Shown here: positions 1-46,165 of the stretch, one piece after another
How positions within the stretch are numbered: the stretch's first letter is position 1
Layout: each line of letters begins with the position of its first letter
IMG/VR virus record: IMGVR_UViG_3300027796_000287
Span: 1 to 46,165 of that record
Reading direction: 5' to 3' (one strand)
Origin: a virus
DNA length: 46,165 nt
Position numbers and translations under genes: made by a program
Notes under the pieces: generated by a model
What the model saw: the letters and a program-made list of their open reading frames with translations, nothing else
Database searches by the model: none
What the model was told of the DNA's origin: nothing

Positions 1-393
1 TCATCGAATGAATCTCTCCCGCTGCCGTTCCCACTCCGCCGGCATCTCATCCATCAGATCGGCCAGTTGCAGGGTGCGCGGCTGACGCCCGTCGAGGATG
101 GCTTCGACGATGTCGGGGGCCAGCAGGGTCAGGCGATAGATACGGGTCAGATAGGAGGGATTGATCTTCTCGGCTTCGGCCAGTTCGTTGAGCGAGCGCA
201 CCTGCCCGGATTCCAGCATGCGCTTCCAGCGATGGGCGCGGGCCAGAGCCTTCAGCATGGTGTCGTCAGGAGTGGCGCGAGGGCGCTCCGGGATTCCCTC
301 GCCCTCGGGCACGATCACCAGCTTGCGGCCGCCGTGGCGGCGGAGCGTCAGCGGCACCCGCACGGTGAAGGTGTCGATGCGAACGTCGGTCAT
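1..393 (-). CDS. Recombinase-associated HTH-like protein
   Basis: 130-aa protein, last gene of a minus-strand four-gene chain. The ATG at 393 overlaps the recombinase stop in an ATGA, implying translational coupling; longer upstream starts would run inside the recombinase gene. The N-terminus is a short beta-rich stretch (VRIDTFTVRVPLTLRRHGG). Residues about 45-100 look like a helix-turn-helix: a helix around RAHRWKRMLESG, then LNELAEAEKINPSYLTRIYRLTLLAP, the layout of ParB/KorB-type DNA-binding helices. This kind of protein commonly follows serine recombinases of the DUF2924 cluster in alphaproteobacteria, and a directionality or accessory DNA-binding role is a reasonable guess. No enzyme motif is visible. 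The gene ends at the window's first base, so whatever follows is unseen. Confidence 0.75.
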   Translation of the reverse strand: MTDVRIDTFTVRVPLTLRRHGGRKLVIVPEGEGIPERPRATPDDTMLKALARAHRWKRMLESGQVRSLNELAEAEKINPSYLTRIYRLTLLAPDIVEAILDGRQPRTLQLADLMDEMPAEWERQRERFIR

Positions 394-1730
394 GCCGCGC
401 TCCTGTCGGTGGACTGGGCGGTGATGTCGGCGACCACGCTGGCCAGCCCCTCGGCGCGCAGGCGGATTTCGGCGCCGTCGGGAGCGATGGCCACCTTTTC
501 CACCAGAATCTGGAGAATGCGGGCCTGCTCGGCGGGGAACAATTCGTCCCATACCGCCTCGAAGCGGTCGAGCGCCGCGTACAGGTCGACCGGCGGAATG
601 GTCGGCGCGAACCGTTCCGCCCGCGCCCGGATCTCGGGGGCGCGCAGCAGGGCGCGGACCTGTCCGACCACCGCAGCCTCGATCTCACCAGCGGCGATGC
701 TGCGCACCGGGCAGGATTCATGGCCGGCGTTGATCGCCCGCATGCAGGTATAATAGCGGTAGAGCCGCCCCTTCTTGCGGGTGTGGGTCGGCGTCATCGC
801 CCGGCCACAATGGGCGCAGACCACCAGCCCCTTCAGCGGCGCCGGTGTGGTGGCGCGAGTGGTGGCTGCGCGCTTGCGGGGCGCGTTGTCGGTCTTGACC
901 GCCTCGACCCGATCCCAGGTGGCCCGGTCAATGATTGGCGGATGTTCGCCGGGATGGGCGACACCCTTGTGGACGGCCTCGCCGAGATAGACCCGGTTCT
1001 CCAGCATCTTGTACAGGAAGTTCTTGGTGAAGGGCGCGCCGTCGCGGGCCTTGCCGTCCTGGGTGGTCCAGGACTTGGTGTGGTGGCCGGCGGCATTCAG
1101 TTCCTTGACCAGCAAGGTGGCGGAGCCGAGCTTGAGGAAGCGGTCGAAGATGTGGCGGACCAGATCGGCCTCGGGCTGGTTGACCACCAGCTTGCGGGCG
1201 ACCACATCGTAGCCCAGCGGCGGCACCCCGCCCATCCACATCCCTTTGCGGCGCGAGGCGGCGAACTTGTCGCGGATGCGTTCGCCGATCACCTCCCGCT
1301 CGAACTGGGCGAAGGACAGCAGAATGTTCAGCGTCAACCGCCCCATGGACGTGGTGGTGTTGAACGACTGCGTCACCGAGACGAAGGTGACGGCGTTGCG
1401 GTCGAACACCTCGACCAGCTTAGAGAAATCCATCAGCGAGCGCGACAGGCGGTCGATCTTGTAAACCACCACCACGTCGATCAGGCCGGCTTCGATGTCG
1501 GCCAGCAGACGCTTCAGAGCCGGGCGTTCCAGGTTTCCGCCGGAGAATCCGCCGTCATCGTAATGGTCGGGCACCGGCACCCAGCCTTCGGCCTTCTGGC
1601 TGGCGATGTAGGCGGCGCAGGATTCCCGTTGGGCGTCGAGGCTGTTGAACTCCATGTCCAAGCCCTCCTCCGAGGACTTGCGGGTGTAGATGGCGCAACG
1701 GGTCTTGCGGATCGGCTTGGGCGGGTTCAT
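390..1730 (-). CDS. Large serine recombinase (integrase candidate)
   Basis: 446 aa. Residues 11-150 form a resolvase catalytic domain with the YxRxS signature (Y15, R17, nucleophile Ser19) and the KIDRLSR element (D93, R94, R97). A recombinase DNA-binding domain follows (about 165-280), then a zinc ribbon with Cys305, Cys308, Cys329 and Cys340 and a C-terminal helical region. The ATG at 1730 overlaps the DUF2924 stop (ATGA); the longer open frame to 1847 runs through DUF2924 and is rejected. Proteins of this architecture integrate and excise phages and other elements at short att sites. No tyrosine integrase is present, so this is the best integrase candidate. It could instead be the core of an independent mobile unit beside the prophage. 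Confidence 0.9.
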   Translation of the reverse strand: MNPPKPIRKTRCAIYTRKSSEEGLDMEFNSLDAQRESCAAYIASQKAEGWVPVPDHYDDGGFSGGNLERPALKRLLADIEAGLIDVVVVYKIDRLSRSLMDFSKLVEVFDRNAVTFVSVTQSFNTTTSMGRLTLNILLSFAQFEREVIGERIRDKFAASRRKGMWMGGVPPLGYDVVARKLVVNQPEADLVRHIFDRFLKLGSATLLVKELNAAGHHTKSWTTQDGKARDGAPFTKNFLYKMLENRVYLGEAVHKGVAHPGEHPPIIDRATWDRVEAVKTDNAPRKRAATTRATTPAPLKGLVVCAHCGRAMTPTHTRKKGRLYRYYTCMRAINAGHESCPVRSIAAGEIEAAVVGQVRALLRAPEIRARAERFAPTIPPVDLYAALDRFEAVWDELFPAEQARILQILVEKVAIAPDGAEIRLRAEGLASVVADITAQSTDRSAA

Positions 1731-2176
1731 CGGCTGGCCTCCAGCTTGCCGTGCTTGCGCAGGCCGAAAAATAACGGCCCATTCCACCGCGTGCCGGTGA
1801 TGGCGCGGGCGACAGCCGACAGGCTCTGGTAGCGGCGGCCCTGCCATTCGAAGCCGTCAGCCAGCGCCGTCACCTCCTGCATCACACCTTGCCATTCCCG
1901 GATCAGCTTGGTGCCGATGACGGGGGCGGTCATGTCCTTGGGCTTCGGCTTCTTCTTGCCGTCCAACTCATCGACCAGATCGTCGAGGCGGCGTTCGGCC
2001 TGCACCGACAGGCCGCCGAAGGCCAGTTCCTGAATCCGGTAGGCCAGGCGCTTGACCAGGAAGGTGCGGTTGTAGGGCGGCGGCTCGGTGCCGGTCAGCT
2101 CGCGCCACATGGCCTTCAGTCTGGGGGTCGGTAAGGTGGGCAATTCGGCCACCTGGGTGAGGATGATGTTCGTCAT
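1727..2176 (-). CDS. DUF2924 family protein
   Basis: 149 aa matching DUF2924, a family almost always found next to serine recombinases. Recognisable pieces are the N-terminal helix (LPTLPTPRLKAMWRELTGTEPP), the YNRTFLVKRLAYRIQELAFGG block at about 35-56, and the C-terminal beta-hairpin module with GTKLIREWQG and YQSLSAVARAITGTRWNGP, resembling a small DNA-binding domain in which W and G contact the helix. The start ATG (2174-2176) overlaps the preceding gene's stop. The biochemical role of the family is not established to my knowledge. Gene order and coupling imply that it is made with the recombinase, probably as an accessory or targeting factor. Confidence 0.9.
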   Translation of the reverse strand: MTNIILTQVAELPTLPTPRLKAMWRELTGTEPPPYNRTFLVKRLAYRIQELAFGGLSVQAERRLDDLVDELDGKKKPKPKDMTAPVIGTKLIREWQGVMQEVTALADGFEWQGRRYQSLSAVARAITGTRWNGPLFFGLRKHGKLEASR

Positions 2177-2376
2177 CGGCGGGAAACCCTGCGGTTGGTT
2201 GCTTCGCCATACACGCTCTGGTGGGCGGTGAAGTCGAAGGAACTGTCTCCGCCGTCAGCAGATAAACGAGTGGACTTCTTGGCCAGGACTCGCATGGCGC
2301 CGGCAGCAAGAATCGCGGCAACCTCGTCGAGGCGTTCGGCGGCAGTCATGCGGTCGGGGGACAAGGCGATGGACAT
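2173..2376 (-). CDS. Small conserved recombinase-cluster protein
   Basis: 67 aa from ATG 2376 (MSIALSPDRMTAAERLDEVAAILAAG); a GTG at 2421 would add 15 residues but the ATG fits the usual N-terminus of this small family better. It is one amphipathic helix (residues 9-35) followed by a basic stretch (KKSTR) and a polar tail. It is first in the ATGA-coupled chain leading to DUF2924 and the recombinase. No catalytic or metal-binding motif is seen, and I do not know its function. The upstream 127 bp to the ImmA gene carry no further gene and no promoter I can state with confidence. Confidence 0.7.
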   Translation of the reverse strand: MSIALSPDRMTAAERLDEVAAILAAGAMRVLAKKSTRLSADGGDSSFDFTAHQSVYGEATNRRVSRR

Positions 2377-2503
2377 TGTGTACCGGCGGTTTGCGTTGAA
2401 GCCGGTCACCAAACTATGCACGAAACGGCGGGTTCTCCAGCACTCGATCCAGCCCTTCCAATGCCCTCAAAAACAAAGTTACCAGCGAGGGTCGAAGTGA
2501 AAA

Positions 2504-3430
2504 TCAGCCGCGCCAGCGGAACTGGTCGCAGGTGTCCCATTCCCTTGGCTCTTCCAGAACATCGCGCTCGGGAACATCGTCGAACAGCAATATGGACAGG
2601 GTTTGCCCGAGCCGGCTGGCGAAGATGGTCAGCTCCCGCACCGGCTCACTGCCGCGGGCGAAGGTCCAGACATTCTCGGGCAGGGCGATTGAGAGATTGG
2701 TTTCGCCGTTCTGGGCGGAGGGGCCGCGGGCGGCGACGGACAGCTCGGGAAGCTCCATCCCTGAGTTGATGAAGATTCCACTCTTGTAAGCCGAATCACT
2801 CGACCAGCCCCACAGGGCGAAACCGTCGCGCCCCAGAACCATGGCGGCGCGCTGGTCGGTGAACTCGATCCACTTGCGCACCACGGCGGTTAACGACACG
2901 CCGTATCGCTTTGCGACGTGGCGCAACAGCCCGACGCTCATCTCCTGGCCCGCGACCTGTTGCCGGTAATCGTCCAGCGGCATCAGCAGATACGACGCAA
3001 AGGTGTCCGCCTCGCCCTCGATTTCCTCCTTGGACTTGTGCCAAAGGTGCCGGTCGAGCGGATTGCAGGAGAAGGCCCGCTCGTCCACACCGTCGTTCGC
3101 GACTCCGCTGGTGAAGTCGGCGGCGCCCAACGGGCGGCGATGAAGCAGGTAGTGGCCGAGTTCGTGGGCCAGGGTGAATTTTTCACGCCCACGGTAATCG
3201 GTGTCGTTGTTGTAGACGATGTGCCAGCAAGGCTTTTTGCGGCTCGGCCGCAGCATGCCCTCGAAATCGCCCAGAGAATCCGCGACCACCTTGGCGATGG
3301 GGTCAGGCTGGTTCTTGGTGTATTCGAGGACGATCTCGTCCAGGCTCCGCGTGAACCGTTCCTCCCCCAAGACCTGATGCAACAAGACCGATAGGTCGTT
3401 GGCGACTTTCTTAGGGGATTTCCGATTCAA
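2504..3430 (-). CDS. ImmA/IrrE-type zinc peptidase
   Basis: 308 aa. The HExxH zinc motif lies at H89-E90-L91-G92-H93, and a third ligand is probable at E140 in the conserved EADTFASYLLMP helix, typical of ImmA/IrrE metallopeptidases. Residues 1-60 are a helical lead-in and the C-terminal 150 residues form a less conserved, possibly sensory domain. The family cleaves XRE-type repressors (ImmA on ImmR in ICEBs1). The gene lies 5 bp downstream of an XRE gene on the same strand, so its probable substrate is that repressor. The start appears to be TTG at 3430 (TTG AAT CGG AAA): no ATG or GTG is available before residue 59, and starting there would remove conserved sequence. A weak start would keep protease below repressor. 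Confidence 0.88.
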   Translation of the reverse strand: MNRKSPKKVANDLSVLLHQVLGEERFTRSLDEIVLEYTKNQPDPIAKVVADSLGDFEGMLRPSRKKPCWHIVYNNDTDYRGREKFTLAHELGHYLLHRRPLGAADFTSGVANDGVDERAFSCNPLDRHLWHKSKEEIEGEADTFASYLLMPLDDYRQQVAGQEMSVGLLRHVAKRYGVSLTAVVRKWIEFTDQRAAMVLGRDGFALWGWSSDSAYKSGIFINSGMELPELSVAARGPSAQNGETNLSIALPENVWTFARGSEPVRELTIFASRLGQTLSILLFDDVPERDVLEEPREWDTCDQFRWRG

Positions 3431-3435
3431 AGGGC

Positions 3436-3753
3436 TTACTCGTCGTCGAGGGCGTCGAGTATCCGTTGTAAGCGCTTCTTACCGTGCTCGTCGAGCGTTT
3501 GGTATTTGCGGAAGAACGCCTGATCCGCTTCGCCAGTCTCACTAACGCCTTCGGCGGACAGCAGGTAATCGGTCGTCGTGTCCAGAGCCAACGCGATCAG
3601 CCGCAGCTTTTCGGCGGACGGCCTGGCGACGTTCTTGTTCTCCAACTCCCAGATGTAGCTTTTGCTGGATTCGACCTTTCCGGCCAGACCCTCCAGCGTC
3701 AGACCCTTCTTGATCCGTAGATCCCGGATCCGATCACCAAGCGGCGTTGGCAT
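3436..3753 (-). CDS. XRE-family phage repressor
   Basis: 105 aa. Residues 7-65 are a Cro/CI-type helix-turn-helix (LGDRIRDLRIKKGLTLEGLA, then SKSYIWELENKNVARPS as turn and recognition helix, with LALDTTTDYLL closing the fold). The C-terminal 40 residues are helical (FFRKYQTLDEHGKKRLQRILDAL) and likely dimerise. There is no LexA-type self-cleavage domain, consistent with induction through the adjacent ImmA peptidase instead of RecA-driven autoproteolysis. The gene faces the plus-strand operon starting at 3911, and a shared intergenic region holds divergent promoters and dyad repeats. This is the expected lysogeny repressor. Confidence 0.9.
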   Translation of the reverse strand: MPTPLGDRIRDLRIKKGLTLEGLAGKVESSKSYIWELENKNVARPSAEKLRLIALALDTTTDYLLSAEGVSETGEADQAFFRKYQTLDEHGKKRLQRILDALDDE

Positions 3754-3791
3754 GGGTCACATTCCTCTCCCTGTTCCCCGGCACCCTGCCC

Positions 3792-3875
3792 AAGTTCGTA
3801 AGGGCGTCACCTAGTATACTTGACAGACGATACGGGCAAGCCATATCTTTCGCTCAGGTTCGCAGTAACGAACTT
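3792..3875. promoter_or_regulatory. Divergent promoter and operator region of the lysogeny switch
   Basis: Rightward: TTGACA at 3820-3825 with TATCTT at 3844-3849 (18-bp spacer), reading into 3911. Leftward: TATACT (complement of 3813-3818), with a weaker TTGCCC-type -35 around 3834-3839 and a short spacer. The two cores overlap, so polymerases should exclude each other. AAGTTCGT (3792-3799) is inverted as ACGAACTT (3868-3875), flanking both cores, and GTTCG-cagtaa-CGAAC (3858-3873) is a second dyad. The repeated GTTCG half-site is the natural candidate for XRE repressor binding. Confidence 0.6.
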
Positions 3876-3910
3876 TGTTTCTCGTAACCACCTTACACAT
3901 GGAGCCACTC

Positions 3911-4150
3911 ATGGCCGATCACAAGGGACCCGATACCCATCACGTTTTGCCCGACCCCGAAGGCGGTTGGGACGTCAAGCGCGGCGGCGCAGAACGCGCC
4001 TCCCGCCATTTCGACACCAAGCAGGACGCGGTCGATTACGCCCGCGAGGTGAGCCGCAATCAGGGCACCGAGTTGCGCATCCACAATCGCGATGGCCAGA
4101 TCGGCCAGAGCGACAGCCACGGCAACGATCCGCGCAAGATCCCGGGCTGA
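3911..4150 (+). CDS. DUF2188 domain protein
   Basis: 79 aa matching DUF2188: HHVLPDPEGGWDVKRGGAERASRHFDTKQDAVDYAREV, then GTELRIHNRDGQI and a polar end. The ATG at 3911 has GGAG six bases upstream; earlier in-frame starts lack this. DUF2188 proteins are small alpha/beta proteins of unknown function that occur on phages and mobile elements. This is the first gene rightward of the repressor operator, so it is probably among those switched by the repressor. No catalytic residues or membrane segment are apparent. Confidence 0.85.
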   Translation: MADHKGPDTHHVLPDPEGGWDVKRGGAERASRHFDTKQDAVDYAREVSRNQGTELRIHNRDGQIGQSDSHGNDPRKIPG

Positions 4151-4214
4151 CGTTATCCGGATCGGGGGAAGAACTCCCCCCATCCGATTTCCCGCAACCA
4201 CCATGGAGGCTTTC

Positions 4215-5393
4215 ATGCCGGTTATCTCCCGTCTGATCCGCAACGTTCCTGGTCCTGAATTGCGCGACTATTTCACTGGTTTCGGGATGACGTTTCCCGA
4301 TCCGGTGAATTGGGACGGCGGCAGCGGGGAGATCATGGAGCCGGTCCTGAAAGCCGTCGACACTCTGACGGAAATCGAGCGCGAGCGCATCCGGCTGGAT
4401 TGTGACCGCGTCGACCGCATGACCACCGAGGTCGGCCAGACGGCGATCATGTCGGTCGCGGACGTAGCGCAACAGAATCATCTGCGCGACATGGGCGTTC
4501 GCCATGCCCGGGCGCTGTGGCTGTTCAGGACCGATCCCGCCAAATTCCGCAAGGCCGAGGACGTTGCCTTCTTCGAGAACGCCCGTAAGGGGCGAACCTG
4601 GGATGCCTTCGTGGCTCCCAAGGGGCTGGCCGTCGGTCGCAACGGCGACCGCCGCAATGCGCTGGCGGCTGAAGTCCGGCGCTTCTTCCGTGAAGGCGAG
4701 AAGGTCAAGATCGAGGTCTTCGACCGCACCCGTCCCGACGTGGATGGCGGCGTCAAGAGTCTGGTGCAGGTGACGGTCTACCGCGAAGGGCTGCCCGACA
4801 GCGTCGAGGTGTTCAAGGACCAGGACAGCATCGGCCCGCTGGTGTACCGCCCCGTTTACGAGCTGGGCTTCACCTACGAGGCGGCGTCCGGCGTCATCGA
4901 GGTGGTCGGCGACCGCAAGGCCGACCGGCGCGATCTGGCCAAGGTCTTCGCCAAGACCCTGCTCAATCACTCGGCGGACGCGGCCCCCTTGCCGTTGCGC
5001 CATTACGACCTGTCCGTGTTCATGACCGACCGCCGCTTCGCGACCGATCCGCAGGACGGCATCGGGATCGTCCGGGTGCGGGTGGTGAAGTTCGAAACCC
5101 TCGACGAATCGGCCTTCCTGACCATCGAGGCGCGGTTGGCAGAGGACAACGTCCATTCCCTGGCCGGCCAATTGTTCGAGGAGCGCAATCCCTTCCTGGG
5201 CGGATACCGCATCCGCGAAGTGGTGCTGTCGGTGCCGTTCGAACCGGACGACATCAATCCCCGTGGCCGGACCATTTCCCTGAAGCTGCGGCACCCCAAT
5301 GGCTGCGACCTGAAGGACAAGACCGACAAGGAACGGCTGATCGGTGAGAAATACCTGCGCCGTTGGGGCATCCTTCAGGATCTGACCACTTGA
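4215..5393 (+). CDS. Unrecognised 392-aa protein, first of a gene pair
   Basis: 392 aa from ATG 4215, with GGAGG at 4205-4209; ATG 4203 would add four residues. I do not recognise the family. Residues 1-90 are helical (VLKAVDTLTEIERERIRLDCDRVDRM), including an amphipathic helix around 45-65. A charged region (FRTDPAKFRKAEDVAFFENARKGRTWDAF) precedes a long alternating beta-strand section (170-370) with conserved-looking aromatic and acidic positions. No P-loop, nuclease, HEPN, TIR or membrane segment is visible. It lies in the repressor-controlled rightward transcript and is followed 5 bp later by another unknown gene of similar composition, suggesting that the two products work together. The position is typical of superinfection-exclusion or defence cargo, but nothing in the protein proves it. 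Confidence 0.8.
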   Translation: MPVISRLIRNVPGPELRDYFTGFGMTFPDPVNWDGGSGEIMEPVLKAVDTLTEIERERIRLDCDRVDRMTTEVGQTAIMSVADVAQQNHLRDMGVRHARALWLFRTDPAKFRKAEDVAFFENARKGRTWDAFVAPKGLAVGRNGDRRNALAAEVRRFFREGEKVKIEVFDRTRPDVDGGVKSLVQVTVYREGLPDSVEVFKDQDSIGPLVYRPVYELGFTYEAASGVIEVVGDRKADRRDLAKVFAKTLLNHSADAAPLPLRHYDLSVFMTDRRFATDPQDGIGIVRVRVVKFETLDESAFLTIEARLAEDNVHSLAGQLFEERNPFLGGYRIREVVLSVPFEPDDINPRGRTISLKLRHPNGCDLKDKTDKERLIGEKYLRRWGILQDLTT

Positions 5394-5398
5394 GCCAA

Positions 5399-6334
5399 AT
5401 GACGACACTGTCGGAGACGGGCCTGCGCTTCCTGCTGGGGCTGGCGGAAGTGGTCCGTCCCGTCATCTCGTCCGGCATCCTGACGGAGCAACTCGGCGAC
5501 GAGGCGAGGACGTTGATCGACGTCGGCTACCTGATTCCCGACGGCAACCGGAAGACCGTCCTGGTGACCGTCGGCGAATCGGAGGTGGATGTGCCTGTCG
5601 TGCGCGATGGCATCACAGGACAGTTCCGTTGCTTCCACCCTGATCGCGGTTTCCTGGAGGTCGATCCGCTGCGGCTGGGCACGTTCCGGCTCGACACCGA
5701 TCGCCTGCCGGAAATCGCGATCCGTCTTCTCGGCATGTCGGCGAACACCAAACCCATGACTTTGCTACCCGATCACCTGTGGGATCTGGGACAGGATTAC
5801 CTGACCAAGAAGAAGTTTCCGATCTACCTGGCCCGGCGGCTGGGACGGCCCGATGTCCATGACCGGATCGCAGAGGCATTGGGGCCGAGGCGGGCCCGAG
5901 GCGCCAGCCTGCTGCTGACCACGGGCGCCATCCCCAGACATCTCGCCCTCCCGCCGGAATATCGCGCCATCCCCATCGCCGATGGCTTGGTTCCGAGCGG
6001 TCGTGGCGTCCTGTTGGACAAGGCGATCCTGCGCGGGGTGCTGCTGGGCGGTGGGATGCCGGCGAATGGCGGGCCGCTGATCCACAGTGCCGAGTTCGAT
6101 GTCGTCACCGTCCACGGGAAGGAGTATCGCTTCCGGGGACAGAAACAGCGCGACGTGGTCCGCCAACTGGTCGAGGCGTTCCAGGGCGGTCAGCCGCAAT
6201 GCCTGACTGCCAGGGTGCTGGAGGGCGCCGAATACAGCGACACGGTCAACACGCTGGCCAAAGCATTCAGCGGCCGCACGGACTGGCGGGATTTCATCGC
6301 AGAGGATAGCGGCTCGTGCTGGATATTCCTGTGA
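5399..6334 (+). CDS. Unrecognised 311-aa protein with C-terminal winged-helix-like module
   Basis: 311 aa from ATG 5399, five bases after the preceding stop. The N-terminal part begins with a helical segment (TGLRFLLGLAEVVRPVISSGILTEQL) and beta strands; the middle (120-200) is helix-rich with DYLTKKKFPIYLARRL. Residues about 225-311 resemble a small winged-helix module seen at the C-termini of various phage-associated proteins: a strand pair (FDVVTVHGKEYRFRG), a helix (QKQRDVVRQLVEAFQGG), then a second helical pair and W-rich end. That suggests DNA or regulator binding. The gene is co-transcribed with 4215-5393 and a strong terminator follows 25 bp after its stop. Family and function are not recognised. 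Confidence 0.8.
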   Translation: MTTLSETGLRFLLGLAEVVRPVISSGILTEQLGDEARTLIDVGYLIPDGNRKTVLVTVGESEVDVPVVRDGITGQFRCFHPDRGFLEVDPLRLGTFRLDTDRLPEIAIRLLGMSANTKPMTLLPDHLWDLGQDYLTKKKFPIYLARRLGRPDVHDRIAEALGPRRARGASLLLTTGAIPRHLALPPEYRAIPIADGLVPSGRGVLLDKAILRGVLLGGGMPANGGPLIHSAEFDVVTVHGKEYRFRGQKQRDVVRQLVEAFQGGQPQCLTARVLEGAEYSDTVNTLAKAFSGRTDWRDFIAEDSGSCWIFL

Positions 6335-6358
6335 TTTGAGCGCATCGGACTCGTATCG

Positions 6359-6381
6359 GCCGCCTTCGGGCGGCTTTTTTT
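6359..6381 (+). terminator. Rho-independent terminator with UUCG loop
   Basis: GCCGCC (6359-6364), loop TTCG, GGCGGC (6369-6374), then seven T (6375-6381). It ends the rightward transcript of the DUF2188 and two unknown genes, 25 bp after the last stop codon. Confidence 0.9.
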
Positions 6382-6491
6382 GTGCCTGAACGGCATTCCT
6401 CCCTCCGTTCCTCCCTTCCTCCTTCCCGGCTCCTACCTCGCCCCCAGCCATCCTTCCCGCAGGTTTTCGCACCGACCGGAAGGATACGGCA

Positions 6492-6722
6492 ATGATTGTC
6501 AAACACCTGAACCAGATCGAACTGTCCCGCCGTTGGAGCATCAGCCCGCGCACGCTGGAGCGCTGGCGCTGGCTGGGCCAGGGGCCGCGCTACCTGAAGA
6601 TCGGCGGCCGTGTGGTGTACCGGCTGGAGGACGTCGAGGCTTACGAAGTCGAGCGCACCCACAGTTCCACGCCCCCCATGCTGCCGGCGTCGGTCGGCGT
6701 TTCCATGGAGGCGGCGCGATGA
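6492..6722 (+). CDS. Excisionase-like MerR/AlpA-type HTH protein
   Basis: 76 aa. Residues 5-50 form a compact winged helix-turn-helix of the excisionase/AlpA kind: LNQIELSRRWSISPRTLERW as the helical pair, then GPRYLKIGGRVVYRLEDVEAYE as the wing. The ATG at 6492 follows GAAGGA by about ten bases. Small proteins of this class act as recombination directionality factors or local repressors. Here it opens the recombination/replication operon and its last codons overlap the next gene (ATGA), so it may be both excisionase and early regulator. Which of the two cannot be told from sequence. Confidence 0.8.
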   Translation: MIVKHLNQIELSRRWSISPRTLERWRWLGQGPRYLKIGGRVVYRLEDVEAYEVERTHSSTPPMLPASVGVSMEAAR

Positions 6723-7198
6723 GCATCCCCAATCGCCCCAGCCTGGCCGACCTGGCCCACATGCCGCTCGGCGAGATCGTCGCCCTCTCCGGCGAGACGC
6801 TCGCGCTGTTGCAGGAGGAAGCGGAAGACAACCTGCGCCGCGCCAAGGCCACCAAGGACTGGCTCGACGGCGCTCTGGACCGCAAATACGGCGCCCTGGC
6901 GGCGGAACACCGCCGCGTGGAAGGCAAGGACACCGGCACCGTTCGCTTCGACGACGGCGCCGTCACCGTGGTGGCCGATCTGTCCAAGAAGGTCGAGTGG
7001 GATCAGACGCAGCTGGCGGCCATCGTCGAGCGCATCCACACGAGCGGTGGCGAGCCGGGCGAGTACGTCGAGACCTCCTTCAAGGTCTCGGAACGCAAAT
7101 ACGGCGCTTGGCCCGTCCACATCCGCACCGCTTTCGAGGCGGCCCGCACGGTCAAGACCGGCAAGCCGACCTTCGTGCTCAAGCCCACCAGCCCCTGA
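6719..7198 (+). CDS. Hypothetical phage early protein
   Basis: 159 aa, ATGA-coupled to the HTH gene upstream. Residues 15-60 are a charged amphipathic helix (LALLQEEAEDNLRRAKATKDWLDGALDRKY). The remainder alternates strands and helices with FDDGAVTVVADLSKKVEWDQTQL and FKVSERKYGAWPVHIRTAFEAART, a pattern seen in conserved proteins of unknown function beside Sak4/DUF669 modules in alphaproteobacterial phages. The location just before the AAA ATPase suggests a recombination-module partner. No catalytic motif is visible. Confidence 0.8.
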   Translation: MSIPNRPSLADLAHMPLGEIVALSGETLALLQEEAEDNLRRAKATKDWLDGALDRKYGALAAEHRRVEGKDTGTVRFDDGAVTVVADLSKKVEWDQTQLAAIVERIHTSGGEPGEYVETSFKVSERKYGAWPVHIRTAFEAARTVKTGKPTFVLKPTSP

Positions 7199-7201
7199 GA
7201 C

Positions 7202-7269
7202 ACGGCGGGGCGGCCCGTTCCGCAAGGGCGGGCAGGTTCCCCTCCGGCGCCCGGTCAACGCCCCGCCGT
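7202..7269 (+). other. Long-range inverted repeat in an intergenic leader
   Basis: An 11-bp perfect inverted repeat, ACGGCGGGGCG (7202-7212) and CGCCCCGCCGT (7259-7269), brackets GC-rich sequence that can pair internally (GCCC and GGGC around TTCCGCAA). It fills most of the 99-bp gap before the Sak4-like gene and could form a branched RNA leader. There is no T-run, so it is not a standard terminator. Confidence 0.45.
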
Positions 7270-7297
7270 CCCCGTTCCGAACTGGAGATCCATTCCC

Positions 7298-8134
7298 ATG
7301 GCCGTTCGCATCATCACCGCCGACGAGCGCCTGTCCGCCGCCGGCAACAAGACCTCGGTGGCCATATTCGGCCCGCCCGGTGTCGGCAAGACGTCGCTGC
7401 TGAAAACCCTGCCTCCCGCCCAAACCGTCTGCCTGGACCTGGAGGCCGGCATGAAATCGGTCCAGGACTGGGCCGGCGCCAGCATCCCGGTGCGCAGCTT
7501 CGGCGACTTCCGCGACCTCGCCGTGCTGATCGGCGGCCCGGATCCGGCGGTCGATCCAAACGCCTATTACAGCGCCCAGCACCACCAGCATGTGCGCTCG
7601 CTCTATGCCGGGACCGGGGTCGAGGAGTTCCTGGCCTCCATGCCGGTGGTGTTCGTCGATTCCATCACCGACCTCACCCGCCAGGCCATGGCCTTCGCCA
7701 AGCAGCAGCCGGAAGCCTTTTCCGACCGCACCGGCAAGCCCGACGTGCGCGGCGCCTATGGCCTGCTCGGGCGCGAGGTGATCCAGGCCCTGAAACACCT
7801 GCAACATGCGCCGGGCAAGACGGTGATCTTCGTCGGTGTGCTGGAGAAGGTTACCGACGAATTCAACGCCTCCACCTGGCAGCCGCAGATGGAGGGATCG
7901 AAGGCGGGGCGCGAACTGCCCGGTATCGTCGATCAGGTCATCTCCATGCACCTGTTCTCCAAGGACGCCGAGGGCCACTGGCTGCTGGACGAAAAGGCCG
8001 CCGAGCGGCGCCTGGTCTGCCGCTCCGGCAATCCCTACGGCCTGCCCGCCAAGGACCGTTCCGGCCGCCTGGATGTGACCGAACCGCCCGATCTGGGCGC
8101 CCTGCTTTCCAAGATCAACCGCGTTCCCGCCTGA
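7298..8134 (+). CDS. Sak4-like AAA/RecA-fold ATPase
   Basis: 278 aa, single RecA-like domain of the AAA_24 kind. Walker A is GPPGVGKTS at 25-33 and Walker B is MPVVFVDSIT with D121. Residues about 140-240 contain FVGVLEKVTDEF and further core strands. It lacks the DNA-binding extensions of full RecA. Such proteins beside a DUF669 SSB-like gene are usually Sak4-type phage single-strand annealing or recombination ATPases, which work with an SSB. Here the DUF669 gene starts 17 bp downstream, with a RecB-type nuclease and helicase further on, forming a complete recombination set. An alternative is a general nucleotide-binding replication factor. Confidence 0.85.
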   Translation: MAVRIITADERLSAAGNKTSVAIFGPPGVGKTSLLKTLPPAQTVCLDLEAGMKSVQDWAGASIPVRSFGDFRDLAVLIGGPDPAVDPNAYYSAQHHQHVRSLYAGTGVEEFLASMPVVFVDSITDLTRQAMAFAKQQPEAFSDRTGKPDVRGAYGLLGREVIQALKHLQHAPGKTVIFVGVLEKVTDEFNASTWQPQMEGSKAGRELPGIVDQVISMHLFSKDAEGHWLLDEKAAERRLVCRSGNPYGLPAKDRSGRLDVTEPPDLGALLSKINRVPA

Positions 8135-8151
8135 CCCGAGGAGACTTTCCC

Positions 8152-8901
8152 ATGTTCTACGATTTCAATGACGCCCAGCCGCAGATGATGCCCTCGGGCG
8201 ACCTGATCCCCGACGGCACCTTCGCCAAGATCCGCATGACCATCCGCCCCGGCGGGCTCAACGGCTCGGTGCCCATGGATGCCGGGCTGCTGAAGGCCGC
8301 ATCCGAGAGCGACGCCAAGATGCTCGACTGCGAATTCACCGTGGTTGAGGGGCAGTTCGCGCGCCGCAAGTTCTGGCAAAACTTCACCGTGGCCGGCGGC
8401 AAGCTGGACGACAAGGGCCAATCCAAGGGCTGGAACATCTCGAAGGCGTCGTTCCGCGCCATGGTCGACAGCGCGCTCGGCCTGAACCCCAAGGACATGA
8501 GCGACGCCGCCAAGGCCAAGCGGGTCTTGCAGGGCCTGAAGCAGCTGGACGGCATCACCTTCGCCGCCCGCATCATGGTGGAGCCGGCCAGCGATCCCAA
8601 GTACCGCGACCAGAACCGGCTGGCCAACGTGGTGCTGCCCGGCGAGCCGCAGTACGAGCCGGTAATGAAAGGCGAGGCGGTGGAGGCGGAACCGGTCAAC
8701 GCCAAGCCGCGCAAGCCCGCCAATGCCAGTACCGGCCAGAATGCCCCCGCCTGGGCCACCGATGCCGCTCCGGCGCAGGCGCCCCAGCAGCAGTCGGGCG
8801 TGCCGTGGACCCAGCAGCCTCCGGCACAGCAGCAGTCCGGTGCCCAGCCCCAGCCCCAGCCCCAGCCCTCGGCCGCCGGCCCGGCCTGGCTCAATGGCTG
8901 A
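8152..8901 (+). CDS. DUF669 single-strand DNA-binding-like protein
   Basis: 249 aa. The N-terminal MFYDFNDAQPQ and the beta-rich core to about residue 180 (CEFTVVEGQFARRKFWQNFTV, GWNISKASFRAMVDSALGL, FAARIMVEP) match DUF669, an OB-fold-like phage family thought to bind single-stranded DNA. Residues 190-249 are a low-complexity Ala/Pro/Gln tail with QPQ repeats, ending PAWLNG, the kind of flexible tail SSB proteins use for partner contacts. The ATG at 8152 follows GAGGAGA at good distance. It probably coats ssDNA for the Sak4-like ATPase immediately upstream. Confidence 0.85.
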   Translation: MFYDFNDAQPQMMPSGDLIPDGTFAKIRMTIRPGGLNGSVPMDAGLLKAASESDAKMLDCEFTVVEGQFARRKFWQNFTVAGGKLDDKGQSKGWNISKASFRAMVDSALGLNPKDMSDAAKAKRVLQGLKQLDGITFAARIMVEPASDPKYRDQNRLANVVLPGEPQYEPVMKGEAVEAEPVNAKPRKPANASTGQNAPAWATDAAPAQAPQQQSGVPWTQQPPAQQQSGAQPQPQPQPSAAGPAWLNG

Positions 8902-9169
8902 CGGAGCCGCCGCCCGTCTCCCCGGCGGGCGGCTTCCCCCCATGACGGACGATGAATGGCAGGCGCATGTGACGCGCCAGGCGGCAAAGGCGATCGGTGA
9001 ATGGCTCGAAGCCCGCGGAAGACTGCATCAGCCCATCAGGGTGCTCACCCTGTGGGAGCTCGAGGCCATGGCCCAGGCGGCCATCAGCAGCTTCGTGGTG
9101 CTGGGCTGTTCCCGGATCAAGGACGAGCCGGGCGAACACCCGGACCTGACCCGGTTCTTGCTGGCCTAA
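8894..9169 (+). CDS. Small hypothetical phage protein
   Basis: 91 aa from ATG 8894, overlapping the DUF669 stop by 8 bp. ATG 8942 (MTDDEWQAHVTRQAAKAIG) gives 75 aa and begins at the first well-structured helix, so it may be the true start; neither has a strong ribosome-binding site. The protein is mainly helical (AKAIGEWLEARGRLHQPIRVLTLWELEAMAQAAISSFVVLG). I do not recognise a function. Its stop lies 9 bp before the first possible GTG of the zinc-ribbon gene downstream, and the two may be translated together. Confidence 0.65.
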   Translation: MADGAAARLPGGRLPPMTDDEWQAHVTRQAAKAIGEWLEARGRLHQPIRVLTLWELEAMAQAAISSFVVLGCSRIKDEPGEHPDLTRFLLA

Positions 9170-9177
9170 CGCAATGC

Positions 9178-9537
9178 GTGGTGTGCGGGCGGGAAGCCCG
9201 GGGCTTCGGCTACGTCCACCGCCTGCGCCACGACCTCTATCCCCATTACGGGTTCTGCTCGATGCGCTGCCAGCAGGCAGGCGCCGAGATCGCCCGACGG
9301 AGCAACGGCATGATCGACAAAACCGCCCGCGAAACCCAGGCCATCAAGGACGCCCGCCCGCTCTTCGCGGAGGCGCTGACGGCGCTGGGCCTGATGGAGC
9401 ATTTCTTCCACCGTTCGGCCGAGGACATCGACCGGCTGATCGAGGCCGCCGTCACCGGCTACGTCGAGTCCATGCAGCGGCAGGCCGGCGTCAAGGAACG
9501 GCACGGCACCGCCTTCGACGATCCCATCCCGTTCTGA
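9178..9537 (+). CDS. DUF6511-like zinc-ribbon protein (start uncertain)
   Basis: 119 aa if started at GTG 9178. Cys pairs near the N-terminus (a CxxC beginning at codon 9175, and CSMRC) resemble a small zinc ribbon as in DUF6511. The middle and C-terminal parts are helical (FAEALTALGLMEHFFH, IDRLIEAAVTGYVESMQRQ). The start is odd: the first Cys of the CxxC lies one codon upstream of the first GTG, and in that frame there is no ATG, GTG or TTG between there and GTG 9052. Either the zinc pair is incomplete, initiation is non-canonical (ACG at 9169), or translation enters from upstream. Function unknown; small zinc-ribbon proteins of this type sit in phage replication operons. Confidence 0.65.
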   Translation: MVCGREARGFGYVHRLRHDLYPHYGFCSMRCQQAGAEIARRSNGMIDKTARETQAIKDARPLFAEALTALGLMEHFFHRSAEDIDRLIEAAVTGYVESMQRQAGVKERHGTAFDDPIPF

Positions 9538-9547
9538 GGCAGCCGTC

Positions 9548-10345
9548 ATGCTTGATCTCAACCACGGTTCCGGCTGCCAGTACCAAGGGCCTGCTCGCGA
9601 TCCCGGCATCACCATGGCGGTGAACACCGCTATCGATGCCGCGCTGGTCGCCCGCAACCGGTCCCAGGCGGCCCGCCAGTACGTCAGCACCTCGGGCATC
9701 GGGCGGGAATGTTTGCGCCAGATCCAGTATGATTATCTCGCCGTGCCCAAAGACGAGGGCCGGGATTTCGAGCCATCCACTTTGCGCATCTTCGAGGCCG
9801 GCCATCGCGGCGAGGACGTGGTGGCGGCTTGGCTGAGATCTGCCGGCTTCGACCTGCGCACCGAGCGCCGCGACGGGCGGCAGTTTGGCTTCTCGGTGCT
9901 GAATGGCCGCTTCAAGGGCCACATCGACGGCTGCCTGGTCGGCGGGCCGGTGGCCATGGGCTATCCGGCCCTGTGGGAGAACAAGACGCTCGGCGCATCG
10001 TCGTGGAAGGACGTGGTCAAGCGTGGCGTGGTGCTGTCCAAGCCGGTCTATGCCGCCCAGATCGCGCTCTATCAGGCATACATGGATTTGCCCGCCCCGG
10101 CATTGTTCACCGCCCTTAATCGCGACACCTGGGAAATCCACTGCGAACTGGTGCCCTTCGACGCGGCTCTGGCCCAGACCATGAGCGACCGTGCCGTCCA
10201 GGTGGTGCGGGCCAGCGACGCCCAGGAATTGCTGCCCCGTGCCGTGACTGAGCGCACCTCGGTGGTCTGCCGCGGCGGCAAGACGGCGGGCGGCTGGCAT
10301 TCTCCCTGCGCCTGGCAGGATCGCTGCTGGGGGACCTGCCGATGA
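9548..10345 (+). CDS. RecB/Cas4-like PD-(D/E)XK nuclease, probable Fe-S cluster
   Basis: 265 aa from ATG 9548; ATG 9614 (MAVNTAID) is an alternative. The nuclease core shows H86, D127 (GHIDG), E144-x-K146 (WENKT) and QxxxY (Q171, Y175), the signature of RecB-type exonucleases. One Cys in the N-terminal helix (C55, GRECLRQIQ) and a Cys-rich C-terminus (C241, C254, C260, C264) match the split four-Cys arrangement that holds a [4Fe-4S] cluster in Cas4 and AddB. It probably resects phage DNA ends to make ssDNA for the Sak4/DUF669 pair. The stop overlaps the helicase start (ATGA), suggesting a nuclease-helicase complex comparable to AddAB or Cas4/Dna2. No cas genes are near, so adaptation is unlikely. 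Confidence 0.85.
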   Translation: MLDLNHGSGCQYQGPARDPGITMAVNTAIDAALVARNRSQAARQYVSTSGIGRECLRQIQYDYLAVPKDEGRDFEPSTLRIFEAGHRGEDVVAAWLRSAGFDLRTERRDGRQFGFSVLNGRFKGHIDGCLVGGPVAMGYPALWENKTLGASSWKDVVKRGVVLSKPVYAAQIALYQAYMDLPAPALFTALNRDTWEIHCELVPFDAALAQTMSDRAVQVVRASDAQELLPRAVTERTSVVCRGGKTAGGWHSPCAWQDRCWGTCR

Positions 10346-11646
10346 CCGACATCACGCCTTCCGACACGCAAGGACGCGCCATCGCCACCATCCGCGACTG
10401 GTTTCAGAATCGCACCGAGGATCAGCAGGTGTTCAGGCTGTTTGGCTATGCCGGCACTGGCAAGTCCACGGTGCTGAGGTTCGCCATCGACGATCTCGGC
10501 CTCGTGCCCCACACCGACGACATGCCCGGCGTGGTCACCGCCACCTTCACCGGCAAGGCCGCCCTGGTGCTGCGGCGCAAGGGCACTCCGGCCCGCACCA
10601 TCCACAGCCTGATCTACAGCGTCATCGAGGCCACCGACGAGGAGATCGAGGAGGCCCAGAAGCGCATTGCCCAGGCGGAGATTGATGCCCGTGCGCTGAC
10701 CGGCTTCGACCGCACTGCGGCCGAGGCTGCCATCGAGGCCCTGAGCCAATCACTGCGCGAAATGAAGAAGCCGCGCTTCGCCCTCAATCCCGACAGCCCC
10801 GCCGCCAGCGCCAAGCTGATCGTGCTGGACGAGGTGTCCATGGTAGGCGAGGAAATGGCCCGCGACCTGATGAGCTTCAAGCGCCCCATCCTGGTGCTGG
10901 GCGATCCCGGCCAGTTGCCCCCCATCAAGGGCGAAGGCGCCTTCACCCAACAGGCCCCCGACATCATGCTGACCGAGATCCACCGCCAGGCCGCCGAGAG
11001 TGCCATCATCCGGCTGGCCACCATGGCCCGCGAAGGCCAGCCCATCGGCTTCGGCCAGTACGATAACCATGCCTGGAAGATGCGGCTCGCCGACGTCACC
11101 CCCGACCAGGCCCTGCGCGGCGGTCAGGTGATCTGCGGCAAGAACGCCACCCGCTTCCAGCTCAACAACGCGCTGCGCCGTGCCGCTGGCTTTGGCGGAT
11201 CGTTCCTTCCCACCGGCCCGGACGAGAAGATCATCTGCCTCAAGAACCAGAATGACCTCGGCCTGATCAACGGCATGTTCCTGTCGCTGGCCGACATCGT
11301 CGACGAGGGCAGCCTGTATTTCTCGGCGGTGGTCACCGACGAGGACGGCACCCCCATCGGTACGCCCGCCAGGGACGGCAAACCAGGCCGGCTGATGCTC
11401 TACAAGGGGCATTTCGAGGATCACGTCGCCCTCGATCCCCACCGTCATGACCGCGACTGGCGGGATAAGAAGAAGCTGGCCGAGGCCACCTTCGGCTGGG
11501 CCATCACCTGCCACAAGGCACAAGGGTCGCAGTGGGAGAACGTCATCGTCTGGGACGACGGCCTAGGCCGCACCGAGCAGGATCGCCGCCGTTGGCTGTA
11601 CACCGCCATCACCCGGGCTGAACGCGGACTGGTAATTCTCGCATGA
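10342..11646 (+). CDS. Dda/RecD-like SF1B DNA helicase
   Basis: 434 aa. Walker A GYAGTGKST at 35-43; Walker B LIVLDEVSM with D163/E164; a Gln-rich motif III region (VLGDPGQLPPI); and C-terminal motifs V and VI (TCHKAQGSQWENVIVWDDG; WLYTAITRAERGLVIL). This is the compact RecD/Dda architecture of superfamily 1B helicases that translocate 5' to 3'. The insert between motifs Ia and II (100-145) is a charged coiled helix. ATGA overlaps on both sides couple it to the nuclease and to the primase. It likely unwinds recombination or replication intermediates with the upstream nuclease. Confidence 0.9.
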   Translation: MTDITPSDTQGRAIATIRDWFQNRTEDQQVFRLFGYAGTGKSTVLRFAIDDLGLVPHTDDMPGVVTATFTGKAALVLRRKGTPARTIHSLIYSVIEATDEEIEEAQKRIAQAEIDARALTGFDRTAAEAAIEALSQSLREMKKPRFALNPDSPAASAKLIVLDEVSMVGEEMARDLMSFKRPILVLGDPGQLPPIKGEGAFTQQAPDIMLTEIHRQAAESAIIRLATMAREGQPIGFGQYDNHAWKMRLADVTPDQALRGGQVICGKNATRFQLNNALRRAAGFGGSFLPTGPDEKIICLKNQNDLGLINGMFLSLADIVDEGSLYFSAVVTDEDGTPIGTPARDGKPGRLMLYKGHFEDHVALDPHRHDRDWRDKKKLAEATFGWAITCHKAQGSQWENVIVWDDGLGRTEQDRRRWLYTAITRAERGLVILA

Positions 11647-14147
11647 TCGACCTCAACGAAGTCTGGACACCGCCGGCCCGTTTCGATCTGGCCCAGATCC
11701 GCGATCGCCTTGCCGCGACGGCACCGGATTGGCTGCCGGGGCTGTTCCCAAACGCCCGCTTGGCCCAGGACCGGCGGATGCTCCGCTGTGCCGACCTGTC
11801 GGGTCGGCCACCGCGCAAGGAAGGCTCCTGCATCCTGCATCTGGCAGGTGCCCATGCCGGTTGGGGCTTCGACCATGCCACCGGTGAGAGCGCCGGACCC
11901 ATCGACCTGATCCATCACGCCACTGGCCTGTCCGACCGCGACCTGTTCGAGGAAGCCGCCCGGCTAGCCCGGCTGGATCAGCCCGCCCCGCAGCGGGCGG
12001 TAACGCCCAAGCCGACGCACGATCTGGAAGTGGCCCGTATCGTCGGCACCGCCCAGCCGCTGGCCGGAACGGTGGGCGAGACCTATCTTCGCCACCGTGG
12101 TGTCGGCGACCCCGGCTCACCCGATCTGCTGTTCCATGACGACCTGGCCGATTTCGACAGCCGTCGCGGCTGGCTGGGCCTTGTGGGTATCGTGCGCGAT
12201 GGCGCGGGCAATCCAACTGGCGGCATCCATCGCACCTTCCTGCTCGACGACGGTTCGGGCAAGGCTCCGCCCGGCAAGAAGATGCTCGGCCCGGTGGCGG
12301 GCGGAAGCGTGCGCCTCGCGCCCATTCCCGCCGATGGCCATCTGGGAATCGGCGAAGGCATCGAGACCGCGCTATCGGCCTGGGCCATTTTCGGCGTTCC
12401 CACCTGGGCGGCGCTGTCGGCGGGCAATCTGCGCGACTGGCAGTGGCCGGACAGCGTGTGCAGTGTGACCATCTTCGCCGATGCCGGCGAAGCCGGCCAG
12501 CAGGCCGCGTCCGTTCTGGCCGAGCGGCTCACCGCCGCAGGCATTACGTCCACGATTGTCTCGCCCCTGCACGGCGACGATTTCAACGACGACCTCCAGA
12601 AGGGGGGCGTCGCCGCCGACTATCGTCCACCGGAACCGCCGACAGCCCCCAGCGGCTTCGACGACCTTCAGGCCGCCGCCTTGGCGCTGACCTTTCCGCC
12701 CGACATGGGTGACCTCGGGCGGCTGCTTGGCCATGTCGCCCAAGCCCGCCTCGATCCGGTGGCCGAACGCCAGGTTCTGGTCGCCATCAAGGCCACCACC
12801 CGCATTCCGGTTTCGGTGGTCGAGAAGCAGATTCGCGATCTGCGCCGCCGCACCGGTCCCGCCGGCATGCCTTCTGTTCGCCCAGCGTGGTTCGGCCAGC
12901 TTCGCACCAGCCCTGACGGCACGCCCGAGCGCAACGAGGCCAACGTCATCACCGCTCTGTCCAATGACGAAGCCTTCGCCGGGGCGCTGGTGTTCGACGA
13001 GTTTCGGCAGGAAATCATCGTCAACCGGCCGCTGCCCTGGGACGATCAGGCGCCGGTTCCGCGTCCGTGGTCTGATGCTGACGACGTGCGTTGCGCCGAA
13101 TGGCTCCAGCGCCGCGAGGTCAATGTCGCCCCCACCATCGTCGCCCGCAGCGTCGGCGCCGTTGCCCGCGACGTCCGCGTCCATCCGGTGCGCGAATACC
13201 TGACCAGCCTGCCATGGGACGGCACCCGCCGCCTGGAAGGCTGGGCGGTCACCCATCTCGGCGCCGCCGACAACCGTCTGAACCGCGCCTTCGGTTCGCT
13301 GTGGATGATCTCCGCCATCGCCCGCATCATGGCACCCGGCGCCAAGGTCGACCACATGCTGATCCTGGAGGGGCCGCAGGGCGCCAAGAAATCCACCGCC
13401 CTGAAGATTCTGGCGGGAGCCGACTGGTTCACCGACGAGTTGGCCGAGATCGGCAGCAAGGACGCCGCCCAGCAGATGCGCGGCGTCTGGATCATCGAGA
13501 TTGCCGAGTTGGACGCCATCGGCCGTGCCGAGGTGTCCCGCATCAAGTCGTTCCTGACCCGCACGGTGGACCGCTATCGCCCGCCCTATGAGCGCTACGT
13601 TATTGACGTGCCGCGCCAGTGCGTGTTCGCGGGCAGCGTCAATCCCGACACCTACCTGCGCGACGAGACCGGCAATCGCCGCTTCTGGCCCATCCGCTGT
13701 GGCCAGATTGACCTGGAGGCGCTCCGCCGCGACCGAGATCAGCTATGGGCCGAGGCGATGGCGCTGTACCGGCAGGGCGCCATCTGGTGGCTGGACGATC
13801 CCGAACTGATCGCCATGGCTCGCGCCGAGCAGGAGGAACGCTACCAGTCCGACGCCTGGGACGGCCTGATCGACCGCTGGCTGGTCTACGACAAGGAACG
13901 GGTCAATTACGGCTACGGCGCCTATGACGACTGGCGCGAGGTGGAGATTGCCCGCTCCGAGCCGCTCACCGACGTGTCGGTGGCCGAGGTGCTGCGCAAT
14001 GCCATCGGCATCGAGCCGGGGCGCTGGACCCGCGCCGATCAGATGCGGGTCACCGCCTATCTGAAGGCGAGAGGGTGGACCCGCTACCAGACGCGGGTCG
14101 GCAGCGCAGGGCGGGAATGGCGCTACCGCTCTACAGGACCATCCTGA
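11643..14147 (+). CDS. Toprim-VirE primase-helicase
   Basis: 834 aa, ATGA-coupled to the helicase. Residues 1-110 resemble the N-terminal domain of phage primases. Residues about 230-300 form a Toprim domain (GIGEGIETALSA with E238; IFADAGEAGQQAA). The C-terminal half is a VirE/VapE-type P-loop ATPase: GPQGAKKST at 577-585, GVWIIEIAELD around 614-625, then FLTRTVDRYRPPYER and AGSVNPDTYLRDETGNRRFWP. This combination serves as primase and replicative helicase in many phages and satellites. The last 17 bp overlap the convergent mazF-like gene. Its position beside the GTCACCAAC repeat cluster makes it the probable replication initiator. Confidence 0.9.
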   Translation: MIDLNEVWTPPARFDLAQIRDRLAATAPDWLPGLFPNARLAQDRRMLRCADLSGRPPRKEGSCILHLAGAHAGWGFDHATGESAGPIDLIHHATGLSDRDLFEEAARLARLDQPAPQRAVTPKPTHDLEVARIVGTAQPLAGTVGETYLRHRGVGDPGSPDLLFHDDLADFDSRRGWLGLVGIVRDGAGNPTGGIHRTFLLDDGSGKAPPGKKMLGPVAGGSVRLAPIPADGHLGIGEGIETALSAWAIFGVPTWAALSAGNLRDWQWPDSVCSVTIFADAGEAGQQAASVLAERLTAAGITSTIVSPLHGDDFNDDLQKGGVAADYRPPEPPTAPSGFDDLQAAALALTFPPDMGDLGRLLGHVAQARLDPVAERQVLVAIKATTRIPVSVVEKQIRDLRRRTGPAGMPSVRPAWFGQLRTSPDGTPERNEANVITALSNDEAFAGALVFDEFRQEIIVNRPLPWDDQAPVPRPWSDADDVRCAEWLQRREVNVAPTIVARSVGAVARDVRVHPVREYLTSLPWDGTRRLEGWAVTHLGAADNRLNRAFGSLWMISAIARIMAPGAKVDHMLILEGPQGAKKSTALKILAGADWFTDELAEIGSKDAAQQMRGVWIIEIAELDAIGRAEVSRIKSFLTRTVDRYRPPYERYVIDVPRQCVFAGSVNPDTYLRDETGNRRFWPIRCGQIDLEALRRDRDQLWAEAMALYRQGAIWWLDDPELIAMARAEQEERYQSDAWDGLIDRWLVYDKERVNYGYGAYDDWREVEIARSEPLTDVSVAEVLRNAIGIEPGRWTRADQMRVTAYLKARGWTRYQTRVGSAGREWRYRSTGPS

Positions 14148-14487
14148 CCCGCCGGGCCGCCTCGTCGATCTGCTCGGCGGAAATCGTTCCCTCGTACTGG
14201 ATGCTGCGGGTCTGGTAGTCCAGGGTGCGGAACTGGGACAGCACGGCGACGCCGTTGACCCTGCCGGCCCGGACCTCGAATTCAAAGGCGCTCAGCTTGC
14301 CGACCTTCGAGGTGATCGGCGACACCACCACCAGCCCGGTGCCGATGTTGTAGGCGTCCTGCGACAGCACCAGACCGTAATGCGGCCCCTTCATTTCGTG
14401 CCCTAGGGCCGGATTCCAGTCCAGATGCACCACGTCTCCCCGCGAAGGGACATAGCCCTTCGCGAAATCATCCCCCCTCGACGGCAT
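14131..14487 (-). CDS. MazF/PemK-family mRNA-interferase toxin
   Basis: 118 aa of the MazF/PemK fold: GDVVHLDWNPALGHEMKGPHYGLVLS near the N-terminus, the core strand VVVSPITSKVG, and the late strand LSQFRTLDYQTR ending in a dimer-forming helix (ISAEQIDEAARRV). The family cuts mRNA at short sites. It follows the antitoxin gene after a 1-bp gap on the minus strand and overlaps the primase 3' end by 17 bp. Placed in the replication region, it may stabilise the prophage or act in phage exclusion. Confidence 0.88.
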   Translation of the reverse strand: MPSRGDDFAKGYVPSRGDVVHLDWNPALGHEMKGPHYGLVLSQDAYNIGTGLVVVSPITSKVGKLSAFEFEVRAGRVNGVAVLSQFRTLDYQTRSIQYEGTISAEQIDEAARRVRMVL

Positions 14488-14488
14488 T

Positions 14489-14782
14489 TCAGATCAGCTC
14501 CTTGCCGGTCGGCTGCCCTGCCTCGAAATCGCCGGTCAGCTTCCTGATCTTGTCGGCATCGTAATCGCGCAGCAGGTCGTCCAGCGATTGGGGGCGGTCT
14601 TCCCGCGCCTCCTCGATCAGCCGGTTCAGGTAGTCCTGACGCAGCAGGACGAACCGCTGACCGCGGCGGGTGATTTCGACGCCGCCCTTGACCCAGGCAT
14701 CATCATAGACCCGCGAGCCGCTCTTGTTGATCTCGGTCGTGCTGTAGCTGGTGTCGAACACCGGGGTGCCGGGCATGTCCAT
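14489..14782 (-). CDS. Phd/YefM-like antitoxin
   Basis: 97 aa, first gene of the toxin-antitoxin operon. Residues 10-60 fit the Phd/YefM DNA-binding fold (SYSTTEINKSGSRVYDD, then VEITRRGQRFVLLRQDYLNRLIEEA). The acidic C-terminus (SLDDLLRDYDADKIRKLTGDFEAG) is the likely toxin-neutralising tail. A Phd-type antitoxin with a MazF-type toxin is a cross-paired module. The ATG at 14782 has GGGAG just upstream, and a clear promoter with a palindrome precedes it, so autoregulation is likely. Confidence 0.82.
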   Translation of the reverse strand: MDMPGTPVFDTSYSTTEINKSGSRVYDDAWVKGGVEITRRGQRFVLLRQDYLNRLIEEAREDRPQSLDDLLRDYDADKIRKLTGDFEAGQPTGKELI

Positions 14783-14793
14783 TCTCCCGAAAA

Positions 14794-14837
14794 TCTGGAT
14801 TTTCCAGACTATATGGATGAGTTCGGCTCCACGTCAA
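14794..14837 (-). promoter_or_regulatory. Promoter and palindromic operator of the toxin-antitoxin operon
   Basis: Minus-strand -35 TTGACG (complement of 14832-14837), 17-bp spacer, -10 TATAGT (complement of 14809-14814). Immediately downstream, TCTGGATTTTCCAGA (14794-14808) is a dyad with 6-bp arms. It covers the expected transcription start and is the natural antitoxin-binding site. Confidence 0.75.
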
Positions 14838-14860
14838 CCCGATCCGGATGGATCGCCCCT

Positions 14861-15151
14861 GTCACCAACCCCCTGTGCGGTTGGTGACGGGTTGGTGACG
14901 GAAAAAGTCAATCCGCTTCAATAGCTTGCACCTGTCTGTCACCAACCTCGGACTGTCACCAACGGGGTAAGAACCTGTGAGGGGTTGGAAAAATTTACGC
15001 ACCAAAGGTTGCCGATGTATTGGATAGCGCCCTCCATGATGCGCTTTTTATTTTGGCTGAGAGAGCGTTCACCCCCCGTTGGTGACATGTGACAGCTAGG
15101 CCAGAACGGCATCAACGACCTGATTCTGAGGGACAATTCCCGTCACCAACC
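14861..15151. repeat. Iteron-like cluster: seven GTCACCAAC repeats
   Basis: The 515-bp gap 14783-15297 holds no credible gene but has seven copies of GTCACCAAC(C): plus orientation at 14861, 14939, 14956 and 15142; minus orientation at 14880, 14891 and 15077. Five keep the tenth base; those at 14956 and 15077 differ there. AT-rich stretches lie among them (around 14986-15000 and 15041-15056). The arrangement, next to the primase-helicase, resembles an origin with initiator sites; an operator array is the alternative. Confidence 0.7.
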
Positions 15152-15297
15152 TTGCGGGGAGGGTGAATGTTCGCCGCCGTTTTCTCCGGGATACGATCTT
15201 CTTCGATGGCGGCGACTTGTTGTTGAGAGCCGCACACCCGATCGTTAACCTCGCTCTCGACCAAAGCCGGAGGCCCACAATCTTGTGAGCCTTCATC

Positions 15298-15765
15298 ATG
15301 ATCACCATTCTCGCCCTCGATCTGGGCACCACCACCGGCTGGGCCATGCGGCTCGCCGATGGTGTTGTCGTCTCTGGCACCATGGAATTCCGGTCGGGAC
15401 GGTACGAAGGCGGCGGCATGCGCTTCCTTCGCTTCCGCTCCTGGCTCGACCACCTGTTGGACGGCGCCAAGGCCATCGACCTCATCCATTTCGAGGAAGT
15501 GCGCCGCCACGCTGGGACCGACGCCGCCCACATCTATGGCGGCTTCCTGGCCCACCTCGCGGCTTGGTGCGAACTCAAGCACATCCCCTATCAGGGCGTG
15601 CCGGTCGGCACCATCAAGCGCCACGCCACCGGCAAGGGCAATGCCGGCAAGGACGCCGTCCTCGCCGCCATGCAGGCTCGCGGCTTCACTCCCGAAGACG
15701 ACAACGAGGCCGACGCCCTGGCCATCCTGACCTGGGCCATCGACACCCAGGGAGGTGTCCGATGA
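15298..15765 (+). CDS. RuvC-like Holliday-junction resolvase
   Basis: 155 aa with a RuvC/RNase H-type fold: D7 in LALDLGTTTG, E66/E67 in HFEEVRRH, and an acidic end cluster (EDDNEADA, D135 and D139) supply the metal-binding carboxylates. It has the length of small phage and poxvirus-type resolvases. Its ATG follows the 515-bp repeat region, and its stop overlaps the next gene (ATGA). It would resolve branched DNA made by phage recombination and replication before packaging. Confidence 0.87.
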   Translation: MITILALDLGTTTGWAMRLADGVVVSGTMEFRSGRYEGGGMRFLRFRSWLDHLLDGAKAIDLIHFEEVRRHAGTDAAHIYGGFLAHLAAWCELKHIPYQGVPVGTIKRHATGKGNAGKDAVLAAMQARGFTPEDDNEADALAILTWAIDTQGGVR

Positions 15766-15959
15766 GATGGCATCCGCCCGGATACGGTGGCGAGCGGCGC
15801 GATCCCGAAGAGGTGAAGCGGGACGGCTGGCTGGAGCGTGGTGTCCTGGTCATCGCCGAAGACGATGACCGCCTAACTTGGCCCGAACGCGAACTGATCC
15901 GCCAGCTGGGCGCCAAGCTCTACGGCAAGCGCCCGTCCCAGGAGGTGCATCATGACTGA
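15762..15959 (+). CDS. Small conserved phage protein
   Basis: 65 aa, coupled to the resolvase by ATGA and to the next gene by an 8-bp overlap. Sequence starts MRWHPPGYGGERRDPEEVKRD and continues with VLVIAEDDDRLTWPERELIRQLG and a basic end. It is highly charged, without Cys or membrane segment. The tight coupling on both sides argues it is real. I recognise no function. Confidence 0.75.
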   Translation: MRWHPPGYGGERRDPEEVKRDGWLERGVLVIAEDDDRLTWPERELIRQLGAKLYGKRPSQEVHHD

Positions 15960-16386
15960 CCTCCGCTGGACTCCTTCCCTGGTGGAAGAGCGACTGGCCG
16001 AAGCCGCCGATACCCTGCGCAGGCTGCCCGAGGCCAAAGTCCAAGGGCATGCCAGCACCTGGCCGCCGTACATCCAGGAATGCTGGTCGGCGGAAGACGT
16101 CACGCTCCGCCGCCCGCCACCCTCCGCCGCCGCCATCACCCGCATGGACGAAGCCCTGCCGTGGCTGCGCCTGCTCGATCCCACCGACGCCCGCATCGTC
16201 TGGCTGCGGGCCAATGGCGAACCCTGGAAGGTGGTGTGCTGGAAGGTCGGGCTGGCCCGATCCGCCGCCAACGAGCATTGGCTATTCGCGCTGTGCATCA
16301 TCGCCTGGCAACTGAACGGGCGGCGGGTGCCCCGCAACAAGTCGCGGCGGCAGACCATCACCGACATCCAGGCCGCGCTACGATGA
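15952..16386 (+). CDS. DUF6362 family helical protein
   Basis: 144 aa, matching DUF6362: an N-terminal helix (LVEERLAEAADTLRRLP), WPPYIQECW, then RMDEALPWLRLLDPTDARIVWLRANGEPWKVVCWKVGLARSAANEHWLFALCIIAWQLNG, which has the look of a sigma-region-4-like helix-turn-helix, ending in a basic RNKSRRQT tail. In similar phages such proteins sit between replication and packaging genes and may be late regulators. Here it precedes the second repeat cluster, which could be its target; that link is inference. Confidence 0.8.
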   Translation: MTDLRWTPSLVEERLAEAADTLRRLPEAKVQGHASTWPPYIQECWSAEDVTLRRPPPSAAAITRMDEALPWLRLLDPTDARIVWLRANGEPWKVVCWKVGLARSAANEHWLFALCIIAWQLNGRRVPRNKSRRQTITDIQAALR

Positions 16387-16402
16387 GAACCGGAGCGCAA
16401 AC

Positions 16403-16430
16403 TGTCCGGCGGACACTTTTCGCTCGGACA
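16403..16430. promoter_or_regulatory. TGTCCG dyad plus third half-site
   Basis: TGTCCGGCGGACA (16403-16415) is a perfect 6-bp-arm dyad, and CGGACA recurs at 16425-16430. It lies just after the DUF6362 stop at the start of a 417-bp gene-free stretch (16387-16803), fitting an operator. Confidence 0.45.
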
Positions 16431-16632
16431 GAAGCCGGGCCGTTGGGTCATGATGAACCCATGCTGGCGAGAGGCGGCGAACACGATCATCAAATGATCC
16501 GCCGCCCGCCGCTGGCGAAAGGATAGAACAAGCCAAGGCGAGGCGGCGCGAAACATCGCGGGTCCTCCCTGTCCGATGCGCTATGCGGGCGGCAACAGCG
16601 CCGGACTTCGCTAGCGACAGCCCGAAAATCAA

Positions 16633-16798
16633 GGTTTCCACTCCGGTTTCCAGTTTCCAGCCCAAAGGCGCGTTTGTCCCAAGGACAGCGCGCCTTTCGC
16701 GTTTCCGGCTGACTGGAAACCGAGGTGGAAACCACTGCCGGAAACCTGACCCGGTTTCCACCGGCAGGTTGCCAGTTTCCACCTGATCCAGGTTTCCA
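16633..16798. repeat. GTTTCCA repeat cluster upstream of the Dcm gene
   Basis: Eight exact copies of GTTTCCA or its complement: plus at 16634, 16646, 16653, 16754, 16775 and 16792; minus at 16714 and 16726. Two GTTTCCG variants lie at 16701 (plus) and 16739 (minus). Many successive copies are 12-13 bp apart, near one helical turn. The array stops five bases before the methyltransferase ATG and surrounds a long hairpin (16664-16697). Confidence 0.72.
16664..16697 (+). other. Extended hairpin inside the GTTTCCA array
   Basis: AAAGGCGCG (16664-16672) pairs with CGCGCCTTT (16689-16697); inside it TGTCC (16675-16679) pairs with GGACA (16683-16687) around a CAA loop. Total 14 pairs with a small internal bulge. 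The short T-run makes it a poor terminator, so a protein-binding cruciform or RNA element is more likely. Confidence 0.55.
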
Positions 16799-16803
16799 CC
16801 GCC

Positions 16804-18522
16804 ATGCTGGTTGCTTCTCCCGAGCCGGGCGCCCCGGCGCTCGGCCCGATGCCGCTGGTCTACGGCTCGGTATGCAGCGGGATCGAGGCGGCGACGGCGG
16901 CGTGGGAGCCGTTGGGCTGGCGAGCGGCATTCTTCGCCGAGATCGAACCGTTTCCTTCGGCCGTGCTGGCGCACCGCTATCCCACCATCCCGAATCTCGG
17001 TGACATGACCGCCATCGACGGTTCGGCGTGGCGCGGGAAGATCGACGTGCTGGTGGGCGGGACGCCCTGCCAAGCCTTCTCGGTGGCGGGCTTACGCAAG
17101 TCGCTGGACGACTCCCGTGGCAACCTTGCTCTCAAATTCGTGGAACTCGCCGATGCCATCGACCCAGCTTGGATTGTTTGGGAGAACGTCCCCGGAGTCC
17201 TGTCCACCCGCGACAATGCCTTCGGATGCCTTCTGGGCGGACTGGCCGGAGAAGATGGTCCGGTTGTCCCGCCAGGGAGAAAATGGTCGGACGCTGGTGT
17301 TGTCGTTGGACCCGCGCGCACAGTCGCGTGGCGGGTGCTCGACGCCCAATATTTCGGCCTGGCCCAACGCCGCCGTCGTGTGTTCGTTGTCGCAGGTGCT
17401 GGAGACCGGGCCGATCCCGTCCAAGTACTTCTTGAGCGCGAAGGCGTGCGCCGGGATCATCCGCCGCGCCGAGAAGCGGAACAAGCTGTTGCCCCCACGC
17501 TTGATGCTCGCGCTGGCCGAAGCGGCGAAACGTCATTCGCCACCAGCGGCGGACTGATCGCCGAGGCGTTCGGCGGCAACAACACCTCCGGCCCCATCGA
17601 CGTCGCCACCGCGCTTAATGCCTGCGCCTCGGCCAGTGGGCGAATGGATTTCGAGAGCGAGACCTTCGTCGCCACCACCTTGCGGGCACGCGACCTGTCC
17701 CGTGGCGTGGACAGCGACTGTACCGACACGCTGATCGCCCACACCCTGCGGGCCGAGTCGAACCTCGCTCACCGGCCCGACATCGACACCCTGGTCACCC
17801 ATTCCCTACGGGGCGAAGGTTTCGATGCTTCCGAGGATGGGACCGGACGAGGCACGCCGATGGTGCCTGTGGCGATCCCCATTCAGGAGGCCGGTGCCCG
17901 CACGGGAATCAGCACTACGGACGTGCGTGCCGGAATCGGCATCGGCGGTGACGGCGACCCCATGTTCACCTTGCAGGCGGGCAAGCAGCACGCCGTGGCG
18001 TTCAACCTGCGTGGCCGCGACGGTGGGGCGCAGGCTGAGATTGATGCCGACAACCTCGCCAGCCTACGTGCGGCCAGCGGCGGCTCTAGCCGCAGCTATG
18101 TGGCCTTCGCCCAGAATCAGCGGGACGAAGTTCGGACCTTGGATGTTGCTGGCGCCTTGGCGGCGGAGCCGGGAACCAAACAGCAGACCTATGTCGCTTT
18201 CGACTGTAAGGCCGGCACCGGATTCCAATCAGTCGCGGCCGACGGCGTTACGCCGACCCTGCGGGCCATGTCGGCCCTGGGCCGCGACAATGGCGGCGGC
18301 CAATTGGCGGTCCAGCACGACCTGTCGGTGCGCCGCCTGACGCCCCGCGAATGCGAGCGCCTCCAGGGTTTCTCCGACGATTACACCCAGATCCTCTGGC
18401 GCAAGAAGGCCGCCGAAGATTGTCCCGATGGCCCGCGCTACCGGGCGCTGGGCAACTCCATGGCCGTGCCGGTGATGCGCTGGATCGGGCGCCGCATCCA
18501 GGCGGCAGGACAACGGCCATGA
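16804..18522 (+). CDS. C5-cytosine DNA methyltransferase (Dcm type)
   Basis: 572 aa. Motif I (YGSVCSGIEAATAAWEPLGW), motif IV GGTPCQAFS with catalytic Cys89, motif VI ENV at 127-129, motif VIII QRRRR, then a long central region (about 225-490) and motifs IX/X (RRLTPRECERLQGF; RALGNSMAVPV). The central region contains repeated modules built around VA-x-TLRA and ETFVA/TYVAF segments, typical of large phage-encoded target-recognition regions. It probably protects phage DNA from host restriction. The gene starts right after a repeat array, and its stop overlaps the next gene (ATGA). No cognate restriction enzyme is adjacent. Confidence 0.92.
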   Translation: MLVASPEPGAPALGPMPLVYGSVCSGIEAATAAWEPLGWRAAFFAEIEPFPSAVLAHRYPTIPNLGDMTAIDGSAWRGKIDVLVGGTPCQAFSVAGLRKSLDDSRGNLALKFVELADAIDPAWIVWENVPGVLSTRDNAFGCLLGGLAGEDGPVVPPGRKWSDAGVVVGPARTVAWRVLDAQYFGLAQRRRRVFVVAGAGDRADPVQVLLEREGVRRDHPPRREAEQAVAPTLDARAGRSGETSFATSGGLIAEAFGGNNTSGPIDVATALNACASASGRMDFESETFVATTLRARDLSRGVDSDCTDTLIAHTLRAESNLAHRPDIDTLVTHSLRGEGFDASEDGTGRGTPMVPVAIPIQEAGARTGISTTDVRAGIGIGGDGDPMFTLQAGKQHAVAFNLRGRDGGAQAEIDADNLASLRAASGGSSRSYVAFAQNQRDEVRTLDVAGALAAEPGTKQQTYVAFDCKAGTGFQSVAADGVTPTLRAMSALGRDNGGGQLAVQHDLSVRRLTPRECERLQGFSDDYTQILWRKKAAEDCPDGPRYRALGNSMAVPVMRWIGRRIQAAGQRP

Positions 18523-19385
18523 CCCGCAATTCTTATCGCATCGACGGCCCCGCCCTGGTGTCGTTCTCGGGCGGGCGCACGTCCGGCTACATGCTGCACC
18601 AGATCCTGGACGCCCATGACGGCCAACTGCCCGACGACGTCCATGTGGTGTTCTTCAACACCGGTCGGGAATTCGAGCAGACCCTGCGCTTCGTCCATGA
18701 ATGCTCGGTGCGCTGGCAGGTCGCCATCACCTGGCTGGAGTTCGATCCTGCCGAGCCGTTCGATACCAACGTGGTGGGCTACAACAGCGCGTCGCGCGAT
18801 GGCGAGCCCTTCGAGAAGATCATCAAGGTGCGGGGCTTCCTGCCCAACCCGACCATGCGGCTCTGCACCCATTACCTCAAGGTCAAGCGCGGCATCGCGT
18901 TCATGCGCGACATGCTGGGCTACGGGGAATGGGTCAACGTCGTCGGCCTGCGCCATGACGAACCCCGCCGGGTCGCCCGCCAAAAGGCCCTGAACGAGGC
19001 CGGCAAGGAACGGTTCGAGACGGTGCTGCCGCTCGACGTAGCCAAGGTGACTCGCCGCGATGTGTCGGCGTTCTGGAAGCACCAGCCCTTTGATCTCGGC
19101 CTGCCCGACAACAACGGCAAGACGCCCCTGGGCAATTGCGACCTCTGTTTCATGAAGGGCGCGGCCACCATCAAGGGGATCATGCGGCTATTCCCCGAAC
19201 GAGCCAAATGGTGGATCGACCAGGAGCGCAACGCTCCGGCCATGGGCACCTTGACCAAGCCGGAAATGGCGCTGTTTCGCGCCGACCGGCCCAGCTACCG
19301 CGAATTGCTCAATTTCGTCCGCCGCCAGCGGGATTTCGAGGGCGGCCCATCCGACGACTGCCTGCCCTGCGATTGCACGGACTGA
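18519..19385 (+). CDS. PAPS-reductase-family PP-loop enzyme
   Basis: 288 aa, ATGA-coupled to the methyltransferase. The PP-loop SGGRTSG is at 17-23 and adenosine-type binding elements follow (VVFFNTGREFEQTLRFVHE). Cys residues occur in MRLCTHYLK, GNCDLCF and the terminal CLPCDC, enough for an Fe-S or zinc site. The family adenylates substrates and includes sulfonucleotide reductases and DndC of DNA phosphorothioation. Placement between two DNA methyltransferases suggests nucleic-acid modification more than sulfur assimilation, but no dndB, dndD or dndE partner is present, so its substrate is unknown. Confidence 0.85.
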   Translation: MTRNSYRIDGPALVSFSGGRTSGYMLHQILDAHDGQLPDDVHVVFFNTGREFEQTLRFVHECSVRWQVAITWLEFDPAEPFDTNVVGYNSASRDGEPFEKIIKVRGFLPNPTMRLCTHYLKVKRGIAFMRDMLGYGEWVNVVGLRHDEPRRVARQKALNEAGKERFETVLPLDVAKVTRRDVSAFWKHQPFDLGLPDNNGKTPLGNCDLCFMKGAATIKGIMRLFPERAKWWIDQERNAPAMGTLTKPEMALFRADRPSYRELLNFVRRQRDFEGGPSDDCLPCDCTD

Positions 19386-19387
19386 CC

Positions 19388-20647
19388 ATGACCCATCCGC
19401 TTCCCGACACGGTCGAGCCTTGGCCCATCGACCGGCTGATCCCCTATGGCCGTAATGCGCGGACCCATTCGGACGGACAGGTCGCCCAGATCGCCGCCAG
19501 CATGGTCGAGTTCGGCTGGACCAATCCGGTGCTGGCCGACAGCAAGGGCAATGTCATCGCCGGGCATGGCCGACTGGCCGCCGCCAAGTCCCTGGGGCTG
19601 GACATGGTGCCGGTGGTGATCCTCGACCATCTGACCGAGGCCCAGCGCCGCGCCTATATCCTGGCCGACAATAAGCTGGCCCTGAATGCCGGTTGGGACG
19701 ACGAGACCCTGGCGGCGGAGCTGCACGCGCTCAACGCCGAGGGCTACGACCTCGACCTGATCGGCTTCTCCGCCGAGGAACTGGACGCCCTGATGGCTCC
19801 CCTCGACGACGAGGGCGACGGCCAGGGCGATGGGGATGAAGATGAAATCCCGGAACCGCCAGCCGATCCGGTGACGCGGCCCGGCGATCTGTGGATCTTG
19901 GGCCGCCACCGCCTGCTGTGCGGCGACAGCACCAGTGCCACCGACGTGGCGCGTCTGCTGGCCGGGGCCAAGCCGCACCTGATGGTGACTGATCCGCCCT
20001 ACGGCGTGGAGTATGATCCCACCTGGCGGAACGAGGCAGGTGTTTCCTCCACCACCCGCACCGGCAAGGTGGCCAACGATGACCGGGCCGATTGGCGGGA
20101 AGCTTGGGCGTTGTTCCCCGGCGAGGTGGCCTATGTCTGGCATTCGGCCATCTACACCAGAACGGTGGCAGACAGCCTGGAGGCCAACGACTTCAAGCTC
20201 CGTGCCCAGATCATCTGGTCGAAGAACCGCTTCGTCCTGGGCCGCGGCGATTACCACTGGCAGCACGAACCCTGCTGGTACGCCGTGCGCAAGAGCGGCA
20301 CTGGCCATTGGCAGGGGGCGCGGGATCAGGCCACAATCTGGGCCATCGGCAACAATGGTGATGAAGACGAGGCTACGGTCCACGGCACCCAGAAGCCGGT
20401 GGAATGCATGCGCCGCCCGATCCTCAACAACAGCGCCGAGGGCGACGGGGTGTACGAGCCGTTCGCGGGCAGCGGCACCACGGTGATCGCCGCCGAGACC
20501 ACGGGCCGCGTCTGTTTTGCCATGGAATTGAACCCAGCCTATGCCGACGTAATCGTCGGGCGATGGCAGAAGCTGACCGGGCAGAAGGCCATCCTGGAGG
20601 GCGATGGCCGGAGTTTCGAGGATTTGGTGGCGGAGCGGAAACCGTGA
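19388..20647 (+). CDS. ParB-domain / beta-class DNA methyltransferase fusion
   Basis: 419 aa. Residues 10-100 are a ParB/Srx-type domain (IDRLIPYGRNARTHSDGQVAQIAAS, VIAGHGRLAAAKSLG, RRAYILADNKLALNAGWD). An acidic linker (about 135-155) follows, then an N6-adenine/N4-cytosine methylase with catalytic DPPYGVEY (D202 onward) ahead of the SAM motif FAGSG (359-363), the beta-class order. Phage enzymes with this fusion methylate adenine in short sites. The start ATG lies 2 bp after the upstream stop, and the end overlaps the next gene as GTGA. Confidence 0.92.
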   Translation: MTHPLPDTVEPWPIDRLIPYGRNARTHSDGQVAQIAASMVEFGWTNPVLADSKGNVIAGHGRLAAAKSLGLDMVPVVILDHLTEAQRRAYILADNKLALNAGWDDETLAAELHALNAEGYDLDLIGFSAEELDALMAPLDDEGDGQGDGDEDEIPEPPADPVTRPGDLWILGRHRLLCGDSTSATDVARLLAGAKPHLMVTDPPYGVEYDPTWRNEAGVSSTTRTGKVANDDRADWREAWALFPGEVAYVWHSAIYTRTVADSLEANDFKLRAQIIWSKNRFVLGRGDYHWQHEPCWYAVRKSGTGHWQGARDQATIWAIGNNGDEDEATVHGTQKPVECMRRPILNNSAEGDGVYEPFAGSGTTVIAAETTGRVCFAMELNPAYADVIVGRWQKLTGQKAILEGDGRSFEDLVAERKP

Positions 20648-20889
20648 GGCAGTCCCGCCGCATGTCGCTCGTGGAATCCGCCGCCAACGTGGTCATTGGC
20701 TATGTCCTGGCGGTGGCGACGCAGGTGGTGGTGTTCCCGCTGTTCGGCATCCACATCACCAAGGCCGACGATCTCGCCATCGGCGGCATCTTCGCGCTGG
20801 TATCCCTGCTGCGCGGTTTCATGCTGCGCCGACTGTTCGAACGCCTATCATGGACGGGACAGCGACAGAAATTCCGGCATTTGCAATGA
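20644..20889 (+). CDS. DUF7220 small membrane protein
   Basis: 81 aa from GTG 20644 (GTGA overlap); the conserved N-terminus QSRRMSLVES supports this start over ATG 20662. There are two hydrophobic segments, about 12-33 (AANVVIGYVLAVATQVVVFPLF) and 43-58 (LAIGGIFALVSLLRGF), joined by a short polar loop (GIHITKADD). The C-terminus is basic. This matches DUF7220, whose role is not known. The position between modification genes and DUF6998 does not favour a holin. Confidence 0.82.
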   Translation: MRQSRRMSLVESAANVVIGYVLAVATQVVVFPLFGIHITKADDLAIGGIFALVSLLRGFMLRRLFERLSWTGQRQKFRHLQ

Positions 20890-21392
20890 CCAACGAAATT
20901 CCCACCGAACGCATCACCGAACTGCTGAGGCAGGCGCGCCGGATTGCCATCGAATACTACCAACTGACGGGCAAGCCGCTGGGAATCACCGGAGAGGTTG
21001 GAGAGTACGAGGCGGCACGCCTTCTCGGCCTCGATCTCGCCGTCGCCCGAGAGGCCGGTTACGACGCCACCGATTCCACCGGGCGCCGCCTGCAAATCAA
21101 ATCCCGCTCCATCCCACGCGCGAAGAAGCTGACGGGCCAGCGCCTGGGTGCCATCGACCTCCGAAAACCATGGGATGCTGTCCTCCTTGTCCTGATGGAC
21201 GAGCTTTTCGAGGCTGTGTCGATCTATGAGGCAGCTCGCCCGGCAATCGAAGCGGCACTGCTGAAGCCGGGGAGCAAGGCCAGGAATGAACGCGGCGCGT
21301 TGGCGATCACCACATTCCGCTCCATTGGCCGGCAGGTCTGGCCCGTCGAGCCAAACCTGCCGGTCGAAACCGATCAGCCGGTGATCCGGTAG
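20886..21392 (+). CDS. DUF6998 family, nuclease-like protein
   Basis: 168 aa from ATG 20886, ATGA-coupled to DUF7220. An N-terminal helix (ERITELLRQARRIAIEYYQLTG) and GEVGEYEAARLLGL are followed by AGYDATDSTGRRLQIKSRS: the spacing of E, D and QxK is that of PD-(D/E)XK nucleases. The rest includes the core strand AVLLVLMDELFEAVSIYEA. It matches DUF6998; activity has not been shown to my knowledge. The gene ends with a 19-bp convergent overlap with the DUF3489 gene. Confidence 0.8.
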   Translation: MTNEIPTERITELLRQARRIAIEYYQLTGKPLGITGEVGEYEAARLLGLDLAVAREAGYDATDSTGRRLQIKSRSIPRAKKLTGQRLGAIDLRKPWDAVLLVLMDELFEAVSIYEAARPAIEAALLKPGSKARNERGALAITTFRSIGRQVWPVEPNLPVETDQPVIR

Positions 21393-21949
21393 ACCCGACC
21401 GCGTCCCTCGACTTTCTCGCTGGTGACCTCCAGGCCCAGCTTTTTCTTCAACGCCCCGGCGATGGCGCCGCGCACCGTATGCGCCTGCCAGCCGAAAGCG
21501 GCGGAGATCTCTTCGATGCTGGCTCCTTCGGGTCGCTTCAGCATGGCGACCAGAGCTTCCTGCTTGCTGCCCTCGCGGCTCCTGCGGACGACTTGCCCCT
21601 CGGTCGCGGCGTCGGCCTCCGTGGGGGCGGTTTCCGGCAGGTCGGCCATGTCCGCCGCCGGTTCTACTTCCGGAGCCGTGTCCGCGCCCGTGTCGGCAAC
21701 CATGCCCAGCGCCTCGTATGCGGCTCGGGTGGCCCGCAGGGTGAGCGGGTTGCCGTCCTCGTCCTCGCGCCAGATCGGGGCACCGGGTTCCGCGGCGATT
21801 TCCTCGGCCAGTTCTTTCTTGATCAGGCTGGTCAGCACCATGTTGACCGCGCCGCCCTTCAAAGACGCGGTGACGGGTAGCAGGAAACCGCCCTCGCGGG
21901 CGCAGGCGGCGGACAGGATGACGGCCTGGGTGTCGGAAAGCTGGGTCAT
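21374..21949 (-). CDS. DUF3489 winged-helix protein
   Basis: 191 aa from ATG 21949; a TTG at 21964 is possible but GGAGA lies at the right distance from the ATG. The N-terminal domain (TQLSDTQAVILSAACAREGG, VLTSLIKKELAEEI) and C-terminal domain (SKQEALVAMLKRPEGASIEEISAAFGWQAHTVRGAIAG, then KVEGRGRVYRI) each look like winged helices, joined by an acidic Ala/Pro linker (about 85-120). DUF3489 proteins are probable DNA-binding regulators. Its own leader can fold over the ribosome site. Confidence 0.85.
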   Translation of the reverse strand: MTQLSDTQAVILSAACAREGGFLLPVTASLKGGAVNMVLTSLIKKELAEEIAAEPGAPIWREDEDGNPLTLRATRAAYEALGMVADTGADTAPEVEPAADMADLPETAPTEADAATEGQVVRRSREGSKQEALVAMLKRPEGASIEEISAAFGWQAHTVRGAIAGALKKKLGLEVTSEKVEGRGRVYRITG

Positions 21950-22001
21950 GGGGTGGTTCTCCAAAAATGGCGCGGGCCGGTCCCGCCGCCTGTACCACCC
22001 C
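21950..22001 (-). promoter_or_regulatory. Leader hairpin masking the DUF3489 start
   Basis: In the minus-strand leader, GGGGTGGT (complement of 21994-22001) can pair with ACCACCCC (complement of 21950-21957), which lies between the GGAGA site and the ATG. A nested GCGGG/CCCGC stem lies in the loop. Folding would hinder initiation. Confidence 0.45.
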
Positions 22002-22050
22002 GAGCCCCGCCGGCTTGAAGCTGGTCGGGGCGAGAGGGGAAACCTGTTGC

Positions 22051-22272
22051 TTACTCGGCGAATTCGCCCTCCTGGAAGGCGCCGTCGGTGATGCGCTTCA
22101 GCATCTCGGCGTAGTGGGCCATGGTCCCGGCGTGGCCCCAGTTGATCTCATCGGGCGCCCAGTTGAAGTGGTCGGCGCTCAAAGTCTGCAGCCGGGCCAG
22201 CATGGCGTCGAATTCGGTTTTCTTGGCGAGAAAGGCGTCGATGGCCGTGGTGTTGTCTCTGCGCTTTTTCAT
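22051..22272 (-). CDS. Small conserved phage protein
   Basis: 73 aa from ATG 22272 with GGAGGG upstream; ATG 22302 adds ten residues without a better ribosome site. The protein is mostly helical: KKRRDNTTAIDAFLAKKTEFDAMLARLQTLSADHFN, then a Trp/His-containing segment (WAPDEINWGHAGTMAHYAEMLKRITDG) and an acidic end. No known domain is recognised. It diverges from the small terminase gene, sharing an AT-rich control region, and lies upstream of DUF3489 on the same strand. Confidence 0.75.
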   Translation of the reverse strand: MKKRRDNTTAIDAFLAKKTEFDAMLARLQTLSADHFNWAPDEINWGHAGTMAHYAEMLKRITDGAFQEGEFAE

Positions 22273-22332
22273 GGTGCCCTCCGCTGTTCGTGGGGACATC
22301 AATCGCTCTGTCGGCCCGGCACATCAACCGAT

Positions 22333-22355
22333 TAAGCATCTAATTTCATTGCTTA
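22333..22355. promoter_or_regulatory. AT-rich dyad before the late operon
   Basis: TAAGCA (22333-22338) is inverted as TGCTTA (22350-22355) across an 11-bp AT-rich spacer, in the 101-bp divergent gap between the small minus-strand gene and the terminase gene. It is a likely operator for the late promoter; I could not place -35/-10 boxes with confidence. Confidence 0.45.
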
Positions 22356-22373
22356 TTTCAGCGGAAATCGATC

Positions 22374-22946
22374 ATGGGATTATCCGTCCGCGAATACGCG
22401 CGCAGGCGTGGCGTCAGCCATACCGCCGTGCGCAAGGCGGTGCTGGCGGGACGGATTCCGCAGGAACTCGACGGCACCATCGACCCGGTCAAGGCCGACG
22501 CGGCCTGGGATGCGCAGACCGACCCGGCCAAGCGCCCCGCAGGCAAAGCGTCCCCGATTATCGCCACGGCAGCACCCCCGCGTGAGGCCGCAATGGCCGC
22601 TCCGGTCCCCGCCGCCGCTGGGGGCGGCAGTTCGTTCGATGGCGGCAAAGCCACCGGGGCAAATTTCGCCCAAGCCCGCACCATGCACGAGGTGGCCAAG
22701 GCCCAGCGTGCCCGCATCCAGGTGCAGCGCCTCAAGGACGAGGTGATCGACCGCGCCAATGCGCTGGCCCTGGTGTTCAAGCTGGCCCGGCAGGAGCGTG
22801 ACGCCTGGGTGACCTGGCCCGCCCGCGTGGCCGGACAGATGGCGGCGGAAGCCGGGATCGACCCGCACACCATGCAGGTTCTGTTGGAAACCCACGTCCG
22901 GGCGCATCTGAATGAGCTTGCCGACATCAAGCCGGAGTTCCGCTGA
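22374..22946 (+). CDS. Small terminase subunit (Nu1-like)
   Basis: 190 aa. Residues 1-45 are a helix-turn-helix (SVREYARRRGVSHTAVRKAVLAGRIPQ), the DNA-recognition domain of Nu1-type small terminases. An Ala/Pro linker (55-85) follows, then a long helix (ARTMHEVAKAQRARIQVQRLKDEVIDRANALALVFKLARQERDAW) and a helical C-terminus that would contact the large subunit. It recognises the packaging site. Its 3' end overlaps the large-subunit start by 35 bp, as is common for terminase pairs. First gene of the late operon. Confidence 0.85.
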   Translation: MGLSVREYARRRGVSHTAVRKAVLAGRIPQELDGTIDPVKADAAWDAQTDPAKRPAGKASPIIATAAPPREAAMAAPVPAAAGGGSSFDGGKATGANFAQARTMHEVAKAQRARIQVQRLKDEVIDRANALALVFKLARQERDAWVTWPARVAGQMAAEAGIDPHTMQVLLETHVRAHLNELADIKPEFR

Positions 22947-24873
22947 CTTCGACGGCGCGGAACAGATCCTGGCGGCTTGGTGCGACGGAATGCGGCCCGA
23001 CCCGCTGCTGACCGTGTCGGAATGGGCCGATCTCCACCGCATGCTGTCCAGCCGGGCCTCGGCGGAACCGGGCCGGTATCGCACCGCCCGCACGCCCTAT
23101 ATGCGCGACATCATGGATGCGCTGTCGCCCACCAGCCCGGTGCAACGGGTGGTGTTCATGAAAGCCGCGCAGGTAGGCGCCACCGAGGCGGGCTGTTGTT
23201 TCATCGGCTTCGTCATCCACCATGCGCCGGGGCCGATGCTGTGCGTCCAGCCGACGGTGGAGATGGCCAAGCGCGCCTCGCGCCAGCGCATCGACCCGCT
23301 GATCGACGAAAGCCCTGCCATCCGCGAGCGGGTGAAGCCCGCCCGGTCGCGGGACGCCGGCAACACCATGCTGTCGAAGGACTTCCCCGGCGGCACCCTG
23401 GTGCTGACCGGCGCCAACAGCGCGGTGGGCCTGCGCTCCATGCCCGCCCGTTACCTATTCCTCGATGAGGTCGACGCCTATCCGGCCTCGGCCGACGAGG
23501 AGGGCGACCCGGTGGCGCTGGCCGAGGCGCGGTCGCTCACCTTCGCCCACCGACGGAAGGTGTTCCTGGCCTCGACGCCGACGATCCGCGGCATGTCCCG
23601 CATCGAGCGGGAATTCGAGGCCAGCGATCAGCGCCGGTTCTTCGTGCCGTGCCCCCATTGCGGGGCCATGCAATGGCTGAAATTCGACCGGCTGCGCTGG
23701 GATAAGGGCCTGCCTGGCAGCGTCCGTTACGTCTGCGAAGCCTGCGACCAGGAGATCGCCGAACACCACAAGTCCACCATGCTGGCCGTCGGAGAGTGGC
23801 GGGCCACCGCCACCTCGACTGATCCTACCCTGGTGGGTTTCCACATCTCGGCGCTGTATTCGCCGCCGGGCTGGCAGTCGTGGCGGGATATCGCCCGGCT
23901 GTGGGAATTGGCCCAGGGGAATGACGATGCCCTGCGGGTGTTCAAGAACACCGTGCTGGGCGAAACCTGGGTGGAAACCGGTGAAGCGCCAGACTGGCAG
24001 CGCCTGTATGACCGCCGCGAAACCTGGGCCAACGGCACTGTGCCCGCTGGTGGGCTGTTTTTGACCGCTGGGGCCGACGTGCAGAAGGACCGCGTCGAGA
24101 TCGACGTCTGGGCCTGGGGCCGCGGCCTGGAAAGCTGGTTGGTTGATCACATCGTTATCGATGGTGGGCCGGAACATGCCGAAACCTGGACGGCGCTGGA
24201 GGAGATCCTCGGTCGTACCTGGCTGCACGCCAGCGGCGCGGCCCTCAAGATCGCCCGTCTGACCATCGACACCGGCTACGAGGCCTCGGCGGTGTACGCC
24301 TGGGGCCGCAAGATGGGTGTCGGCCTGGTCTCGCCGATCAAGGGCGTGGAGGGTTTCAACCGCTCCAGCCCGGTGTCGGGGCCGACCTATGTGGATGCCA
24401 CCGAAGGCGGCAAGAAGATCCGCCGTGGTGCCCGGCTGTGGACGGTGGCGGTGTCCACCTTCAAGACCGAAACCTACCGCTTCCTGCGGCTCGATCGCCC
24501 CACTGACGAGGAACTGGCCGATGGTGTCCGTTTCCCGGCCGGAACGGTGCATCTGCCATCGTGGGCGGACTCGGAGTGGTGCAAGCAATTCGTGGCCGAG
24601 CAGTTGGTGACGGTGAAGAACCGCCGCGGCTTCTCGAAACTGGAATGGCAGAAGCTGCGCGAGCGCAACGAGGCGCTGGATTGCCGGGTCTATGCCCGCG
24701 CTGCCGCCTGGATCGTCGGCGCAGATCGTTGGCCCGAAGCCAAGTGGCGGGATCTGGAGGCACAGATTGGCCCGTCCGAGACGGTTCAAACTGAAGAAGC
24801 CCAGGCGGGCCAAATCCGCCGCTCCCCAACCCGCCGTTCCCGGCGGGTTTTTCATTCCAGCTATATGGGCTGA
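22912..24873 (+). CDS. Terminase large subunit (GpA family)
   Basis: 653 aa. The ATPase has a variant Walker A around KAAQVGAT (84-91) and Walker B FLDEVD (D185, E186). A zinc ribbon follows (Cys247/Cys250, Cys275/Cys278), as in lambda gpA homologues. The nuclease domain has GADVQKDRVEIDVWAWG and TIDTGYE acidic sites. Together with the small subunit it cuts and packages DNA, making cohesive ends if it behaves like lambda. The last 40 residues are an Arg/Ser-rich tail, and the final coding stretch contains a perfect terminator-like hairpin, which is unusual. Confidence 0.93.
   Translation: MSLPTSSRSSADFDGAEQILAAWCDGMRPDPLLTVSEWADLHRMLSSRASAEPGRYRTARTPYMRDIMDALSPTSPVQRVVFMKAAQVGATEAGCCFIGFVIHHAPGPMLCVQPTVEMAKRASRQRIDPLIDESPAIRERVKPARSRDAGNTMLSKDFPGGTLVLTGANSAVGLRSMPARYLFLDEVDAYPASADEEGDPVALAEARSLTFAHRRKVFLASTPTIRGMSRIEREFEASDQRRFFVPCPHCGAMQWLKFDRLRWDKGLPGSVRYVCEACDQEIAEHHKSTMLAVGEWRATATSTDPTLVGFHISALYSPPGWQSWRDIARLWELAQGNDDALRVFKNTVLGETWVETGEAPDWQRLYDRRETWANGTVPAGGLFLTAGADVQKDRVEIDVWAWGRGLESWLVDHIVIDGGPEHAETWTALEEILGRTWLHASGAALKIARLTIDTGYEASAVYAWGRKMGVGLVSPIKGVEGFNRSSPVSGPTYVDATEGGKKIRRGARLWTVAVSTFKTETYRFLRLDRPTDEELADGVRFPAGTVHLPSWADSEWCKQFVAEQLVTVKNRRGFSKLEWQKLRERNEALDCRVYARAAAWIVGADRWPEAKWRDLEAQIGPSETVQTEEAQAGQIRRSPTRRSRRVFHSSYMG
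24828..24852 (+). terminator. Terminator-like hairpin inside the terL 3' end
   Basis: AACCCGCCG (24828-24836) and CGGCGGGTT (24841-24849) pair over a TTCC loop, and the T-run continues to 24852. It lies 19 bp before the terL stop, within the coding sequence, so it would cut late transcription before the portal gene unless antitermination operates. Confidence 0.6.
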
Positions 24874-24878
24874 TCCCG

Positions 24879-25088
24879 ATGACCCTCGACGAGATGAAAG
24901 CCGAGCGCGAGCGCGTGATGGCGCGACGGAACTCGCTGGTCGCCCGCGTCACCGTGGGCGACCGCACCGTCCAGTACGACCTGACCCAGGCCAATCAGGT
25001 GCTGGCCGATCTCGACCGCCGTATCGCCCTGGCCGAGGGAAAGGGGCGCCGCCGCCGCATCCTGACCGTGGCCAGCAAGGGGCTGTGA
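24879..25088 (+). CDS. gpW-like head-tail joining protein
   Basis: 69 aa, the length of lambda gpW (68). Layout fits: helix MTLDEMKAERERVMARRNSL, beta-hairpin VARVTVGDRTVQYD, helix QANQVLADLDRRIALAEG, and a basic tail (KGRRRR). gpW plugs the portal after packaging and provides the surface for the tail connector. It starts 5 bp after terL and ends 2 bp before the portal, matching lambda order A-W-B. Confidence 0.85.
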   Translation: MTLDEMKAERERVMARRNSLVARVTVGDRTVQYDLTQANQVLADLDRRIALAEGKGRRRRILTVASKGL

Positions 25089-25090
25089 CC

Positions 25091-26509
25091 ATGTTGTCGG
25101 CCCTGCGCCGCAAGGTGGGCGCCTTTATCGGCGGCTTCGAGGCGGGTCTGGGAAACCGCCGCCTGAAGGGCTTCCAGCCCAGCCGCGCCCACCTCAACAC
25201 CCTGATCGCCGCCGCCGGGCCGGACATCACCGCCCGTGCCCGGCATCTGGTCCGCAACAATGGCTATGCCGCCAATGCCATCGAAAGTTGGGCGGGCAAC
25301 GTGGTTGGCGCCGGCATCAAGCCGTCGTCGTTGATTGCCGATGCGACGCTCAAGGCCGCCGTGCAGAAGTTGTGGCTGGCCTGGACCGACGAGTCCGACG
25401 CCGAGGGCCTTACCGATTTCTACGGCCTGCAGCGCCGGGCCGCCCGCGAAGTATTCATCACCGGAGAGGTGTTCTTCCGCTTCCGCCCGCGCCGACCCGA
25501 GGATGGCCTGTCGGTGCCGCTGCAATTGCAGATGCTGCCATCGGAAATGCTGCCGCTGACCCGGAACGAGACCCTGCCCGGCGGCAATTTCATCCGCCAG
25601 GGGATAGAGTTCGACCGCATCGGCCGCCGCGTTGCCTATCATTTCCTGCGCCGCCATCCCGGCGACAGCACTGATCCCGGCCTGGTCGGCGAAACGGTGC
25701 GGGTGCCGGCCTCCGAGATCATCCACGTCATGGACCCGGTGGATGCCGGGCAATTGCGCGGGGTGTCGCGCTTCGCCCCCGCCATCGTGAAGCTGTTCCT
25801 GCTCGACCAGTACGACGACGCCGAACTGGACCGCAAGAAGGTAGCGGCCATGTACGCGCTGTTCGTCACCACGCCGAGTCCGGGCGAGCCATTCGACATC
25901 ACCGAGGACGGCAGTTCCGGCGACCGGGTGATGGACGTCCAGCCCGGACAGGTGGTGATGCTGGAACCGGGCGAGGAAATCCAGACATCAGCCCCCGCCG
26001 ATGTGGGCGGCTCCTACGAGGCGTTCCAGTACCGCACCCTGCTGCAGATCGCCGCCGCCCTGGGGGTTCCCTACGCCTACCTGTCCAACGACATGCTGAA
26101 GGCCAATTACTCCAACTCGCGCCTCGCCCTGCTGGAGTTCCGCCGCCGCATCGACGCCTGGCAGCACGCCGTCATGGTCTACCAGCTTTGCCGGGCCGTC
26201 TGGCAACGCTGGATGGACACCGCCGTGATGGCAGGCGCCCTGACCATCAAGGGCTATGAGCCCAACCGGGCCAGCTTCATCGCCTGTTCCTGGCTGCCGC
26301 CGAAATGGGACTGGGTCGATCCGCTGAAGGATGCCCGCGCCGAGATCGAGCAGATCGAGGCGGGTCTCAAGAGCCGCACCCAGGCTCTGGCAGAGCGCGG
26401 CTTCGACGCGGAACAGGTGGACGCCGAAATCGCCGCCGATAAGGCCCGTGAGCTGCGGCTGGGGCTGGTTCTCGGCACCCCGCCGATGCCCCCCGCACCG
26501 ACACAGTAA
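25091..26509 (+). CDS. Portal protein (lambda gpB family)
   Basis: 472 aa of the lambda-type portal family. Markers: RARHLVRNNGYAANAIESWAGNVVGAGIKP near the N-terminus; FFRFRPRRPEDGLSVPLQLQMLPSEMLP; SEIIHVMDPVDAGQLRGVSRFAPAI; and LGVPYAYLSNDMLKANYSNSRLALLEFRRRID, followed by the wing/clip regions and a helical C-terminus. It forms the dodecameric gate through which terminase pumps DNA. It starts at ATG 25091, 2 bp after the gpW-like stop. Confidence 0.93.
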   Translation: MLSALRRKVGAFIGGFEAGLGNRRLKGFQPSRAHLNTLIAAAGPDITARARHLVRNNGYAANAIESWAGNVVGAGIKPSSLIADATLKAAVQKLWLAWTDESDAEGLTDFYGLQRRAAREVFITGEVFFRFRPRRPEDGLSVPLQLQMLPSEMLPLTRNETLPGGNFIRQGIEFDRIGRRVAYHFLRRHPGDSTDPGLVGETVRVPASEIIHVMDPVDAGQLRGVSRFAPAIVKLFLLDQYDDAELDRKKVAAMYALFVTTPSPGEPFDITEDGSSGDRVMDVQPGQVVMLEPGEEIQTSAPADVGGSYEAFQYRTLLQIAAALGVPYAYLSNDMLKANYSNSRLALLEFRRRIDAWQHAVMVYQLCRAVWQRWMDTAVMAGALTIKGYEPNRASFIACSWLPPKWDWVDPLKDARAEIEQIEAGLKSRTQALAERGFDAEQVDAEIAADKARELRLGLVLGTPPMPPAPTQ

Positions 26510-26517
26510 GGACCGAC

Positions 26518-27732
26518 ATGCACGATCTGCCCCATCTTGCGGCCCGGCTGTACGGGACGCCGCTGCTGGTTGCCCGCGCCAAGCTGGACGTGATCCTGAG
26601 CGCCCTCGGCCCCCGCTTGGCTGGGCAGTCCATCTCTTTCGACGGCGATGGGGCTCCGTCCACCGATGTGGAGGTCACGCCCGACGGCATCGCCATCGTG
26701 CCGGTGATCGGCACCTTGGTGGCCCGCTCCGGCTATCTGGGTACCGCCAGCGGCCTCACCGCCTATTCCGACATCGCCGAATCCATCGAGGCGGCGGCCA
26801 CCGATCCCGGAATCCGCGCCATCCTGCTGGATGTGGATTCTTCCGGCGGCGAGGTGGGCGGCCTGTTCGATCTGGTCGACCACATTCAGGCCATCCGGGC
26901 GCAGTGCGGCAAGCCGATCTGGGCGGTGGCTGACGAAGCCGCCCTGTCGGCGGCCTATGCCATCGCCTGCACCGCCGACCGCCTCTACGTCACCCAGACC
27001 GGTGAAATCGGCTCGGTCGGCGTGGTCGCCATCCATGTGGATGAATCTGCCGCCGACGCCCAGGCCGGGCGGGCCTGGAGCTTCATCCATGCCGGGGCGG
27101 CGAAGGTGGATGGCAATCCCCATCAGCCGCTGTCGGCCTCTGCCCGCGGCACGCTGCAGGCCGATGTCGATGCACTGTACGGAAAATTCACCGCCCTGGT
27201 GGCCGAGCGGCGGCGGCTATCGCCCGACGCCGTTCGGGCCACCGAGGCTGCGGTCTATCGCGGTGACCAGGCGGTCGCCGCAGGGCTGGCCGACAAGGTC
27301 GGCACGCTCCGCGTCGCCCTCACCGATCTCGGCGCCACCCTGGCGCGTCCCTCCGTCCGTTCCCCCGTTCTGTCCAAATTCAAGGAGACCACCATGTCCG
27401 AGCAAACGGGGGATGTCCCCGTTCTGGCGGCTGTGCAGTCCGCCGTCGAAGCGACCGCCGAGATCGAGCAGCGCCTGCGCGCCGAATATTCCGAGATCAG
27501 CGCCATCGCAGCCCAGGCCACCCGTCTGGGCGTCACCATCGATGCCGCCGACGCCCTGGCCAAGGGCATCCGGCCCGAGGCGCTGCGCCGCACGGTGCTG
27601 GATCAGTTGGCCTCCCGTTCCGAGGCCGCCGACGTGGTGGCCGCCGCCCCGGCTGGGGCCACGCCCAAGGCCGAAACCGAAAGCCCCATTGTCCGGCGTG
27701 CCCGTGAAGCCGCCAGCCGTCGCGGAGGTTGA
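26518..27732 (+). CDS. S49-family capsid protease with scaffold tail (lambda C-like)
   Basis: 404 aa. The N-terminal 290 residues are an SppA/S49-type serine protease: GIAIVPVIGTLV, AILLDVDSSGGEVGGLFDL, probable nucleophile Ser144 in DEAALSAAYAIA, GEIGSVGVVAI, and probable general base Lys196 in GAAKVDGNP. The remaining 112 residues are a helical scaffold with an internal in-frame start. This is the C/Nu3 arrangement: the protease matures the portal and prohead and removes scaffold. The ATG at 26518 has TAAGGA upstream. Confidence 0.9.
   Translation: MHDLPHLAARLYGTPLLVARAKLDVILSALGPRLAGQSISFDGDGAPSTDVEVTPDGIAIVPVIGTLVARSGYLGTASGLTAYSDIAESIEAAATDPGIRAILLDVDSSGGEVGGLFDLVDHIQAIRAQCGKPIWAVADEAALSAAYAIACTADRLYVTQTGEIGSVGVVAIHVDESAADAQAGRAWSFIHAGAAKVDGNPHQPLSASARGTLQADVDALYGKFTALVAERRRLSPDAVRATEAAVYRGDQAVAAGLADKVGTLRVALTDLGATLARPSVRSPVLSKFKETTMSEQTGDVPVLAAVQSAVEATAEIEQRLRAEYSEISAIAAQATRLGVTIDAADALAKGIRPEALRRTVLDQLASRSEAADVVAAAPAGATPKAETESPIVRRAREAASRRGG
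27394..27732 (+). CDS. Nested scaffold protein (Nu3-like), in frame within the protease gene
   Basis: 112 aa from internal ATG 27394, in the protease frame, preceded by AAGGAG (27382-27387) six bases upstream. The product is helical and charged (AAVQSAVEATAEIEQRLRAEYSEISAIAAQATRLG, then AADALAKGIRPEALRRTVLDQLASR) with an Ala/Pro hinge and basic C-terminus, as expected of a capsid scaffold. The strong ribosome site inside the coding sequence mirrors lambda Nu3 within gene C. Independent production is predicted, not shown. Confidence 0.75.
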   Translation: MSEQTGDVPVLAAVQSAVEATAEIEQRLRAEYSEISAIAAQATRLGVTIDAADALAKGIRPEALRRTVLDQLASRSEAADVVAAAPAGATPKAETESPIVRRAREAASRRGG

Positions 27733-27734
27733 CC

Positions 27735-28124
27735 ATGCCCGTCCTCGTTGCCTCGCCCACCCTGGGCGATCTGCTGAAGTTCGAACTGAACGCCAGCTAC
27801 ACCCGCGAGACCGTCCCCCTGAAGGCGGGCACATCCTATCCCCTGGGTTCGGTGCTGGGCCGCATCACCGCCAGCGGCGAATTCCGCCTGTCCCCCGCCG
27901 CCGAGGTGGTCGGTGACGAAGGCGCCGAGGTGGCCGTCGCCGTCCTGCTGGAAGCGGTGGATGCCACCGATGCCGCCGTCACCGGCCTCATTGCCGCCCG
28001 TGGCCCGGTCATCCTGGCCGATGCCGCCCTGGTGTTTGACGCCTCGGTCGACCTGCCCGCCGAGATCGCCGCCAAGCGGAGCCAGCTTGCCGCACTGGGC
28101 CTTGTCGCCCGCGCCACCGTCTGA
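27735..28124 (+). CDS. Head decoration protein (gpD family)
   Basis: 129 aa from ATG 27735 with GGAGG upstream. Beta-rich sequence with LVASPTLGDLLKFELNASYTRETVPLKAGTSYPLGSVLGRITASGEFRL, then AVLLEAVDATDAAVTGLIAARGPVILADAALVF, matching the lambda gpD/Shp family that trimerises on the expanded capsid and stabilises it against internal DNA pressure. The order protease, decoration, major capsid is that of lambda C-D-E. Confidence 0.9.
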   Translation: MPVLVASPTLGDLLKFELNASYTRETVPLKAGTSYPLGSVLGRITASGEFRLSPAAEVVGDEGAEVAVAVLLEAVDATDAAVTGLIAARGPVILADAALVFDASVDLPAEIAAKRSQLAALGLVARATV

Positions 28125-28138
28125 TCGGAGCCTTTTGC

Positions 28139-29161
28139 ATGAACGCGATCATCAATCCCTTCGACGCGGGCGGCTATTCGCTCGCCGAAATGACCCAGGC
28201 CATCAACCTGCTGCCCAACCTCTATACCCGGCTGGGCCAGATGGGGCTGTTCCGTTTCGAGGGCGTGACCCAGCGCAGCGTCATCATCGAGCAGGCCGAG
28301 GGCGTCCTCAACCTGCTGCCCACCGTGCCGCTGGGCGGCCCGGCCACCGTCGCCAACCGCAATGCCCGCTCCATGCGCTCGTTCACGGTGCCGTGGATTC
28401 CCCATGATGATTCCATCACTCCCCAGGACGTCCAGGGCGTGCGCGGATTCGGCGTCGCCGATGCCGCCGATCCCCTGGCCACCGTCATGGAGCGCAAGCT
28501 GACCCGCATGCGGAGCAAGCACGCCCAGACCCGCGAGTTCATGGAGGTCAACGCGCTGAAGGGCATCGTCCGCGACGGCGGCGGGTCCACCCTCTACGAT
28601 TATTTCAGCGAATTCGGCCTCGCCCGCCAGCAGGTGGATTTCACCCTCGGCACCGCCACCACCAACGTCCAGGCCAAGATCCGCGACGTGTTGCGCAAGG
28701 TGGAGACCGAACTGAAGGGCGAGACCATGACCAGCGTGCTGGCCCTGGTCAGCCCGGAATTCTTCGACAAGCTGATCGGCCATGCCAAGGTCGAGCAGGC
28801 TTACCAGTATTATTCCTCGACCGGCGCCCAGCCGCTCAGGGAAGACGTGCGCCGCCGTTTCCCCTTCGCCGGCATGGTGTTCGAGGAATACAGCGCCACC
28901 GTCACCCTTTCCACCGGCCAGACCGAAACCCTGATCCCGGCTGGGGAAGGCATCGCCTTCCCGCTGGGCACCATGGACACCTTCGTCACCTATGGTGCCC
29001 CCGCCAACTTGATCGAGACGGTCAACACGCTGGGCGTGCCCATGTATGCCCGCCAGCTTGCCCGCCAGGACGGCAGCGCCATCGACGTCAAGACCGAGGC
29101 GTCCATCCTGCCGGTCAACAAGCGCCCGCGTCTGGCGGTGCGCCTGTTCTCGGGCAACTGA
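28139..29161 (+). CDS. Major capsid protein (gpE family)
   Basis: 340 aa, lambda gpE-type HK97 fold. Recognisable parts: NPFDAGGYSLAEMTQAINLLPNLYTRLGQMGLF at the N-arm; WIPHDDSITPQDVQGVRGFG; the long helix TVMERKLTRMRSKHAQTREFMEVNALKG; and the C-terminal FVTYGAPANLIETVNTLGVPMYARQ plus RLAVRLFSGN, typical of this family's end. The ATG at 28139 follows CGGAG. It is the shell subunit; several hundred copies per virion are expected. Confidence 0.95.
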   Translation: MNAIINPFDAGGYSLAEMTQAINLLPNLYTRLGQMGLFRFEGVTQRSVIIEQAEGVLNLLPTVPLGGPATVANRNARSMRSFTVPWIPHDDSITPQDVQGVRGFGVADAADPLATVMERKLTRMRSKHAQTREFMEVNALKGIVRDGGGSTLYDYFSEFGLARQQVDFTLGTATTNVQAKIRDVLRKVETELKGETMTSVLALVSPEFFDKLIGHAKVEQAYQYYSSTGAQPLREDVRRRFPFAGMVFEEYSATVTLSTGQTETLIPAGEGIAFPLGTMDTFVTYGAPANLIETVNTLGVPMYARQLARQDGSAIDVKTEASILPVNKRPRLAVRLFSGN

Positions 29162-29163
29162 TC

Positions 29164-29481
29164 ATGTCGGCCTTCGCCGATGCTCTCGACGACCTGTTCG
29201 CCGATCCCCACCTCGCCCGCACGGTTACTTACCGTCCAGGCGGGGTCGGCGACGGGGTGCCGGTGCGTGTGATCGCCACGCGGAACGACCAAGTCTCGGA
29301 GTTCAGCGACATCAACGTGGTGTCGGCGACCGCCCGGTTCGATCTGCGCGTCTCGGAGGTGGCGATCCCAGTTGAAGGCGACACCATCACCTTGGACGGC
29401 GAGACCTTCGTCGTTCAGGGGGGGCCAATCCGTGACACCGAGCGCCTAGTCTGGACATTGGACACGAGGCCAGTGTCATGA
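29164..29481 (+). CDS. Head-tail joining protein (FII-like)
   Basis: 105 aa, beta-rich: DALDDLFADPHLARTVTYRPGG, VPVRVIATRNDQVSEFSDINVVSATARFDLRVSEV, then GDTITLDGETFVVQGGPIRDTERLVWTLDTRP. Length and position after the major capsid gene match lambda gpFII-type connectors that bind the gpW-sealed portal and receive the tail. Its stop overlaps an ATG (29478) that would normally couple to the next tail gene, but the minus-strand moron follows at once, so that coupling has been broken or moved. Confidence 0.8.
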   Translation: MSAFADALDDLFADPHLARTVTYRPGGVGDGVPVRVIATRNDQVSEFSDINVVSATARFDLRVSEVAIPVEGDTITLDGETFVVQGGPIRDTERLVWTLDTRPVS

Positions 29482-29483
29482 AT

Positions 29484-30392
29484 TTATGGAAAGTCCGTTG
29501 CAACATGCGTGGTAAGCGGCAGCACGACGATACCATTAACCTGGCAGAGGGAAATAAATTCGAGCGCTTTGACCGGGTCGGTGATTGGAACAATATCGAA
29601 AGCTAGCGGGACCCCAATGGGGGCACTCATGTGGTTTATTTTTGATCCTACCTGATGGGCGATGTCGATGATCAAGTCCATGTAACTCGTCCGCTGCCCA
29701 TTAATCTCAGCAGACAGAACTCCAGGTGTGCAGAAGGCGGATAAGCATGCTTTCGGCGAATTCCATGATATCTCGACGAATGGGTGTTCACGCTTGGTCA
29801 GTTCCCGCCATAGGCCGTGGTTTATGGAGGCTGGGTGCAGAAGGTCACCGGGTTCGGAAAACAGCAAGTCAACCAGCCCATCAACATCAGGCACCTCGGT
29901 GAACAGCTTGCGGTCAACCGTGCGATGCCTCTCCCGCTCAAGCTTCTCGCCAGCCGCATTGGCCTTTGAATGCTTGGTGACGGGCAAATGATTGATTGGG
30001 GGCAGTGAGCAGCCACCTGCACCGCCAAACCACAAGAATGGCCCGATGTCGAGGGTCTGGGGGTCAAGAATGATCACGACGACACACCCGCTTTGGCAAT
30101 CGGCCAAGTCCAGAGAAACGCTCCAACGATTGGTCTTTGCCCCCTTCGTCAACGATTTCAGCTGGATGTGGCGAGTTATCCCCTTCGCTTTGATAGCAAG
30201 ATCGTACCCGCCTCCATCCACCTCAGGCTTCATCACCTCGGCACTATGGATTCCCATCGCCCACAGCCGACGAAGCACGTGACCAATGAATGTGTGCTCG
30301 ACAATTTTCTCCCGATAAGATGACTGCCGGGAATGACCATTTTCGGGGGGCGCATCGGCCGATTCTTCGGATATACATTCCGGAAGCGTCAT
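29484..30392 (-). CDS. PD-(D/E)XK nuclease-like moron protein
   Basis: 302 aa on the minus strand inside the tail operon, in visibly lower-GC sequence. Residues 25-120 look like a restriction-endonuclease fold: E32 in REKIVEHTFIGHVLRRLWAMG, D64 in VDGGGYDLAIKAKG, and Q77-L-K79 in RHIQLKS, followed by a core strand (CVVVIILDP). The C-terminal 150 residues have no recognisable domain and may recognise a target or partner. Similar pieces occur in DUF4365-like proteins. Placement, strand and composition mark it as a moron, probably expressed by the prophage. Defence against other phages is a reasonable hypothesis; substrate unknown. No partner gene adjoins it. Confidence 0.75.
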   Translation of the reverse strand: MTLPECISEESADAPPENGHSRQSSYREKIVEHTFIGHVLRRLWAMGIHSAEVMKPEVDGGGYDLAIKAKGITRHIQLKSLTKGAKTNRWSVSLDLADCQSGCVVVIILDPQTLDIGPFLWFGGAGGCSLPPINHLPVTKHSKANAAGEKLERERHRTVDRKLFTEVPDVDGLVDLLFSEPGDLLHPASINHGLWRELTKREHPFVEISWNSPKACLSAFCTPGVLSAEINGQRTSYMDLIIDIAHQVGSKINHMSAPIGVPLAFDIVPITDPVKALEFISLCQVNGIVVLPLTTHVATDFP

Positions 30393-30523
30393 TAGGGAGT
30401 GCCTCGTCAGGGGCAGTTAAAGGGGTCTGCTGATCGGCTGCCCCTTTCTCTGCATGTGCTATCGCCAATTCCGGGACAGCCTAAGATCACCGGGTTGAGG
30501 TCGCAACGTCCGCGTCATTAGGG
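30386..30523. repeat. 12-bp direct repeat and hairpins upstream of the moron
   Basis: GCGTCATTAGGG occurs at 30386-30397 (over the moron start codon) and 30512-30523, 126 bp apart. Between them AGGGGCAG (30409-30416) pairs with CTGCCCCT (30438-30445), competing with AAAGGGG (30419-30425)/CCCCTTT (30441-30447). TCATTA/TAATGA (30515-30540) forms another dyad, and GAACCGGTTC (30553-30562) a palindrome. Likely moron control region or insertion scar. Confidence 0.45.
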
Positions 30524-30600
30524 GCGGCCGTCTCTAATGATTTTGTGAATGCGAACCGGTTCCTTTCTCATTGAGCCGAAACCGCCACTGGAGCTGCCAG

Positions 30601-31239
30601 TTGCGCCTAGACCTCGCGGTAAATGGCGATCTGCGCAAAATCATGGCCGACGAGGTCAAGGCCGCCGAAGACGCGGTCACCGCCGCCATGCGCCAAGCCG
30701 CCGACGGATTGAAGGCCGATCTTCGCCGCCAGGTCACCGAGGCTGGAATGGGCCAGCGCCTCGCCAATACCTGGCGGGCCGAGCTTTATCCCAAGGGCCG
30801 GAAAAGCATCAAGGCGGCCGGCTTCGTCTTCACCAAGGCTCCCACCATCATCCGTGCCTTCGACACCGGTGCGGTGATCAAATCCAAACACGGCTTCTGG
30901 CTGGCGATCCCCACACCCGCCGCCGGGACCGGCGCCCGAGGCAAGCGCATGACGCCCGGCCTGTGGGAGCAAATGCATGGTGCCCGACTGCGCTTCATCT
31001 ACCGCCGCGGCGCACCCTCGTTGCTGGTGGCCGAGGACATGCGGGCACGGAACGGGAAACGGGGCGGCTTTGCCCACGGCAGCGCCTCGGCGCTCCGCAC
31101 CGGACGCGGGCTGGCCACGGTGGTGATGTTCATCCTGGTGCCGCAGGTGAACCTGAAAAAGCGCCTGGACGTGGATGCTGCCGCCGAGCGGTGGGCTTCG
31201 GCGCTGCCTGAACTGATCGTCAGGAATTGGCGGAATTAG
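30601..31239 (+). CDS. DUF6441 minor tail protein (gpZ-like position)
   Basis: 212 aa from TTG 30601 with GGAG seven bases upstream; this gives the usual DUF6441 N-terminus (LRLDLAVNGDLRKIMADEV). The open frame from ATG 30571 adds ten unrelated residues. Features: a helix EVKAAEDAVTAAMRQAADGLKADLRRQV, WRAELYPKG, FVFTKAPTIIRAFDTGAVIKSK, and the C-terminal LKKRLDVDAAAERWASALPELI. It occupies the lambda Z slot, so it probably helps tail completion and attachment to the head. The weak start just after the moron segment suggests that the insertion removed the original start. Stop overlaps the Fic stop by 3 bp. Confidence 0.8.
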   Translation: MRLDLAVNGDLRKIMADEVKAAEDAVTAAMRQAADGLKADLRRQVTEAGMGQRLANTWRAELYPKGRKSIKAAGFVFTKAPTIIRAFDTGAVIKSKHGFWLAIPTPAAGTGARGKRMTPGLWEQMHGARLRFIYRRGAPSLLVAEDMRARNGKRGGFAHGSASALRTGRGLATVVMFILVPQVNLKKRLDVDAAAERWASALPELIVRNWRN

Positions 31240-32342
31240 GGCGGCATCCCGGCCACGCTATAGCTGGTGCGTTTGCTGCCGCCCGGATTGCGGACCAGAA
31301 TGCCCCGTTCCAGCAGGTCATTGATGTCGCGTTGGGCGGTGTCGATCGAGCATTTGCCGATGGCGGCCCACTTCTTGGCGGAAAGATTGCCCTCGAATCC
31401 ATCCATGAAGCGATTGAGGACGGCCTTCTGCCGGGCCGACATCGGTTCGGAGGTGAAGCGCCGCCAGAACTCGGCTTTGCCCAGCACGCCCTGGGCCGCC
31501 ACTTCGGCAGCATCGATCGCGCGGCCATAGCATTGGACGAACCAGGACAGCCACGCGGTGATGTCGAGGCTGCCGCGCTGGGTCCGCTCCAGGATTTCGT
31601 AGTAATGACCGCGTTCCCGCTGGATCTGCGCCGACATGCTGTAGAAGCGCTGGCCAGTGCCCTCCATCTGGGCGAGGGCGAGATCGGCGATGGTGCGGGC
31701 AACGCGGCCATTGCCGTCGTCGAACGGGTGGATAGTCACGAACCACAGATGGGCGATGGCGCTGCGCAGCAGGCCGTCCATTGGCGGGGTTTGATTGAAC
31801 CATGCCAGAAATTGCTCGATTTCGCTCCCGACCCGATTGGCCGGTGGGGCTTCATAATGGACCTTGGGGCGTTCAATCGGGCCGGACACCACCTGCATCG
31901 GACCGGCACTGTCGGTGCGCCAGTCACCAATGGTGATCTTGTGCAGCCCGGACCACCCTGTTGGGAAGAGCGCGGCATGCCAGCCGAAGAGGCGTTGCTG
32001 TGCCAGGGGCGAAGCATGGTTGCGCAGGGCATCGAGCATCATTTCGACGATGCCGTCGATTTTGCGGTCCGGGGGCAGCAGGCCGCCGTCTGGCAGCCCT
32101 AAACGCCGGGCCACCGAGGAGCGGACGCTGGCCATATCCAGCCGTTCGCCCTCGATCTCCGAGGTCTTGATCACGTCTTCGGTGGTGGCCCGGAGTTCCG
32201 CCTCGCACTGAAGATCGAAGCCAAGCCGCTGCATCTGGCCAAGCAGGCGCCCCTGCTTGTGGCGGGCGTCCGCCAGGGGCATCAGCAACGCTTGGGCATC
32301 CCAGCGGAATTGGGGCCAGTCGTCTTCTCTCCAGATGTACAC
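31236..32342 (-). CDS. Fic-domain AMP-transferase with intramolecular inhibitory helix
   Basis: 368 aa. The Fic motif HPFDDGNGR is at 205-213. The inhibitory motif (T/S)xxxE(G/N) is at T60-E64-G65, placing it in the N-terminally inhibited class that regulates itself without a separate antitoxin. A C-terminal winged helix (about 300-360) follows, as in common bacterial Fic proteins starting MYIW. The start is GTG 32342 with GGAGAA five bases upstream, and that ribosome site overlaps an operator-like repeat. It is inserted minus-strand between tail genes. It probably AMPylates a host or phage protein; target unknown. Confidence 0.9.
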   Translation of the reverse strand: MYIWREDDWPQFRWDAQALLMPLADARHKQGRLLGQMQRLGFDLQCEAELRATTEDVIKTSEIEGERLDMASVRSSVARRLGLPDGGLLPPDRKIDGIVEMMLDALRNHASPLAQQRLFGWHAALFPTGWSGLHKITIGDWRTDSAGPMQVVSGPIERPKVHYEAPPANRVGSEIEQFLAWFNQTPPMDGLLRSAIAHLWFVTIHPFDDGNGRVARTIADLALAQMEGTGQRFYSMSAQIQRERGHYYEILERTQRGSLDITAWLSWFVQCYGRAIDAAEVAAQGVLGKAEFWRRFTSEPMSARQKAVLNRFMDGFEGNLSAKKWAAIGKCSIDTAQRDINDLLERGILVRNPGGSKRTSYSVAGMPP

Positions 32343-32347
32343 GGCAT

Positions 32348-32444
32348 TTCTCCGCAGAAGTTACGGAGAATATGACGTCATTCGCCGCAGGCAGCAACGC
32401 AATTCCCCGCGCAGGATGCGGAGAATGTTGGGCCATTCGCCGCA
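32348..32444 (-). promoter_or_regulatory. Fic promoter with duplicated operators
   Basis: Minus-strand -35 TTGCTG (complement of 32392-32397), 17-bp spacer, -10 CATATT (complement of 32369-32374). A 26-bp unit starting CGGAGAAT and ending CATTCGCCGCA is repeated at 32364-32389 and 32419-32444, period 55 bp. An inverted TTCTCCG (32348-32354) makes a dyad with the first copy. The sites cover promoter and ribosome site. Confidence 0.6.
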
Positions 32445-32471
32445 TGAGCAGGTATTCGAGGTCGGGAAAGC

Positions 32472-32900
32472 ATGGCCAGCGTCCGCGAACAGATCCTCGC
32501 CGCCCTGCTGGCGCGGCTGGAAACGGTGCCCGGCGCCACGGTGAAACGGGAAGCGCCGCTGCCCGAAACGGTCCCGGCGGGTGGACTGATCATCCTACGC
32601 GACGGCGATCCCGGCGACCCGGAGGTGGTGCTGTCGCCCGTCACCTATCTCTGGGAACACCAGACCGAGATCGAGGTCATCCTCCAGCGCGGCCAGGCTG
32701 ACGACAGTGCCGCCCTCGACACCTTGCTGATGGCGGTGGGCGCGGCCTTGTCCACCGACCGCTCCCTCGGCGGTTTGGCGGAATGGCTGGACTGGGGCGC
32801 CCCCAAGACTTCCGGCCTCGCCATCGACGGCGCCGCCGCCCTGCGCGGTGCCACGGTGCCCGTCACCATCCATTACGCCAGCCCAGATCCGCTGGGCTGA
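32472..32900 (+). CDS. Minor tail protein (gpU-like)
   Basis: 142 aa: a helical start (ASVREQILAALLARLETVPGATV), then PAGGLIILRDGDPGDPEVVLSP and YLWEHQTEIEVILQRG strands, helix ALDTLLMAVGAALSTDRSLGG and a closing strand (AALRGATVPVTIHY). This alpha/beta layout fits the gpU/tail-terminator family that caps the tail tube. It is directly upstream of the tube protein, the lambda U-V order. ATG 32472. Confidence 0.82.
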   Translation: MASVREQILAALLARLETVPGATVKREAPLPETVPAGGLIILRDGDPGDPEVVLSPVTYLWEHQTEIEVILQRGQADDSAALDTLLMAVGAALSTDRSLGGLAEWLDWGAPKTSGLAIDGAAALRGATVPVTIHYASPDPLG

Positions 32901-32920
32901 TCCCATCAAGGACTCCGATC

Positions 32921-33886
32921 ATGGGCAAGACGCGCGCTTACGGCGCCGATTGCGTGCTGCTGGCTGCCTTCGAGGCGAGCTACGGCGTGCTTCCGGCCGA
33001 CGGCTACACCCGGCTTTCGTTCAAGGAATGCGCGTTGGGGGCCGAGCGTCCGCTGGGTTACGACCCGCTGCTGGGCCAGGGCCGCGATGCCCAGGATCCC
33101 TATTACGAAGCGGTCAAGGATGAGGGCGATGTCGGCGTGCCGCTTGATGTGCGGGCGCTGGGGTTCTGGCTGAAGGGCCTGTTTGGCGCGCCCACCACCA
33201 GCGGTGATGCCGACACTGCCTTCACCCATGTGTTCACCTCGGGCGGCACGCTGCTGAGCCTGGCGCTGGAGATCGGCCACGCCAAGCTGGCGACACCGAA
33301 GTTCTTCCGCCATGGCGGGGCCAAGCTCGACAAGCTGGCCTTCGACATGGCCCGCTCAGGCGCGGCCAACGCCAGTATCGGCGTCATCGCCCAAGGTGAG
33401 ACCGAAACCACCAGTACCATCGATACCAGTCCGGCCAGCTTTGCGCTCAAGCGGTTCAGCCAGGGCAGCGGTACCATCCGTGTCGGCGGCAGCCAACTCG
33501 CCAACGTTGTCGGCGGCAAGCTGTCCTTTTCCAATAACCTGGAGCGGGTCGAGACCATCCGCGCCGACGGCCTGATCGACGGCGTGGACGAGACCGAGGC
33601 CACCGCCGAAGGCTCGGTGGACATCCGCTTCGGCACCGACACCACGCTGACCGCCGCCATCGCCGCCGAAAGCCCGGTGGAGATGGAATACGGCTTCACC
33701 ATCCCGGGTTCGGACTTTGCCCTGACCTTCCATCTGCCGCGCGTCTTCCTGCCCAAGAAGAAGCAGGAGATCAAAGGCCCCGGCGGCATCCAGGCTAGTT
33801 ACGACTGGCGGGCCGCCCGCGATCCGGCGGCCGGGTACCTGCTCCGCATAACCCTGGTCAACGACGTGGCGGGGTACGGGCTATGA
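32921..33886 (+). CDS. Major tail tube protein
   Basis: 321 aa from ATG 32921. Resembles the Phage_tube_2 family: CVLLAAFEASYGVLP near the N-terminus, long beta-rich body (GGTLLSLALEIGHAKL, LDKLAFDMARSGAANASIGVIAQGE, VVGGKLSFSNNLERVETIRADGLIDG) and a C-terminal strand (GGIQASYDWRAARDPAAGYLLRITLVNDV). It would stack as hexameric rings to form the non-contractile tail tube. The stop overlaps the next gene (ATGA). No Ig-like domain is obvious. Confidence 0.85.
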   Translation: MGKTRAYGADCVLLAAFEASYGVLPADGYTRLSFKECALGAERPLGYDPLLGQGRDAQDPYYEAVKDEGDVGVPLDVRALGFWLKGLFGAPTTSGDADTAFTHVFTSGGTLLSLALEIGHAKLATPKFFRHGGAKLDKLAFDMARSGAANASIGVIAQGETETTSTIDTSPASFALKRFSQGSGTIRVGGSQLANVVGGKLSFSNNLERVETIRADGLIDGVDETEATAEGSVDIRFGTDTTLTAAIAAESPVEMEYGFTIPGSDFALTFHLPRVFLPKKKQEIKGPGGIQASYDWRAARDPAAGYLLRITLVNDVAGYGL

Positions 33887-34398
33887 TCCGCCTGACCATC
33901 CCCAAGGAACCCTATTGGATCGATCTGCCCCATGGCGTGCGGGTGTTCGTCCGTCCCCTGACCACGGCGGTATACGAGGCTGCCCGGGCGCGGGGCTGGC
34001 GCATGGCCCGCGCCATCGCCGCCGAGCATGCCGATCTGAAGGCGGCCGGGGCCGACATCACCGGCCTGCCGGACCTGTCCGACGAGGACGCCCTGGCCGG
34101 GCTGTCGCAGATGCTGTTCGCCCAGGGTCTAGCTCGTTCCGCCATCACCAAATGGGAGGGCGTGCTGGATGTCGGTGATCAACCGGCGGAGGTCACCGAC
34201 ACCGCCATCGCCGAGCTGATGCAGCTTCCCCGCATGGCCGAGTCCTTCGTCGTCCAATACACCGAAACCCATGAAGCGGTCATCGCCGAGGGAAACGTCT
34301 CCAGGCCCGCGCCGAATGGCACTTCGGCGGCGGGCCTGACTACTGCCGAGGCTGCGGCGGAAACTGCGACTGCCCCTACGACCACAACGCCCCCCTGA
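33883..34398 (+). CDS. Tail assembly chaperone G (0-frame product)
   Basis: 171 aa, ATGA-coupled to the tube gene. N-terminal beta region (MIRLTIPKEPYWIDLPHGVRVFVRPLTTA), then helices (YEAARARGWRMARAIAAEHADL; LAGLSQMLFAQGLARSAITKWEGV; TAIAELMQLPRMAESFVVQYTET). The last 33 residues after the slip site are Ala/Thr/Pro-rich low complexity, as expected of sequence constrained by another frame. It sits between tube and tape measure, where gpG coats the tape measure during tail assembly. Most ribosomes should make this form. Confidence 0.85.
   Translation: MIRLTIPKEPYWIDLPHGVRVFVRPLTTAVYEAARARGWRMARAIAAEHADLKAAGADITGLPDLSDEDALAGLSQMLFAQGLARSAITKWEGVLDVGDQPAEVTDTAIAELMQLPRMAESFVVQYTETHEAVIAEGNVSRPAPNGTSAAGLTTAEAAAETATAPTTTTPP
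34290..34337 (+). promoter_or_regulatory. -1 programmed ribosomal frameshift signal
   Basis: Slippery heptamer G-GGA-AAC at 34290-34296, correctly phased in the G frame. Six-base spacer, then a stem-loop 34303-34337: AGGCCCGC pairs with GCGGGCCT, GCCGAA pairs with TTCGGC, one bulged G and a TGGCAC loop. Spacing and stem strength are those of canonical -1 signals; lambda G/GT uses GGGAAAG. Confidence 0.88.
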
Positions 34399-34610
34399 CT
34401 GAATCCGGCTGGCAAGCCTGGGAACTCCTGGCCGGGGCCATCGGCGCCATTCGCATCGGCCCGCGCGGCGGCATCATCGGCCTCGACCTTCCGGCTCTGC
34501 TGATCCAGGCCGAGGCGCTGGGCTACGACCAGCCTTTACTGGCGCGGCTGCTGCCTTTCGCCGAGCGGGGCATGGTGGCAGGTTCCGCCAAGGTTCAAAC
34601 CGAGACCTGA
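34296..34610 (+). CDS. T extension of the G-T fusion chaperone (-1 frame)
   Basis: 104 codons in the -1 frame, ending at TGA 34608-34610, three bases before the tape measure. The fusion is 242 aa (138 from G plus 104). This frame has no ATG, GTG or TTG before codon 93 of the extension, so it can be made only by frameshifting. It carries four Cys as CxxCxxxCxC (fusion residues 155, 158, 162, 164), a likely zinc site, then helices (GWQAWELLAGAIGAIRIG; LPALLIQAEALGYDQPLLARLLPFAERG). By analogy with lambda gpGT, the T part should bring the tape measure and tube subunits together. Confidence 0.85.
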   Translation, partial: RLQARAEWHFGGGPDYCRGCGGNCDCPYDHNAPLTESGWQAWELLAGAIGAIRIGPRGGIIGLDLPALLIQAEALGYDQPLLARLLPFAERGMVAGSAKVQTET

Positions 34611-34613
34611 CCG

Positions 34614-37610
34614 ATGGCCACCAAATCCGTCTCCATCCGGCTGTCCCTGCAGGACGGCGAAACCGTCCGCCGCGCCCTGCTGAAGTTGGGCGAAGATGGC
34701 CAGAAGGCGCTGGCCCGGATCGAAGGGGCGGCGCAGCCGGCCTCGAAGTCGCTGCTGGCCATCAACGCCGCCAGCCAGGACATCCAGGGCGGCATGGCGG
34801 CCTTTGCTTCGCGCCTCGGCCCCATCGGTTCGGTGATGATGGCGCTGGGACCGGCGGGGCTGGCGGCGGGCGCGGCCATCGGCCTGTTCGGCAAGGCCAT
34901 GGTCGAGTCCACCATCAAGGTGGAAAGTCTGGAGGCTCGCCTCAAAGGGCTGGTGGGCGCCGCAGCCCTGACCGAAACCACCTCTTATCTCTATGCCCAG
35001 GCCCAGAAGACCGGCACCGCTCTGGAAACGGTGATCGGCGCTTATTCCCGGCTGGCGGCGCTGCAGAAGGCCGGGATCATCACCACCGGCGAAAGCCGGG
35101 CGTTGCTGGAGGGCTTCCAGTCCACTGCCATCGCCCTGGGGGCCTCGTCCGAGCAGTTGGAGCAATCTCTGTTCGGTCTGGCCCAGGGGCTATCCTCGGG
35201 CACCCTGCGCGCCGAGGAGCTGAACCAGATCGTCGAGCCGATGCCGGGGCTGCTGCAGGCGCTCGACCGGGCCGCCGCGCTGCCCTCGGGCGGGTTCCGC
35301 CAGATGGTGACCCAGGGCAAGGTCACGGCGGATTTCTTCCGCGACACCCTGATCAAGGCGCTGAAGGGCTTTGATGCCGCGGCCATGGAGAGTGCCGACA
35401 CCGCCGAGCGGGCTTTCACCCGCATGGCTAACGCCTGGCAAGGATTCACCAATGCCCCGTGGCTGCGGGGCATCCTGTCGGGTGGCGCCAATGCCGGATC
35501 GGCCGCGCTGGAATCGCTGACGCCGGGGGACAATTCCCTGAAAGTCCGCCTGGCCGCTTTGGACAAGCGCATCGCGGCTCTTGGTGGCGAGCAGGCACTC
35601 GACAAGCCGTTGCCCGCCGGTACCCATTCGGTGGTGGTGCAGGCGGTCCAGCAGGAAAACGAGGAACTGCGTCGTCTGCTGGCCGAGCGCCAGGTCATTT
35701 CCGAGGATCTCGACGAGATCACCCGCAAGCGGGCGGGCATGGAAGCCCATGCCAAGATGCAGCGCGACCAGATCCGCGCCGAACAGCGCGAGCCCACCTA
35801 TGTGGAGAAGCTGGCCGACCTGAAATTCGAGGTGGAATGGCAGGAAAAACTCAACGCGGCGCGCGCCGCCGGCAACGCCGAGTTCACCCGCACCAAGGCC
35901 CAGTACGATGCGGCCAAGGGCTTTCGCCAGCTTGAGAAGGAGCTGTTTCAGCAAGGTGGTGTCTATCGCACCCCGGCCAAGGAGCAGGAAATCCGCGACA
36001 TGCTGGCCCGCGAGGCCCAGGCCAAGGGATCGGGCGAAATGTCCGCCCAGGCTCAGGCCGAGGTGCTGGGCATGGACATCCAGGCCCGTGGCCAGGAGCG
36101 CCTTGCCCTGGCGGCCCGCGAGGGCGGCCGCGCCCAGATCGATGCGGCCCGCGCCGCCAAGGTGCTGGAGTTCGCCTTCAAGAACGGCGGCATTGCCGTC
36201 GCCGCCTATGACCAGGCGCTTCGCCGGATCGACGACGCCAAGCTGCTGGAGCAGAAGAACGGCCTGATCCGGTCGCTGGAGCAGGAAACCGCCGCCAACG
36301 ACCGGCTGGCCGAGGCCGCTAAGGGCTCGGTGGCCGACATCATTCTGGCGGAACGGACCAACTGGCTGGCCGAGCAGGCGGCCAAGGGGCAGACCGACGC
36401 CAATGGCGAACTGGCTCAGTCCTACGCCCAGGTGCAGAAGTCCCGCGCCAACAGCGAAGCGGCTCGTGCCATCGCCGATCTGGAACGGGAGATCGATGCC
36501 CAAATGCGTCTGGCCGAGGCGGTGCGCAGTGGCGACCGCAATCGTGCCCGCGACGTCACCATCGACGGCGACGTGGCCAAGTTCGCCCGCAGCCACAAGC
36601 TGGCCGAGGACGATCCCCAGGTGGGCGAGTATCGGACGGCGCGGTCACGTCAGTATGCCGAGGCGGTCAAGGACGAGGCCCAGCAGACCAATCTGGCCTA
36701 TGACGCCACGCTTCGGTTCAAGGATGAACTGGCCAAGCTGAACGAACAGCGGGCCAGCGGCGCCTTGTCGGAGGAAGCCTACGCCCGCCGCTACAAAGAA
36801 CTGGAGCAGGACAAACTTTCCGCCAGCCGCGACTGGCAGGACGGCGCCATCCGCGCCGTGCGGGCCTATGTGGATGAGGCCAGCAATGCCGCTGCCTCTG
36901 CTGAACGCGCCATGTCCGGGGCGCTGCGGGCCAGCGAGGATGCCTTTGTCAAATGGGCCACGACCGGAAAGTTGGCCGGGCAGGATCTATTCAACAGCCT
37001 AGCCGAAGAGGCGCTCCGTGCCGCCTGGCGCATGGCGGTGGTGGCGCCCTTGTTCGGCGGGGCCAGCGGTGGGCTGTTCGGCGGCATGATCGCCAGTGTC
37101 GGCAGCTTCTTCTCCGGTGGGGCCACCGCCGGCACCGGCTCGGGCGGCGGCTCGGTGCCGGTGCCCAGCACCGGTAATTTCGCCATCGCCCATTCTGGCG
37201 GCCTGATCGGCCTCGACCGGTTGCAGACCCGCACATACAGCGCCTCGGTGTTCGCTGGAGCGCCCAAGTATCATGGTGGCGGTCTGGTGGCGGGTGAGCG
37301 GCCCATCATCGCCAAGGTGGGTGAAGGAGTGTTCACGCCCCGGCAGATGGATAACGCCGACCGCCTGCTGGGAGCGGCCCTGTCCAGACCGACGGCAGCG
37401 GCCAACGTGCAGATCACCGTCCACAACAATGCCGGCAACACCGAGGCCAAGGCCCAGTGGTCGCAAGGGGCCGACGGCAGCATCCAGATCGACATCTTCG
37501 TCGAGGAGATCGAAGGTCGGATGAACCGCCGCATCGCCCGTGGCGAGGGCATGGCCCCGATGCTGGAGCAGCGTTACGGCCTCAATCCGGTGGCGGGAAG
37601 CTATCGATGA
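34614..37610 (+). CDS. Tape measure protein
   Basis: 998 aa, the longest gene of the window. N-terminal lambda-type tape-measure domain (ARIEGAAQPASKSLLAINAASQDIQ; a hydrophobic stretch MMALGPAGLAAGAAIGLFG around 75-95; ETVIGAYSRLAALQKAGIITTGE; SLFGLAQGLSSGTLRAEELNQIVEPMPGLLQAL). Long coiled-coil-like middle (360-750). The C-terminal part resembles the end of gpH: AEEALRAAWRMAVVAPLFGG, a Gly-rich segment and GGLVAGERPIIAKVGEGVFTPRQMDNA. It sets tail length and is probably ejected with the DNA. The ATG at 34614 follows the T-extension stop by 3 bp. Confidence 0.93.
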   Translation: MATKSVSIRLSLQDGETVRRALLKLGEDGQKALARIEGAAQPASKSLLAINAASQDIQGGMAAFASRLGPIGSVMMALGPAGLAAGAAIGLFGKAMVESTIKVESLEARLKGLVGAAALTETTSYLYAQAQKTGTALETVIGAYSRLAALQKAGIITTGESRALLEGFQSTAIALGASSEQLEQSLFGLAQGLSSGTLRAEELNQIVEPMPGLLQALDRAAALPSGGFRQMVTQGKVTADFFRDTLIKALKGFDAAAMESADTAERAFTRMANAWQGFTNAPWLRGILSGGANAGSAALESLTPGDNSLKVRLAALDKRIAALGGEQALDKPLPAGTHSVVVQAVQQENEELRRLLAERQVISEDLDEITRKRAGMEAHAKMQRDQIRAEQREPTYVEKLADLKFEVEWQEKLNAARAAGNAEFTRTKAQYDAAKGFRQLEKELFQQGGVYRTPAKEQEIRDMLAREAQAKGSGEMSAQAQAEVLGMDIQARGQERLALAAREGGRAQIDAARAAKVLEFAFKNGGIAVAAYDQALRRIDDAKLLEQKNGLIRSLEQETAANDRLAEAAKGSVADIILAERTNWLAEQAAKGQTDANGELAQSYAQVQKSRANSEAARAIADLEREIDAQMRLAEAVRSGDRNRARDVTIDGDVAKFARSHKLAEDDPQVGEYRTARSRQYAEAVKDEAQQTNLAYDATLRFKDELAKLNEQRASGALSEEAYARRYKELEQDKLSASRDWQDGAIRAVRAYVDEASNAAASAERAMSGALRASEDAFVKWATTGKLAGQDLFNSLAEEALRAAWRMAVVAPLFGGASGGLFGGMIASVGSFFSGGATAGTGSGGGSVPVPSTGNFAIAHSGGLIGLDRLQTRTYSASVFAGAPKYHGGGLVAGERPIIAKVGEGVFTPRQMDNADRLLGAALSRPTAAANVQITVHNNAGNTEAKAQWSQGADGSIQIDIFVEEIEGRMNRRIARGEGMAPMLEQRYGLNPVAGSYR

Positions 37611-38104
37611 CCACCCTCGTTTCCTGGCCCGACCGGCTGCCGTTGCCGACCTACGACGGCTATGCCCTGGAGCCGGAAGCCGCCGTCACCCGCACCGACA
37701 TGGAGGCGGGGCCGGCCCGGCAGCGGCGACGGTTCACCCAGGCCCCCACCCGCATCCCGGTGCGGTGGCGCCTGTCCCAGACGGGCTTCGCCACCTTCGA
37801 GGCATGGTTCCGTCTCAAACTGGCGGACGGCGCCGAATGGTTCGTCATCGACCTGTTGGGCGGGAACGGCCGGAACCGCCATGAAGCCCGCTTTCTCGGC
37901 CAGGGCACGACGCCCTACCGGGCCGTGCCGCAGCGGGGCGGCGCCTGGATCGTCACCTCGGTGCTGGAAGTCCGCGAGCGCCACATGCTCGACGAAGGGG
38001 CGCTGGACATCCTGCTGACCGAGGACGTGCCGGTCCTGTTCGCGGATATCTCCGCGCTCCATACCATCCTTCATGTCGGATTGCCGGTCGGCATCCGCTG
38101 GTGA
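37607..38104 (+). CDS. Distal tail protein, family not recognised
   Basis: 165 aa, ATGA-coupled to the tape measure. Mostly beta: VSWPDRLPLPTYDGYALEPEAAVTRTDMEAGPARQRRRF, RIPVRWRLSQTGFATFEAWFRLKLADGAEWFVIDLLGG, then ARFLGQGTTPYRAVPQRGGAWIVTSVLEVRERHML. The position corresponds to lambda M or L and to Dit-type adaptors that connect tube and tip, and an adaptor role is likely. I do not recognise the exact family. Confidence 0.75.
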   Translation: MTTLVSWPDRLPLPTYDGYALEPEAAVTRTDMEAGPARQRRRFTQAPTRIPVRWRLSQTGFATFEAWFRLKLADGAEWFVIDLLGGNGRNRHEARFLGQGTTPYRAVPQRGGAWIVTSVLEVRERHMLDEGALDILLTEDVPVLFADISALHTILHVGLPVGIRW

Positions 38105-38110
38105 TCGCCC

Positions 38111-39148
38111 ATGACGCTGCAAACTGATCTGGCCGCCGCCGTCGCTCAGGTGACGGCGGACAGCACGCTGCTGCACAAGGTGGTGCATGGCCCCGCGCTC
38201 GGCGCCGAAAGCGAGGTGGTCACCGAGGGTGGCCCGGTCAAGACCGTCGCCCGTGCGGTGGCCGATGCCGAGGAAATCCTGCACCGGGAAGCGGGCGACC
38301 TCGCCGAAGCCGTCAGCGCCGCCCGCGCGGCCCAGGGCGCTGCGTCCGGCCATGCCGCCATCGCCGGAGAAAAGGCCGCCGAAGCCGAAACGGCGGTGGC
38401 GCGGACCAATGCGGCGGTCGATCAGGCCGCAGCCGACATCCGGGCCGTGGCCGATACCGCCGAAGCCGCCATCACGGGGATGGTCGCCCAGGCCGAGACC
38501 GTGGTCCAAACCCATCTCGCTTCCGCCGACGAGGCGGCTGCCGATGCTGAAGGGGCAGCAGTCGAGGCCCGTGCCCATGCCGCCCGGTTCGCCTTGCCCA
38601 TCGAAGCGGTGGCCCGCCGGGCGCTGGCTGCAGACGCCCGTCAATTGACCGGCACCCGCGACACCCTGGTGCTGTTTGCCGCCTTTGCCGACGAGGCCGG
38701 GCGCTCGGAGGAAGCGGCCCGTGCCAGCGCCGATATCGCCGATCAGCAGGCGGTCCTTGCCGCTGGTCATGCCGTGGACGCGGCCCAGGCCGCGGCGGCG
38801 GCTCAGGCCCGTGTCGCCGATGCCTCGGCCATCGTCGCCCAGGCGGATGTCGCTCTTCATGCTCTGGTGGTCGAGGCCCAGTCCGGCGTCGATGCGGTCA
38901 AGGCCGAGATCACCGCATCGGCGTCAGCAGCCGAGGACCGGATTGCCGATTGTGCTGCCGGCTTCGAGGCCGACGTGCAGGCGCTCGCGACCGCGACCAG
39001 CAGCCATGTCAGCGCCGCAATCGCCCACGTCGCCCGCTTCTCGGTCCCCATCGAACAAGTGGCGCGGGCCGCCCTGGATGCCGAACGTCGCAGGCTGCTG
39101 GGCGCCCGTGACGATCTCCTGCGCTTCACCACCATCATCGAAGGCTGA
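38111..39148 (+). CDS. Alanine-rich coiled-coil tail fibre/stalk protein
   Basis: 345 aa, extremely Ala-rich, predicted as nearly continuous helix or coiled coil. A module of about 30 residues is present twice: ARFALPIEAVARRALAADAR (about 158-177) and ARFSVPIEQVARAALDAERR (about 314-333), each followed by a GTRDTL or GARDDL segment. This looks like a duplicated helical unit ending each half of the rod. With its position between the distal tail protein and the RCC1 protein, a fibre stalk is the best guess. One Cys is present. No signal peptide. Confidence 0.7.
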   Translation: MTLQTDLAAAVAQVTADSTLLHKVVHGPALGAESEVVTEGGPVKTVARAVADAEEILHREAGDLAEAVSAARAAQGAASGHAAIAGEKAAEAETAVARTNAAVDQAAADIRAVADTAEAAITGMVAQAETVVQTHLASADEAAADAEGAAVEARAHAARFALPIEAVARRALAADARQLTGTRDTLVLFAAFADEAGRSEEAARASADIADQQAVLAAGHAVDAAQAAAAAQARVADASAIVAQADVALHALVVEAQSGVDAVKAEITASASAAEDRIADCAAGFEADVQALATATSSHVSAAIAHVARFSVPIEQVARAALDAERRRLLGARDDLLRFTTIIEG

Positions 39149-39153
39149 CGCCC

Positions 39154-39471
39154 ATGCCGACGCTGCAAGAGCGTATCGACGCATTCTTTGCCGATCCCCT
39201 GGCGGACATCGACGCCCAGCGCCAGGCGCTCGACGCCATGGTCACCGTACCTGATGTCGCAGGCCGAGATGCGATCCCCCTGGATGCCCGCGCTCTCAAT
39301 CTCTGGGTCAAGGTGGAAAGCCCCGAAGGTCTGTTCCGTTGGGACGGCGCCGCCTGGATGCCGTTCTCCCCGCTTGAAGCCCTGCTGCCCTCACCCGTGA
39401 CCAGGCGCCAGCCCGCCGATGCCGGCGAGTTGCTGGAGGACATGGCGCTGCTGGGCCTCGATCTCCTGTAA
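39154..39471 (+). CDS. Small tail-region protein, unknown
   Basis: 105 aa. N-terminal helix (TLQERIDAFFADPLADIDAQRQALDAMV), then VTVPDVAGRDAIPLDARALNLWVKVESPEGLFRWDGAAWMPFSPLEALLP with a carbohydrate-module-like LFRWDGAAW strand pair, and a short C-terminal helix. It starts 5 bp after the coiled-coil gene and ends 25 bp before the RCC1 gene. It may link stalk and tip or assist their folding; no family recognised. Confidence 0.7.
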   Translation: MPTLQERIDAFFADPLADIDAQRQALDAMVTVPDVAGRDAIPLDARALNLWVKVESPEGLFRWDGAAWMPFSPLEALLPSPVTRRQPADAGELLEDMALLGLDLL

Positions 39472-39496
39472 CCCCCCATCACGGAGGATAAATCCC

Positions 39497-41713
39497 GTGT
39501 CCATTGCATCCCTTCGCGGCCTGATCGAATCGATCAAGGGCCGAGGCCAAACCCTGGCCGCCGCCGCAGGCGAGGACGCGGCCTCCGCCCGCGATCTGGT
39601 CTATCTGGCCAAGGCGGTCGAATCCATGGTCGGCGCCGACGCCTTGCTCGGCCTGATCGACGAAGCCGGCAAGCCTGCCGAGATCGTCACCGTGGCGGCC
39701 CCCGGCACCGCCATCCTGGTGCTGTCAGAGGATCAGGTCGGTCGCGATGTCATTGTGTTGCGGCCCGATCAGGGGACCTTCACGGCGGGCGAGGTCGTGG
39801 TGCTGGCCCCGTCGCGGGGATGGGCCGCGATCATCGACAATGAACTGCCCATCCCGGTACGGATCAAAACCGCGATCCAGACGGTGGAGCCGATCACGGT
39901 CGCTCCCGGCAGGAAGGGCTGGCTCTTCTGCGACGGCGGCATGGTCGACCACGTCTTCGATGTCACCGCCGCGGTCGCCGCCGCCGCGTCGCCCCTGGCG
40001 GTGCGCGGCGATCTCTACGTCCGCAATGCTTCCGGCAATGCCCGTCTGCCGCTGGGTGCCGCGTCCAAATTCCTCGGCTCGGACGGAACTGATCCCAAAT
40101 GGCTGTTGCCGCCCGGGCGCACCAACTCGCGGGCCAAGTATCTCGCCAATGATTTCATCGCCCGTGACGCCGACGACAATCTGGTCGCGGGGGGCAATGC
40201 GGTGTCGCTGGTCGCCACGCAGCGCCTGGCCAACCTGATCTCGGACGCGGTGGTCTTTCCCGATCACGCCAACCTGGGTATCTGGGACGCCGACAGCCAG
40301 TCCTGCATGACGTCGATCTATCGTGGTCTGGCGGCGGTGTTCCAGGACGGCGGTCTCTCCGTCTGGGGCAATTCCAACTCGGGCCGCAACGGCGATCCCA
40401 ACGGCTCGCACTGGCCGCATTTCCAGCCGGCGCTTTACCGCACCACCAACGAAGGACATCTGGTCACCGAGAATCTGACCGATGCCGGGGTCAAGCAAGT
40501 CTACGGCAATTACGGCACCACCATGATCCTGCTGGAGAATGGTGAGCTGTACGCCACCGGCTATGGTGGGCACGGCCAGCAGGGTGACGGCACCACCTCG
40601 AGCAAGTCGTTCTTCCAGCGCATCGTCTTTCCCGGCGATGCCGGCCCCGTCCGCTATGTGGTGTCCACCTGCATGACCGGGCCGGACAGCAGCGCCGCCT
40701 TCTACGCCCTGATGGAGGACGGCGACGTCTATTCCTGGGGCTATAACGGTTATGGTCAGCTCGGGCACGGCGACACCGGCAACCGCACCATCCCCACCAA
40801 GATCGCCGCCTTCGAACGCAATGTTCAGTGCATCGTGGCGGCGGGAGGTTCCTACGGCTTCGCCCACTTCGTCACCACCGACAACAAGCTGTTCGGCTGC
40901 GGCTACAACGGCTATGGGAATCTGGGCGACAACACCACAGCCAACAAGCCGGCTCCCGTGCTGATCGATGCGGGTCCGGTGGTGAAGTGCGCCAACACCG
41001 GCTACGGCTCCCACAATTTCGCTTTCTACATTAAGGCCGACGGCAAGCTCTACGCCATGGGCTTCAATGAGAGCGGCCAGCTTGGCGACAATTCCGCCAC
41101 CAACCGCAGCACGCCGGTGCTGGTCGGCAATCTCGGGCTCACCGACCCGACCAAGGTGATCGACATCTGGGCCTATGGCGCCCGTTACGGCGCGGGCGGC
41201 TTCGCGCTCACCAAGAACGGCCAGTTCTGGGCATGGGGCAGCAACGTCAATGGCCAACTCGGCCTCGGCGACACCAACAGCCGACAGGCCCCCGTCCTGG
41301 TGCCGGGCGTCGAGCATGTCTCTCAGGTGGTGTCGCCGACCACCGGCATCAGTCAGGCCACCCAGTACCACTACAACAGCATTCTGCTGCTGCGGCACGC
41401 CTCGGCCGCCGACCGCATCGCGCGGCGCAACGGCTATCCCATGGCCGCCGGTTGGGGCGGTTCGTTCATCGGTGCGCCCAACGCCGCCAATCCCACCACC
41501 GTTTTCCGGTATGTGGGCTTCCCGCCGAAATACCACGGTCGCATCCGCCGCATCGGCTGCTCGGGCTATCACGACGGCACCGCCAATGCCGAGCAGGACG
41601 CCTACGCCCTGGCCATGGACGGCACCGTCTTCGCCTGGGGACCGTCCAGCAACTACGCGCTCGGCGACTGGATGAACACCGGCACCACCTGCCCGCAGCC
41701 GCTGAAATTCTGA
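39497..41713 (+). CDS. RCC1-repeat beta-propeller tail tip protein, probable receptor binder
   Basis: 738 aa from GTG 39497, with GGAGG at 39483-39487; no ATG is suitable. Residues 1-180 are a virion-anchoring region beginning with a helix and a strand-rich part (VIVLRPDQGTFTAGEVVVLAPSRGWAAIIDNE). From about 275 to the end there are seven RCC1-like blades with signatures such as DGGLSVWGNSNSGRNGD, NGELYATGYGGHGQQGDG, DGDVYSWGYNGYGQLGHGD, DNKLFGCGYNGYGNLGDN, DGKLYAMGFNESGQLGDN, NGQFWAWGSNVNGQLGLGD and DGTVFAWGPSSNYALGD. That closes a seven-bladed propeller. By position it is the probable host-recognition protein. Confidence 0.85.
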   Translation: MSIASLRGLIESIKGRGQTLAAAAGEDAASARDLVYLAKAVESMVGADALLGLIDEAGKPAEIVTVAAPGTAILVLSEDQVGRDVIVLRPDQGTFTAGEVVVLAPSRGWAAIIDNELPIPVRIKTAIQTVEPITVAPGRKGWLFCDGGMVDHVFDVTAAVAAAASPLAVRGDLYVRNASGNARLPLGAASKFLGSDGTDPKWLLPPGRTNSRAKYLANDFIARDADDNLVAGGNAVSLVATQRLANLISDAVVFPDHANLGIWDADSQSCMTSIYRGLAAVFQDGGLSVWGNSNSGRNGDPNGSHWPHFQPALYRTTNEGHLVTENLTDAGVKQVYGNYGTTMILLENGELYATGYGGHGQQGDGTTSSKSFFQRIVFPGDAGPVRYVVSTCMTGPDSSAAFYALMEDGDVYSWGYNGYGQLGHGDTGNRTIPTKIAAFERNVQCIVAAGGSYGFAHFVTTDNKLFGCGYNGYGNLGDNTTANKPAPVLIDAGPVVKCANTGYGSHNFAFYIKADGKLYAMGFNESGQLGDNSATNRSTPVLVGNLGLTDPTKVIDIWAYGARYGAGGFALTKNGQFWAWGSNVNGQLGLGDTNSRQAPVLVPGVEHVSQVVSPTTGISQATQYHYNSILLLRHASAADRIARRNGYPMAAGWGGSFIGAPNAANPTTVFRYVGFPPKYHGRIRRIGCSGYHDGTANAEQDAYALAMDGTVFAWGPSSNYALGDWMNTGTTCPQPLKF

Positions 41714-41728
41714 TCGGAGAACATCGCC

Positions 41729-41998
41729 ATGAAGGTTTACGCCTACATTCCGGCCAATGGCGTGCATTGGCTGCCGACCGCCCATTACGAATCCCTCGGC
41801 CAGTGCGGCGGCAAGCATTACTTCGCCATCCCCGATGACGAAGCAATCCCCGAACAGCCTGAGGAGATCGGCTTCGGGCCGATCACCGATGCCGACGAGC
41901 TGCGTCAGGTGGTCGAGACCGCGCCCTATTTCTTCCGCTGGCGCGGCAGCGCCGATCTGACCGCCGAGGCGGCCAAGGTCGGCATTGTGCTGGAGTGA
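41729..41998 (+). CDS. Small protein following the tip gene, possible tip chaperone
   Basis: 89 aa with CGGAGA at 41715-41720, nine bases before the ATG. Sequence is compact alpha/beta (KVYAYIPANGVHWLPTAHYESLGQCGGKHYFAIPDDEAIPEQPEEIGFGPI) followed by helices (DADELRQVVETAPYFFRWRGSADLTAEAAKVGIVL). Small genes just after a receptor-binding protein often encode assembly chaperones; this is inference from position. No known domain is seen. Confidence 0.7.
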   Translation: MKVYAYIPANGVHWLPTAHYESLGQCGGKHYFAIPDDEAIPEQPEEIGFGPITDADELRQVVETAPYFFRWRGSADLTAEAAKVGIVLE

Positions 41999-42003
41999 TC
42001 ACC

Positions 42004-42360
42004 ATGGCTGCGGAACAGCCTCCGGACATATGGGCCGGCGTCGCCACCCAGTATGTCGGCGCTTGGGGGCAGGCTGCTCCCATGGTGCAGATCGCCGCCA
42101 TCATCGCCGTGGTGATCGTGGTGGCGATCCTGGCCTGGGCGTGGTCGCGAAAGAAGGCGGGGCAGGAAACCACGGGCATTCCCGTCGAAGCCTTCGCCCA
42201 TGTGGTCGAGGAGCAAGCCCGCCAGACCGAGGCCCTGCGCTCGGCGGTCGAGGGGCTTTCCGAAATCGTCCACGAGATGCGCAAGCTGCTGGAAACCCGG
42301 ACCTTCTGCCCGTTCCCGGTCCCGACCTGCACGGCCTCGGCCAAAGACGCCGATGCCTGA
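42004..42360 (+). CDS. Single-pass membrane protein with coiled coil
   Basis: 118 aa from ATG 42004 with GGAG eight bases upstream; GTG 41995, overlapping the previous stop, would add three residues. Residues 27-47 are a strong membrane segment (MVQIAAIIAVVIVVAILAWAW), then KK and a helix (VEAFAHVVEEQARQTEALRSAVEGLSEIVHEMRKLLE), ending with two Cys. The N-out/C-in style and coiled coil could fit a lysis accessory or tail-associated membrane protein. It is not a standard holin of a family I recognise. Confidence 0.7.
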   Translation: MAAEQPPDIWAGVATQYVGAWGQAAPMVQIAAIIAVVIVVAILAWAWSRKKAGQETTGIPVEAFAHVVEEQARQTEALRSAVEGLSEIVHEMRKLLETRTFCPFPVPTCTASAKDADA

Positions 42361-42877
42361 CCCGTCTCTCAGCCAAGCGCTGAGAGAAGCTTTCGCCTCC
42401 TCCCCATCGGACACGGTGATCCTGGACACGCTGGAAATCTGGCACCCCAGCTTCACCGAGCCGATCCGGGTGGTGCGCGACCATGCCGATCTTGTCGCCC
42501 GGCTGGAGTCCGGCGCACCCCGTGACGGTGGCCGGAAGGTCACCTTCACCGCCCTGGCCTTCGACTTCTCGCCGCCGCCGGTGGATACCGCCCCGGTCCC
42601 CGAAATCACCCTGTCCCTCGACAATGTCGGCCGTGATCTGGCCGACGCCCTGGAAGCCGCCGCCACCAGCCAGGAAGTAATCGAAGTCACCTGGCGGCCT
42701 TATCTCTCCACCGATCTGGAGGGGCCGCACATGGATCCGCCGATCACCCTGACGCTGACCGAGGTCGAGGCAGACACCCTGCGGGTCACCGGCCGCGCCC
42801 GCATGCTCGACATCGGCAACAAGGCGTTTCCCTCCATCACCTATACCGCCCGGCGCTTTCCAGGTCTGGCGCGGTGA
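42353..42877 (+). CDS. DUF1833 tail protein (gpL-like position)
   Basis: 174 aa from ATG 42353, overlapping the membrane-protein gene by 8 bp. Matches DUF1833: ALREAFASSPSDTVILDTLEIWHPSFTEPIRVVRDH, GGRKVTFTALAFDFSPPPVDTAPVPEITLSLDNVGRDLADAL, and EVIEVTWRPYLSTDLEGP. The family is found just before the NlpC/K and J genes of lambda-like tails, in the place of gpL, and probably belongs to the tip complex. No Cys-rich Fe-S tail like lambda gpL is seen. Confidence 0.87.
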   Translation: MPDPSLSQALREAFASSPSDTVILDTLEIWHPSFTEPIRVVRDHADLVARLESGAPRDGGRKVTFTALAFDFSPPPVDTAPVPEITLSLDNVGRDLADALEAAATSQEVIEVTWRPYLSTDLEGPHMDPPITLTLTEVEADTLRVTGRARMLDIGNKAFPSITYTARRFPGLAR

Positions 42878-42884
42878 GATGAAT

Positions 42885-42924
42885 GCGGGCTGCCGCCTGC
42901 GCCCGCTTGGGGCCTTGGCCCCAA
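42885..42924. repeat. REP-like double hairpin
   Basis: GCGGGC (42885-42890) pairs with GCCCGC (42901-42906), and directly next TTGGGGCC (42907-42914) pairs with GGCCCCAA (42917-42924) over TT, followed by ACCCC. It occupies the 71-bp gap before the NlpC gene. GC-rich adjoining hairpins of this kind recur in alphaproteobacterial genomes; copy number cannot be judged here. Confidence 0.45.
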
Positions 42925-42948
42925 ACCCCATTCCCGAAGAGGCATTCG

Positions 42949-43344
42949 ATGCATTGGGCTGCCGCCTATATCGGCTTGCCGTGGTCACCTCATGGCAGCG
43001 GGCCGGACCTGTTCAATTGCTGGGAATTCGTCCGCACGGTTCAGGCCCGGCATTTCGGTCGCGTCCTGCCCGACATCGCCAATCCCGAGGACATGCTGGC
43101 CATGGGCCGCACCTTTCGCGACCACCCTGAGCGTCGGCGCTGGACCAAGGTCGCCGATCCCCGGGAAGGCGATTGCTCCCTGCTGCGCCGGTCCCGCCAT
43201 CCCATCCATGTCGGCGTCTGGCTCGATGTGGATGGCGGTGGCGTCCTGCACTGCGCCGAAGAAGCCGGTGTGGTGTTCCAGCGCCCCGACGCGCTCCGCC
43301 TCAATGGCTGGGCGGTCGAAGGCTTCTATCGGTTTTCGCCATGA
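42949..43344 (+). CDS. NlpC/P60-type tail peptidase (gpK-like)
   Basis: 131 aa from ATG 42949 with AGAGG upstream; the open frame to 42883 runs through the hairpin region and is rejected. Motifs: HWAAAYIGLPWSPHGSGPDLFNCWEFV with probable nucleophile Cys24, and HPIHVGVWLD with probable His87. This is the catalytic pair of NlpC/P60 cysteine peptidases. In lambda-like tails gpK is thought to cut the cell-wall peptide crosslinks during DNA entry. It is ATGA-coupled to gpJ. Confidence 0.87.
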   Translation: MHWAAAYIGLPWSPHGSGPDLFNCWEFVRTVQARHFGRVLPDIANPEDMLAMGRTFRDHPERRRWTKVADPREGDCSLLRRSRHPIHVGVWLDVDGGGVLHCAEEAGVVFQRPDALRLNGWAVEGFYRFSP

Positions 43345-45665
43345 CCGCGCCCGCTGTCGAAGACGGCTCCGCCATCTGCGTCATCGTCACCAATCCCTTC
43401 GAGCCCATCGCCAGCCGCTCGGTCCACGCCATCGCGGCGGGGGTGACGGTCGGGGCCTTGCTGCTGGATTGCGGCATTGCCGAGGAAAGCTGGGCCGACG
43501 GGCCGGAGATCCGTATCGGCACCGATCCGGTGCTGGCGGATATCTACGCCCTGCGGGTAATCGGCGAAGGAGACATCGTCACCGTGATCCGCTGGCCCAT
43601 GGGCGGCGGGGGCGGTGGAGGTGGCGGCAAGAACCCGCTGCGCACGGTGCTGACCATAGCCGTGCTGGTTGCCTCGATCTATCTGGGACCGGAAATTGCC
43701 CTGGCCATGGGCTACACCGCCACCGGCACCGCTGCCGCCATGGCAACCGCAGGCCTTGCCATGGTCGGCTCGGTGCTGGTCAACACCGTGATCCCGGCGC
43801 CCAGACCCTCCATTCCTTCCATGAGTTGGGGCGGCAGCGGGGCCATCCCGGCGGCCAGCCCCACCTACAGCTTGCAGGCCCAGGGCAACCAGGCCCGTCT
43901 CGGCCAACCCATCCCGGTCGTTTATGGCCGCCATCTGATCTATCCCGACCTGGCGTGCGAGCCCTACCAGGATTACGTGGCCGGCGACCAATTCCTCTAT
44001 CAGCTTCACGTCATCGGCCAGGGCGAATACGAGATCGGACGGATCCGTATCGAGGATACGCCCATCTCGTCCTTCGAGGAGGTACAGACCGAAATCGTCC
44101 CGCCCGGCGGCGAGGTGACGCTGTTCGATCCGGATGTGATCACCGCCGCCGAGGTGGCGGGCCAGGAACTGGTGGCTCCCAATCTGGTGAAGACCGGGGA
44201 CGATGGCTTCATCGGCCCGTTCACCGCCAATCCGGTGGACACTTCGGCGGGAGCCCTGGGCATCGACGTGGTCATGCCCCGCGGTCTCTATTACGCCAAT
44301 GACGGCGGCGGCCTCGACACCCGTACCGTCCAGTGGCACGTGGCCGCCCGCCCGGTCGACGAGAACGGCGATCCACTGGCCGACTGGTCGGTGTTGGGCA
44401 GTGAAAGCCAAACGGCTGCCACCAACTCCCCCATCCGCCTGTCCTTCCGCTACAGCGTCAGCCCCGGCCGATACGAGGTGCGCCTCAAGCGCCTGGACGA
44501 CAAGGACATCGCCGAGCGGGCCGGGCATGAGATCCGCTGGGCCGCGCTGCGCGCCTACCTTGTCGGCCAGCCCGATTTCGGCGCCGTCACCCTGCTGGCG
44601 GTGAAGATGCGGGCCACCGACAACCTGTCGCAGCGGTCGAGCCGAATGATCAACGTCATCGCCACTCGAAAGCTGCCGGTGTGGTCGGCCGATGGCGGGT
44701 GGTCGGCTCCTCAGCCGACCCGCTCCATTGCCTGGGCCTTCGCCGATTCCTGCAAAGCCCAATACGGCGGCAAGCTGGCCGATGCCCGCATCGACCTGAA
44801 GGCTCTGCTTGCCCTTGATGCCGTCTGGTCCACCCGCGGCGACACCTTCGACGCGGTGTTCGACACCAGCATGACGGTGTGGGAGGCGTTGACCCGCATC
44901 GCCCGCTGCGGCCGCGCCGTGCCCATTCAGCAAGGCGGCATCGTGCGGATCATCCGCGACCAGCCCCAGGCCATCCCGGTGGCCATGTTCGGGCCGCGCA
45001 ACATCGTCAAAGGCTCGTTCAAGCTCAAATACGTCATGCCGGGGGAGGACACCGCCGACGCGGTGACTGTGGAGTATTTCTCGTCGCGCACCTGGAAGCC
45101 CGACGAGGCTACGGCAAAGCTGCCCGACAGCAGCGGCGACAATCCAGCCAAGGTCAACCTGTTCGGCTGCACAGCCAAGGAGCACGCCCAGCGGGAAGGC
45201 CTCTATATCGCGGCCAACAACCGCTACCGCCGCCGCTTGGTGACCTTCCGTACCGAGCTGGAGGGCATGATCCCCACCTATGGCGACCTGATCGCCATCA
45301 CCCACGACATGCCCCGCTGGGGCCAGGGCGGCGAGGTGGTCGGTCACCAGGGCGACGTGCTGGCGCTGTCGGAGCCGGTGGAATGGACCACCGACGCGGC
45401 GCACTACCTGGCCCTGCGCCGCCGCGACGGCGGGCTGGCCGGGCCGTTCCGAATCCAGGCCGTGCCCGGTGATCCCACCCTGGTCCGCGTCCTCGATCCC
45501 CTGACCATCACCCCCTATGTCGGCGGCTCCGAAGAGCGGACGTATTTCAGCTTCGGCCCCGGCCAGGCCTGGGCGCAATCCGGTCGCGTCCTGGGCATCC
45601 GTCCCCGTGGCGAGCAGGTGGAGATCGCCGCCGTCGCCGAGGATTCCAGGGTCCATGTGAACTGA
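43341..45665 (+). CDS. Central tail tip protein J (TipJ-like)
   Basis: 774 aa, ATGA-coupled to the NlpC gene. N-terminal region IRWPMGGGGGGGGGKNPL with a nine-Gly run, then two hydrophobic stretches (about 100-150) as in gpI/gpJ-type tip proteins. The core has PIPVVYGRHLIYPDLACEPYQDYVAGDQFLYQLHVIGQGEYEIGRIRIEDTPI, strongly typical of gpJ/TipJ, followed by fibronectin-like strands and VWEALTRIARCGRAVPIQQGGIVRIIRDQ. It closes the tube and directs host contact. No separate lambda I gene is seen, and the Gly-rich segment suggests that it is fused here. Confidence 0.9.
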   Translation: MTAPAVEDGSAICVIVTNPFEPIASRSVHAIAAGVTVGALLLDCGIAEESWADGPEIRIGTDPVLADIYALRVIGEGDIVTVIRWPMGGGGGGGGGKNPLRTVLTIAVLVASIYLGPEIALAMGYTATGTAAAMATAGLAMVGSVLVNTVIPAPRPSIPSMSWGGSGAIPAASPTYSLQAQGNQARLGQPIPVVYGRHLIYPDLACEPYQDYVAGDQFLYQLHVIGQGEYEIGRIRIEDTPISSFEEVQTEIVPPGGEVTLFDPDVITAAEVAGQELVAPNLVKTGDDGFIGPFTANPVDTSAGALGIDVVMPRGLYYANDGGGLDTRTVQWHVAARPVDENGDPLADWSVLGSESQTAATNSPIRLSFRYSVSPGRYEVRLKRLDDKDIAERAGHEIRWAALRAYLVGQPDFGAVTLLAVKMRATDNLSQRSSRMINVIATRKLPVWSADGGWSAPQPTRSIAWAFADSCKAQYGGKLADARIDLKALLALDAVWSTRGDTFDAVFDTSMTVWEALTRIARCGRAVPIQQGGIVRIIRDQPQAIPVAMFGPRNIVKGSFKLKYVMPGEDTADAVTVEYFSSRTWKPDEATAKLPDSSGDNPAKVNLFGCTAKEHAQREGLYIAANNRYRRRLVTFRTELEGMIPTYGDLIAITHDMPRWGQGGEVVGHQGDVLALSEPVEWTTDAAHYLALRRRDGGLAGPFRIQAVPGDPTLVRVLDPLTITPYVGGSEERTYFSFGPGQAWAQSGRVLGIRPRGEQVEIAAVAEDSRVHVN

Positions 45666-45691
45666 CCCTTTCCCGATTTTTCATCCCCACA

Positions 45692-45713
45692 GCCGCCCTC
45701 GGGCGGCATTTTT
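45692..45713 (+). terminator. Rho-independent terminator after the tail operon
   Basis: GCCGCC (45692-45697), loop CTCG, GGCGGC (45702-45707), then A and five T (45709-45713). It lies 27 bp after the gpJ-like stop and 15 bp before the next gene, so the last gene needs readthrough or a later start. Confidence 0.85.
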
Positions 45714-45727
45714 GTTGGAGACAGCCC

Positions 45728-46165
45728 ATGACCAAGGACTGCGTCGTGCCGCGCGGTATTCGCATGAACAACCCGGGCAACATCAAGGAGATGCCCGGCG
45801 ACAAGACCCAGTGGCAGGGCGAGCGGGCCACCGATGACGATCCGGTCTTCGAGGAATTCGTCAGCCCCGAGGCCGGCATCCGGGCACTGGCCCGGATCCT
45901 GGTCGGCTATCAGCGCCGCTATGGCCTGAAAACCGTCGCCGACATCATCAATCGCTGGGCGCCAGGCTGCGAGAACGATACCGGGGCCTACATCGCCCAC
46001 GTCGCCTCCCGCCTCGGTGTGACGCCCGATCAGGCCATCGACGTCACCCGGCCGGAGACCATGGCCGATCTGGTGGAGGCCATCATCCGCCATGAAAACG
46101 GCCAGCAGCCCTATGCTCGCGAGGTGATCCTGGCCGGTGTGGACATGGGCCTGGGGAGGGCCTGA
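45728..46165 (+). CDS. Murein-hydrolase-like structural/lysis protein
   Basis: 145 aa. The motif RGIRMNNPGNIKE near residue 9 and VFEEFVSPEAGIRALARILVGYQRRYGLKTVADIINRWAPGCENDTGAYIAHVASRLGV match small phage proteins often labelled structural protein with a peptidoglycan-hydrolase-like fold. Met replaces the more usual Asn in the RxNNPGN context. It lacks a signal peptide or membrane anchor. It could be the endolysin, since no other lysin is visible, or a virion-associated wall hydrolase. It ends on the last base of the window. Confidence 0.8.
   Translation: MTKDCVVPRGIRMNNPGNIKEMPGDKTQWQGERATDDDPVFEEFVSPEAGIRALARILVGYQRRYGLKTVADIINRWAPGCENDTGAYIAHVASRLGVTPDQAIDVTRPETMADLVEAIIRHENGQQPYAREVILAGVDMGLGRA

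Follow-up and report, generated by a model that had tools for sequence, protein, structure and literature searches.

A predicted lambda-type cos site with an amplified cosB array whose repeats covary with the small terminase recognition helix

Introduction

What is the function of a dense array of GTTTCC repeats placed immediately ahead of a phage methyltransferase gene? The window studied here, a virus record of 46,165 bases, carries such an array in the gap after a DUF6362 gene. A preliminary description of this DNA had offered three readings: a second replication origin, a multimeric operator for the modification genes, and a packaging or cos-like signal.

To the left of the array lie genes for a Cas4-like nuclease, an SF1 helicase, a VapE-type primase-helicase, a RuvC-like nuclease and DUF6362 (15952-16386, plus strand). 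To the right lie the cytosine-5 methyltransferase (16804-18522, plus strand; variable cargo, and the first gene past the predicted cos site in the window) and genes for a PAPS-reductase-like protein, a ParB/N4-methylase fusion, DUF6998, the small terminase TerS (phrog_57; 22374-22946, plus strand), the large terminase TerL (22912-24873, plus strand), and head and tail proteins. TerL matches PF05876 (in the 1e-102 range) and PF20454 and is therefore of the gpA type of lambda.

Results

Organization of the repeat array

GTTTCCA occurs eight times within 16633-16798, on the plus strand at 16634, 16646, 16653, 16754, 16775, and 16792 and on the minus strand at 16714 and 16726. The variant GTTTCCG occurs twice (16701, plus; 16739, minus). 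None of 1000 dinucleotide shuffles of the 166-bp array segment contained a 7-mer in eight copies, and the highest count was 6. The orientations define three blocks, + + + (+) / - - - / + + +. Block 1 has three plus-strand repeats (16633-16659) and is followed by the plus-strand variant at 16701-16707. Block 2 has three minus-strand repeats (16714-16745, comprising 16714-16720, 16726-16732, and the variant at 16739-16745). Block 3 has three plus-strand repeats (16754-16798, with starts at 16754, 16775, and 16792) and a degenerate copy, GGTTGCCA, inside it at 16767. Blocks 1 and 2 are separated by a plus-strand hairpin at 16664-16697 (AAAGGCGCG..CGCGCCTTT, with an inner GTCC/GGAC stem) that has 9+5 stem pairs and a DNA folding energy of -14.7 kcal/mol (z -5.0). 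Its outer stem is invariant across ten relatives. A terminator scan made no call at this hairpin, whose role may be that of a terminator or of a shape element that stands in for an IHF bend. The final repeat ends at 16798, and the methyltransferase ATG is at 16804, 5 bp on.

These counts bear out the preliminary description in its eight exact and two variant repeats, its 14-pair hairpin, and its five-base gap to the ATG. Its other structural statements held in part. The start-to-start spacings are 12, 7, 48, 13, 12, 13, 15, 21, and 17 bp, so the 12-13 bp interval applies to four of the nine steps and not to the rest. The repeats of the proposed unit, 16633-16798, are real, but the functional unit appears to begin about 75 bp further left, at 16560.

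The gap aligns with known virion ends

Comparison of this gap among relatives, a check proposed with the preliminary description, revealed that gap and array are conserved in ten viral contigs that share the DUF6362 gene. Their shared left part reads GG(G/T)TCCTCCC...TATGCGGG(G/C)GGC..CAGCGCC...TTCGCTAGCG(A/T)CAG and is followed by the array. The array word is GTTTCCA in some contigs and GTTACCA, GGTACCACC, or GGCTACCACC in others, with all copies switching together. Two further features were seen beside this region. A perfect-ended inverted repeat, GGCGGCGAACACGATCATCAAATGATCCGCCGCC, lies at 16473-16506, upstream of the predicted cosQ, and most DUF6362 relatives share its core palindrome. In another relative (L014), a gene pair that reads from its sequence like an HTH/PIN toxin-antitoxin module is inserted between DUF6362 and cos.

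In the phage collection, DUF6362 homologues were found only in the RcC cluster of Rhodobacter capsulatus phages, where the gene is the last of the linear record and thus the right-end gene of the virion genome. RcC phages have defined ends with 11-base 5' overhangs, determined from reads (PMC8601537). Their records end ...CTACGCTATGCG and begin GGGGGCGGAAGCGCG...GGGTTTCCACTTAAAGTTTCCACTTTGGGTTTCCAC, and the RcDormio terminus, ...CTACGCTATGCG^GGGGGCGGAAG followed by GGGTTTCCACTTAAAGTTTCCACTTTGGGTTTCCAC, is homologous in position to a cosN-like element of the window. This element (16582-16615, plus strand; TATGCG^GGCGGCAACAG^CGCCGGACTTCGCTAGCG) was located by homology to the RcC ends and by alignment with lambda GGGCGGCGACCTCGCGGGTTTTCGCTA. 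It begins TATGCG^GGCGGCAACAG^CGCC and is written GGCGGCAACAGCGCCGGACTTCGCTA when set beside lambda. Nicks are predicted at 16587/16588 on the top strand and 16598/16599 on the bottom strand, which would leave an 11-nt 5' overhang, GGCGGCAACAG, at 16588-16598. The sequence has CG at both predicted nicks (ATGCG^GG on the top strand, CGGCG^CT on the bottom strand).

GGGTCCT, which we take to be cosQ, is at 16560-16566 (plus strand), 28 nt ahead of the predicted top-strand nick. With a looser pattern, the distance from the cosQ start to the nick is 26-29 nt in 109/109 relatives; cosQ is known as a highly conserved 7-bp element (PMC4669245). The segment between cosN and the array (16599-16632, plus strand) was assigned to the place of the lambda I2 spacer by its position only. 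The three blocks begin at +47 (+), +128 (-), and +167 (+) from the predicted nick, and the block 1 repeats at +47, +59, and +66. In 105 of the 109 relatives, the first plus-strand repeat starts at +46 or +47, whatever its letters. Ten relatives seemed to have their first site at +23, but this was a false match inside TTCGCTACCG and was rejected. Lambda terminase measures 47 +/- 2 bp from R site to cut, according to the title of a study cited in PMC9026076. A fixed cut-to-repeat distance of about 47 bp is expected of a cutting signal and not of an operator or an origin.

Gene order around the site was compared in several phages. Like the window, RcC phages (RcDormio, RcMeacham) have a DUF6362-like gene, cosN, and GTTTCCAC repeats, with TerS and TerL further on. 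In their case a ParB-like gene follows the repeats and then come TerS (helix SHTAVGKA) and TerL, near the left end of the record. Unlike the window, they have a smaller number of repeats, in a single orientation, ahead of the next gene and no methyltransferase beside cos, and their TerS is 43-45% identical. A search with the window TerS finds the RcC phages and AcaML1, in which cosN, three GTTTCCA-type repeats, and terS follow in direct succession. The terS gene lies downstream of cosB in the window at a distance of 5.6 kb, and directly adjoins cosB in AcaML1 and one further locus (L368); we did not require such adjacency for calling a site lambda-type. More distant TerS/cos pairs (L292, L319, L333, and L340) have the words GGTTGCCA, GGTTCAC, and GGGCACCACC right after a cosN of the same type.

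Correspondence with lambda cos

The lambda sequence has GGGTCCT 30 nt ahead of the nick, then GGGCGGCGACCTCGCGGGTTTTCGCTA, and GTTTCC at 54 (+), 114 (-), and 156 (+). Its cosB is laid out R3-R2-R1 with R2 inverted (PMC9026076). R3, R2, and R1 each contain GTTTCC in the order +, -, +, which is the block order of the window, and blocks 1, 2, and 3 would thus occupy the R3, R2, and R1 positions. Changes at bp 56, 58, and 59 of lambda R3 affect packaging (PMC9026076), and these positions fall within the GTTTCC core. Both systems share GGGTCCT before the cut site, GTTTCC cores in +/-/+ order from about 47-54 bp past the nick, and a gpA-type TerL. The predicted cut of the window resembles that of lambda in its GC-rich letters, in the CG at either nick position, and in the TTCGCTA that follows, and it would likewise be staggered. 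They differ in repeat number (about ten in the window, three in lambda), in the R3-R2 interval (a conserved hairpin segment in the window, an IHF site in lambda), and in overhang length (11 nt predicted, 12 nt in lambda). N15 illustrates that IHF is not required in every lambda-type member. Unlike in lambda, terS in the window is 5.6 kb off behind modification genes, and its product belongs to another sequence family. By eye, its HTH pattern aligns gap-free to gpNu1 residues 1-26; Pfam Nu1 gave no match to the window TerS, and a TerS profile searched against PDB gave no link to the solved gpNu1.

Taken together with the covariation described below, the anatomy, the homology to known virion ends, and the 47-bp spacing make it very probable that a complete lambda-type cos site occupies 16560-16798, with cosQ, cosN, and a multi-copy cosB whose repeats TerS would bind. 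The packaging option of the preliminary description is thus strongly supported. The cos site itself is of an already known kind; new here are the amplified cosB, the distance to terS, and the six-class covariation.

The cosB repeats could also double as a brake, with TerS at the last repeats repressing or delaying downstream early or late genes. In the window the repeats do overlap the start of the next gene, but such overlap is not general among relatives, and we regard this added role as unlikely.

The repeat word follows the TerS recognition helix

TerS-alignment scans of viral and genome contigs, together with a cosN-pattern scan, yielded 109 non-redundant cos/TerS pairs. Their repeats have the form GGTT-N1N2-CACC, with N1N2 classes TC, AC, CG, TG, CC, and GC (for example, GGTTTCCACC versus GGTTACCACC versus GGTTCGCACC); more than two clustered copies are rare in random sequence. 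N1N2 follows the TerS recognition helix (SHTAVRKA, residues 15-22, in the window). It does not follow DUF6362, the genes in between, or the remainder of TerS. SHTAV(R/A) is paired with TC, SHVAV and SHVSV with AC, SDxAVR (SDAAVR, SDMAVR, SDTAVR) with CG, and (S/T)DTAVH with TG. Two pairings were found at one locus each: SHSAVR with CC mixed with TC, and SHTAVK with GC. There were no discordant pairs among the 109. At the level of the whole N-terminal segment, TerS of the GTTTCCA phages reads REYARRRGVSHTAVRKA, and that of the GTACCACC group reads RAYARHRG(V/I)SHVSVL(R/K)A. This covariation makes TerS, the Nu1-like protein of the preliminary description, the likely reader of the array. DUF6362, also suggested there as a binder, was rejected: the proteins of L010 (AC) and L011 (TC) are 97% identical, and their array words differ.

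The match between repeat and helix might still be an artefact of joint inheritance as a single block or of shared phylogeny. AC accounts for most of the pairs, many pairs are closely related, and the 970 bp ahead of terS in the window, like its helix and array, resemble TC phages. However, neither the intervening genes nor DUF6362 track the class, which rules out linkage as the whole explanation. In the methyltransferase, PAPS, and ParB genes, AC phages and TC phages stand at equal distance from the window, and one relative (L196) is AC although its DUF6362 and RuvC are 97% and 96% identical to those of the window. When repeat class is mapped on a TerS-body tree built without the HTH, it needs 17 changes, which follow the helix. 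The window TerS is itself a mosaic: its body groups with AC phages (96% identity to L195 over 91 columns) and its helix with TC phages, and the array of the window is TC. In addition, a distant TerS lineage repeats the match of DTxxHK with TG. We therefore consider such an artefact improbable. Among independent pairs on well-supported branches, residue 17 and N1 agreed in 3/3 and residue 16 and N2 in 3/3; with so few independent pairs, the sign test was non-significant.

A prediction was recorded beforehand for 29 cos loci with unseen TerS, of which 18 records yielded TerS. All 11 full-length proteins had the predicted helix: six AC with His16 and Val17, three CG with Asp16 and Arg20, and two TG with Asp16, Thr17, and His20. 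Among eight distant loci of the far TerS lineage, four TG loci fit fully (DTxIHK); one TG locus has Arg20 and not His20, and the CG loci have Glu16, not Asp16, with Arg20. These departures indicate that the code is family-dependent. As read from these sequences, an acidic residue 16 seems to specify G generally, and the remainder seems to be context-dependent. A strict rule by which Thr17 specifies T was ruled out, since SDTAVRKA is paired with CG and SHTAVKKA is paired with GC.

We tentatively favor a modular packaging code in which residue 16 sets N2 (His for C, Asp or Glu for G) and residues 17 and 20 together set N1, with helix swaps and repeat rewriting switching specificity and separating co-resident prophages. 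For N1, the pairs point to Val for A, Thr for T in some contexts, and Ala, Ser, or Met with Arg20 for C. In the known specificity cases, as here, cosB letters and the TerS recognition helix differ jointly and cosQ and cosN stay constant. Those cases come from three phages and link residues 20 and 24 to bp 56 and 59. In the window family, residues 16, 17, and 20 vary with the two middle bases of the repeat, across six classes and more than 100 phages. In the lambda model, the helix end faces the R3 5' end (PMC9026076); the contact orientation that we infer here, in which the start of the helix points to the 3' portion of the repeat, is consistent with it. Our literature search, in a limited set of papers, found no earlier account of the repeat/helix relation.

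Several classes can occur in one host genome. Magnetospirillum sp. SS-4 carries five such prophages (L195, L200, L202, L207, and L223) of classes AC and TC, and P. caucaseum carries three (L194, L208, and L211), also differing in class (AC, TC). Mixed cosB classes in one host would keep prophage packaging apart.

Operator and origin as less likely readings

The second option of the preliminary description, an operator controlling the downstream methyltransferase genes, draws on the final repeat lying 5 bp before the annotated ATG and on repeats overlapping the translation start region. However, array and cosN are kept where a ParB-like gene comes next (RcC and beta-proteobacterial phages), where terS comes next (AcaML1), and in a relative without most of the methyltransferase (L012). 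The repeat word also follows the terminase, and a scan limited to sigma-70-type promoters detected none in 16300-16900. Since the array persists without a methyltransferase gene, we reject an operator as its main function and consider this reading very unlikely.

The gap that separates the primase-helicase gene from the RuvC-like gene contains an array of GTCACCAAC (14861-15150), probably an origin; the word of this array varies among relatives (CGTCCCAACC in L007, TTCCCAACT in L008, GTCCTACCT in L010, and TGGGCCACC in L011 and L012) independently of cosB class. A second origin of iterons at the GTTTCCA array, which short repeats, near-helical spacing, and this iteron-like array 1.5 kb off beside the primase-helicase gene could suggest, is extremely unlikely: the array sits at the virion ends of relatives, its word tracks the TerS helix and not a replication gene, and the nearby origin-like array switches its word independently, L011 and L012 sharing that word and differing in cosB class.

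Discussion

The cos reading suggests the following mechanism. The N-terminal helix-turn-helix of TerS would bind the GTTTCCA repeats in their R3(+)/R2(-)/R1(+)-like blocks, and the block at +47 would position TerL, the predicted cosN cutter, on cosN. TerL would then make staggered nicks in cosN, 11 nt apart. DNA would probably be packaged with its cosB-bearing end first, and cosQ and cosN of the next unit would end packaging. N1N2 would be the specificity bases, read by the start of the recognition helix through putative contacts of residues 16, 17, and 20. For lambda-type TerS, binding is very weak in vitro and genetics is needed (PMC6739421).

Packaging specificity of the lambda type has so far been studied in few phages (lambda, 21, and N15). 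Here, more than 100 natural TerS/cosB pairs are available, with several specificity classes and a fixed cut-to-site distance. Such pairs would allow cos sites and virion ends to be predicted from sequence, and would likewise allow predictions of terminase sharing among satellites or co-resident prophages. The protein-DNA code becomes testable by simple swaps. Covariation across more than 100 phages, as seen in their sequences, suggests that a readable code specifies the genome to be packaged.

What the first reader, a model, noticed from the sequence alone, without database searches (positions are those of the whole stretch)
34290..34610. Complete -1 frameshift signal makes a start-less, Cys-rich G-T chaperone extension
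GGGAAAC is correctly phased in gene G, followed by a 6-nt spacer and a 14-bp stem-loop. The -1 frame then stays open for 104 codons with no start codon before codon 93, and its CxxCxxxCxC and helices look like real protein, while the 0-frame tail is low-complexity. Gene finders would miss the T half. The slip site and stem match the lambda G/GT mechanism, but the zinc-like T domain is different and may define a distinct chaperone class.
Basis: partly seen in the sequence, partly recalled or inferred. Interest (0 to 1): 0.75.

Follow-up and report, generated by a model that had tools for sequence, protein, structure and literature searches.

The report
Frameshift-made phage tail chaperone, Cys-rich extension
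A phage of magnetic-bacterium relatives makes a tail-building helper protein by having ribosomes slip back one base, a well-known phage trick; the new part is that the hidden half carries four invariant cysteines and explains a database family that was known only as a truncated fragment of unknown function.

Summary
GGGAAAC (34290-34296) lies in the right phase of gene G (33883-34398). It is followed after 5 nt by a very stable hairpin (-30.7 kcal/mol). The -1 frame runs to 34610 with no start codon before codon 93. In 146 distinct homologous loci, every cleanly sequenced copy (144) has GGGAAAC or AAAAAAC at exactly the same place. The hairpin is kept beyond what the protein requires (39/39 loci). 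The T frame is under purifying selection while the G tail is not. T models as a confident fold (pLDDT 92), and its best structural matches are T1-type 'tape measure chaperones'. The gene sits between the tail tube and tape measure genes. So this is a lambda/T1-type G / G-T tail-assembly chaperone pair. That mechanism is known, and Rhodobacter phages already carry the join in GenBank. What is new is narrower. The T half is a Cys4 (probably zinc) relative of the DUF1799/T1 T domain. Pfam DUF7697 and PHROG 11212 cover only its C-terminal half, and in annotated cyanophage relatives T is called from an internal start that drops the Cys cluster. Frameshifting, metal binding and binding partners remain untested experimentally.

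The parts
33883..34398 (+). gene G: tail assembly chaperone, 171 aa; folded part ends at residue 138, i.e. at the slip site
   Evidence: phrog_313 tail assembly chaperone E 1.2e-15; AF2 pLDDT 88, tail after 138 disordered
34290..34296 (+). slippery heptamer G GGA AAC for -1 frameshift
   Evidence: phase checked; GGGAAAC/AAAAAAC at the same place in 144/144 clean distinct homologous loci
34302..34338 (+). stimulatory RNA hairpin, 15 bp with one bulge, 6-nt loop, 5 nt after the heptamer
   Evidence: MFE -30.7, z -4.6; below a synonymous-codon null in 39/39 loci
34296..34610 (+). T half of G-T, 104 codons in the -1 frame plus stop, no usable start
   Evidence: T-frame omega-like 0.12 in the T-only region; AF2 pLDDT 92.1
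34344..34373 (+). Cys4 cluster C-x2-C-x3-C-x1-C of T, putative metal site
   Evidence: four Cys in 146/146 distinct loci; C17, C20, C24, C26 invariant in the T alignment
34458..34583 (+). stretch matched by Pfam DUF7697 (PF24752), C-terminal half of T only
   Evidence: E 2.6e-11, T residues 55-96; phrog_11212 E 5.6e-20, residues 52-104
32783..33886 (+). tail tube protein gene upstream (ORF extent; scanned from 32921)
   Evidence: Pfam Phage_tube_2 1.7e-49
34614..37610 (+). tape measure protein gene, starts 3 nt after the T stop
   Evidence: Pfam TMP_3 5.8e-38 and Tape_meas_lam_C 4.4e-22

Best explanation
Gene G codes for a tail-assembly chaperone. Most ribosomes end at 34398 and make G (171 aa). 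A minority, paused by the hairpin at 34302-34338, slip back one base on GGGAAAC, continue in the -1 frame and make G-T (242 aa). By analogy with lambda, many G molecules and a few G-T molecules coat the tape measure protein, and the T half recruits tail tube subunits; both leave before the tail is complete. The T half is a DUF1799-like (T1-type) domain in which the linker after the hairpin-coding motif holds four invariant cysteines, most likely a structural zinc site. Shown by sequence and evolution: slip site, hairpin, T coding, gene order, fold resemblance. Inferred: that slipping happens and at what rate, metal binding, partners.
For: Heptamer, phase and open frame. Hairpin. Close relatives keep both. 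144/144 clean distinct loci keep GGGAAAC (66) or AAAAAAC (78) at one position; in 41 of 146 the T frame is closed by a stop within 15 nt upstream, and 95 of 146 have no start codon from the upstream stop to 60 nt past the heptamer start. DUF7697 hits chosen without the motif also carry the heptamer. Synonymous-codon null: mean z -2.30 over 39 loci, window z -3.12; Arg CGC pairs with Gly codons GGC GGG and Leu CTY with GGG GGC, a synonymous switch that keeps the stem. Selection: T-only region omega-like 0.12; in the overlap T frame 0.24 versus G frame 4.15. Fold: T pLDDT 92.1, structural neighbours 'tape measure chaperone' of T1-like phages with probability 0.98-1.00. Coliphage T1 has AAAAAAC and a DUF1799 T annotated as the frameshift product. 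Between tube and tape measure genes. Rhodobacter phage records annotate the join.
Against: No frameshift product has been measured for this family. Both heptamers end in AAC, and A_AAA_AAC is reported to be much less slippery in E. coli than A_AAA_AAG (PMC5009743). Foldseek E-values for T are modest (best 1.3e-2) despite high probabilities, and no solved structure matches. Metal binding rests only on conserved cysteines. The homologues are related, so locus counts are not independent events.
Confidence: 0.93

Rival explanations
1. T is a separate small protein started inside the -1 frame, with no frameshift (as annotated in two cyanophages: 77 aa from an internal ATG overlapping the G stop).
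For: The annotations exist; many loci have some internal ATG/GTG/TTG.
Against: The internal starts are not at a conserved place and would cut off the Cys cluster, which is invariant. In the window the first start is codon 93 of 104. T-frame selection already acts in the stretch upstream of such starts. The heptamer and hairpin would be unexplained.
Confidence: 0.03
2. The frame change is made by transcriptional slippage rather than by the ribosome.
For: Half of the family has a run of seven A (AAAAAAC preceded by A) that could slip during transcription.
Against: The window and 65 other loci have GGGAAAC, which has no long homopolymer; the hairpin is conserved downstream at ribosome-pausing distance.
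Confidence: 0.02
3. The break is a sequencing error or a decayed fusion gene.
For: Damaged copies do exist (L192, L020/L050).
Against: The same break at the same base in 144 distinct loci from isolate genomes, MAGs and phage contigs; purifying selection on both halves in their own frames.
Confidence: 0.01
4. The Cys4 cluster is not a zinc site but an Fe-S cluster or a redox-active cysteine group that regulates the chaperone.
For: Compact C-x2-C-x3-C-x1/2-C-P is also compatible with other metals; all four Cys are invariant.
Against: Loop lengths between the cysteines vary widely (x3-x17, x1-x16), as in structural zinc knuckles; no Fe-S family matched consistently. This weighs only lightly.
Confidence: 0.2

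Closest known systems
Coliphage T1 tape measure chaperone pair (CPTT1_038/039; T domain DUF1799, PF08809)
   Same: G and G-T made from one start, AAAAAAC slip site, T begins KK[LR], same W...QWR/GQxR...GLD core, directly before the tape measure gene
   Different: T1's T has no Cys cluster; sequence similarity is only detectable by profile (hhalign probability 31%)
Lambda G / G-T (GGGAAAG, from own knowledge; Levin, Hendrix, Casjens; Xu, Hendrix, Duda)
   Same: Gene order, -1 slip near the end of G, low-abundance extended chaperone (PMC5009743)
   Different: Heptamer ends in AAC instead of AAG; T does not match Pfam's lambda T family
Rhodobacter phages RcFrancesLouise, RcOceanus, RcKemmy and others: tail assembly chaperones
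   Same: Same T domain with Cys4, same GGGAAAC, hairpin; join already annotated
   Different: About 42% identical T; zinc and slippery site turned up nothing in a term search of the paper (PMC8601537)
Pfam DUF7697 (PF24752) and PHROG 11212
   Same: Window T passes the curated cut-off (43.7 vs 27 bits); 68 of 69 relatives match
   Different: These models cover only the last ~52 residues and carry no function; the real domain is ~104 residues and never free-standing in the loci seen

Membership tests
Tail-assembly chaperone pair with -1 programmed frameshift (lambda/T1 G / G-T type) | Overlapping genes directly upstream of the tape measure gene and downstream of the tail tube gene | tested here: met
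   Phage_tube_2 upstream, TMP_3 downstream
Tail-assembly chaperone pair with -1 programmed frameshift (lambda/T1 G / G-T type) | XXXYYYZ heptamer in X XXY YYZ phase near the end of G | tested here: met
   GGGAAAC, phase 2 of G, conserved
Tail-assembly chaperone pair with -1 programmed frameshift (lambda/T1 G / G-T type) | Downstream stimulatory RNA structure (common in the group) | tested here: met
Tail-assembly chaperone pair with -1 programmed frameshift (lambda/T1 G / G-T type) | T has no start of its own | tested here: met
Tail-assembly chaperone pair with -1 programmed frameshift (lambda/T1 G / G-T type) | Measured minor G-T product; G binds tape measure, T binds tube protein; absent from virions | not testable with these tools
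   Needs proteomics and binding assays
Pfam DUF7697 (PF24752) | Score above curated cut-off | tested here: met
   43.7 bits vs 27
Pfam DUF1799 (PF08809), T1-type T domain | Score above curated cut-off for the window's T | tested here: not met
   No match for the window at E<=1; relatives match weakly (35 of 69), one above cut-off (L052, 29.1 vs 26): a relative of this family, not a member
Lambda minor tail protein T family in Pfam (or the HK97-type T family) | Pfam match of T | tested here: not met
   Pfam scan of the window T at E<=1 gave only DUF7697
Zinc-binding Cys4 domain | Four conserved Cys ligands in two pairs | tested here: met
   146 of 146 loci, C-x2-C-x(3-17)-C-x(1-16)-C
Zinc-binding Cys4 domain | Bound zinc | not testable with these tools
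   Needs metal analysis or a structure

The most novel reading that the evidence does not exclude
The Cys4 site of the G-T extension acts as a metal or redox switch for starting tail assembly. In addition, the most conserved peptide of the family, A[LR]AEWHFGGG, is conserved largely because its codons form the frameshift hairpin, so that RNA structure has shaped the protein sequence of the T domain's first helix.
Probability: 0.12. Interest if true: 0.6.

Novelty: new variant of a known kind. Interest (0 to 1): 0.42.

Why it matters
It explains an unknown-function family (DUF7697 / PHROG 11212) as the C-terminal piece of a frameshift-only tail chaperone. It shows a widespread Cys4 variant of the T1-type T domain in phages and prophages, mostly of Alphaproteobacteria. 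It also gives an annotation rule (look for [GK]KR...AEWHFGGG...CxxC in -1 of the gene before the tape measure). Finally, it provides a natural series of about 140 slip-site/hairpin pairs, all ending in AAC, for testing how bacterial ribosomes slip on AAC heptamers.

Tried and rejected
PDB sequence search with the T profile and Foldseek against PDB with T and G: no usable match. NCBIfam: nothing consistent. Rfam on 34100-34700: no match. Length of the open frame as evidence: rejected as weak. Second GGGAAAC at 31054: not in the phase a -1 slip needs in ORF 30549-31211 (own arithmetic), not pursued. Stem-pair counting over the whole family was not used because the Arg and Leu subtypes pair in different registers; the synonymous-codon null was used instead. 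Papers on DUF7697: none. DUF1799: one genome paper, no frameshift mention. Zinc plus tail chaperone plus frameshift: two of the seven papers opened, and neither describes zinc in a tail chaperone; the other five were not read.

Full report
What was checked. The window is one IMG/VR virus record of 46,165 bases. Gene G runs 33883-34398 (171 aa) and matches PHROG 313, tail assembly chaperone (E 1.2e-15). GGGAAAC occupies 34290-34296 in the phase G|GGA|AAC. The -1 frame is open 34275-34610; after the slip it gives 104 residues, and its first ATG/GTG/TTG is ATG at 34572, codon 93. The RNA after the heptamer folds into a 15-pair hairpin with one bulge at -30.7 kcal/mol, z -4.6. Among 31 such heptamers on this strand it has the strongest downstream structure. 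A 104-codon open frame is common here (35% of positions), so the frame alone would not have been convincing.

Homologues. Close viral relatives (86-97% identical T) all keep the heptamer and stem. A profile search of species genomes and viral contigs plus earlier loci gave 146 distinct loci with the T motif. All 144 cleanly sequenced ones have AAAAAAC (78) or GGGAAAC (66) in the -1 phase exactly 15 nt before the motif, and the other two have N in or beside the heptamer. GGG and AAA differ at three bases, and no intermediate is seen. In 41 loci a stop closes the T frame within 15 nt upstream of the heptamer, and 95 have no start codon between the upstream stop and 60 nt past the heptamer start, so T can hardly be made except by slipping. 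In 40 loci G ends one codon after the heptamer, and the modelled G is ordered only to residue 138, the slip site. The low-complexity G tail is therefore dispensable.

To avoid bias from the search motif, Pfam DUF7697 was also searched in 289 alphaproteobacterial genomes. The intact matches again carry AAAAAAC or GGGAAAC, including diverged motifs such as ALCRWHFQPG and ALAHWAWRGG; one copy from an earlier search (L192) is damaged and one (L207) could not be assessed because its locus is cut short.

RNA or protein constraint? The codons of the peptide A[LR]AEWHFGGG pair with each other (GCC with GGC, GAA with TTC), so hairpin and peptide coincide. With amino acids held fixed and codons redrawn from local usage, the natural sequence folds better than the null mean in 39 of 39 non-redundant loci (mean z -2.30; window z -3.12). 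Loci with Arg CGC mostly use Gly codons GGC GGC GGG, and those with Leu CTC/CTT mostly use GGC GGG GGC; each choice restores the stem. This is synonymous covariation and argues for a selected RNA structure. Among 29 close relatives, the T-only region has far fewer amino-acid than silent changes in the T frame (omega-like 0.12, against 2-3 in the other frames). In the G/T overlap the T frame is constrained (0.24) and the G frame is not (4.15).

What T is. Pfam DUF7697 and PHROG 11212 match only T residues 52-104, and 68 of 69 relatives match them. In two cyanophage records T is annotated from an internal ATG (77 aa), which removes the Cys cluster. The full T (about 104 aa) models at pLDDT 92.1, and its best structural neighbours are 'tape measure chaperones' of T1-like phages. 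DUF1799 matches 35 of 69 relatives weakly, over the same core. The T frame of coliphage T1, annotated as the frameshift product, starts at AAAAAAC and is DUF1799 (2.9e-12). DUF1799 loci in Alphaproteobacteria also have an in-phase AAAAAAC or GGGAAAC in nearly all cases but lack the Cys cluster. So the Cys4 T domain is a variant of the T1-type T domain, not a separate kind of chaperone. All 146 loci have C-x2-C-x(3-17)-C-x(1-16)-C. Invariant ligands with loops of variable length suggest a structural metal site, probably zinc; this is inference.

How it works. Following lambda (review PMC5009743): G and a small amount of G-T bind the tape measure protein, T recruits tube subunits, and both leave. 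The frameshift rate is unknown here. The AAC ending is unusual for E. coli, but G_GGA_AAC and A_AAA_AAC are listed for G-T genes of haloarchaeal viruses in the same review.

Verdict. The finding is real and the mechanism is known. Rhodobacter phage records already show the join, and their paper mentions the tail-chaperone frameshift as usual (PMC8601537). The additions are the Cys4 signature, the link from DUF7697/PHROG 11212 to T domains of the T1/DUF1799 type, and evidence that the hairpin is selected as RNA.

Noticed in passing
L053/L199 and L056/L197 (Defluviicoccus SSA4, CP058705): One or two N lie in the slippery run; in L053 the single N puts G and T into one frame. This looks like assembly-stage correction of a programmed frameshift that was taken for an error.
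   Followed up: partly
L192; L020/L050: Damaged T genes: in L192 the Cys region and the C-terminal part are in different frames; in L020/L050 T ends after 60 residues with an unrelated tail. Probably decaying prophages.
   Followed up: partly
L212 and L213 (Synechococcus phage Sc-Yong805-1, Nostoc phage Nsp-JY21): Slip site is AAAAAAA and T is annotated as a 77-aa stand-alone ORF whose ATG overlaps the G stop; the Cys cluster is lost in the annotation.
   Followed up: yes
window 16804-18522 and 19136-20647: A C5-cytosine and an N6/N4 DNA methylase gene in the phage's early region, followed by a DUF6998 ORF (20604-21392); possibly anti-restriction or a small modification module.
   Followed up: no
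window 39419-41713: Large tail-region ORF with RCC1-like (regulator of chromosome condensation) repeats, perhaps a beta-propeller tail part.
   Followed up: no
L030/L037/L195/L198/L200 and L031/L038/L046/L050: Single Paramagnetospirillum and Magnetospirillum genomes carry three or more copies of this tail module, so several related prophages share one host.
   Followed up: no
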